Position numbers and translations under genes: made by a program | In this document: piece by piece, positions 1 to 36,914 of the stretch | Layout of the letters: each line of letters starts with the position of its first letter | Position numbering within the stretch: position 1 is the first letter of the stretch | From: Pontiella desulfatans | GTDB taxonomy: Bacteria > Verrucomicrobiota > Kiritimatiellia > Kiritimatiellales > Pontiellaceae | Reading direction: 5' to 3' | Length of the DNA: 36,914 bases | Assembly (NCBI GenBank): GCA_029287275.1 | Contig: JARFRL010000063.1 | Coordinates: 1-36,914 of the forward strand | The notes under the pieces: model-generated | Told to the model about the DNA's origin: nothing | Database searches by the model: none | What the model saw: the letters and a program-made list of their open reading frames with translations, nothing else

Positions 1-306
1 CAGCAGGTCGGTCCGAAGCTGGGCGACACGCCGACGGGTGGCGACAAGCTGCTGGAGTTCTCCGCGGAGTTGCGGGTTCAACCGGGCAATCGGTTGGGAT
101 ACGTGGTGTTCGTGGACGGCGGCACGGTCTACAACGGGCTCGTCGACAACAACTTGAGCGACTCGTTTCGCTACGGCGCGGGCGTGGGCTTGCGCTGGTT
201 CACCGCGATCGGTCCGCTGCGGGCGGATTTCGCGTATCCGCTCAATCCGGACTCCTCGCAGGTTGAACGCGTGCAATTTTACATCAGCTTGGGGCAGGCG
301 TTTTGA
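1..306 (+). CDS. C-terminal part of BamA/TamA-family outer-membrane beta-barrel protein (5' truncated by window)
   Basis: Frame 1 is open from base 1: QQVGPKLGDTPTGGDKLLEFSAELRVQ...GVGLRWFTAIGPLRADFAYPLN...RVQFYISLGQAF*, typical Omp85 C-terminus with terminal Phe; overlaps tamB by one base (TGA/ATG). Confidence 0.88.
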   Translation, partial: QQVGPKLGDTPTGGDKLLEFSAELRVQPGNRLGYVVFVDGGTVYNGLVDNNLSDSFRYGAGVGLRWFTAIGPLRADFAYPLNPDSSQVERVQFYISLGQAF

Positions 307-2948
307 TGAAAAAGAAACGGTCCGTTTTTTGGAGGTTGCTGGGCGCGCTCGCGCTGTTGCCGGCGCTGCTCTTCGCGTTCATTCAAACGCCGCCCGGCAA
401 AAAACTGCTGGCGAACGGCGCGTCCAATCTGTTGAGCCGGTCGGAGCATCTCGACGTGCGAATCAGCGGCGTCTCCGGCTGGATCCCCGGCGACACGCGG
501 ATCGAGTCGTTGGAAGTGGGCGACGCGCGGGGCGAGTGGCTCGCCGCGCGCGGCCTGCGGTGCCGATGGATGCTGCGCGATCTGTTCGACCAACGGATCA
601 GGTTCGCGGCGCTCGACGCGAAAGAGATCACGTGGCGCCGCTTCCCGAACGGCGGCGAAAAGAAACGCGCCGAGCGGCCCGCGGGCGAGTTCGAGCCGCG
701 GGAGATCGCGCTCGAGCGGCTGACGGTCGAACGATTCATCATCGAAAAGGGCGTGGCGGGAACGCGGCTTGAATACGCCGTGCGTTCCGGCGGCGTCCGC
801 TATCAGACCGACGGGGCGCTTCTGGGCGAGCTGATGGTCGGCGGCGACGCGGATGGCCGGGTGGAGCTGGAGGCCTCCTTCACCGGCGCGGCGAGCGATC
901 AATTGAAAATCCGCGCCGATCTCCAACGCATGAATCACCCCACCTTCGGCCTCGACCATCTGGCGGGCCACGGCGAGGCGACCATCAGCGCCGCGGGCGT
1001 CGACGCGTCGGTCACCGCGGACCTCGCCGTGGACGGCCAAGACGGTCGGATCGCGACGCGGCTTCATTACGCCGATAAGGAGCTGAACTTGCGGGCGTTC
1101 GAATTCGTCGCGCCCGATTTCTCGCTCGGTGGCGATCTTGCGCTGGGGTTCGCTCCGGGCGCGGTCAACGTTGGGCTCGACGCCTCGTTCGTGGACGTAA
1201 GCTCCAACCGCTACGCCGCGCGCGGCGAGGCCGTGGTCGCGACGAGCAACCAGACCTGGGGCGTGCGGATTCCCGCGTTGGAGATCAAAGGCTGGGACGT
1301 GGTGGTCGTAAACATCGCGGGCGCGCTCGGGCCGGAGGCCGTGGCGTTGCGCGGCGAGCTCCAGCCGTTCGATGTCGGAACGTTTCCGATGGCCGGCTTT
1401 TCGAATTTGACCGGCGCGGTGACCGGCTCCCTGTCGGTTGGCGGATCGATGGAGAATCCAACCGTGACCGGGGGCGTGGAAGTACGCGGCCTTTCCAGTA
1501 CGCGGGACGCGCTGGACGAGCTGCCCGAACTGGATTTCCAGATCGCGGGCGGCGTCGCGAACGATCGGATGTTCGCCTCCACCTCGATCACCAACTTGAC
1601 GATCGGCCATTTCAGCGCCGACGTCGCGCTGCCGTGCGCCCTCTCGTTCGCGCCGTTCAACTACAAGCCGGAACCCAAGGGCGTGGAAGTGAGGTTGGAC
1701 GGCGATTTGGATCTCGCGATTTTGAATCGGCTGGCGTTCTTCCAGAATCAGCTGATCAGCGGATGGCTGCGGACGAAGGTCGACTACGCGGCCGGCGCGC
1801 CGTCCGGATTCCTGAAGGTGGAAGGCGGGCGTTACGAGCACTATGACTGGGGCGTGGTTTTTCATGATTTCAACGCGGATCTGGAGGCGACGCCCGACGG
1901 GTTCATCACGCGAAGCGCGGCCGCCAGCGATGGCGGGACGGGCTCGGTGATCATGAGCGGCGGCCTGGGCGCGAACGGATTGGGCCTCCAGCTGGACTTC
2001 GCGGGCGCTCAGATCATCCGCCGCGATGAAATGGAGGCGCGCGTTTCGGGGCGGTTGAACGTCGATGGCCGGCCCTCGCGGCCGGACGTGTCCGGCGAGC
2101 TGACGATTGACCGCGCGGAAATCCTGCTCGACAACATCGCGCCGCCGCCACCGCTCGCGCTGACGGACTACGACGCGGCGAAAACCAATTGGGTCGGCGC
2201 GGCCATTCGGAAGAAGCGGAAGCCGCCGCCGGTTGGTTTGGACGTTCGGATCAACCTGCCGGCGCAGGTGTTCGTGATCGCGTCGATGATCGAGACGACG
2301 TTGGAGGGCGAGCTTCACGTCACGGACGCGCCGAACGGCGTTTCCATTCGCGGGCGGATCGAGCCGCGGCGGGGGTACGTGAATTTCATCGGCTCGAAGT
2401 TTCGTTTCATGTCGGGCGATATTCTGCTGGACGGTTCGATTCCGAACATCGCGGTGCTCAACAACCTGACCGCGGAATACGCGCGGCGCGACGTGACGGC
2501 GCGCCTCGTGCTCAACGGTCCGGTGACCAATCCGCGGTTTCGGTTGGAATCGTCGCCGCCGATGCCGGAGGACGAGGTGTTGTCGCACGTGCTGTTCAAC
2601 CGCGACACGAGCTCGATCTCGCCGTATCAGGCGTATCAGATCGCGATGGCGGCGCGGCAGCTTTCGGGCGGGCTGAACGGCCCCGGCTTCATGTTCCAAG
2701 TCCGGCAGGCCATCGGCGTCGACACGCTGGAATGGCGCGAGGCCGACGCGGTCGACGGCGCGTCGAGCGTGGCGGCGGGCAAATACATCACGTCCGGTCT
2801 GTACGTCGAGGTGAACCGCGAACTCGATTCCCGCGGCGAAACCGGCATGATGGCGGAGTTGGAAGTGACGCGTCATTTTTCGGTGGAAACCTATACCGGG
2901 CCTAAAATGCGACCGGGAATAGGGGTTAATTGGCGCAACGACTATTAG
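306..2948 (+). CDS. tamB: TamB-like translocation/assembly module protein (DUF490)
   Basis: ~880 aa with N-terminal TM and C-terminal DUF490-like region (RGYVNFIGSKFRFMSGDILLDGSIPNIAVL...PPMPEDEVLSHVLFNRDTSSISPYQAYQIA); directly follows Omp85 gene; TTG at 303 precedes ATG at 306. Confidence 0.88.
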   Translation: MKKKRSVFWRLLGALALLPALLFAFIQTPPGKKLLANGASNLLSRSEHLDVRISGVSGWIPGDTRIESLEVGDARGEWLAARGLRCRWMLRDLFDQRIRFAALDAKEITWRRFPNGGEKKRAERPAGEFEPREIALERLTVERFIIEKGVAGTRLEYAVRSGGVRYQTDGALLGELMVGGDADGRVELEASFTGAASDQLKIRADLQRMNHPTFGLDHLAGHGEATISAAGVDASVTADLAVDGQDGRIATRLHYADKELNLRAFEFVAPDFSLGGDLALGFAPGAVNVGLDASFVDVSSNRYAARGEAVVATSNQTWGVRIPALEIKGWDVVVVNIAGALGPEAVALRGELQPFDVGTFPMAGFSNLTGAVTGSLSVGGSMENPTVTGGVEVRGLSSTRDALDELPELDFQIAGGVANDRMFASTSITNLTIGHFSADVALPCALSFAPFNYKPEPKGVEVRLDGDLDLAILNRLAFFQNQLISGWLRTKVDYAAGAPSGFLKVEGGRYEHYDWGVVFHDFNADLEATPDGFITRSAAASDGGTGSVIMSGGLGANGLGLQLDFAGAQIIRRDEMEARVSGRLNVDGRPSRPDVSGELTIDRAEILLDNIAPPPPLALTDYDAAKTNWVGAAIRKKRKPPPVGLDVRINLPAQVFVIASMIETTLEGELHVTDAPNGVSIRGRIEPRRGYVNFIGSKFRFMSGDILLDGSIPNIAVLNNLTAEYARRDVTARLVLNGPVTNPRFRLESSPPMPEDEVLSHVLFNRDTSSISPYQAYQIAMAARQLSGGLNGPGFMFQVRQAIGVDTLEWREADAVDGASSVAAGKYITSGLYVEVNRELDSRGETGMMAELEVTRHFSVETYTGPKMRPGIGVNWRNDY

Positions 2949-2959
2949 GGCTCGAAACG

Positions 2960-2980
2960 CCCTTTTTAAAGGGGGTTTTT
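2960..2980 (+). terminator. Short intrinsic terminator after tamB
   Basis: CCCTTT-TT-AAAGGG followed by GGTTTTT. Confidence 0.5.
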
Positions 2981-3020
2981 ATATTCCATAAAACCCTTAC
3001 AGCTTTTTCCAACAATCCGC

Positions 3021-3049
3021 TTGACGGGTAATGAACTCACCTTTATACA
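3021..3049 (+). promoter_or_regulatory. Sigma70-type promoter for the rrf2-cysK transcript
   Basis: TTGACG-N17-TATACA, about 45 nt upstream of ATG 3094. Confidence 0.7.
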
Positions 3050-3093
3050 TGATGAAAACCATAACCAAGTTCACGCTTTGACTGGAGAATAGC

Positions 3094-3531
3094 ATGAAAT
3101 TATCAACCAAAGGCCGTTACGCGACGCGCATCCTGCTTTGCATCTCACGCCTACAGGGAGACCAGCCCGTTCCCAAAAAACGCATTTCCGAACAAGAAGG
3201 CATTTCGACCGATTACATCGAGCAGATCATCGTCCCCCTGAAAAACGCCGGACTGGTGAACAGCGTGCGCGGTCTGCGCGGCGGATTCCGCCTCGCGAAA
3301 GATCCCGCCGACATCACCGTCTACGACATCCTCGCCGCGTCCGAAGGCGACATTAATCTGGTGGGTTGTCTGGCCGAAGGATGCAGCAAGTCCGACTCGT
3401 GCGTGGTTCAGCGCGTGTGGCAGGGCGCGAGCGACGTGTTGCGCGAATACTTCTCGAAGATCACGCTGCGCGAATTGCACGACGACTACATCAAGCGCAC
3501 GGCCGATCTGCCGATCATGTTCAATATTTAA
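3094..3531 (+). CDS. Rrf2-family transcriptional regulator (IscR/CymR-like)
   Basis: MKLSTKGRYATRILLCISRL...YIEQIIVPLKNAGLVNSVRGLRGGFRLAKDP; three-cysteine motif LVGCLAEGCSKSDSC; GGAG RBS. Confidence 0.92.
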   Translation: MKLSTKGRYATRILLCISRLQGDQPVPKKRISEQEGISTDYIEQIIVPLKNAGLVNSVRGLRGGFRLAKDPADITVYDILAASEGDINLVGCLAEGCSKSDSCVVQRVWQGASDVLREYFSKITLRELHDDYIKRTADLPIMFNI

Positions 3532-3546
3532 CTTAGGAGAGCAATC

Positions 3547-4473
<927 letters not shown>

Positions 4474-4493
4474 ATCGTTCCTCGTCGGAACTG

Positions 4494-4528
4494 AAAAACG
4501 CCGCGTCCTTCGGGATCGCGGCGTTTTT
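4494..4528. terminator. Bidirectional intrinsic terminator between convergent cysK and phoU
   Basis: AAAAACGCCGCG-N11-CGCGGCGTTTTT perfect 12-bp stem with A/T flanks. Confidence 0.88.
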
Positions 4529-4550
4529 CATGCTACTCGTTTGAGGGGCG

Positions 4551-5210
4551 TCAGCCGTTGGACTGGTGGCGCACGATCTCCGCGTCGACCATGTAGACGA
4601 CGTCTTCCGCGATGTTCGAGGCGTGGTCGCCGATGCGCTCGAGCCGATGCGTGATCGCGAGCAGGGTGATGAGCGATTCGGCGTGTTCCGGCTCGCGCTT
4701 GAGCGCCTGCACGATCTCTTCCTTCATCTCCGCTTTCATCGCGTTGATTTCGTCATCATCGCGAATGACTTCGCGCGCGAGGTACGCGTCGATGTTGATC
4801 AGGGAGTCGAGCGCCTTTCGAACGATGGCTTTGACCAAATAGTTCATTTGATGCAGGTCGAGCGGAATCTTGGGCTTGGGCGATTCGTTGATGTGAATTC
4901 CGTTTTTCGCGATGTCCGCCGCGAGGTCGCCGATGCGCTCGAGGTCGTTGTTCATTCGCATGACCGCGGTGATGAAGCGCAGGTCGATCGCGACGGGCTG
5001 ATAAAGCGCGAGCGCTTTGAGGCACTCCTCTTCGACCTCGATTTCCAGTTCGTCGATTTTCACGTCGTCTCTGATGACCTGACGCGCGAGTTCGAGGTCG
5101 CTTTCCTGAAAGGATTTGACCGCGAGTTCGAGGTTTTCATCGACGCGCGCGCTAAGCGCGTAGATCAGCTTCTTGAGTCGTTCGAGTTCTTTTTCCAGAT
5201 GTCTGGCCAT
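4551..5210 (-). CDS. phoU: Phosphate transport system regulatory protein PhoU
   Basis: MARHLEKELERLKKLIYALSARVDENLELAVKS...RFITAVMRMNNDLERIGDLAADIA; second PhoU repeat HRLERIGDHASNIAEDVVYMV; start chosen at 5210 because AAAGGAGCG RBS precedes it. Confidence 0.95.
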   Translation of the reverse strand: MARHLEKELERLKKLIYALSARVDENLELAVKSFQESDLELARQVIRDDVKIDELEIEVEEECLKALALYQPVAIDLRFITAVMRMNNDLERIGDLAADIAKNGIHINESPKPKIPLDLHQMNYLVKAIVRKALDSLINIDAYLAREVIRDDDEINAMKAEMKEEIVQALKREPEHAESLITLLAITHRLERIGDHASNIAEDVVYMVDAEIVRHQSNG

Positions 5211-5224
5211 AATCGCTCCTTTGG

Positions 5225-5287
5225 AGCGTGAATCGTGAACCGTGAGGCGTGATTGAATCACGCTTCACGTTTCCCTCCTCACGCCTC
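5225..5287. repeat. Hairpin-rich GTGA/TCAC intergenic repeat between pstB and phoU
   Basis: GCGTGAATCGTGAACCGTGAGGCGTGATTGAATCACGCTTCACG...CTCACGCCTC; contains GCGTGATT-G-AATCACGC palindrome. Confidence 0.55.
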
Positions 5288-5288
5288 T

Positions 5289-6110
5289 CTATCCAAATCG
5301 TCCGGTGATGTAGTTTTCCGTTTGCGGATTGTCCGGGTTGGTGAACAGTTGCTTCGTTTTCCCGAACTCTACCAACACGCCCTCGTACATGAAAGCCGTA
5401 AGGTCGGAGACGCGGGCGGCTTGCTGCATGTTGTGGGTCACGATGATAATGGTGTAGTTCTTCCGGAGCTCGCCGATCAGGTCCTCGATCAAGGCCGTGG
5501 CCTTGGGGTCGAGCGCGGACGTCGGTTCGTCCATCAAAAGGATTTCGGGTTTGATGGCCAGGGCGCGCGCGATGCAAAGCCGTTGCTGCTGTCCGCCGGA
5601 CATGCCCAGGGCGTTGGCCGTCAGGCGATCCTTCACCTCGTCCCAGATCGCGGCCTGCCGCAGGCTCTGCTCCACGATTTCGGCGAGCTCGAGCTTGTTT
5701 TTCACGCCTTTCAGGCGCGGCCCGTAGGCGACGTTGTCGAAGATGGATTTCGGAAAAACGTTCGGTTTTTGGAACACCATGCCGACGCGGGCGCGGAGCG
5801 TCACCACGTCGATGTTCTTGGCGTAGATGTTGTGCCCGTCGAAAATCATCTCGCCGGTGGCGCTGGTGTTGGGAATCAAGTCGTTCATGCGGTTGATGGA
5901 GCGCAGCAGGGTGCTCTTGCCGCAGCCGCTGGGCCCGATCATCGCGGTGACCTTGCGTTTCGGGATTTTCATGCTGACTTTGCGCACGGCCTCGAAGTCG
6001 CTGTAGAAGAGCGAGAAATCCTTGGCCTCGATGTGCGTCTTGCTCGGTTTGCCCTCGTCGGCGCGGGCCGCGAAGGTGTCGATTTTTTTCATGGTGATTT
6101 CTTCGGTCAT
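5289..6110 (-). CDS. pstB: Phosphate ABC transporter ATP-binding protein
   Basis: Walker [21 protein letters not shown], signature [18 protein letters not shown], Walker [13 protein letters not shown]. Confidence 0.97.
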
Positions 6111-6111
6111 G

Positions 6112-7623
6112 TCAGCCTCTCAATTTCTTGGAAATCCGCGCGCGCGCCAGAATCGCGAACAGGTTCAGCAGGAGCACGATGGCCACCAGGGTGAACACCA
6201 TGCCGTATTGCACGTGCCGGATTTCATCCACCGCTTCGTGTTCGGTGCACAGGTTGTAAATGTTCCAGGGCAGGGCGGGCGTCGGCTGGTTCAGCGTTTC
6301 CCAGATTTTCAACGGCGCCCCGACGCTCACCGCGGCGGTGAAGATGATCGGCGCGGTTTCGCCGGCGGCGCGGCCCATCGAAATCACGATGCCGGTCAGA
6401 ATGCCCGGCAGCGCGGCCGGAAGGATCACGGTCAGCACCGTTCGCCAGCGACTCGCGCCGAGTCCGAGCGCGGCTTCTTTATAGGAGAGCGGCACGGCGA
6501 GGATCGCCTCTTCGGAGGAGCGGATGATGGTGGGGAGAATCAGTAGTGAAAGGGTCAACGATCCGGCCAACACGCTTTTGGAGTCGGACACCTGAATCGT
6601 GTTCAAAAAGAAGGCCAGGCCGAAGAGGCCGAAGACGATCGACGGCACGCCCGCGAGGGTGCTGACGCAGATGCGCAGGAAGCTGACCACGCGGCCCTCC
6701 CGCGCGTATTCGCACAGATAGATCGCGGCGATCACGCCCATGGGGACGGCGAAGATCATGGCGCCGAGGGTCAGGTAGATCGTTCCGAGGACTTCGGGCC
6801 AGATGCCGCCGAAGATGTGCGAGTCTTTCGATTTGTCGGTGATGAAGCGCCAGTAGAAGGTGGTTTTCGGGCGAAGCATTTCCGCGAGGTGGTTTTCCAG
6901 GTGCTGGAACAGCGGTTCGAGCTCGGTTCCAAGGAACGCCTCGACGCGCGGCTTCTCGACCAACACGCCCATGGCGTCGGCGTTGGAATAGTCCCACTCT
7001 TCGGAGTAGAGCGCCTCGTGGAGTTTGATCTGGGCGCGGTCCCAGCGCGTTTGGCCGTATTGTTGGCGAAGCAGAACCGGCGTGCGTTGCCCGGGGTCGG
7101 GACCCAGCAGTTCCTTGATGGCGTCCTTGACCGCGTCGAACGGTTCCTCGCGGGCCGCGGTCATTTCGCGGATCTGGTTTTTCAGTTCTTTGGCTTCGTC
7201 TTTGAGCCGGTCTTCCTCCGCTTCCAGCTTCGCGACCTCGGCTTCGTCGGCGCCTTCGCTTTTCAGGGAGCGGGCTTGATCCTTGAGGGTCTTGGCGCGC
7301 GCTTTCCGCGCGTCCATGTCGGCCTCCATGGAGGCCTCGAGCGCGCGGGTTTCGGCCTCGAACGCCGCGAGCATTTCGTAAACGGGCGCGCGCGCCGCGA
7401 CGGCCGCGGCGTATTCCGCGTTGAACGCGTCGGCGTCGCCGCGGTCGAACTGTTCGAGCATGACGCGGTGGTGCTCGATCGTGCCTTTGAAAACGAACGC
7501 CTTGGAGCCGCGCCAGACGATCGGGCTGAGGATCAAGAGCAACGCCATGGCCATCACGGCGATGGCGATCAGACCGAGGCCGGAGAACGCTTTGTCGAGC
7601 AGCTTTCTAGTTTCCAGTCTCAT
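6112..7623 (-). CDS. pstA: Phosphate ABC transporter permease PstA with large coiled-coil insertion after TM1
   Basis: C-terminal half has PstA permease motifs ([45 protein letters not shown]); ~230-aa Glu/Lys/Ala-rich insert near the N-terminus. Confidence 0.93.
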
Positions 7624-7626
7624 GGC

Positions 7627-8775
7627 TTATTTTCCAAGTTTCTTCCGCGAGCGCTTGACGATGATCTCGCTGGCGAGGTTCATGATGAACGAGAAGGCGA
7701 GCAGGCAGAAGGCCATCGCGAACAACACGTGGAAGCGCGACGAGCCGGTGACGTGGTCCGCCTCGCCCATGTCGCCGGCGATCGTCGCGGTGAGCGTGCG
7801 GATCGGCTGGAGCACGTTGAAAATCGGGTCCGGGATCCGCGCCGCGTTGCCCGAGGCCATCCAGACCACCATCGTTTCGCCGATGGCGCGCATGACGCCT
7901 AGAATGACCGCGGCGAGGATACCGCTGACGGAGGCGGGGATGATGGTTTTAATGATGGTTTCGGCGCGGGTGGCGCCGAGCGCGTAGGAGCCTTCGCGCA
8001 GCTCGCGGCCGGCGGCCTGCAGCGCGTCTTCGGAAACGCTGACCACGGTGGGCAGGGCCATGATGCCGAGAATGATCGACACGTTCAGCGCGTTGGTGCC
8101 GGAGCTGATCTCGACGCCGGCGAGTTGGGCGGAGAGGCGGTAGAGAACGATGACGCTGAGCGCGCCCAGAATCGGGAAGATGGTCGCGGCGGCGACCTTC
8201 GGATTCATTTTGTCGCGGAGCTTGTCGAGGATCAGGTCGCCAAACACCATGACCAGCAGGGCGAAGATCGGGCCGAGCACGATCCAAACGCCCGCGGAGA
8301 GGATCGCTCCGCCGTGGTTTTGCAGCATCGGCGCGAACACGACCAGCGCGAAGAAGCCGTACGCGACCGACGGAATCGCCGCGAGAACCTCGATCACCGG
8401 CTTGACGATTTGCCGAACGTTGAAGGGGAGCAGGTCGCTCAGGCAGACCGAAGCGGCGATGCCGAGCGGCACCGCGACCACGATGGCGCCCAAGGTGACC
8501 AATCCCGTTCCAAGGAAAATGGGCAGGGCGCCGAATTCGGGCGGCGAGCCGGAGGGGTACCACCGCGCGCTGGTGAAGAATTCCTTGAAGCCCTCGAGTT
8601 TGAAAAAGGGGATCGCGTCTTTCAGGATGAAATAGAAGATGAAAAAGACCGCGAAGGTGGAGAGCGACGTGATCAAAAAGAGCAGGCTTTGGCCCAGTAT
8701 CGCGCCAACGCGCTGTTTGCGGCTGGCCGCGTCGCTCATTATTAGGCTTGTATTAGCTTTTTCGCTCATAGACAC
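7627..8775 (-). CDS. pstC: Phosphate ABC transporter permease PstC
   Basis: LPFNVRQIVKPVIEVLAAIPSVAYGFFALVVFAP; EALRAGSYALGATRAETI-like segment ELREGSYALGATRAETIIKTIIPASVSGI; start GTG 8775 or ATG 8769. Confidence 0.95.
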   Translation of the reverse strand: MSMSEKANTSLIMSDAASRKQRVGAILGQSLLFLITSLSTFAVFFIFYFILKDAIPFFKLEGFKEFFTSARWYPSGSPPEFGALPIFLGTGLVTLGAIVVAVPLGIAASVCLSDLLPFNVRQIVKPVIEVLAAIPSVAYGFFALVVFAPMLQNHGGAILSAGVWIVLGPIFALLVMVFGDLILDKLRDKMNPKVAAATIFPILGALSVIVLYRLSAQLAGVEISSGTNALNVSIILGIMALPTVVSVSEDALQAAGRELREGSYALGATRAETIIKTIIPASVSGILAAVILGVMRAIGETMVVWMASGNAARIPDPIFNVLQPIRTLTATIAGDMGEADHVTGSSRFHVLFAMAFCLLAFSFIMNLASEIIVKRSRKKLGK

Positions 8776-8897
8776 ACAAAATCCCTTAAGATTGAGCGCG
8801 ATAGTGCGTTCGAATTGTTAGCGAATGATTAGTGACCAATTAATGTTGGGTGAGAGCGGTGCCGCCGCGTGGTCTCGCCCCGCGCGTTTCTCAACGA

Positions 8898-8925
8898 GAA
8901 AAGGCGCGACCAACGGGCCGCGCCT
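8898..8925 (-). terminator. Intergenic hairpin/attenuator between pstS and pstC
   Basis: On minus strand AGGCGCG-N10-CGCGCCTTTTCTCG: 7-bp GC stem followed by short T-run. Confidence 0.6.
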
Positions 8926-8947
8926 CAATCGTCACGTATTCGTTTAC

Positions 8948-9766
8948 TTAGTAGGCGGTGACCGGAACGAATCCGATTTCCTCAACCATTTCCTGTCCGT
9001 CTTCGGTCAGGTGGATGGTCGCGAAGCGATACAGCGGGGAACCGAGCTTCGGATATTTGTTGGTGTACATGAACAGCGGGCGGGCGATCGGATACTCGCC
9101 GGTCTGCACGGTTTCCGCGGAGGGGTAGATGCCGTTGACTTTGAGCGCCTTCACGGTTTTGTCGACGAAGCCGAGGCCCGCGTAGCCAATGGCCGCCGGC
9201 GTGCTTTGGACGCGCTGACGGATGGCGCCGTTCGAGCCGACGTATTCGCAGTTTTCATGGATCTTCTGTTTCTGCATGACGAGCCCTTCGAAGGTTTCGT
9301 AGGTGCCGCTGTTGGTGTCGCGCGAGATCGTGACGATCGCTTTGTCCGGCCCGCCGACTTCTTTCCAGTTGCTGATGTTGCCGAGGAAGATCTCGCGGAC
9401 CTGCTCCACCGTCAGCGCCTGAACCGGGTTGGAGGGATGAACCAGAATCGGAAGCCCGTCGAGCGCGACGACGTGCGCGACCGGTTGGATGTCCTTGTCG
9501 GCCGCGGCCTGGAATTCCGAATCCTTCATGGGGCGCGACATGGCCGCGACGTCGCAGGTGCCGTTCACGATGCTCTTCGCGCCGTTGCCGCTGCCGGATT
9601 CCGACACGGTGATGTTCACTTCGGGGTTGGCCGCCATGAAATATTCAGCGAACGCTTTGGCGATGGGGCCCACCGTGGTGGAGCCGTCGATGACGATTTT
9701 GTCGGCCGCGCTGGACGCGCCGGCCACGGCGATTGCCGCCGTTATCGCGAGGATCTGTTTGTTCAT
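8948..9766 (-). CDS. pstS: Phosphate ABC transporter substrate-binding protein
   Basis: Signal peptide MNKQILAITAAIAVAGASSA; IDGSTTVGPIAKAFAEYF, SESGSGNGAKSIVNGTCDVAAMSR, SRDTNSGTYETF. Confidence 0.96.
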   Translation of the reverse strand: MNKQILAITAAIAVAGASSAADKIVIDGSTTVGPIAKAFAEYFMAANPEVNITVSESGSGNGAKSIVNGTCDVAAMSRPMKDSEFQAAADKDIQPVAHVVALDGLPILVHPSNPVQALTVEQVREIFLGNISNWKEVGGPDKAIVTISRDTNSGTYETFEGLVMQKQKIHENCEYVGSNGAIRQRVQSTPAAIGYAGLGFVDKTVKALKVNGIYPSAETVQTGEYPIARPLFMYTNKYPKLGSPLYRFATIHLTEDGQEMVEEIGFVPVTAY

Positions 9767-9838
9767 ATTGAATCTCTCCTGGTTTGTTATGATTCCCTAA
9801 CAGTGCTTCCTAAATACGCATTGAATCTCGGTGATTGG

Positions 9839-9877
9839 TGTTAGAAAAGCATTAGGAGAGGATTAAGAACCGATGAA
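9839..9877 (-). promoter_or_regulatory. Four-unit Pho box array upstream of pstS
   Basis: + strand TGTTAG-AAAAG-CATTAG-GAGAG-GATTAA-GAACC-GATGAA (9839, 9850, 9861, 9872; exact 11-bp period); minus strand CTAACA is followed after 22 nt by TATTTA (9811-9816). Confidence 0.75.
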
Positions 9878-9879
9878 TT

Positions 9880-9896
9880 CGAACATGCTCCTAACA
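9880..9896 (+). promoter_or_regulatory. Candidate two-unit Pho box facing the divergent beta-barrel gene
   Basis: CGAACA-TGCTC-CTAACA, 11-bp period; opposite orientation to the pstS array. Confidence 0.35.
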
Positions 9897-10061
9897 CTCG
9901 AACGCGCCCCGATCCATCGCTTTTCGCGAGGCTGTCCGCGGCGTCCGTTCGAATGGGCTTGCCAAGGAAACCCGCGTTAATCACTATGTTTGGAACAGGT
10001 GAGCGGGGCCCCGTATCCGCGCCGGGCTCCGCGTTGGCTGGCCCGCCACAGCTAAATTCAT

Positions 10062-10742
10062 ATGAAGTCGCTCTTTTTTAAAAAGTATTCCCAATCCGCG
10101 AGACTTTGGCGCCGCGTTGTTTTCGTGTTGATCGTCGGCGCGCGTGTTGGCTGGGCCGAACAAGCCGATTCGCGTCAGCCACCGAAATGGCGGCTGGGAT
10201 TATCGCTCGGCCAATGGTGGGAAACGACTTTGCCCGACGCGCCCGTTGAGGCTGTTCGGGGCAGCTTCGACCTCCGGGACGCGTATTATCTCGGCGCGAA
10301 CGTGAATTATAATTTAACCGGCCCGTTCCATCTTCCGTTTTGGGGGCTGGATAAAGGAATTCCTTTCGGTGGAATCGAACTTGATTCACAGGTGATCAGC
10401 CATTTCGGCGTCGACAGCGACGTCTGGGAAGTAAGCGGCGGCATTGGCCTCCGTTCGGGCGACGCGCCTCTCGGGCCCCTTCGTCTAAACGTCATGATTG
10501 GCGAAGGCCTGTCCTATGTCTTCGGCGAGCTGGCGCTGGAAAAGGGCGAGGAGGGGATCCGCGGAGAAAATCAGGAGCAACTTCAAAACCATCTGTTTTT
10601 CGAGGCGGAAGCCTTCTTGGTCGATCGCCCGAAGGTCGCGCTGGTCTTGCGATTGCATCACCGTTCCGGAGTCTACGGTTTGATTTCCAATTCAAAAACC
10701 GGATCGAACTGGTTGTCGATCGGCGCGCGGGCGCGCCTATAA
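10062..10742 (+). CDS. Outer-membrane beta-barrel protein, PagL/acyloxyacyl hydrolase-like
   Basis: 226 aa with signal-like N-terminus; C-terminal FFEAEAFLVDRPKVALVLRLHHRSGVYGLISNSKTGSNWLSIGARARL resembles lipid A 3-O-deacylase-like barrels (HHRSG...GSN). Confidence 0.55.
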   Translation: MKSLFFKKYSQSARLWRRVVFVLIVGARVGWAEQADSRQPPKWRLGLSLGQWWETTLPDAPVEAVRGSFDLRDAYYLGANVNYNLTGPFHLPFWGLDKGIPFGGIELDSQVISHFGVDSDVWEVSGGIGLRSGDAPLGPLRLNVMIGEGLSYVFGELALEKGEEGIRGENQEQLQNHLFFEAEAFLVDRPKVALVLRLHHRSGVYGLISNSKTGSNWLSIGARARL

Positions 10743-10834
10743 AACCGAACGCGAAACTTCGCGGGCCAAACGACGCGGTTCTCGCGAAGACGCGGTTCTG
10801 ATGGGTCGTGATTCTGTTCGGTCGTCGCTGGTGA

Positions 10835-10863
10835 AAAGAAAAAAGGCGCCCGATTGGGCGCCT
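10835..10863 (-). terminator. Intrinsic terminator downstream of porin gene
   Basis: AGGCGCCC-GATT-GGGCGCCT with A-rich tract at 10835-10843 (T-tract on minus strand). Confidence 0.8.
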
Positions 10864-10900
10864 TGAGCCGGATGGATCCGAGGACCCGAATTTCGTTGGT

Positions 10901-12049
10901 TTACCAGCTGATTCGGAGCGCGGAGGTGACTCCGTATCCGTTGTAGTCCTCGCCGGTCGAGGCCAGGTTTTTGCCGTAGTTGTATTCAATGGCGTTCTGC
11001 CACTTCAGCTTGTGTCCGTAGAGGTACCAGTTGAAGCCGAGCAGGAAGTTGTGCGCGGTTTCAACTTTGTCGCCCCCGGAGTTCTTGCCGGCGTAACGCG
11101 ACATCTTGACGTCCGACTGGTTGTCCAGGCTGGTGACGGCCGCGTATTGGAAAACCGCCTGCAGGCTGTCGGAGATGTTGTAGAAGGGCATGACGTCGAC
11201 GCCGAGCAGGTCGCTTTGGCCTTTGCTTTCAATACCCGTCGCTCCCGCGACATCGCACCACAGGCCGACTTTTTCGCTCAGCATCTGTTTGTAGACGAGC
11301 GCGGCCACGTGCTCCAGGTTCTTTGTTCCAACCGTGTAGTCCGGGTTTTTGTTCACGCCGGTGTAGTCCGGGTCGTTGTACACGTAATCCAGGCGAAGCT
11401 CGCCCTTTTCACCCACCTTGCGTCCGGCGGACAGCAGGGCGAAATAGCCGCTTTCGAAGTGTCCGAACTCCTTCTCCTTGCTCGCGGAAAATCCACCAAC
11501 ATTGTAGGACCAATCCTCGATTTTTCCGGAAACCGACGCGCCGGTGAAGTACTCGGTGGTGAACCAGAGGTTTTCAGCGACGATGCTGCGCTCCGGAACG
11601 ATCAGCTTTTTGGAGGAGGTCGCGCCGTCGAGGGTGAAGCCGGCGGACTGTTTGCCGACTTTGATGGAGGCTTCGTCGCATGCTTTCCAGCCCACGTAGG
11701 CGTCGGTCAGACGGCCATAGAACTGATCCCAGGAATCCTCGTCGACATCGTTCATGTCGCCGTCCATCTCGGCGTGGATGGTGAAATCGTTAAAGACGGT
11801 GGCTTTGAGGCCGAGGCGGAACCGACGCCAGTCGAAGTCGTCGTAGTTGTTGTCTTCGCTATGGAAGGAGACGGCGTCGCCCTGCAGGCGGCCGACCACG
11901 GCCAGTTTCTGGACCACGGAGGCTTCTTTGTTGTCAACCAGGGTCAGGCTGTCCCAGATCGTGTCGTAGACCGAGGCGTCTTCCGCCGCGAATACCGCCG
12001 TCGCGCCGAGCGCGATCGCCGTCATGCCGATAATTAACTTTTTATTCAT
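10901..12049 (-). CDS. Phosphate-selective porin O/P family protein
   Basis: MNKKLIIGMTAIALGATAVFAAEDA signal peptide; DDFDWRRFRLGLKATVFNDFTIHAEMDGD, TDAYVGWKACDEASIKVGKQSAGFTLDG, NFLLGFNWYLYGHKLKWQNAIEYNYG. Start 12049 preferred over 12058: GGAGG RBS abuts the 12058 ATG but is 9 nt from the 12049 ATG. Confidence 0.88.
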   Translation of the reverse strand: MNKKLIIGMTAIALGATAVFAAEDASVYDTIWDSLTLVDNKEASVVQKLAVVGRLQGDAVSFHSEDNNYDDFDWRRFRLGLKATVFNDFTIHAEMDGDMNDVDEDSWDQFYGRLTDAYVGWKACDEASIKVGKQSAGFTLDGATSSKKLIVPERSIVAENLWFTTEYFTGASVSGKIEDWSYNVGGFSASKEKEFGHFESGYFALLSAGRKVGEKGELRLDYVYNDPDYTGVNKNPDYTVGTKNLEHVAALVYKQMLSEKVGLWCDVAGATGIESKGQSDLLGVDVMPFYNISDSLQAVFQYAAVTSLDNQSDVKMSRYAGKNSGGDKVETAHNFLLGFNWYLYGHKLKWQNAIEYNYGKNLASTGEDYNGYGVTSALRISW

Positions 12050-12155
12050 TTTATTCATCCTCCATTCAGTTTCTGTTAGGCAAAAATGATCCAGACCCCT
12101 GGAATTCCCCTTCGCCGGCGCGGAAGAGGCGGGATTTCCCCTTTTTTTGTCCGAT

Positions 12156-12183
12156 TGTTAAGAAAGCATTTCCAGAGCAATCG
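12156..12183 (-). promoter_or_regulatory. Degenerate Pho box-like array (proximal) upstream of porin
   Basis: TGTTAA-GAAAG-CATTTC-CAGAG-CAATCG, close to the pstS array TGTTAG-AAAAG-CATTAG-GAGAG-GATTAA. Confidence 0.45.
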
Positions 12184-12223
12184 GATCTCTTCCGTAAATA
12201 TGAGCGTATGATTAGGCGGAGAG

Positions 12224-12251
12224 TGTTAGGAAAAGATGAGGAGAGGGTTAG
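12224..12251 (-). promoter_or_regulatory. Three-unit Pho box array (distal) upstream of porin
   Basis: TGTTAG-GAAAA-GATGAG-GAGAG-GGTTAG (12224, 12235, 12246); minus strand CTAACA followed after 23 nt by TATTTA (12195-12200), matching the pstS layout. Confidence 0.65.
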
Positions 12252-12314
12252 AGATTAGTATCGGGTTACCAAGGCGTTTGAATTGTTTGGGTCGCGTTCG
12301 AGATGGGTCAGGAT

Positions 12315-12346
12315 GAAAAAGAGCCCGCCTGTTCTTCGGCGGGCTC
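12315..12346 (-). terminator. Intrinsic terminator downstream of Na/Pi cotransporter
   Basis: AAAAA-GAGCCCGCC-N8-GGCGGGCTC; T-tract on minus strand. Confidence 0.85.
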
Positions 12347-12372
12347 GGATTCAGCCGCGTGATTTTCCCCGC

Positions 12373-14070
12373 TTACTTTTCGCCCGCGACAACCTCGGCG
12401 ATGTTCAGCGCGTGGTCCTTCATGCGGCGGTAATAGTTCAGCATGTCGGTGTAGGCCAGGCTGAAGTAGGGCGAGACTTCCTCGTTCTGCAGTCGGGCGA
12501 GATGCTGGCGCCGATATTCTTTCATCAGCGAGGCGATGGCGGTGCCCTCGGTGTTGGCCCAGCTCAGCACGTCGGTGCTCTCGTCCTTCATGTATTCGTT
12601 CACCTTGGCGATGTAGGCCGCGACGCGGACGTGCAGGGAGCTCAACTTCTCGCGGGCGGGCTCATCCAGCTCAAGATTGTTTTTCTGCAGTTTCTTGAGC
12701 CCTTTGAGGACGTTGGCGGTGTAGTCGGATAACGACTCGTATTCGTCGGCGATGCGCATCTGCATGTGCGCCTTGTTGGTGACCTCGTGCGGCACCTGTC
12801 CGGAAACCATGTTGCTGAGGAACATGAAGATTTCCTTTTGAACGTTGTCGAGGATCTCCTCGCGCTTGAAGATCTTGCTTTCGGTTTTGACGTCTCCCTC
12901 TCCCAAAATGCAGGCGTGCAGGTTGGTCATCATGCCCTCGACGCTCTCGGCCATGAAGTTGAGCTGACCCTGCGACTGCACGATTCCGAGCGACGGCGTG
13001 TCGAGCATGCGGACGTCGAGATAGGTGAGGTGGCTGACCTCCTTGGTCTCCTTCTCGGGGACGAGCTTGGTGACGAATTTTCCAAGAAGACCGGCGAACG
13101 GAAGGAAGAACAGCACATTGGCGACATTGAACGTGGTGTGGGTGAGGGCGATGCCGGCCGTGACGATCTGGCCAAACTTGTTCTCGTCCATGGAATCGAT
13201 GCTGATATCGATGGGGTTGAAGCCGGTTTTCCACGCGATTAGGCGGGACAATCCTTGGATCGCGACGGGGAAGAGCGCGATAAACCATATGGTGCCGAAC
13301 ACGTTGAAGAACACGTGCGCGTAGGCCGCGCGCTTGGCGGTCGTCGTCGTGCCGAGCGAAGCGAGCCAGGCGGTGATGGTGGTGCCGATGTTTTCGCCCA
13401 TGACCAGCGCCGCGGCGGTCTGAAACTCAATGACGCCGGTGGCGGCCAGACCAATGGTGATCCCCAGTGTCGCGGAGGACGATTGCACGATCATGGTCAG
13501 AACCATCCCGACCATGGCGCATTTAGCGATGCCCAGATAGGACGTGGCCTGAAACGCGAGGAACCAGGCGTTGAATTCTTCGTGAGAGCGCAACGGTTTG
13601 AAGCCGTTTTTCATGAGCTCAAGACCGAAGAAAACCATGCCGACGCCCATGATGGTCATGCCGATATAGCGAATCCGCTGACTTTTCGAGAAGAGGAAGA
13701 AGAACGCCGCGATGCCGAGTATGGGTAGGCCGTACTTGCCGATGTGCAGCACCAGGATCCACCCGGTGATGGTCGTGCCGACGTTGGCGCCGAAAATCAC
13801 GCCGATCGCCTGCATCAGCGTCATGATGCCCGAGTTCACGAACCCGACGACCATGACGGTCGTGACGGAGCTGGATTGAACCATGCACGTTACCGCCAGG
13901 CCCACGATCACGCCCATGACGCGGTTGTTCGTCGCGACGCTGATCATTTTGCGCAAACGATCGCCGGAAACCGCCTGAAGGCCTTCCGACATGTATTTCA
14001 TTCCGAGCAGGAAGACGCCAAGCCCTCCTATGACCTGCGACGCAATTTTAAAAAACAATCCGACGTCCAT
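12373..14070 (-). CDS. Na+/Pi cotransporter (NptA/YjbB family) with C-terminal PhoU-like domain
   Basis: GGLGVFLLGMKYMSEGLQAVSGDRLRKMI, VQSSSVTTVMVVGFVNSGIMTLMQAIGVIFGANVGTTITGWIL, repeated VQSSSATLGITIGLA...GENIGTTITAWLA; C-terminal helical region resembling PhoU. Confidence 0.93.
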   Translation of the reverse strand: MDVGLFFKIASQVIGGLGVFLLGMKYMSEGLQAVSGDRLRKMISVATNNRVMGVIVGLAVTCMVQSSSVTTVMVVGFVNSGIMTLMQAIGVIFGANVGTTITGWILVLHIGKYGLPILGIAAFFFLFSKSQRIRYIGMTIMGVGMVFFGLELMKNGFKPLRSHEEFNAWFLAFQATSYLGIAKCAMVGMVLTMIVQSSSATLGITIGLAATGVIEFQTAAALVMGENIGTTITAWLASLGTTTTAKRAAYAHVFFNVFGTIWFIALFPVAIQGLSRLIAWKTGFNPIDISIDSMDENKFGQIVTAGIALTHTTFNVANVLFFLPFAGLLGKFVTKLVPEKETKEVSHLTYLDVRMLDTPSLGIVQSQGQLNFMAESVEGMMTNLHACILGEGDVKTESKIFKREEILDNVQKEIFMFLSNMVSGQVPHEVTNKAHMQMRIADEYESLSDYTANVLKGLKKLQKNNLELDEPAREKLSSLHVRVAAYIAKVNEYMKDESTDVLSWANTEGTAIASLMKEYRRQHLARLQNEEVSPYFSLAYTDMLNYYRRMKDHALNIAEVVAGEK

Positions 14071-14112
14071 TCGCTTCCCCTGATTTGGTTGGTTGAAAAT
14101 CGCGCCGAGAAC

Positions 14113-14129
14113 CTAACAGAAAGCTAACA
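14113..14129 (+). promoter_or_regulatory. Perfect two-unit Pho box upstream of Na/Pi cotransporter, inverted relative to the gene
   Basis: CTAACA-GAAAG-CTAACA on + strand, 43 bp upstream of the minus-strand start. Confidence 0.5.
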
Positions 14130-14177
14130 ATTGGCCACGAAATAATGCAGGGGATTTCGCGTTGAAGAACGCGGGGT

Positions 14178-15959
14178 TTATTCGTCCGGTTCGATGATCG
14201 GAAGCGTGAGAATAAAGGTGGTTCCCGCGCCGACTTTACTTTCCACGCGGATGGAGCCTTCGTGCGCCGAGACGATGTGCTTCACGATGGAAAGGCCAAG
14301 CCCGGTTCCGCCCAGTTTTCGGCTCCGGGCCGTATCGACGCGGTAAAAACGTTCGAAGAGCCGTTCCATGTGCTTGCGTTCGATGCCAAACCCTTCGTCT
14401 TTGACGTAGATCACGACGCTGTCCTGCCGCGCTTCCGCGAGCACGAGCACTTTTTTGTCGTTTTCGGAATATTTCACCGCGTTGATGATCAGGTTCACGA
14501 GCGCCTGCTCCAAAAGCGGCGCGTTGATGGAGATTTCGATGTCCTCCGGGCAGACGCAGTCGATCTTGATGTTTTTTTTGCCCGCTTGGAGCTGACAGAG
14601 ATAAATCGCGGTTTCGATCACGGCGCTCAGCTTGCAGGGTTCTTTCATCACCAGCCCGTCTTTCTGCTCCAGCCGCGAGAGCATCAGCAGGTCGTCGATG
14701 ATCGCGTTCAGGCGGCCCGCCTGCTGGCTGATGATTTGGAGAAAGCGTAGAATGTCGGGCTCGTGATTCCAGTCGTCGGAAAGCAGCGTTTCCACGAATC
14801 CTTTAATGGAGGTGATCGGCGTTTTGAGTTCGTGCGACACGTTCGCGACGAAATCCGAGCGCACGGTTTCCAGATGGCGCACCCGCGTGACGTCGCGTAG
14901 CACCACGAGCGCGCCGATGGGTTCTTTTTCCGCGTTCCACAACACGGAGCCGCTGGCTTGAATCTGTTTTTCCGTGTCGGCAATCAGCGTCATGCCGCGG
15001 GACAACGGACGCTGAGAACCCAGCAAGGCCTTGATGAACTCCTGCAGATTGGCGAATCGCACGACTTGTTGCATCATTTCGCGTTTCGTCTCGCGGTGGT
15101 TGACGCCGAGGATCTCGCCGGCGACGCGGTTCATGTGGATGATCCGCTCTTTTTTGTTGATGGCCAGCACGCCTTCGTCCATGGACGACAGCACGGCGTT
15201 TTGCTCGTTGCGCTGCTCGCTGATGGTGGAAAGGGTTTTGCTCAGTTGCGCGGACATGGAGTTGAGCGAGTCGGCGAGCTGATCCAGCTCCAGCGTCTCT
15301 TGAGACGGTATCCGGTGGTTGAAGTCGCCCTCGGCGAATTGGCGCGCCGCGTTCCCCATGCCGCGCAGGGGATACGTGATCCGTCGGACCACCACGACGC
15401 AGACGATCATGGAGAGGATGCCGGTAAGGATCGAGGCGGCGATCACGCGCAGCGTCATCGCGTTGAGCTCGCTTTTGATCGCGGTCATGGGCAGCGAGGC
15501 GCGCACCGCGCAGAGCGTTTGTCGGGTTCCGTCCTTGAGCGGGACGGCGATGTACATCATTTCCTGCCTGATCGTTCGGCTGTAGCGCGTGTCCATTCCA
15601 ACATCGCCCGCGAGCGCCATGCGAATCTCCGGGCGGTCGCCGTGGTATTCCATCACGTCGGGCCGTTCGTCCGAGTCGCCGACCACTTTTCCGTCGGGCA
15701 TGATGATGGTGAAGCGGGTGCCCGCGGACGCGCCGAGTTTTTTGCAGAGCGCGTCGATTGCCTCTTCATTCATGGAGGCGACGAGCGGGGAGGCCTGCTC
15801 GGCCAGCAGCGTGGCGCGGGTGTGAATGTCGTTTTCGAGCGCCTGAAAATAGAGGTTCGACATCGAGTGGAACGCGTAGAGCGCCACCACCAGAATCGCG
15901 ACGGCCGTCAGGATCCAATACGACGGCAACAGCAGCCAAAACAGGTGTTTTTTTTTCAT
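14178..15959 (-). CDS. phoR: Phosphate regulon sensor histidine kinase PhoR
   Basis: Two TM segments, HAMP-like region, PAS region, HisKA motif FVANVSHELKTPITSIKGFVETLL, HATPase motifs NLIINAVKYS, DEGFGIERKHMERLFERFYRVD, GGTGLGLSIVKHI; follows phoB. Confidence 0.93.
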   Translation of the reverse strand: MKKKHLFWLLLPSYWILTAVAILVVALYAFHSMSNLYFQALENDIHTRATLLAEQASPLVASMNEEAIDALCKKLGASAGTRFTIIMPDGKVVGDSDERPDVMEYHGDRPEIRMALAGDVGMDTRYSRTIRQEMMYIAVPLKDGTRQTLCAVRASLPMTAIKSELNAMTLRVIAASILTGILSMIVCVVVVRRITYPLRGMGNAARQFAEGDFNHRIPSQETLELDQLADSLNSMSAQLSKTLSTISEQRNEQNAVLSSMDEGVLAINKKERIIHMNRVAGEILGVNHRETKREMMQQVVRFANLQEFIKALLGSQRPLSRGMTLIADTEKQIQASGSVLWNAEKEPIGALVVLRDVTRVRHLETVRSDFVANVSHELKTPITSIKGFVETLLSDDWNHEPDILRFLQIISQQAGRLNAIIDDLLMLSRLEQKDGLVMKEPCKLSAVIETAIYLCQLQAGKKNIKIDCVCPEDIEISINAPLLEQALVNLIINAVKYSENDKKVLVLAEARQDSVVIYVKDEGFGIERKHMERLFERFYRVDTARSRKLGGTGLGLSIVKHIVSAHEGSIRVESKVGAGTTFILTLPIIEPDE

Positions 15960-16059
15960 AGTCGCCGATCGGGGGTGGAAGGGAAAAAAGGACCGATAAT
16001 CGGAAAGAGCCGAACGTTCTCGCTCTGAAACCCTTGATCTCTATGACCTTTCAACCTTT

Positions 16060-16755
16060 CTACTCCTCCTCTTTAAAGCGATACCCGATTCCGCGGACCG
16101 TTTCAATATACTTTCCCGAGTCGCCAAGTTTCTTGCGGAGCCCGACGATCTGCACGTCGACGGAACGATCCGTCACGGGATAATCGTCGCCATGGACGGC
16201 GTCCACGATCTGATAACGCGTGAACACGCGGCCCGGCTGCTGGGAAAGCAACTGGAGAACCTTGAACTCCGTGAACGTCAGCGCGACGTCTTGGCCGTCG
16301 ACCTCAACCTTGTGCCGAGCCACGTCGATCGTGATGTTGTGCGCGGAAATCAGCTCGTCGTTCCGCTCCGGCTTGCTGGTGGCGATGCGCCGCAGGGCCG
16401 CCTTGACCCGGGCCAGCAGGACCCGCGGGCTGAACGGCTTCGTGATGTAGTCGTCCGCGCCCAGTTCCAGGCCGGTCACCACGTCCGCCTCCTCGCACAG
16501 CGCGGTCAGCATGATGATCGGGATGCGCTCGGTTTTCGGATCGGCCTTCAGCCGCTTGCAGACTTCAAGTCCGTCGGCGCCAGGCAACATGATGTCCAGC
16601 AGGATCAGGTCGGGCTGGAATTGCGCGGCGATGGTTAGAGCCTCCTCGCCGGAGTCCACCACCTTCACGCGATACTTGCCCCGCTCCAAGTTGAATTGCA
16701 GCAGTTCCTGAATCGGCGCTTCATCCTCAACAACCAAAATCTTGATCTTTTCCAT
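16060..16755 (-). CDS. phoB: Phosphate regulon response regulator PhoB (OmpR family)
   Basis: Receiver ILVVEDEAPIQELLQFNLE, LILLDIMLPGADGLEVC, GADDYITKPFSPRVLLARVKA; winged helix VDVQIVGLRKKLGDSGKYIETVRGIGYRF. Confidence 0.94.
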   Translation of the reverse strand: MEKIKILVVEDEAPIQELLQFNLERGKYRVKVVDSGEEALTIAAQFQPDLILLDIMLPGADGLEVCKRLKADPKTERIPIIMLTALCEEADVVTGLELGADDYITKPFSPRVLLARVKAALRRIATSKPERNDELISAHNITIDVARHKVEVDGQDVALTFTEFKVLQLLSQQPGRVFTRYQIVDAVHGDDYPVTDRSVDVQIVGLRKKLGDSGKYIETVRGIGYRFKEEE

Positions 16756-16799
16756 AAGGACAATGTCCCGCGTTTACCGAACGCTAACAATCCTTAAAA

Positions 16800-16838
16800 T
16801 GTTAGAATCAAGTTATTCCGTTGTTCGGTAAATGTTTA
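16800..16838 (-). promoter_or_regulatory. Four-unit Pho box array upstream of phoB
   Basis: TGTTAG-AATCA-AGTTAT-TCCGT-TGTTCG-GTAAA-TGTTTA (16800, 16811, 16822, 16833), exact 11-bp period. Confidence 0.68.
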
Positions 16839-16886
16839 GCGACGCGTTCCGCCGCGGCGCGTCGGCCAGACGTCGGGGTTCGTGGT

Positions 16887-16916
16887 TTGACAAGCCTGAT
16901 CGTTCCCGCTTACTCT
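16887..16916 (+). promoter_or_regulatory. Sigma70-like promoter for HMG-CoA reductase
   Basis: TTGACA-N18-TACTCT upstream of ATG 16938. Confidence 0.5.
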
Positions 16917-16937
16917 TTACCGACTAAGGAGTAGCAG

Positions 16938-17969
16938 ATGAGTGATTACGCCCAGATTCCCATGCGTTTCGTAGGTCCTTTAAGAGTTTCGGGTCCCGTG
17001 CTCGAAGGCGACCACGAAGTACCGCTCGCGACGTACGAAACGCCGCTTTGGCCTTCCGTCAACCGCGGCGCGCGCGTTTCCATGAACTGCGAAGGCGGAA
17101 TCCAATGCGCCGTCATCGACGATCGCATGACGCGCTCCGTGCTGTTCGAGGCGCCCGACGCGGTCGCGGCGCTGCGGGCGCTCCAAAGCATCAAAGCCGA
17201 CTCGCCGACCCTTGAAAAGGTGGTCGAGGGAACCAGCCGCTTCGCGAAGCTGATCAACATCAACTCCCAGATCGCGGCGAACCTGCTCTTCGTTCGCTTC
17301 GAGTTCACGACCGGCGACGCCTCCGGCCACAACATGTGCACGCAGGCCGCGGAAGCGCTCATGAACCACATTCTCGCGGAACACCCCGAATTGAAGTACG
17401 GCTCCATCTCCGGAAACTATTGCTCCGACAAAAAGGCCACCGCGGTGAACGGCATTCTCGGCCGCGGCAAGTACGTCGTCGCGGAGCTGACCATTCCCGA
17501 AAAGATCTGCCGCCGCTATCTGAAAACCACGCCCGCGAAAGTCGTGCAGCTCAACATCCGAAAAAATCTGATCGGCACGTTGCTGGCGGGCGGCTCGCGC
17601 AGCGCCAACGCGCACTTCGCCAACATGCTCCTCGGCTTCTATCTCGCGACCGGGCAAGACGCGGCCAACATCGTTGAGGGCTCGCAAGGCTTCACCATCG
17701 CCGAGGAGCGCGATGGCGATCTCTATTTTTCGGTCACGCTGCCGAATCTCATCATGGGCACCGTCGGCAACGGCAAGGGGCTCGACTTCGTGCTGGAAAA
17801 CATGGAGCGCATGGGCCTGACCGAACCGCGAGAGCCCGGCGAGAATTCCAAGCGCCTCGCCTGCCTTTGCGCCGCGCAGGTGCTTTGCGGAGAACTCTCC
17901 CTGCTCGCCGCGCAAACCAATCCCGGCGAACTGATGGACGCGCACCGCCGCATCGAACGCGGCCAATAA
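16938..17969 (+). CDS. Hydroxymethylglutaryl-CoA reductase
   Basis: MRFVGPLRVSGP, ATYETPLWPSVNRGARV, FEFTTGDASGHNMCTQAAEALM, SGNYCSDKKATAVNGILGRGKYVVAE, NLIGTLLAGGSRSANAHFANMLLGFYLATGQDAANIVEGSQ, LPNLIMGTVGNGKGL match HMG-CoA reductase signatures. Confidence 0.92.
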   Translation: MSDYAQIPMRFVGPLRVSGPVLEGDHEVPLATYETPLWPSVNRGARVSMNCEGGIQCAVIDDRMTRSVLFEAPDAVAALRALQSIKADSPTLEKVVEGTSRFAKLININSQIAANLLFVRFEFTTGDASGHNMCTQAAEALMNHILAEHPELKYGSISGNYCSDKKATAVNGILGRGKYVVAELTIPEKICRRYLKTTPAKVVQLNIRKNLIGTLLAGGSRSANAHFANMLLGFYLATGQDAANIVEGSQGFTIAEERDGDLYFSVTLPNLIMGTVGNGKGLDFVLENMERMGLTEPREPGENSKRLACLCAAQVLCGELSLLAAQTNPGELMDAHRRIERGQ

Positions 17970-17987
17970 AACCGGCCTGTTTCGATG

Positions 17988-18021
17988 AAAACGCCTTGTT
18001 GAACACAGGGCGTTTTTTTTT
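17988..18021 (+). terminator. Intrinsic terminator after HMG-CoA reductase
   Basis: AAAACGCCTTGT-TGAAC-ACAGGGCGTTTT (one U-G wobble) followed by T-run. Confidence 0.85.
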
Positions 18022-18025
18022 CGCG

Positions 18026-18108
18026 CTAACTCAAGCTTAACGGTTTGCTCGCCGATTCTTCATGGAATGCCAACAGCTTCCATGGCGTCTCCTAATCATT
18101 CCCAAACA
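18026..18108 (+). promoter_or_regulatory. Extended 11-bp-phased Pho box array upstream of the beta-helix gene
   Basis: Hexamers at 18026 CTAACT, 18037 TTAACG, 18048 CTCGCC, 18059 TTCATG, 18070 CCAACA, 18081 CATGGC, 18092 CTAATC, 18103 CAAACA, all at exact 11-bp spacing; at least five fit [CT]NAA[CT]N. Confidence 0.5.
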
Positions 18109-18331
18109 CGAAACCCGCCAAATGTGCGGCGTCGAAGGGAACAAGTCCGTCGAGGCGGAGATTATTTAACCGAACCCAATCCTCTTTGACGTTTCAGCGG
18201 ACTTGATGGAAACCGGGCGGAAGAAACAGAAAAGACCGCCGGTTCCACTCCCCGAGACACGGTTAGGTAAAAAAAGCAATATTGCGGGCGACCGCATAAC
18301 GATCGAACTAAATCATTGAAGGAGAAAATTA

Positions 18332-20095
18332 ATGAAGAAACAATTTATTATTGTAGCAGCTATGGCTGCTGGCCTGGGTGCCCAGGCCGCTACAAACTAC
18401 TGGGGCGGCGACATTGTCGGCTCTACGGGCTGGTTGGCCGCTGATACGCATATCATGACTAACCGTGTTACCGTTCTTCCGGGTGCAACCCTGACGATCG
18501 AGCCGGGGACTACCATCACTTCCGACGGTGGTTCTTTGGCTATTTCCTCGGGTGCTCAGATCAATGCCGCGGGTACTTCCAACGCGCCGATCACCTTTAC
18601 CTCCATCAACGACGACTTCGCTAACTGGCGTCCGGTGTGTCAGGAGTGGGGCTCACTCGCGATCATGGGCGAGGGTATCATCTCTTCTCACGTCTACAAA
18701 GGTAATGTGATGAACGGTACTGACGTAGATACTCCGGCAGCTGTTGGTACGCACGCGCGCATCATGGAAGGTCTTGTTGCTGTTGGTGACGGACGCGAGG
18801 CGTACGGTGGAAACAACGACGACTACGATGCGGGTACGCTTTCCTACGTTTCTTTCCGTTACGGCGGACAGGTTCTGGAAGAAGCTTCCGAGCTGAACGG
18901 TCTTTCCCTCGGTGGCATCGGTCGTGAAACTCAGATTGATCATATCGAAATCATGAACAACGTTGATGATGGTATCGAAATCTGGGGCGGAACCGTCTGC
19001 ATGAAATATGTATCCATCTGGAACATCGGCGACGACAGCTTGGATTGCGACCAGGGATGGCGCGGCAAGGTTCAGCATGGTCTGATCGTTCAGGGTTATT
19101 CCGCTAATGCTAAACAGGGTTCCGGTGTTGGTGATAACTGCATCGAGATGGACGGTTCTGAAGACTCCGACTGCGAACCGCACACGACTTCCACCCTGTA
19201 TAACTTCACGGTGATCGGTAACCACACCAAGGGTGACCACGGTATGGCGCTTCGCGACAACGTTCGTCTGCAGGTTCGTAACTCCATCTTCATGGATGTC
19301 CCGGACGATCTGATCGACGAAGAGCTTGACGGTGACGGCGGTTCCGGATGGAACTTCGCGGCCGGTACTGAGGTTGATGGTGGTGGTAAGTACACTCTTC
19401 GCACCGCTCTGAAAACGGTTCCGAATATGGAAGACACTTACGGTGTCGCGTTTAACGCGAACGCCTACAGCAATGACCTTGTTCGTATCACGGCTGCCGG
19501 CAAGACCGCTGCTGAAATCTACTGGGCGCAGGCTGACGGATACATGAACGAGCTGACCGACACCGTTCTTTACAATGTTAAAAAAGGTCCCCACGTCGAT
19601 GAAATCGAACTGTTGAATCAGCCGGGATACGACGTTGTTTACGCTGACTCCCTCCCGATTGCCGCATACGCGCGTGGTGCCGAGCAGAGCCTTTTCGGTG
19701 GAACGCTGACTTGCTCGCCGGTCGTCAAGCTTGACCCGCGCGCCGCCAACGACGCCCTGGTTGCTGACTCCCTGCCGACCAACGACGGCTTCTTTGACCT
19801 GGTTTCCTATCGTGGCGCTTTCAGCGCGACTGAAAACTGGCTCGAAGGTTGGACCGCTGCTGACCAGTATGGATTCCTCGGCGAAGCAACGGATGCTGCT
19901 CCGGGCATCTCCACGGGTGTTCTGCTGAACTGGGCTTCTGTTGAAAATGGTTTCTACCAGGTCGAAAGTGCTGACGACGTAGGCTTCACCAGCAATGTTG
20001 TTGTTGAAGCTACCCTTGAAGGCACTGGCGTCGAAATGTACTTCGGTGATCCGGCTCTGTCCGCGTCGAAATTCTTCCGCGTAACCTCTTTCTAA
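18332..20095 (+). CDS. Secreted right-handed parallel beta-helix repeat protein
   Basis: Signal peptide MKKQFIIVAAMAAGLGAQA; TNRVTVLPGATLTIEPGTTITSDGGSLAISSGAQINAAGTSNAPITFTS then repeats such as LSYVSFRYGG, IDHIEIMNNVDDGIEIWGGTVCMKYVSIWNIGDDSLD; C-terminal ...FYQVESADD...FFRVTSF; GAAGGAGAAA RBS. Confidence 0.85.
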   Translation: MKKQFIIVAAMAAGLGAQAATNYWGGDIVGSTGWLAADTHIMTNRVTVLPGATLTIEPGTTITSDGGSLAISSGAQINAAGTSNAPITFTSINDDFANWRPVCQEWGSLAIMGEGIISSHVYKGNVMNGTDVDTPAAVGTHARIMEGLVAVGDGREAYGGNNDDYDAGTLSYVSFRYGGQVLEEASELNGLSLGGIGRETQIDHIEIMNNVDDGIEIWGGTVCMKYVSIWNIGDDSLDCDQGWRGKVQHGLIVQGYSANAKQGSGVGDNCIEMDGSEDSDCEPHTTSTLYNFTVIGNHTKGDHGMALRDNVRLQVRNSIFMDVPDDLIDEELDGDGGSGWNFAAGTEVDGGGKYTLRTALKTVPNMEDTYGVAFNANAYSNDLVRITAAGKTAAEIYWAQADGYMNELTDTVLYNVKKGPHVDEIELLNQPGYDVVYADSLPIAAYARGAEQSLFGGTLTCSPVVKLDPRAANDALVADSLPTNDGFFDLVSYRGAFSATENWLEGWTAADQYGFLGEATDAAPGISTGVLLNWASVENGFYQVESADDVGFTSNVVVEATLEGTGVEMYFGDPALSASKFFRVTSF

Positions 20096-20123
20096 GGTTT
20101 TACCAAGAAGAATGTGCAACTTT

Positions 20124-20157
20124 GGTGGCAGGGTTTCCCTGCCACCTCTCTTTTTTT
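20124..20157 (+). terminator. Strong intrinsic terminator after beta-helix gene
   Basis: GGTGGCAGGG-TTT-CCCTGCCACC perfect 10-bp stem followed by TCTCTTTTTTT. Confidence 0.93.
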
Positions 20158-20187
20158 AAAATTGGTTATTAGTCAGGTGTTGGAATT

Positions 20188-21438
20188 ATGAAGAAACGGT
20201 TACCCCTTACTTGTTTGATTCTCCTCGGAGTTTTGTCCTTTGCAAACCTGACCGTGAGCGCTGAGAACACACTGCTTGCAAAGCAGGCTGAAGCTATTTC
20301 CAAAACTGCCGAGGCACTGCTGCTGCTGCCGGACCATCCACATGAGAGAAACCGGAATCGGGAACTCGCCACGGTCGTTGAGTTTCTCATTGATTCCCAT
20401 GATCTTGAACGGGCCCAATCCTTTCGCGCGAAAATTACAAACTGGCGCGCGGATCAGCTTAAAGCCAAAATCGCGACGGCATATTACGAGTCCGGAAAAA
20501 AAGACCTCGCGGAAAAAATGATTAAAGAAGTGTCTGTTGTTGCGGATACCGTCACGGGTTGGAAAGCCGGTATGATTGCCGCGACCGGTGAGCACAAAAA
20601 CTATTTTGATAAGTACGATGATTTCCGCCTCGATCGGATCAAGGTCGCCCTCGCTGAATACTGCTGGATTTCGGGTGACAAGGAGGCGGCGAAAAAGTGG
20701 AGCGAAAACGTGCTGCCCGCGGAACAGTCTGATTTTATCAAGAAACAGGCTCTCGCGCTTGCCGAGGCCGATTACGATGCCTCTCTTGCCATTAATATGA
20801 TCCTCGCTGAAGGCGAAACCTTTGAAGGGAAGAAGGCGGCGGTTGATGGTGTTGTTCTCCTATACGGCCTCTATTTTAAAGATGCTGAAAAACGAGACCA
20901 CTTGAAATCGCTCATCGATCGGTATTCCATCTCCATGCCGATAATGTACCGCGTTGAATGGCTCCATGACATGGCGTTGGCTGCCGATGAAAATGGTGAT
21001 GCGGAGTTGGCCAGGAGCTTCTATCACGAAGCATCCTTGTTTATTTCCCAGAGTGAATTCCGTCCGCGACTCTTTTTCCCTTTGAAGGCATCCAACATCA
21101 TTACCGCCCACAAGCTTCAGTTTGAGGATGAAGCTCTGGAAGCCGCGAAACTGCTCTATAAGACATATGGGGAGTCTGAAGGGAGCATCTACAACATTCA
21201 TCGTGCTGATGTGCTTTGTTCAATCGGCGAGGTTTTCGCATTCATCGGGAAGATGGATCGTGCTGAGCAGGTTTACCTCAACGCACTTGATCAGGCGGTC
21301 GTGAACCCGAATTCAAAACCGCGTCTGGAAGACCTGAATCTAATCACGCTGTCTCTGGTGGAATACGATGTGCCTTTGACTCCTTCGCTGAATGAAGAAA
21401 TGAATGGGCTCATCAAATCATTGGGAACTCCGTGGTAG
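20188..21438 (+). CDS. Secreted helical-repeat (TPR-like) protein
   Basis: Signal peptide MKKRLPLTCLILLGVLSFANLTVSA; alpha-helical repeats, e.g. SIGEVFAFIGKMDRAEQVYLNALDQA. Confidence 0.7.
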   Translation: MKKRLPLTCLILLGVLSFANLTVSAENTLLAKQAEAISKTAEALLLLPDHPHERNRNRELATVVEFLIDSHDLERAQSFRAKITNWRADQLKAKIATAYYESGKKDLAEKMIKEVSVVADTVTGWKAGMIAATGEHKNYFDKYDDFRLDRIKVALAEYCWISGDKEAAKKWSENVLPAEQSDFIKKQALALAEADYDASLAINMILAEGETFEGKKAAVDGVVLLYGLYFKDAEKRDHLKSLIDRYSISMPIMYRVEWLHDMALAADENGDAELARSFYHEASLFISQSEFRPRLFFPLKASNIITAHKLQFEDEALEAAKLLYKTYGESEGSIYNIHRADVLCSIGEVFAFIGKMDRAEQVYLNALDQAVVNPNSKPRLEDLNLITLSLVEYDVPLTPSLNEEMNGLIKSLGTPW

Positions 21439-21448
21439 GGGATGGCCG

Positions 21449-21465
21449 CTAACAAAACGCTAATG
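21449..21465 (+). promoter_or_regulatory. Two-unit Pho box upstream of TonB-dependent receptor
   Basis: CTAACA-AAACG-CTAATG, same hexamers as the pstS array; TATAAC at 21499 is 33 nt (22+11) downstream. Confidence 0.55.
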
Positions 21466-21556
21466 GTTAAGGGGTTGCTCCATTTAATTCCCATGGCTTA
21501 TAACCCCTCGCTCAATTGGGCTAATGGAATTTAAATAAGACAATTTTTGGTAGGCT

Positions 21557-24500
21557 TTGGTGAAGAAATCCTTGAGGAATCTGTTGGTTACAGTGTGCTT
21601 GTTCTGCTCGTTGGAGGCATTTGCGCAGAAGGGGGGTATTCGGGGAACCGTGATGGATCTGGACTTTGAAGTCCCGCTTCCCGGGGTGAAGGTGGTGATT
21701 TCTGAGAACGGTCAGGAAACCGTCACGAGCGATGCCGGTAGTTTTTATCTGGAGCAGATGGAGCCTGGTGCTTACACTGTTATGTTCAGTAAAGCCGGTT
21801 ACGTCCGCGTGACCAAACCTAGCGTTGTTGTTTCTCCTGGACAGCTGGCGGAAGTCGAAGCGTCTCTGGCCGGTGAATACGAAGAAATGGATGAGCTGAT
21901 CGTGAAGGAAATTTCACTGGGCGGCGCATCCGAAATCGGCCTGTTGAATCTTCGTATGGAGAGTTCGGCTTTGATGGATTCCGTTGGCGCGGATCTGATC
22001 AGTCAGGCCGGTGCCAGTGATGCCGCCGGAGCGCTCAAGCTGGTATCCGGGACTACGGTACAAGACGGTAAATACGCCGTTGTTCGTGGTCTGCCTGATC
22101 GATATGTGGTTTCAACGTTGAATGGGGTGCGTCTGCCTACCGCCGATCCCGACAAGCGCGCGGTGCAGTTGGACCAATACCCTGCATCCCTGATTGAAAG
22201 TGTCCGCGTTCTAAAATCATTCACACCTGATCAGCAAGGCGATGCCTCGGGGGGTAGTGTCGATGTTGTTTTGAGAGGTATTCCGGAAGAGCGGTTACTG
22301 AAATTTAGTGTGGGCTCCAAATTTTACAGCGATCAGGCGGATGACGGCGAATTTCTTACGTACGAGCAGAGCGAGATGGAATATTGGGGCAAGCGCGATT
22401 TTAATCCGCCGCCGGATGCCGGTGCGGCCGCCGCGCCCGCACCCCAGACGGTAGAGGGTTCGTACGGGACGAAAAAAACCGATCAACCCGATAATTTCAA
22501 CTGGGCTATCGATGCCGGGGATCGATTTGAATTCGATGCGTTCGGCGAGGATTTCTCGCTCGGAGGCTTGGCAACATTCAGTTACGAGCAGAAGGCCTAT
22601 CATCGTGACGGCGTGATTGAGGATAAATATTATGAAAACGACGCCGCGGCTGCTTATCTAGACTTGGAACCCGATCAGTTGGCTCCTTACTCGGATGGCA
22701 GGTACCAGAATGGAATTCTTCAAGTTGATGAACTCGTTCTGACGGATTTATACGATATCACCAAAAGTACACATGAAATCAATTGGAGCGGGGCTTTGGC
22801 CGTCGGGTTGGAGCATGAGCTTCTCAAATTGAATTATCTACATGTCTTTACGCACAATGCTGAAGATTCTGCCATTGTGTCCAAAGATACCCGTGGACGA
22901 GAACTCTATAATCCCCAGTATCTCGATTATGTCGATGGATCCGATCAATCCATTAATGTGGCCCCTTATCGGATATTCGAGGCTATGCTGTACAAGGAGC
23001 GTGACACCCATTCCGACCAGTTTGGAGGAGAACTGACTATTCCTATTCCTGAATTCGGGTCGGATGGTATCTTCCAGTTTAAACGCCCGGTTTTGGACTG
23101 GAAGCTGTCTGAGGGTTCGTCCTCCCTTCAGGAACAGAAAGAAATTTTGGCCTATACGTGGATTCCTGGGGCAGTGATCTCATCTCCCGATCCGGAATAT
23201 GACTGGATAATCGGTATTCCACCGCCCGGATCCTATCCAATTGATACGCTGGGTAACTTTGCGCCCGGCGCGGCTTGGACCAGTGCGTTTACCAACTCCA
23301 TTGGTGAAGTATATACTCCTCCAGCTGTCAGTGCGCAGTTCCGCTCTGACTATGACGCCTTCCGGCGTTATATCGAAGCGAACCCGCAGCTTGGTTTGGT
23401 CTTCCCTGATTTCGCGTGGTTTAACGAAGACATCTATGATTTGGGTGCTGTTCCAGAAACGATCACCGGTGTGGAATCCAATGGCACATACTTTGCCGAT
23501 GAGCCCCAGGAGCAGTTGGGTAACCGCCAGATGATCTGGCAGGAAGTGGTTGAAGAGAGTGATCAGATTGCCTTCAACTATAAGTGGGACTTCGCCAACT
23601 GGACGGAAGATGAGGGCTATTTCAAAGCGGGCCTGTTTCAGGACCGCGTCGACCGCAAGTTTTTCCAGCAGTCCCTCAGTAACAAGGACCGGGGGGTAAG
23701 CATCCCGACCTTTAAAGCGCCATGGGATGTCGGTCTCGTGGAGCTCTTTCCGGCAAATTCTCCGACAGCGATGTATGCCTATTTCGGAGATGTTCAATAC
23801 ACGGGTAATCAGGATATTGATGCCTACTATCTCATGTCTGATTTTCCCGTGTTTGATTTTCTGTCTGTACGGGGCGGGGTGAGATACGAGAAGTTCAAGC
23901 TGCAAACGTTCCTTGATCCGGATGACGATTCAGTTGCCCGGCAAATTCTTCCGGAGAACGGTGCGCTGGCATTCCTTAACGCGAAGCCGGGCGGAGGCTA
24001 TGAGGAGGATGCGGATTATAATCGTTCAGACTATCTACCCTCCTTTGGTTTTGATGTGACCCCTGTAGATAATATCATGTTCCGTTTTAATTGGGCGCGG
24101 ACCGTGGCTAAACAGCAGTTTAAAGAGGTGGTTCCTATCATTCAGCGAGAATATGCCGGTGCGCCGGCCTTTTATGGCAACCCTGATCTGGTAGCGAGCC
24201 CGGTGGAAAACCTTGATTTCCGTTTAGACTACACGCCTTATCCTGGAGGGCTTCTTTCCGCGTCTTTCTTCACCAAGGATATTGAGGAACCGATTCAGTA
24301 TTACGAGTCTTCAGATGGTAACGGACAGAAATATACTTTTGTGCGAAATTATCCCACGGCATGGGTTCGCGGATATGAGCTGGAGGCGCGCCAGTCTTTA
24401 GGCCAATTCTTTGATATCTTTGAGGGCGTTGGAGTCGGCGCAAACTTCACGCTCATTGAAGGTGAAGTGGATTTGGACGATGGAACAACCAGTGACGTCC

Positions 24501-24844
24501 AGGAGATGCCCGAATATCTAGCGAACGTGTTTTTCACTTACGATATCGATTTTATGGATACTAAACTGGGTCTCTTCTACACGCATCAGGGTGACACGCT
24601 GAAACGCGTCAAAAACACTACGGGAGGCTCGCCGTCTCCTGCCGTTTATGCGCTACCTTATGGAGTATTGAATTTCACGGTGTCTACAAAGATAACCGAT
24701 CATTTCAAACTAAGCTTCAAAGCCAAGAACCTGACTGATCCGGATATCGAGACGGTCTATCGCGAAGCTGGGTATGAGGATGCGATTCGCAGTTCGTATA
24801 CGAAAGGACGGGAGTATTCGATTGGATTGAGCACCACCTGGTAA
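21557..24844 (+). CDS. TonB-dependent receptor with N-terminal carboxypeptidase-regulatory-like domain
   Basis: Signal peptide; IRGTVMDLDFEVPLPGVKVVISENGQETVTSDAGSFYLEQMEPGAYTVMFSKAGYV; plug VSGTTVQDGKYAVVRGLPDRYVVSTLNGVRLPTADPDKRAVQLDQYPASLIESVRVLKSFTPDQQGDASGGSVDV; C-terminal barrel ending ...EYSIGLSTTW. Start is non-ATG (TTG 21557 or GTG 21560). Confidence 0.94.
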   Translation: MVKKSLRNLLVTVCLFCSLEAFAQKGGIRGTVMDLDFEVPLPGVKVVISENGQETVTSDAGSFYLEQMEPGAYTVMFSKAGYVRVTKPSVVVSPGQLAEVEASLAGEYEEMDELIVKEISLGGASEIGLLNLRMESSALMDSVGADLISQAGASDAAGALKLVSGTTVQDGKYAVVRGLPDRYVVSTLNGVRLPTADPDKRAVQLDQYPASLIESVRVLKSFTPDQQGDASGGSVDVVLRGIPEERLLKFSVGSKFYSDQADDGEFLTYEQSEMEYWGKRDFNPPPDAGAAAAPAPQTVEGSYGTKKTDQPDNFNWAIDAGDRFEFDAFGEDFSLGGLATFSYEQKAYHRDGVIEDKYYENDAAAAYLDLEPDQLAPYSDGRYQNGILQVDELVLTDLYDITKSTHEINWSGALAVGLEHELLKLNYLHVFTHNAEDSAIVSKDTRGRELYNPQYLDYVDGSDQSINVAPYRIFEAMLYKERDTHSDQFGGELTIPIPEFGSDGIFQFKRPVLDWKLSEGSSSLQEQKEILAYTWIPGAVISSPDPEYDWIIGIPPPGSYPIDTLGNFAPGAAWTSAFTNSIGEVYTPPAVSAQFRSDYDAFRRYIEANPQLGLVFPDFAWFNEDIYDLGAVPETITGVESNGTYFADEPQEQLGNRQMIWQEVVEESDQIAFNYKWDFANWTEDEGYFKAGLFQDRVDRKFFQQSLSNKDRGVSIPTFKAPWDVGLVELFPANSPTAMYAYFGDVQYTGNQDIDAYYLMSDFPVFDFLSVRGGVRYEKFKLQTFLDPDDDSVARQILPENGALAFLNAKPGGGYEEDADYNRSDYLPSFGFDVTPVDNIMFRFNWARTVAKQQFKEVVPIIQREYAGAPAFYGNPDLVASPVENLDFRLDYTPYPGGLLSASFFTKDIEEPIQYYESSDGNGQKYTFVRNYPTAWVRGYELEARQSLGQFFDIFEGVGVGANFTLIEGEVDLDDGTTSDVQEMPEYLANVFFTYDIDFMDTKLGLFYTHQGDTLKRVKNTTGGSPSPAVYALPYGVLNFTVSTKITDHFKLSFKAKNLTDPDIETVYREAGYEDAIRSSYTKGREYSIGLSTTW

Positions 24845-24879
24845 CGACCACCTAACAAACCACTCACTCAGCGCGAACA
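24841..24879 (+). promoter_or_regulatory. Four-unit Pho box array upstream of DUF3450-Exb-TonB operon
   Basis: GTAACG-ACCAC-CTAACA-AACCA-CTCACT-CAGCG-CGAACA (24841, 24852, 24863, 24874), exact 11-bp period. Confidence 0.5.
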
Positions 24880-24911
24880 TTTTGGAAATAGAACTCTAGC
24901 CCGAGGTAAAC

Positions 24912-25661
24912 ATGAAAAAACAACTGATGATATTTTTAGCCGTTTCCAGCGCGGCCGTCGCGGTTCGAGCGACGGAGCTCGACGAGACGAAAGAAGCGCT
25001 TTCGAAGTGGGTGGAAACCCGCAAGCTGATCTCCGAGGAAAAGAACAAATGGGAGCTCGAGCGCGAGGTGCTGGGCGATCGGATCGATCTGGTGCGCGCC
25101 GAGCGCGACGCGCTGAGCAAGAAAATCCACGAGACCCAGTCGCTCATCACCGACGCCGACAAGAAGCGTGAGAATTTGGTTAAGGAAAACGACGCGCTGA
25201 AAAACGCGTCCGCCACGCTCGTTAACCGAATCTTCACGTTGGAGCGCGAGGTGCTCGCGCTGCTGCCGATCCTGCCGGAGCCGGTCCGGGATCGAATCAA
25301 GCCGCTGAGCCAGCGCCTGCCCAAAACCGCGGAGACCGAGCTGTCGCTGTCCGAGCGCTACCAGAACGTCATCGGCATCATCAACGAACTGAACAAAGGC
25401 GCGGGCGAAATCACCGTGGTCAGCGAGGTGAAGGACCTCCAAGACGGAACCACCGCCGAGGTCCAGACGCTCTACATCGGCTACGCCGCGGGATACTCCT
25501 GCAACAACAACGGCGACGTCGCGTTCGTGGGCCGACCGACTTCCGAAGGCTGGACCTGGGAACAAAACAACGCGATCGCGCCCCAGGTGGCCGATTCCAT
25601 CTCCATTTTGAAAAACGAAAAGGTCGCGGCCTTCATGCCGTTGCCCGTCAGCGTCGACTAA
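24912..25661 (+). CDS. DUF3450-family periplasmic coiled-coil protein of TonB system
   Basis: Signal peptide; coiled coil; C-terminal TLYIGYAAGYSCNNNGDVAFVGRPTSEGWTWEQN; position directly before exbB-type gene. Confidence 0.78.
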   Translation: MKKQLMIFLAVSSAAVAVRATELDETKEALSKWVETRKLISEEKNKWELEREVLGDRIDLVRAERDALSKKIHETQSLITDADKKRENLVKENDALKNASATLVNRIFTLEREVLALLPILPEPVRDRIKPLSQRLPKTAETELSLSERYQNVIGIINELNKGAGEITVVSEVKDLQDGTTAEVQTLYIGYAAGYSCNNNGDVAFVGRPTSEGWTWEQNNAIAPQVADSISILKNEKVAAFMPLPVSVD

Positions 25662-25673
25662 GGAACCGGACCC

Positions 25674-27056
25674 ATGAAGAAACTCGCCATTTTTCTATTC
25701 GTATCGCTCGCGGGCGGCGCCTTCGCCCAGTCCGACATGCAAGCCAAACTCGAGGCCAGCTTGAAGGAGCTCTCCAACACGCGCGAAAGCGTCTCCAAGG
25801 AAAAGCTTCCCATGGTCAAGGGCCTCAACGCCTTGGAAGACGAGGTGATGGACGTCCGGCTGGAACACCAGAAGGTGACGCGCCAGCTCGACAGCCGCAA
25901 CCTCGACCTCAACAACCTGCGCGCCGAAATCAAAACGCGCAAGGGCGAGAAGAGCTACATCTCCAACCTGCTGGTTGAATACACCCGCAACTTCGAGACC
26001 CGTCTGCACATCGCCGAGCTCGACCTCTATGAAAACGTCGTGGAGGACGCGACGCTCGCGCCCGACAACGCGAACCTTTCCGACGAGGAGATCTTCGTCC
26101 AGCAAACCGAGCTGGTCGAGGCGTCGATCGGTCGTCTCCAGGGCGTCGTGGGTGGAACGGCCTTCAGCGGGACCGCGGCCGGCGCGGATGGTCTCGTCAA
26201 GCAAGGCGAGTATCTGCTGGTGGGTCCCATCGCGCTGTTCTCTTCCTCCGACGGCTCCATGGCGGGCGTCGCGGAGCAACGGCTGGGTTCGCTCGAGCCG
26301 ACGGTGCTTCCCTTCGCCGACGCGGTGAACGCCGAAATGGTCAAGACCACGGTCGCGGCCAAATCGGGCGTGTTCCCGTTCGACCCAAGCCTCGGAAACG
26401 CGCGCAAGATCGAGGAAACCAAGGAGACCTTCAAAGAGCACATCCAGAAAGGCGGCATGGTCGCCTACGTGATTCTCGGCATGTTCGTGCTCTGCGTGAT
26501 CATCGCGGTCGTCAAATGGATTCAACTCATGCTGGTGCCTCAGCCCTCCGAAAAGGCCGTTCAACCCGTTCTGCGCGCCATGCTCGTGAACGACCACGAG
26601 AAAGCCGCCGCGGAAATCAAAAAGGTTAAAGGTCCGACCGGCGTCATGTTGGCGATCGGCGTCGAGCATATCGACGAGCCGAAAGATCTGGTCGAAGAAG
26701 TGATGTACGAGGAGATGCTGACCACCCGCATGAAGGTCAACAAACTCACGCCGTTCCTCGCGGTCTGCGCCTCCACCGCGCCGTTGCTGGGACTGCTCGG
26801 CACGGTGACCGGCATCATCAACACCTTCAAGCTCATCACCGTGTTCGGCTCCGGCGACGTCAAGACGCTCTCCGGCGGGATCTCCGAGGCGCTGATCACC
26901 ACCGAGCTGGGCCTGGTGGTCGCGATCTCCGCGTTGGTGCTTCACGCGTTCCTATCGCGCAAGGCCAAGAGCATCACCGACAACATGGAACAGATCGCGA
27001 TTCTGTTCATGAACCGCGCGACGCGCTCGACCGGCGTCGAAGAGGCGCCCGCGTAG
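25674..27056 (+). CDS. Long MotA/TolQ/ExbB proton channel protein with periplasmic N-terminal extension (TtpC-like)
   Basis: Signal peptide, coiled-coil N-terminal domain, then VIMYEEML..FLAVCASTAPLLGLLGTVTGIINTFKLITVFGSGDVKTLSGGISEALITTELGLVVAISALVLHAFLSRKAK. Confidence 0.92.
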   Translation: MKKLAIFLFVSLAGGAFAQSDMQAKLEASLKELSNTRESVSKEKLPMVKGLNALEDEVMDVRLEHQKVTRQLDSRNLDLNNLRAEIKTRKGEKSYISNLLVEYTRNFETRLHIAELDLYENVVEDATLAPDNANLSDEEIFVQQTELVEASIGRLQGVVGGTAFSGTAAGADGLVKQGEYLLVGPIALFSSSDGSMAGVAEQRLGSLEPTVLPFADAVNAEMVKTTVAAKSGVFPFDPSLGNARKIEETKETFKEHIQKGGMVAYVILGMFVLCVIIAVVKWIQLMLVPQPSEKAVQPVLRAMLVNDHEKAAAEIKKVKGPTGVMLAIGVEHIDEPKDLVEEVMYEEMLTTRMKVNKLTPFLAVCASTAPLLGLLGTVTGIINTFKLITVFGSGDVKTLSGGISEALITTELGLVVAISALVLHAFLSRKAKSITDNMEQIAILFMNRATRSTGVEEAPA

Positions 27057-27090
27057 CCGCTCGTCACTCACGATTCACGGATCCTTTCGC

Positions 27091-27714
27091 ATGGAAGAAA
27101 CGAAAACCATTTGGGAACAAGCGCTGGAGATTTGGGCGTCCGGAGGATGGGCGATGATCGCCCTGGCCATCGACGCCTTCATCATCTTCTACTTGGGCAA
27201 CAGCATCTTCTGGCGCATCCGCGCCAAGGGCTATTTGTACGTCACCGAAAAAAAGATGAAGAAGTGGGTCAAAGAGCCCGCCAAAGGCCGCGGCCCCGTC
27301 GGCAAGATGATTCACTTCGTGATGGGCGCCAACACGCTGAAGCAGATCAACATCTTCTTCGACGAGTTGAACCAGACCGAGATCGCGCCGATCAACCGCG
27401 ACCTGAGGGTGATGCAGACCTGCGTCAGCATCGCGCCGCTGCTCGGACTGCTCGGCACGGTGACGGGCATGCTCGCCACCTTCGGCGCGCTCGCGACCGG
27501 TTCCGGCGGCGACAAGACCATGGGCATGGTCGCGTCCGGTATTTCCGAGGCGCTGATCACCACCGAAACGGGCCTGCTGATCGCGTTGCCCGGACTGATT
27601 TTTCAATACAAACTGGCGCGCGAGCACGCGCAGTACAAGGCGTTCCTCGCCCACCTGAAAACCGTTTGCTCGCAACGGATTTATAAACAACAACAAAAAG
27701 CGGAGGCGGCCTGA
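27091..27714 (+). CDS. exbB: MotA/TolQ/ExbB proton channel family protein (short ExbB)
   Basis: CVSIAPLLGLLGTVTGMLATFGALATGSGGDKTMGMVASGISEALITTETGLLIALPGLIF. Confidence 0.93.
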   Translation: MEETKTIWEQALEIWASGGWAMIALAIDAFIIFYLGNSIFWRIRAKGYLYVTEKKMKKWVKEPAKGRGPVGKMIHFVMGANTLKQINIFFDELNQTEIAPINRDLRVMQTCVSIAPLLGLLGTVTGMLATFGALATGSGGDKTMGMVASGISEALITTETGLLIALPGLIFQYKLAREHAQYKAFLAHLKTVCSQRIYKQQQKAEAA

Positions 27715-28124
27715 TGGGACGTTTCAAAAACGATAGCGAAAGCGACACCGAAGCGGCGGTGGACATCTCCCCGTTGATCGACTGCGTCTTCATCCTGCTC
27801 ATCTTCTTCATCGTCACGACCACCTTCGTCGAGGAAACCGGCGTCGAAGTCGACAAGCCGCAGGCGGCGTCCTCGGTCCAACTGGAGAAAACCAGCGTCA
27901 TGATCGCGATCACCGCCAACGGCGAGATCGTCTACGGCGGAAACGAGATCGGCGTCAGCGGGGTGCGCCCGCTCGTCAAGCGCATGCTGCGGAAGGAAGA
28001 GGTGCCGGTCATCATCCAGGCCGATCAAAACGTCATGTCGGGACTGCTGGTCCGCGTGATCGACGAAGCCAAGCTCGCGGGCGCCGAGAAAGTCAGCATC
28101 GCCACGCGCGAGAATCAGGGATAG
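27714..28124 (+). CDS. exbD: Biopolymer transport protein ExbD/TolR
   Basis: AAVDISPLIDCVFILLIFFIVTTTFVEETGVEVDKP; start overlaps exbB stop. Confidence 0.94.
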   Translation: MGRFKNDSESDTEAAVDISPLIDCVFILLIFFIVTTTFVEETGVEVDKPQAASSVQLEKTSVMIAITANGEIVYGGNEIGVSGVRPLVKRMLRKEEVPVIIQADQNVMSGLLVRVIDEAKLAGAEKVSIATRENQG

Positions 28125-28127
28125 CCC

Positions 28128-28787
28128 GTGCATAAAACGCTTTCCAGACTATTCAAAGGATTCGTCGGACAGGTCGCGTTCGTCGCGCTGGGTTTGGCCA
28201 TGGCGTTCGCGTTCTTCATGCTGCTGCCGATCCTTCAGGTCATTACTAAACCACCGACGAAGGATCTGACGATCCGTTCGGTCGACGTCGCGAACGTGCC
28301 GCCGCCTCCGCCGCCTCCGATGGAGGAGGAAGAGCCGCCGGAACCGGAGGAGCAACCGCCGCCGCCACCGGCCGTGGACGCCCAGCCGCTCGACCTTTCG
28401 CAACTCGAGCTCGCGCTCAATCCGGGCGACGGAGGGTTTGGCGGCGGCGACTTCGCCGTCAGCATCGGTGGCGCCGCGGGCGGGGGTGAAGACGTGGACG
28501 CGATCTTCTCGCTTTCGGATCTCGACCAGAAACCGCGGGTGGTTTATCAGCCCGCGCCGATCTATCCGCCCGAGCTCGCCCGCAAGGGCATGCAGGGCAC
28601 CGTGTATGTGTTGTTCGTGGTCGATAAAACCGGCCGCGCGCGCGACCTCAAGGTTCAGAAATCGACGCATCCGGCTTTCAACAACCCCGCGCTGAAAGCC
28701 GTCAAGCAATGGAAATTCGAGCCGGGAAAACGCAAGGGCAAGCCCGTCCAGTTCCGGATGCGCGTGCCCATCACCTTCCAAAAGTAG
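28128..28787 (+). CDS. tonB: Energy transducer TonB
   Basis: Single N-terminal TM, Pro/Glu-rich linker PPPPPPPMEEEEPPEPEEQPPPPP, C-terminal APIYPPELARKGMQGTVYVLFVVDKTGRARDLKVQKSTHPAFNNPALKAVKQWKFEPGKRKGKPVQFRMRVPITF; GTG start. Confidence 0.95.
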   Translation: MHKTLSRLFKGFVGQVAFVALGLAMAFAFFMLLPILQVITKPPTKDLTIRSVDVANVPPPPPPPMEEEEPPEPEEQPPPPPAVDAQPLDLSQLELALNPGDGGFGGGDFAVSIGGAAGGGEDVDAIFSLSDLDQKPRVVYQPAPIYPPELARKGMQGTVYVLFVVDKTGRARDLKVQKSTHPAFNNPALKAVKQWKFEPGKRKGKPVQFRMRVPITFQK

Positions 28788-28796
28788 GATGACATC

Positions 28797-30251
28797 ATGA
28801 AGACTATTTCCTCCCATCGTAAAATCGCGGGCCTTTGCGCCGCGCTGCTCGCCGCGGGTTCCGTTTCCGCGGATGAACTGCAGGATCTGTTCCACGCCAT
28901 GAACGACACCTCCGCCATTCGGAAGCCGCCGGAAAAGATGGTCGACACCAAGCCGAAGAAGGTTCAGGACCTCTCCATCTGGGACGAGGAGCTGTTCCAG
29001 AAGCAGTTCCTCGCGAGCTACGGCGTCAACACCGAGATCGAACCCAAACTCACCGCGGTCGAATTCGAGCAGATGCAAAAGGTGCTCGACGCGATGGCCG
29101 AGGACGACGACACCGCCAAAGCCGAAAAGCTGCTGCTGAAGAACTGCAAGGAGTCCTCCTCGGCGACGTTCGAGTTCACCCTCGCGAACATCTACTTCCA
29201 GCAGGATCAACTCGAGGAAGCGCTCACGTGGTACGACACCGCGATCGAGCAGTTCCCGAACTTCCGCCGCGCCTACAAAAACGCCGGCCTGATCCACGTC
29301 CGCAACGGCGACTTTAAAAAAGCGATTCCATACCTCACGCGCGTCATCGAGCTCGGCGGACACACCAGTATCGCGTACGGGCTGCTCGGGTTCGCCTACG
29401 GCTCCACCGAAAACCATCTCTGCGCGGAATCCGCCTATCGCCAAGCCATCCTGCTCGATCCGGAAACCATCGACTGGCAGCTCGGCCTCGCCCGAAGCTT
29501 CTTCAAGCAACAGAAGTTCGGCGACGCCGTCAGCCTCTGTAACACCCTCATCGAAAGGAAGCCGGACAACGGCGACTTCTGGCTGTTGCAGGCCAACGCC
29601 TACCTCGGCCTCAAGCAACCCATGCGCGCCGCGGAGAACTATGAATACGTCAACGCCATGGGTCAGGCCACGCCCGACAGCATGACCATGCTGGGCGACA
29701 TCTACGTGAACGAGGAACGCTGGGACATGGCCGCGGATTCCTACCTGCGCGCCTACGAACTCGACAACGGCGCGAAGCCCGAAAAAGCCCTGCGCGCCGC
29801 CAAGATTCTCGCCTCCCGCGGATCGCTGGAACAGTCCGTTCGCATGCTCGACCGCGTCGGGGAAAAGAAGACGGCGCTGGATAAAGAGAACCTCAAGGAA
29901 CTGCTTAAGTTGCAAGCCCGCGTCGCGGTGGCGGCGGGCGAGGGCGGCGACGTCGTCAAGATTCTCGAGGAAGTGGTGGCGGTGGATCCGCTCGACGGCG
30001 AGGCGCTCATTCTGCTCGCCCAGCACTACGGACGGAACACGCCCGAAAAGGCGATCTTCTACTACGAACGCGCCGCGGGCATCGAGAAGCACGAGGCCGA
30101 GGCCAAGCTCTATCACGGCCAGCTGCTCGTCGGGCAGGCCAAATACATCGACGCGATTCCGCTGCTGCGCCGCGCCTACGAGCTCAAACCGCGCTCCGAC
30201 ATCGAGGACTATCTCAAGCAGGTCGAACGCATCGCCAAAACCCGCGGCTGA
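28797..30251 (+). CDS. Secreted TPR-repeat protein closing the TonB operon
   Basis: Signal peptide; TPR units ALTWYDTAIEQFPNFRRAYKNAGLIHVRNGDFKKAIPYLTRVIELG, PLLRRAYELKPRSDIEDYLKQV. Confidence 0.85.
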   Translation: MKTISSHRKIAGLCAALLAAGSVSADELQDLFHAMNDTSAIRKPPEKMVDTKPKKVQDLSIWDEELFQKQFLASYGVNTEIEPKLTAVEFEQMQKVLDAMAEDDDTAKAEKLLLKNCKESSSATFEFTLANIYFQQDQLEEALTWYDTAIEQFPNFRRAYKNAGLIHVRNGDFKKAIPYLTRVIELGGHTSIAYGLLGFAYGSTENHLCAESAYRQAILLDPETIDWQLGLARSFFKQQKFGDAVSLCNTLIERKPDNGDFWLLQANAYLGLKQPMRAAENYEYVNAMGQATPDSMTMLGDIYVNEERWDMAADSYLRAYELDNGAKPEKALRAAKILASRGSLEQSVRMLDRVGEKKTALDKENLKELLKLQARVAVAAGEGGDVVKILEEVVAVDPLDGEALILLAQHYGRNTPEKAIFYYERAAGIEKHEAEAKLYHGQLLVGQAKYIDAIPLLRRAYELKPRSDIEDYLKQVERIAKTRG

Positions 30252-30325
30252 GTCGCGCTCCGGATGATTGAAAAGCGGCCAATCCACTTCGTCGGCGCGT
30301 TCGATCCCACCCATAAGATCGGTTC

Positions 30326-32038
30326 ATGGATCTGTTTTTAATCGACGGCGTTGGTCCGTTCTTCAGGGGCTACGACCAAGAGGTGATCAACTGGTCGAAA
30401 GCCCCTTTCGTTCACCTCGAACGGGGCGAGGGGCTTGACCCGGAACGAACCGAACAAATCGCCCGCGATTTTAAAACCTTTTGCGGGAAAGCCGCGGCGG
30501 CGGGCTACAACGCGGTCACCCTCGACGACCTCGCGCATCTGGTGATTTTCGATTTCTACGACGCCGCGCTGAAAAACAAACTCAACGACTACCGCGCGTT
30601 TTTCGCCGCGCTGTTCGAGGTCGCGCTGGATTTCGGATTGCGCCCCTACGTCACCACCGACCTGCTCTTTTTCAACGCCGCGATCGACCAACACATCGGC
30701 TCCAACGACGAAGCGGCGCGGCGGTTCGCGGCCGACGCCTGCCGCCAGCTCTTCCGCGATTTCCCCATGGTGGGCGGAATCATCACGCGGATCGGCGAGG
30801 CCGACGGGCTGGACGTCGAGGGCGATTTCCACAGCCGCCTCGTGATCCAAAAGCCGAGTCAGGCGCGGAAAATGATCGAGACGCTGATTCCCGTCTTCGC
30901 GGAGTTCGACCGCCTGCTGATCTTCCGCACCTGGAGCGTCGGCGTCGGCCGCGTGGGCGACATTATCTGGAATCCGGAAACGTTCGACGCGGTCTTCCGC
31001 GGTCTGGAAAACGACCACTTGATCATTTCCATGAAACATGGCCAGTCCGACTTTTTCCGCTATCTTCCGCTCAGCCGCCTGTTCTTCCGCGGCGGGCACC
31101 GCAAGCTGGTCGAGTTGCAGGCGCGGCGGGAATACGAGGGCTTCGGCGAATATCCGTCCTTCATCGGTTGGGACCACGAGAAAATCCGCGACCAACTCGT
31201 TGGCCAAAACATCGCGGGCGTCTCCGTATGGTGCCAAACCGGCGGGTGGAGCGGGTTCCGCCGTCTGACCTATCTCGACCAAAACGCCGTCTGGAACGAA
31301 ATCAACACCGACGTCACCATTCGCCTCTTCCGCGACGGCGTCACGTGCGATCAGGCCATTCAACAGTACTACCGCGAAAACTATCCCGATCCCCACTGGC
31401 GACCCTTTCAGGAGTTGCTGCGGCTGTCCGACGAGGTGATCAAAGAGCTGCTCTACATCGAGGACTTCGCGACGCGCGAGCGCTTCTTCCGCCGCCTGCG
31501 CGTTCCGCCGCTCGTCACGGTCTACTGGCGACACATCGTCGCGAACCACTTCATGCGCAAGTTCATGCGCTGCTACGTCTCCGACGGAAAACGGGCCGTC
31601 AAACAGGGCTTCCGCGCGCTCAAGAAAATCAAGCGAATGACCGCGCTCGCGGATCAACTCGGCCTGCCCGTCGAGGACCTCCGGTTTCAATACGACACCT
31701 TCCGGATCATCGCCACCGTCCGCGAATACTATTTCCTCGAATTCACCGAGGAACTGGAAAAACGGCTGATCGCGATGAAAGCGGAATACGAGGCCAAACA
31801 CGCCGAGCCGCGCTACGCGCTCATGCTCGACTTCTCGCGCTTCAAACTCCGCCGCGCCACCTTGAGTCTCATGCTGAAAATGATGTTCCGCGGCGAACGC
31901 GGCTACCGCCTGTTCGACCGCGTCGTCACCCTCAACCTGCTTTCGCTGCTTTATCCACTGCTCAAGCGCTTCGGCAAAAAAGCCGTCCCCGACTTCGCCG
32001 CCGAATCCGCCATGGGCTTCGACTCGATTTTCAAATGA
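30326..32038 (+). CDS. Hypothetical protein, possibly glycoside-hydrolase-like TIM barrel
   Basis: 570 aa, no signal peptide; segments such as IIWNPETFDAVFRGLENDHLIISMKHGQSDFFRYLP, GQNIAGVSVWCQTGGWSGF, VWNEINTDVTIRLFRDG suggest an alpha-glucuronidase-like fold. Confidence 0.5.
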   Translation: MDLFLIDGVGPFFRGYDQEVINWSKAPFVHLERGEGLDPERTEQIARDFKTFCGKAAAAGYNAVTLDDLAHLVIFDFYDAALKNKLNDYRAFFAALFEVALDFGLRPYVTTDLLFFNAAIDQHIGSNDEAARRFAADACRQLFRDFPMVGGIITRIGEADGLDVEGDFHSRLVIQKPSQARKMIETLIPVFAEFDRLLIFRTWSVGVGRVGDIIWNPETFDAVFRGLENDHLIISMKHGQSDFFRYLPLSRLFFRGGHRKLVELQARREYEGFGEYPSFIGWDHEKIRDQLVGQNIAGVSVWCQTGGWSGFRRLTYLDQNAVWNEINTDVTIRLFRDGVTCDQAIQQYYRENYPDPHWRPFQELLRLSDEVIKELLYIEDFATRERFFRRLRVPPLVTVYWRHIVANHFMRKFMRCYVSDGKRAVKQGFRALKKIKRMTALADQLGLPVEDLRFQYDTFRIIATVREYYFLEFTEELEKRLIAMKAEYEAKHAEPRYALMLDFSRFKLRRATLSLMLKMMFRGERGYRLFDRVVTLNLLSLLYPLLKRFGKKAVPDFAAESAMGFDSIFK

Positions 32039-32083
32039 GCGGCCCGCGTTCCGGCGGGGAGGGCGCCACCGAGCGGTTCCGGA

Positions 32084-32539
32084 TCAATCCCACCAGCGGG
32101 TGAAGGTCATGGGATAGATGAAAACGGAGTCGTCGTCGTCATCTCTTTGCCACGGCGTGAAGTCGGAGTCCAAGATCATGTCGGAAACCTTCTTGAGAAA
32201 TTCCCGCGAGTCGATTTCGGATTTAACGATATCGACGCCCATGACTTCGCCGGTGTATTCCACGGCGACCTTGAACCATACGCCTCCGGCGTTCACGGGT
32301 CCCCCTTCGTCGTTCATGCGTTTCAGCAGCACCTGTCCATTGCAGTAAGCGGGGTGCATATCAGCGGCGATATTCTGTTCGGTACGGGATCCTTGGATGA
32401 TCTTAAGGCCGGGCGCCTTTCGCGGGACTTCCTTCATGCAGGTTTTAGGATTGAACTCGGGTGTGTTCGGAATGGAGGCGCAACCGCCTAGAAGCAGGGC
32501 GGCGAGGCAAAGGGTCGTCGGGAGTAAGCTCTTGTTCAT
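32084..32539 (-). CDS. Lipoprotein with TonB C-terminal-like domain
   Basis: MNKSLLPTTLCLAALLLGGCASI lipobox; VNAGGVWFKVAVEYTGEVMGVDIVKSEIDSREFLKKVSDMILDSDFTPWQ resembles TonB/AgmX C-terminal fold; AAGGAAC RBS supports start 32539. Confidence 0.6.
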   Translation of the reverse strand: MNKSLLPTTLCLAALLLGGCASIPNTPEFNPKTCMKEVPRKAPGLKIIQGSRTEQNIAADMHPAYCNGQVLLKRMNDEGGPVNAGGVWFKVAVEYTGEVMGVDIVKSEIDSREFLKKVSDMILDSDFTPWQRDDDDDSVFIYPMTFTRWWD

Positions 32540-32561
32540 TTTGTTCCTTCGGAGAGCGTTT

Positions 32562-32593
32562 AAAAAGGGGGAGGCGATGTTCGCCTCCCCCTT
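32562..32593 (-). terminator. Intrinsic terminator after alkaline phosphatase
   Basis: GGGGGAGGCGA-TGT-TCGCCTCCCCC perfect 11-bp stem with A-tract (T-tract on minus strand). Confidence 0.92.
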
Positions 32594-32615
32594 CATCGAT
32601 CAAGGCATGCTTCGA

Positions 32616-34280
32616 TTAGCGGCCGAACCAGCGAATCATCAGGCCAGCCCAGCGGGAGACGTAGATCTTGTCGTCCGCGCGATCATCATTGGCCTGGGTC
32701 GCGAGAACCGTCACGCCCGGGAGCTTGAAGACGCGGCCATGCTTGTCGATCATGTAGTCCTTGCTAACCGGGATGGTGAAGTTGCCGACCAGAACCACGG
32801 GGTTTGCCGGATCGGTGTAATCGATTTCATAATCGGTGGTAAGGCGGTCGAGGTCCATGAAGAGCGTCCGCGATGTTTCTTTCAGGTCAACGCCGAGCGC
32901 GTCGGCCGCCATGCCGGCCAGCTCGGTGTTGTCGATCACGCCGGTCGGCGCCTTGCGGCCCGTCATCCAGACCGGAACGGTTTCGCCGGTGTGGCCATGG
33001 GTCGTCCAGCCGAGAACCGTGTGGTTTTTGCTGACTACGCGGGCGAGGGCGTAGCTGAGGCCGGTAGACGATTTAAGCCCGTCGATTTCCGCGACGTCAT
33101 CATCGGAAAGTTCGATGCCCCAGTTTTCGAGAACGCTGGCCTTCAGGTCGCCATCTTCCATCATCGCGACAACGCCGTTGGCGGACATGGTCATGCCGTC
33201 AAGAACATCGACCAGATCTTCCTTCGTGGTTTCCGTATAGCCCATCGCGGTGTTGTAGTGGCCGAGCTTCATGCCGCCGGTGTTGTGGTCCGGGTAGGCC
33301 AAGACGGTGGTGTTTCCCTGATTCTCGGCGAAGTCGTTGGCGACTTTGACGGCATCGTCGAAGGCGATGAAGTCGGTTACCATGTAGATCGGGTCGTTGT
33401 TGTGGCCGGCCCAGTCCACCTGGGAACCTTCAACCATCAGCAGGAAGCCGTCGGGATCTTGGGAAAGAATTTCGATGGCCTTGGCAACCATCTCGGAAAT
33501 GGACGGTTCGTGCCGCGCGAAATATTGGCGATCCATGTCGGGCTGCATGTGGCTGTCGTCGAACAAGCCCCACACCTTGCCGGATGTGATGTCGGCCATC
33601 TGCTCCTTGCTGTCGATGAACTGGTAGCCGCGGTCGACGAGAACCTCCATCAGGTTTTCACCGTCCGCGCGCTTGCCGCCCCAGGTGGCGCCGAAGCTGG
33701 TGGTGTAGGTGTCGCCCCGCGGGATCAGGTGGCGCGCGCCGCCTCCGAACACGACGTCAACGTTGTTGTAGACCATGTGTTCCATGATTTCGTTGTCCAT
33801 GCCACGGTCGTGGATGTGGCTGGCGAACGCGGCCGGCGTGGCGTGGGTCACGCGGCTCGTGGCCACAATGCCAACGGCTTTGCCGGAGCGCTTGGCCGCT
33901 TCCAGTATGCTGGCGATCGGGGCATAGGGCTTGGCGGTCGGCACGAAGCCGGTCAGCAGGTCTTCGGTCCGCGGGCCGACGCCAAGAAAGCGGGCGGTGG
34001 TCTTGTGGCCGGTGGCGAAAGCCGTCGCGGCGGCGGCGGAACCGGGAATGATGGAGTTGGCCATGTGAACCTTGACGGTACCCGGCAACATCTTGTCAAC
34101 CTCGAGATCGCGACCTTTGTACCAACGCGCGACGGTCTGGACGGTTTCGTCGCAGCCGTCGGGAATCATGACGATTACGTTTTCCGGCGCTTTGTGCTGG
34201 TGGCGGCCTTTGGCCGCGGCATTGCCCGCGGCTACAGCCACGCAACCGGTCAGGATACTACGAATGATCATTGATTTCAT
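32616..34280 (-). CDS. phoA: Alkaline phosphatase, PhoA family
   Basis: Signal peptide; MIPDGCDETVQ, PGSAAAATAFATGHKT nucleophile region, MVEGSQVDWAGHNND, YPDHNTGG, THGHTGETVPVW metal-ligand motifs. Confidence 0.9.
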   Translation of the reverse strand: MKSMIIRSILTGCVAVAAGNAAAKGRHQHKAPENVIVMIPDGCDETVQTVARWYKGRDLEVDKMLPGTVKVHMANSIIPGSAAAATAFATGHKTTARFLGVGPRTEDLLTGFVPTAKPYAPIASILEAAKRSGKAVGIVATSRVTHATPAAFASHIHDRGMDNEIMEHMVYNNVDVVFGGGARHLIPRGDTYTTSFGATWGGKRADGENLMEVLVDRGYQFIDSKEQMADITSGKVWGLFDDSHMQPDMDRQYFARHEPSISEMVAKAIEILSQDPDGFLLMVEGSQVDWAGHNNDPIYMVTDFIAFDDAVKVANDFAENQGNTTVLAYPDHNTGGMKLGHYNTAMGYTETTKEDLVDVLDGMTMSANGVVAMMEDGDLKASVLENWGIELSDDDVAEIDGLKSSTGLSYALARVVSKNHTVLGWTTHGHTGETVPVWMTGRKAPTGVIDNTELAGMAADALGVDLKETSRTLFMDLDRLTTDYEIDYTDPANPVVLVGNFTIPVSKDYMIDKHGRVFKLPGVTVLATQANDDRADDKIYVSRWAGLMIRWFGR

Positions 34281-34394
34281 CTAGCTATCTCCCATGTGGA
34301 TTTCTGTTAACGTTTAATCTGGCCGACGACACTCGTTTGCCCTCGGCCTCTGCCCTCGGGATTTCGTTCTCCTAGGGGCCATACGATCCATCAC

Positions 34395-34430
34395 GCGCCG
34401 GGCTCCCTATACGGAGCCCCTCCTCGGCGC
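34395..34430. other. GC-rich bulged hairpin in phoA leader/intergenic region
   Basis: GCGCCG-GGCTCC-CTATAC-GGAGCC-CCTCCT-CGGCGC. Confidence 0.5.
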
Positions 34431-34453
34431 GCGGAACAACCATCGCCGGAGCT

Positions 34454-34503
34454 TGTTAATGCGGGATAAGCAATAGGCTTAAAATAAGTAAGGGTATAAT
34501 GAG
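34454..34503 (-). promoter_or_regulatory. Five-position Pho box-like array upstream of alkaline phosphatase
   Basis: Minus strand CTCATT-ATACC-CTTACT-TATTT-TAAGCC-TATTG-CTTATC-CCGCA-TTAACA, exact 11-bp period. Confidence 0.4.
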
Positions 34504-34555
34504 CGCGCGAAATTGGCCTTCCTTTGTCTCAAGCAAGACGTCCGAGCGGACTGGT

Positions 34556-34594
34556 TTAACGCGAATCCAACCGGCTCCTTATGATCCCTAAATC
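34556..34594 (+). promoter_or_regulatory. Four-unit Pho box-like array upstream of choice-of-anchor-I gene
   Basis: TTAACG-CGAAT-CCAACC-GGCTC-CTTATG-ATCCC-TAAATC, 11-bp period; TTAAAA lies 23 nt downstream. Confidence 0.42.
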
Positions 34595-34672
34595 GAGGCG
34601 GCGTTTGATTCTCGCAATTAAAATCGCGGTGTCCAACGAAGGAACACTGGAACTCTAACCAAAGGAATATTC

Positions 34673-36238
34673 ATGAAGAACCACACAACCTGTTTTTTCG
34701 TCGCGTGCATGGCTGGCCTCGCGCTGGTCGCGCGGGCGGACGTGTCGCTGAATCCGATCTCGACGTATGCGACGGGCATCTTCGACGAAGGCGCCGCCGA
34801 AACCGTTGCCTACGACAACGCGTCGCGGCGGCTTTTTGTTACCAATGCCGAGGAAAACTCGCTCGACGTGCTTGATATTTCAGATCCGGCCAACCCGGTC
34901 CTGTTGAAGAAAGTTGATCTCGTTCCCTATGGCGATGGCGTGAACTCGGTGGCTGTTAAGAAGGGGCTGGTCGCCGTGGCCTGCCAAGCCGATCCGAAGC
35001 AGGATCCCGGCACCGTCGTGTTTCTGGATGCCGATGGCGGTTTCATTTCTTCCGTAACCGCCGGGGCGCTGCCGGACATGCTGATCTTCACGCCCAACGG
35101 CGAAAAAGTTCTGGTCGCCAACGAAGGCGAGCCGGACGATGACTATGTGGTCGACCCGGAAGGTTCCGTGAGCATCATCGATCTCGCGGGCGGCGCCGAG
35201 CAGCTGACCCAGGCGGATGTGAAAACCGTGTCGTTCACTTCGTTCAATCCTTTGAAAAACCGACTGCGGCGCGCCCAGGTCCGAATCTATGGCCCCAACG
35301 CCACGGTGGCGCGGGATCTGGAGCCGGAATACATCGCCCTCAGCGAAGATGGCAAGACCGCCTTCGTGACCCTGCAGGAAAACAACGCGATCGCCATCAT
35401 CGATGTGGAGCGCGCCAAGGTGACGCAAATCAAGAGCCTTGGCTACAAGTGGCACGTGCTGCCGGGCAACGGACTGGACGCGTCTGATAAAGACGACGGC
35501 ATTCATATCGAAAACTGGCCGGTGGCCGGCATGCTCCAGCCGGACGCCATCGCATCGTATACGGTGCGCGGAAAGAACTATTACGTAATCGCCAACGAAG
35601 GCGACTCCCGCGACTACGATGGGTTTTCCGAGGAGATCGATATCGCCGATCTGGAGCTTTCCGGATGGCTGACCAATCGTTTCCCGAACATTCAGAACGA
35701 TGAATATTTGGGGCGCCTGGGAACGACGACCGAACCGCCTTTCGGAACATATGATGGTGTCAGCTACGCGCTTGTAAGCTACGGCGCGCGCTCGTTCTCG
35801 ATTCTCGACGAGCGAGGCCGACGGGTGTTCGACTCCGGCGATGACTTTGAACGGATTACCGCCGAGGCCATTCCGGAGTTTTTCAACGCGACCAACGACA
35901 AAAACAAATTCGACAACCGTTCCGACAACAAGGGCCCGGAGCCGGAAGGCGTTGTGGTCGGGAAGGTCGAGGGCCGTTTCTACGCCTTTGTCGGCCTGGA
36001 GCGCGTCGGCGGCGTCATGGTTTATGACGTGAGCAATCCCCGCCGTCCGGAGTTCGTTGAATATTACAACAACCGCGACTTCACGCGGGATGTCGAATCG
36101 CCGGAAGCCGGCGATCTGGGGCCCGAAGGCCTGGCCTTCATCGCGGCGGGCGACAGCCCGAGCGGGGTTCCGCTGCTGGTGGTGGCCAACGAGGTGAGCG
36201 GCACCACGACCATCTACGAAGTGCTTTCATCCAAATAA
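34673..36238 (+). CDS. Secreted choice-of-anchor I family beta-propeller protein (alkaline-phosphatase-associated type)
   Basis: Signal peptide; AETVAYDNASRRLFVTNAEENSLDVLDISDPANPVLLKKVDL, VLVANEGEPDDDYVVDPEGSVSIIDL, GPEPEGVVVGKVEGRFYAFVGLERVGGVMVYDVSNP. Confidence 0.88.
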   Translation: MKNHTTCFFVACMAGLALVARADVSLNPISTYATGIFDEGAAETVAYDNASRRLFVTNAEENSLDVLDISDPANPVLLKKVDLVPYGDGVNSVAVKKGLVAVACQADPKQDPGTVVFLDADGGFISSVTAGALPDMLIFTPNGEKVLVANEGEPDDDYVVDPEGSVSIIDLAGGAEQLTQADVKTVSFTSFNPLKNRLRRAQVRIYGPNATVARDLEPEYIALSEDGKTAFVTLQENNAIAIIDVERAKVTQIKSLGYKWHVLPGNGLDASDKDDGIHIENWPVAGMLQPDAIASYTVRGKNYYVIANEGDSRDYDGFSEEIDIADLELSGWLTNRFPNIQNDEYLGRLGTTTEPPFGTYDGVSYALVSYGARSFSILDERGRRVFDSGDDFERITAEAIPEFFNATNDKNKFDNRSDNKGPEPEGVVVGKVEGRFYAFVGLERVGGVMVYDVSNPRRPEFVEYYNNRDFTRDVESPEAGDLGPEGLAFIAAGDSPSGVPLLVVANEVSGTTTIYEVLSSK

Positions 36239-36261
36239 ACCGCGTCATCTGAAGCACACCC

Positions 36262-36308
36262 GGAAGCCCGGTATGGAAACCGCCCCCATACCGGGCTTCC
36301 TCTTTTTT
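36262..36308 (+). terminator. Strong intrinsic terminator
   Basis: GGAAGCCCGGTATGG-N9-CCATACCGGGCTTCC perfect 15-bp stem then TCTTTTTT. Confidence 0.95.
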
Positions 36309-36374
36309 CAAGTAACGGTTCCTCCGACCTTGAATTCCATCGCTCCCGTTCCCGCGAGGTGCTATAGAGGGCGC

Positions 36375-36566
36375 ATGAAACTTCAACAAAACCAACTTTA
36401 TAAAAAAGACGACGAGTATATTCGTATCTGCGAGCTCGCCCGATTGGCCGTCAGCTATAAAATCATGGAAGACCCGGTGACGGGAGAGGGGACGACCTGT
36501 CTCGCCACGAAAAAGGAGTTCTGCCGCCTGATCAAAGGCGCCGAGCTGCTCGACTACGAGCCTTGA
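36375..36566 (+). CDS. Small hypothetical protein (63 aa)
   Basis: MKLQQNQLYKKDDEYIRICELARLAVSYKIMEDPVTGEGTTCLATKKEFCRLIKGAELLDYEP; in-frame internal ATG of the 36273 ORF, lying after the terminator. Confidence 0.6.
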   Translation: MKLQQNQLYKKDDEYIRICELARLAVSYKIMEDPVTGEGTTCLATKKEFCRLIKGAELLDYEP

Positions 36567-36668
36567 CGTCGCGCCCGTGTTTCTCTGGCTGTAAGGTTCG
36601 TCGCGGAGCTTCGAACAGGAAGGTGTGATTTCGTTTAAACGTTCGAGAATCAAACCCAAGGAGACAAC

Positions 36669-36914
36669 ATGGAAACACTGGAAGCCATCTATTCCCGCCG
36701 CGCCGTCAAGCATTTCGATCCCGCTCATGAATTGTCGCGGGAAGAAGAAAATAAAATACTGGACGCCGCGATTCAGGCGCCGACCAGCTTCAATATTCAG
36801 CATTGGCGCTTCGTGATCCTGCGCGATCCGGAGCTGCGGAAAAAGATTCGAACCGAGTTCGGCAACGATCAGGCGCAGATGACGGACGCGAGTCTGCTGA
36901 TTCTGCTGACGGCC
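36669..36914 (+). CDS. Nitroreductase family protein (3' truncated by window)
   Basis: METLEAIYSRRAVKHFDPAHELSREEENKILDAAIQAPTSFNIQHWRFVILRDPELRKKI; frame open to window end. Confidence 0.88.
   Translation, partial: METLEAIYSRRAVKHFDPAHELSREEENKILDAAIQAPTSFNIQHWRFVILRDPELRKKIRTEFGNDQAQMTDASLLILLTA

Follow-up and report, generated by a model that had tools for sequence, protein, structure and literature searches.

A probable multi-box PhoB operator followed by a structured RNA leader upstream of a beta-helix/TonB uptake operon in Pontiella desulfatans

PHO boxes, the targets of PhoB and PhoP in Escherichia coli, Bacillus subtilis and Streptomyces, are tandem 11-nt direct repeats, with several units in complex operators (PMC4415409). 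Secreted proteins that respond to phosphate limitation have been described in two other bacteria. In Flavobacterium johnsoniae, the beta-helix-like lipoproteins FI, FII and FIII, modelled with a polygalacturonase-like fold, are strongly induced at low Pi and clustered with TonB receptors; FII lies in the phoBR cluster, and another lipoprotein of this type, not FII, is the most abundant exoprotein (PMC8115612). In Caulobacter crescentus, ElpS is strongly induced at low Pi and co-occurs with the TonB receptor CC0171 (PMC2996285). A literature search returned nothing directly relevant on a Pho box in the lineage of Pontiella desulfatans or on a Pho-linked leader RNA.

Here we analyse a window of 36,914 nucleotides, by which we mean the whole stretch of DNA studied. 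Its minus strand carries phoU, pstB, pstA, pstC and the genes for a PstS-like protein, an OprP-type porin and a Na/Pi cotransporter (nptA), together with phoR and phoB. On the plus strand, an array of 11-bp units is followed by genes for a beta-helix protein, a TPR protein, a TonB-dependent receptor, DUF3450, ExbB, ExbB, ExbD, TonB and a TPR protein, an order conserved in much of the genus (Table 1). The array resembles a PHO box (PMC4415409) in its 11-nt direct repeats and in having an OmpR-type response regulator as presumed recogniser, and here it adjoins the phoBR/pst genes. It differs in its consensus, CTAAC/CTAAT-N6-CTAACA rather than CTGTCAT or GTTCACC, and in its layout, in which three dyads repeat every 33 bp and a structured leader RNA comes next. 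The accessible portions of the ElpS and FI-FIII reports mention no structured leader (PMC2996285, PMC8115612), whereas one is present here. Like ElpS and FI-FIII, the first protein of the operon is secreted (beta-helix-like in FI-FIII) and has a TonB-dependent receptor nearby, a likeness of description and gene context; unlike the FI-FIII lipoproteins, it has no lipobox that can be recognized by eye in its N-terminus. Orthologues were found within the same genus. The protein matches no family in Pfam or NCBIfam and has no match among PDB sequences. Structure prediction gave a model of moderate confidence (pLDDT 70.7); its best fold matches are weak and mostly right-handed beta-helices, with a best E of 0.004, none at E<=0.001, and a TM of about 0.2. 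In three genomes a PhoB-like regulator with 53-57% identity to that of the window is encoded after the TonB operon (L044 10039-10725, L050 12891-13568 and L053 12003-12677).

Table 1. Positions of the array, the leader and neighbouring features in the window
Feature	Position	Strand	Basis or remark
PhoB-type response regulator, presumed array binder	16060..16755	-	Response_reg + Trans_reg_C
HMG-CoA reductase gene adjoining phoB	16938..17969	+	Several genomes of the genus share this neighbourhood
Intrinsic terminator of the HMG-CoA reductase gene (AACGCC...GGCGTT, T-run)	17988..18021	+	Visible in the sequence itself
Distal Pho dyad CTAACT-N5-TTAACG (array units 1 and 2)	18026..18042	+	Dyad score 9.8, rank 18
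Middle, weaker dyad TTCATG-N5-CCAACA (units 4 and 5)	18059..18075	+	Dyad score 11.2, rank 15
Core Pho box CTAATC-N5-CAAACA (units 7 and 8)	18092..18108	+	Dyad score 15.8, rank 8
Putative -10 element CAAATG, 10 bp 3' of the core box	18119..18124	+	CAAAT conserved here in most relatives
Structured RNA leader, a three-way junction of closing stem P1, long hairpin P2 and hairpin P3	18129..18261	+	Covariance model R1
Hairpin P4, GCGG-GCGA-CCGC with a GNRA-type loop, ahead of the ribosome-binding site	18284..18295	+	In 11/13 copies
Ribosome-binding site AAGGAGA	18319..18325	+	Sequence; kept in relatives
Gene for the secreted beta-helix protein, the first in the operon	18332..20095	+	ORF; signal-peptide-like N-terminus
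TonB-dependent receptor	21557..24844	+	One gene downstream of the beta-helix gene; best NCBIfam model TonB-Xanth-Caul, below model cut-off
Second in-phase 11-bp Pho-like array (GTAACG, CTAACA, CTCACT, CGAACA, GAAATA, CTAGCC)	24841..24901	+	Before the DUF3450/ExbB/ExbD/TonB genes

The initial annotation had placed eight hexamers on one 11-bp register from 18026 to 18103, and the sequence bears out these coordinates: reading at 18026+11k gives, in order, CTAACT, TTAACG, CTCGCC, TTCATG, CCAACA, CATGGC, CTAATC and CAAACA. Scores were obtained with a 17-bp dyad matrix of the PhoB-box type. Four genomes supplied the training sequences, taken from upstream of pstS, pstC, nptA, the OprP-type porin and phoB, and a fifth genome added one weak phoB site. 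The beta-helix promoter was left out of this matrix; its seed, CTAAT-N6-CTAACA, was picked after the training promoters had been read, and by then the beta-helix promoters had already been seen. With the matrix trained on other Pho promoters, the five hexamers described as Pho-like (CTAACT, TTAACG, CCAACA, CTAATC and CAAACA) reach 6.6, 4.0, 5.7, 7.7 and 4.3 bits, in agreement with the claim that at least five fit; the other three, at 18048, 18059 and 18081, reach 0.5, 0.3 and -12.2 bits, so that the first two are marginal and the third does not fit. The description as eight in-phase positions is true of the register and not of eight equal sites: the strongest pattern is that of the three dyads, 33 bp apart, with weaker in-phase units. 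Among about 73,800 window positions the dyads take the ranks given in Table 1, the top five being training sites.

Autocorrelation of the matrix scores across 17970-18331, a check that had been set beforehand, shows the expected 11-bp peak, the strongest lags being 11, 33 and 22 bp. Short degenerate words are common, and base composition might produce such a periodicity by chance. However, none of 2000 dinucleotide shuffles matched the observed 11-bp autocorrelation, none matched the eight-position sum and none brought three dyads that score over 9 bits into a single register, while in relatives the register is kept across 12 genomes. In the raw eight-position sum, 18026 is second of the 73,664 starts in the window, behind 24830; in the positive-only sum it is first. 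The shuffles and these ranks lead us to regard the periodicity as real, and we reject a chance origin, whose probability we take to be negligible in view of the shuffles and the conservation of the register. The array had also been called the longest in the window, a title that it holds by positive-only sum but has in common with the array at 24841-24901, which leads by raw sum. Since a helical turn takes 10.5 bp, units spaced by 11 bp drift around the helix, and the placement of the array on one DNA face is only approximate.

Conservation was judged from 13 promoters in 12 genomes of the genus, compared gap-free over the array and anchored on the leader RNA. Although their median identity is only 54%, information content peaks at hexamer phases 0-4, and every dyad above 5 bits within -115 to -20 falls in a single 11-bp register. 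That register, which is the one of the array, also holds all six of the top mean positions (-37, -103, -92, -70, -81 and -48). The core box occupies the same offset (-37) in 13/13 promoters, at 9.7-20.3 bits, and the distal group is present in nearly all. One alternative is that this core dyad alone functions as a Pho box and that the remaining in-phase hexamers are relics or sites of another factor. Its mean score is indeed far above the others and it is the sole dyad found in all 13 promoters; the middle dyad keeps a GCCAAC core in many relatives but passes 5 bits in just 5/13, and the poor fits at 18081 and 18048 point the same way. Yet the distal positions -103 and -92 are next-best by mean score, in the same register of a fast-changing promoter, and the shuffles never yielded three strong dyads in register. 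A single working box thus appears improbable to us. In-register conservation extends over -103, -92 and -81 in relatives, and unit 3 (CTCGCC), which is in register here, is better in several of them (CTAGCG or CTTACG).

We interpret the eight-unit array as very probably the PhoB operator of the beta-helix/TonB uptake operon, a reading drawn from sequence comparison. The array has the 11-nt period and the minimum of two direct repeats expected of a PHO box, and its motif is common to other Pho promoters of the genome. The proposal that it is the Pho-box operator of the beta-helix gene is supported by this motif, shared by pst, npt, porin and phoB promoters, by its site in the phoBR cluster and by the register kept in 12 genomes. 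Exact matches to CTAAY-N6-CTAACA number three in the 2.87 Mb genome, all on this 36.9-kb contig; CTAAY-N6-CWAACA has four, all in the Pho cluster of the contig and lying upstream of or near pst/npt genes and the beta-helix gene, with 18092-18108 among them. CTAAY-N6-CTAACA with an 11-bp period thus offers a testable Pho-box consensus for a little-studied lineage, and the conserved TonB uptake operon is indicated as a member of its Pho regulon.

Based on these observations, we propose the following model. Under phosphate starvation PhoR would phosphorylate PhoB, which would load head-to-tail onto the 11-bp repeats, as in known PHO boxes. The core box would recruit polymerase at the -10 element 10 bp downstream, while the distal boxes (18026-18075) may raise occupancy. 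The transcript would start near 18131 (about 18129-18131) and carry first a three-way-junction RNA of some 130 nt and then a small GNRA hairpin; this leader may tune or protect the mRNA. As a whole, this account of a Pho-regulon operator that drives the beta-helix/TonB operon, from PhoB loading to the start site and the leader, seems to us highly likely. The operon would be induced by Pi starvation. The initial annotation, right in kind, also proposed that PhoB may load cooperatively and that the induction may be very strong; strong induction is suggested by analogy with the low-Pi-induced lipoproteins of Flavobacterium (PMC8115612) and Caulobacter ElpS (PMC2996285). The -10 element is poor relative to the sigma-70 consensus, and promoter prediction found no promoter there. 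The terminator of the HMG-CoA reductase gene, which ends 4 bp before the array, is absent from the list of a terminator finder whose loop limit is 8 nt.

The second array (24841-24901), like the structured leader, had been missed by the initial annotation. It lies between the TonB receptor and DUF3450 genes, is present in nine other genomes inspected from the same genus and is likely to be an internal Pho promoter. A further Pho-like dyad, CTAACAAAACGCTAATG at 21449-21465, is situated upstream of the TonB receptor gene (score 15.6, rank 9 in the window).

The leader is the more novel part of the locus. A covariance model, R1, was built from six sequences. Across 12 genomes of the genus it recovered 13 full-length copies (62.8-136.9 bits) and a further one that a contig end truncates. 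When the alignment is fitted to the model, 94.5% of cells pair and 37 double-sided changes are seen, whereas shuffles give 13.5 (0/500); in an alignment made from sequence only, 91.1% pair, with 31 double-sided changes against 13.2 (0/500 for both measures). No convincing copy was found outside the genus in 288 genomes from the class and 388 from the phylum; weak matches there (G065, G111, G193, G388 and G432; 24.9-28.4 bits) were treated as chance, and those inspected (G065, G111 and G193) lie inside or adjoin unrelated coding sequence. In the window and ten related loci no family of Rfam 15 attained its gathering score, and such matches as appeared were at chance level. The leader is like the candidate structured RNAs of Rfam 15 in being a covarying cis leader ahead of an operon, and unlike them in belonging to no family at gathering score. 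It was also considered as coding sequence, a reading we rejected: its length varies from 125 to 137 nt among copies, most of which lack a frame that is open throughout. Strongly supported, without an Rfam family and tied almost always to one operon, it is a candidate new class of regulatory RNA and an entry point for studying the control of secreted phosphate-scavenging proteins beyond transcription initiation.

R1 copies are almost always directly upstream of the beta-helix/TonB operon, with a single copy in most genomes, and 10/13 full-length copies precede an apparently intact beta-helix start. In one genome (G014) the full-length copy ends with its contig and the cut copy precedes the beta-helix gene; in another (G019) the copy is ahead of a disrupted beta-helix start. 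A third (G011) lacks the three-way junction but keeps a Pho dyad and the P4 hairpin. The protein there still has 84% identity, which shows that the leader can be dispensed with. In a 70%-identical relative (L063, 2601-3000; labelled Flavobacteriales, probably mislabelled) the Pho repeats are followed by a different long hairpin and no R1 RNA. The stem of P4 is near-invariant and its loop varies as GNRA. As a genome-wide mark, P4 gave 20 matches against 12 for the reversed control and is therefore not specific alone.

What might the leader do? As a best guess, it would tune an abundant Pi-starvation mRNA post-transcriptionally or stabilise it. One form of this, a 5'-terminal stabiliser or translation enhancer that needs no ligand, is a real possibility, if somewhat short of even. 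The leader begins at or beside the 5' end predicted for the transcript; among the low-Pi exoproteins of Flavobacterium johnsoniae, an analogue of the gene product is the most abundant (PMC8115612); and in the 70%-identical relative without R1 RNA a different long hairpin stands downstream of the Pho repeats. Some unpaired bases, however, are conserved beyond the needs of a plain stabiliser. More tentatively, the leader may be a new class of cis-regulatory RNA, either riboswitch or protein-binding element, placed directly behind a multi-box PhoB operator so that the operon is gated twice: Pi starvation would act at initiation and a second signal, perhaps the imported substrate, after it. The narrower proposal, in which a riboswitch sensing a metabolite or an ion would make Pi-driven expression depend on a second condition, we consider rather doubtful. 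Conserved covarying structure is present, comprising a three-way junction, covarying stems and conserved unpaired stretches (GAACCC and a purine internal loop), and most genomes have one copy ahead of an uptake operon. Against this, there is no clear expression platform, since neither a terminator nor a conserved anti-Shine-Dalgarno pairing is visible by eye, and the RNA is missing from the genome (G011) that retains the protein and a Pho dyad. Nor does covariation support a pseudoknot between the 5' P1 strand (GUCGAAG) and the conserved CUUUGAC of the P2 loop: 91.7% of cells pair, but covariation is at the level of shuffles (302/500 attain the score), and for this reason we do not claim it.

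The G001 genome has a second copy of the promoter and leader (L034 1380-1761), ahead of a 35-aa membrane peptide (MNTIGFYYTQ...). Homologues of this peptide sit between DUF3450 and ExbB1 in the TonB operons of five genomes.
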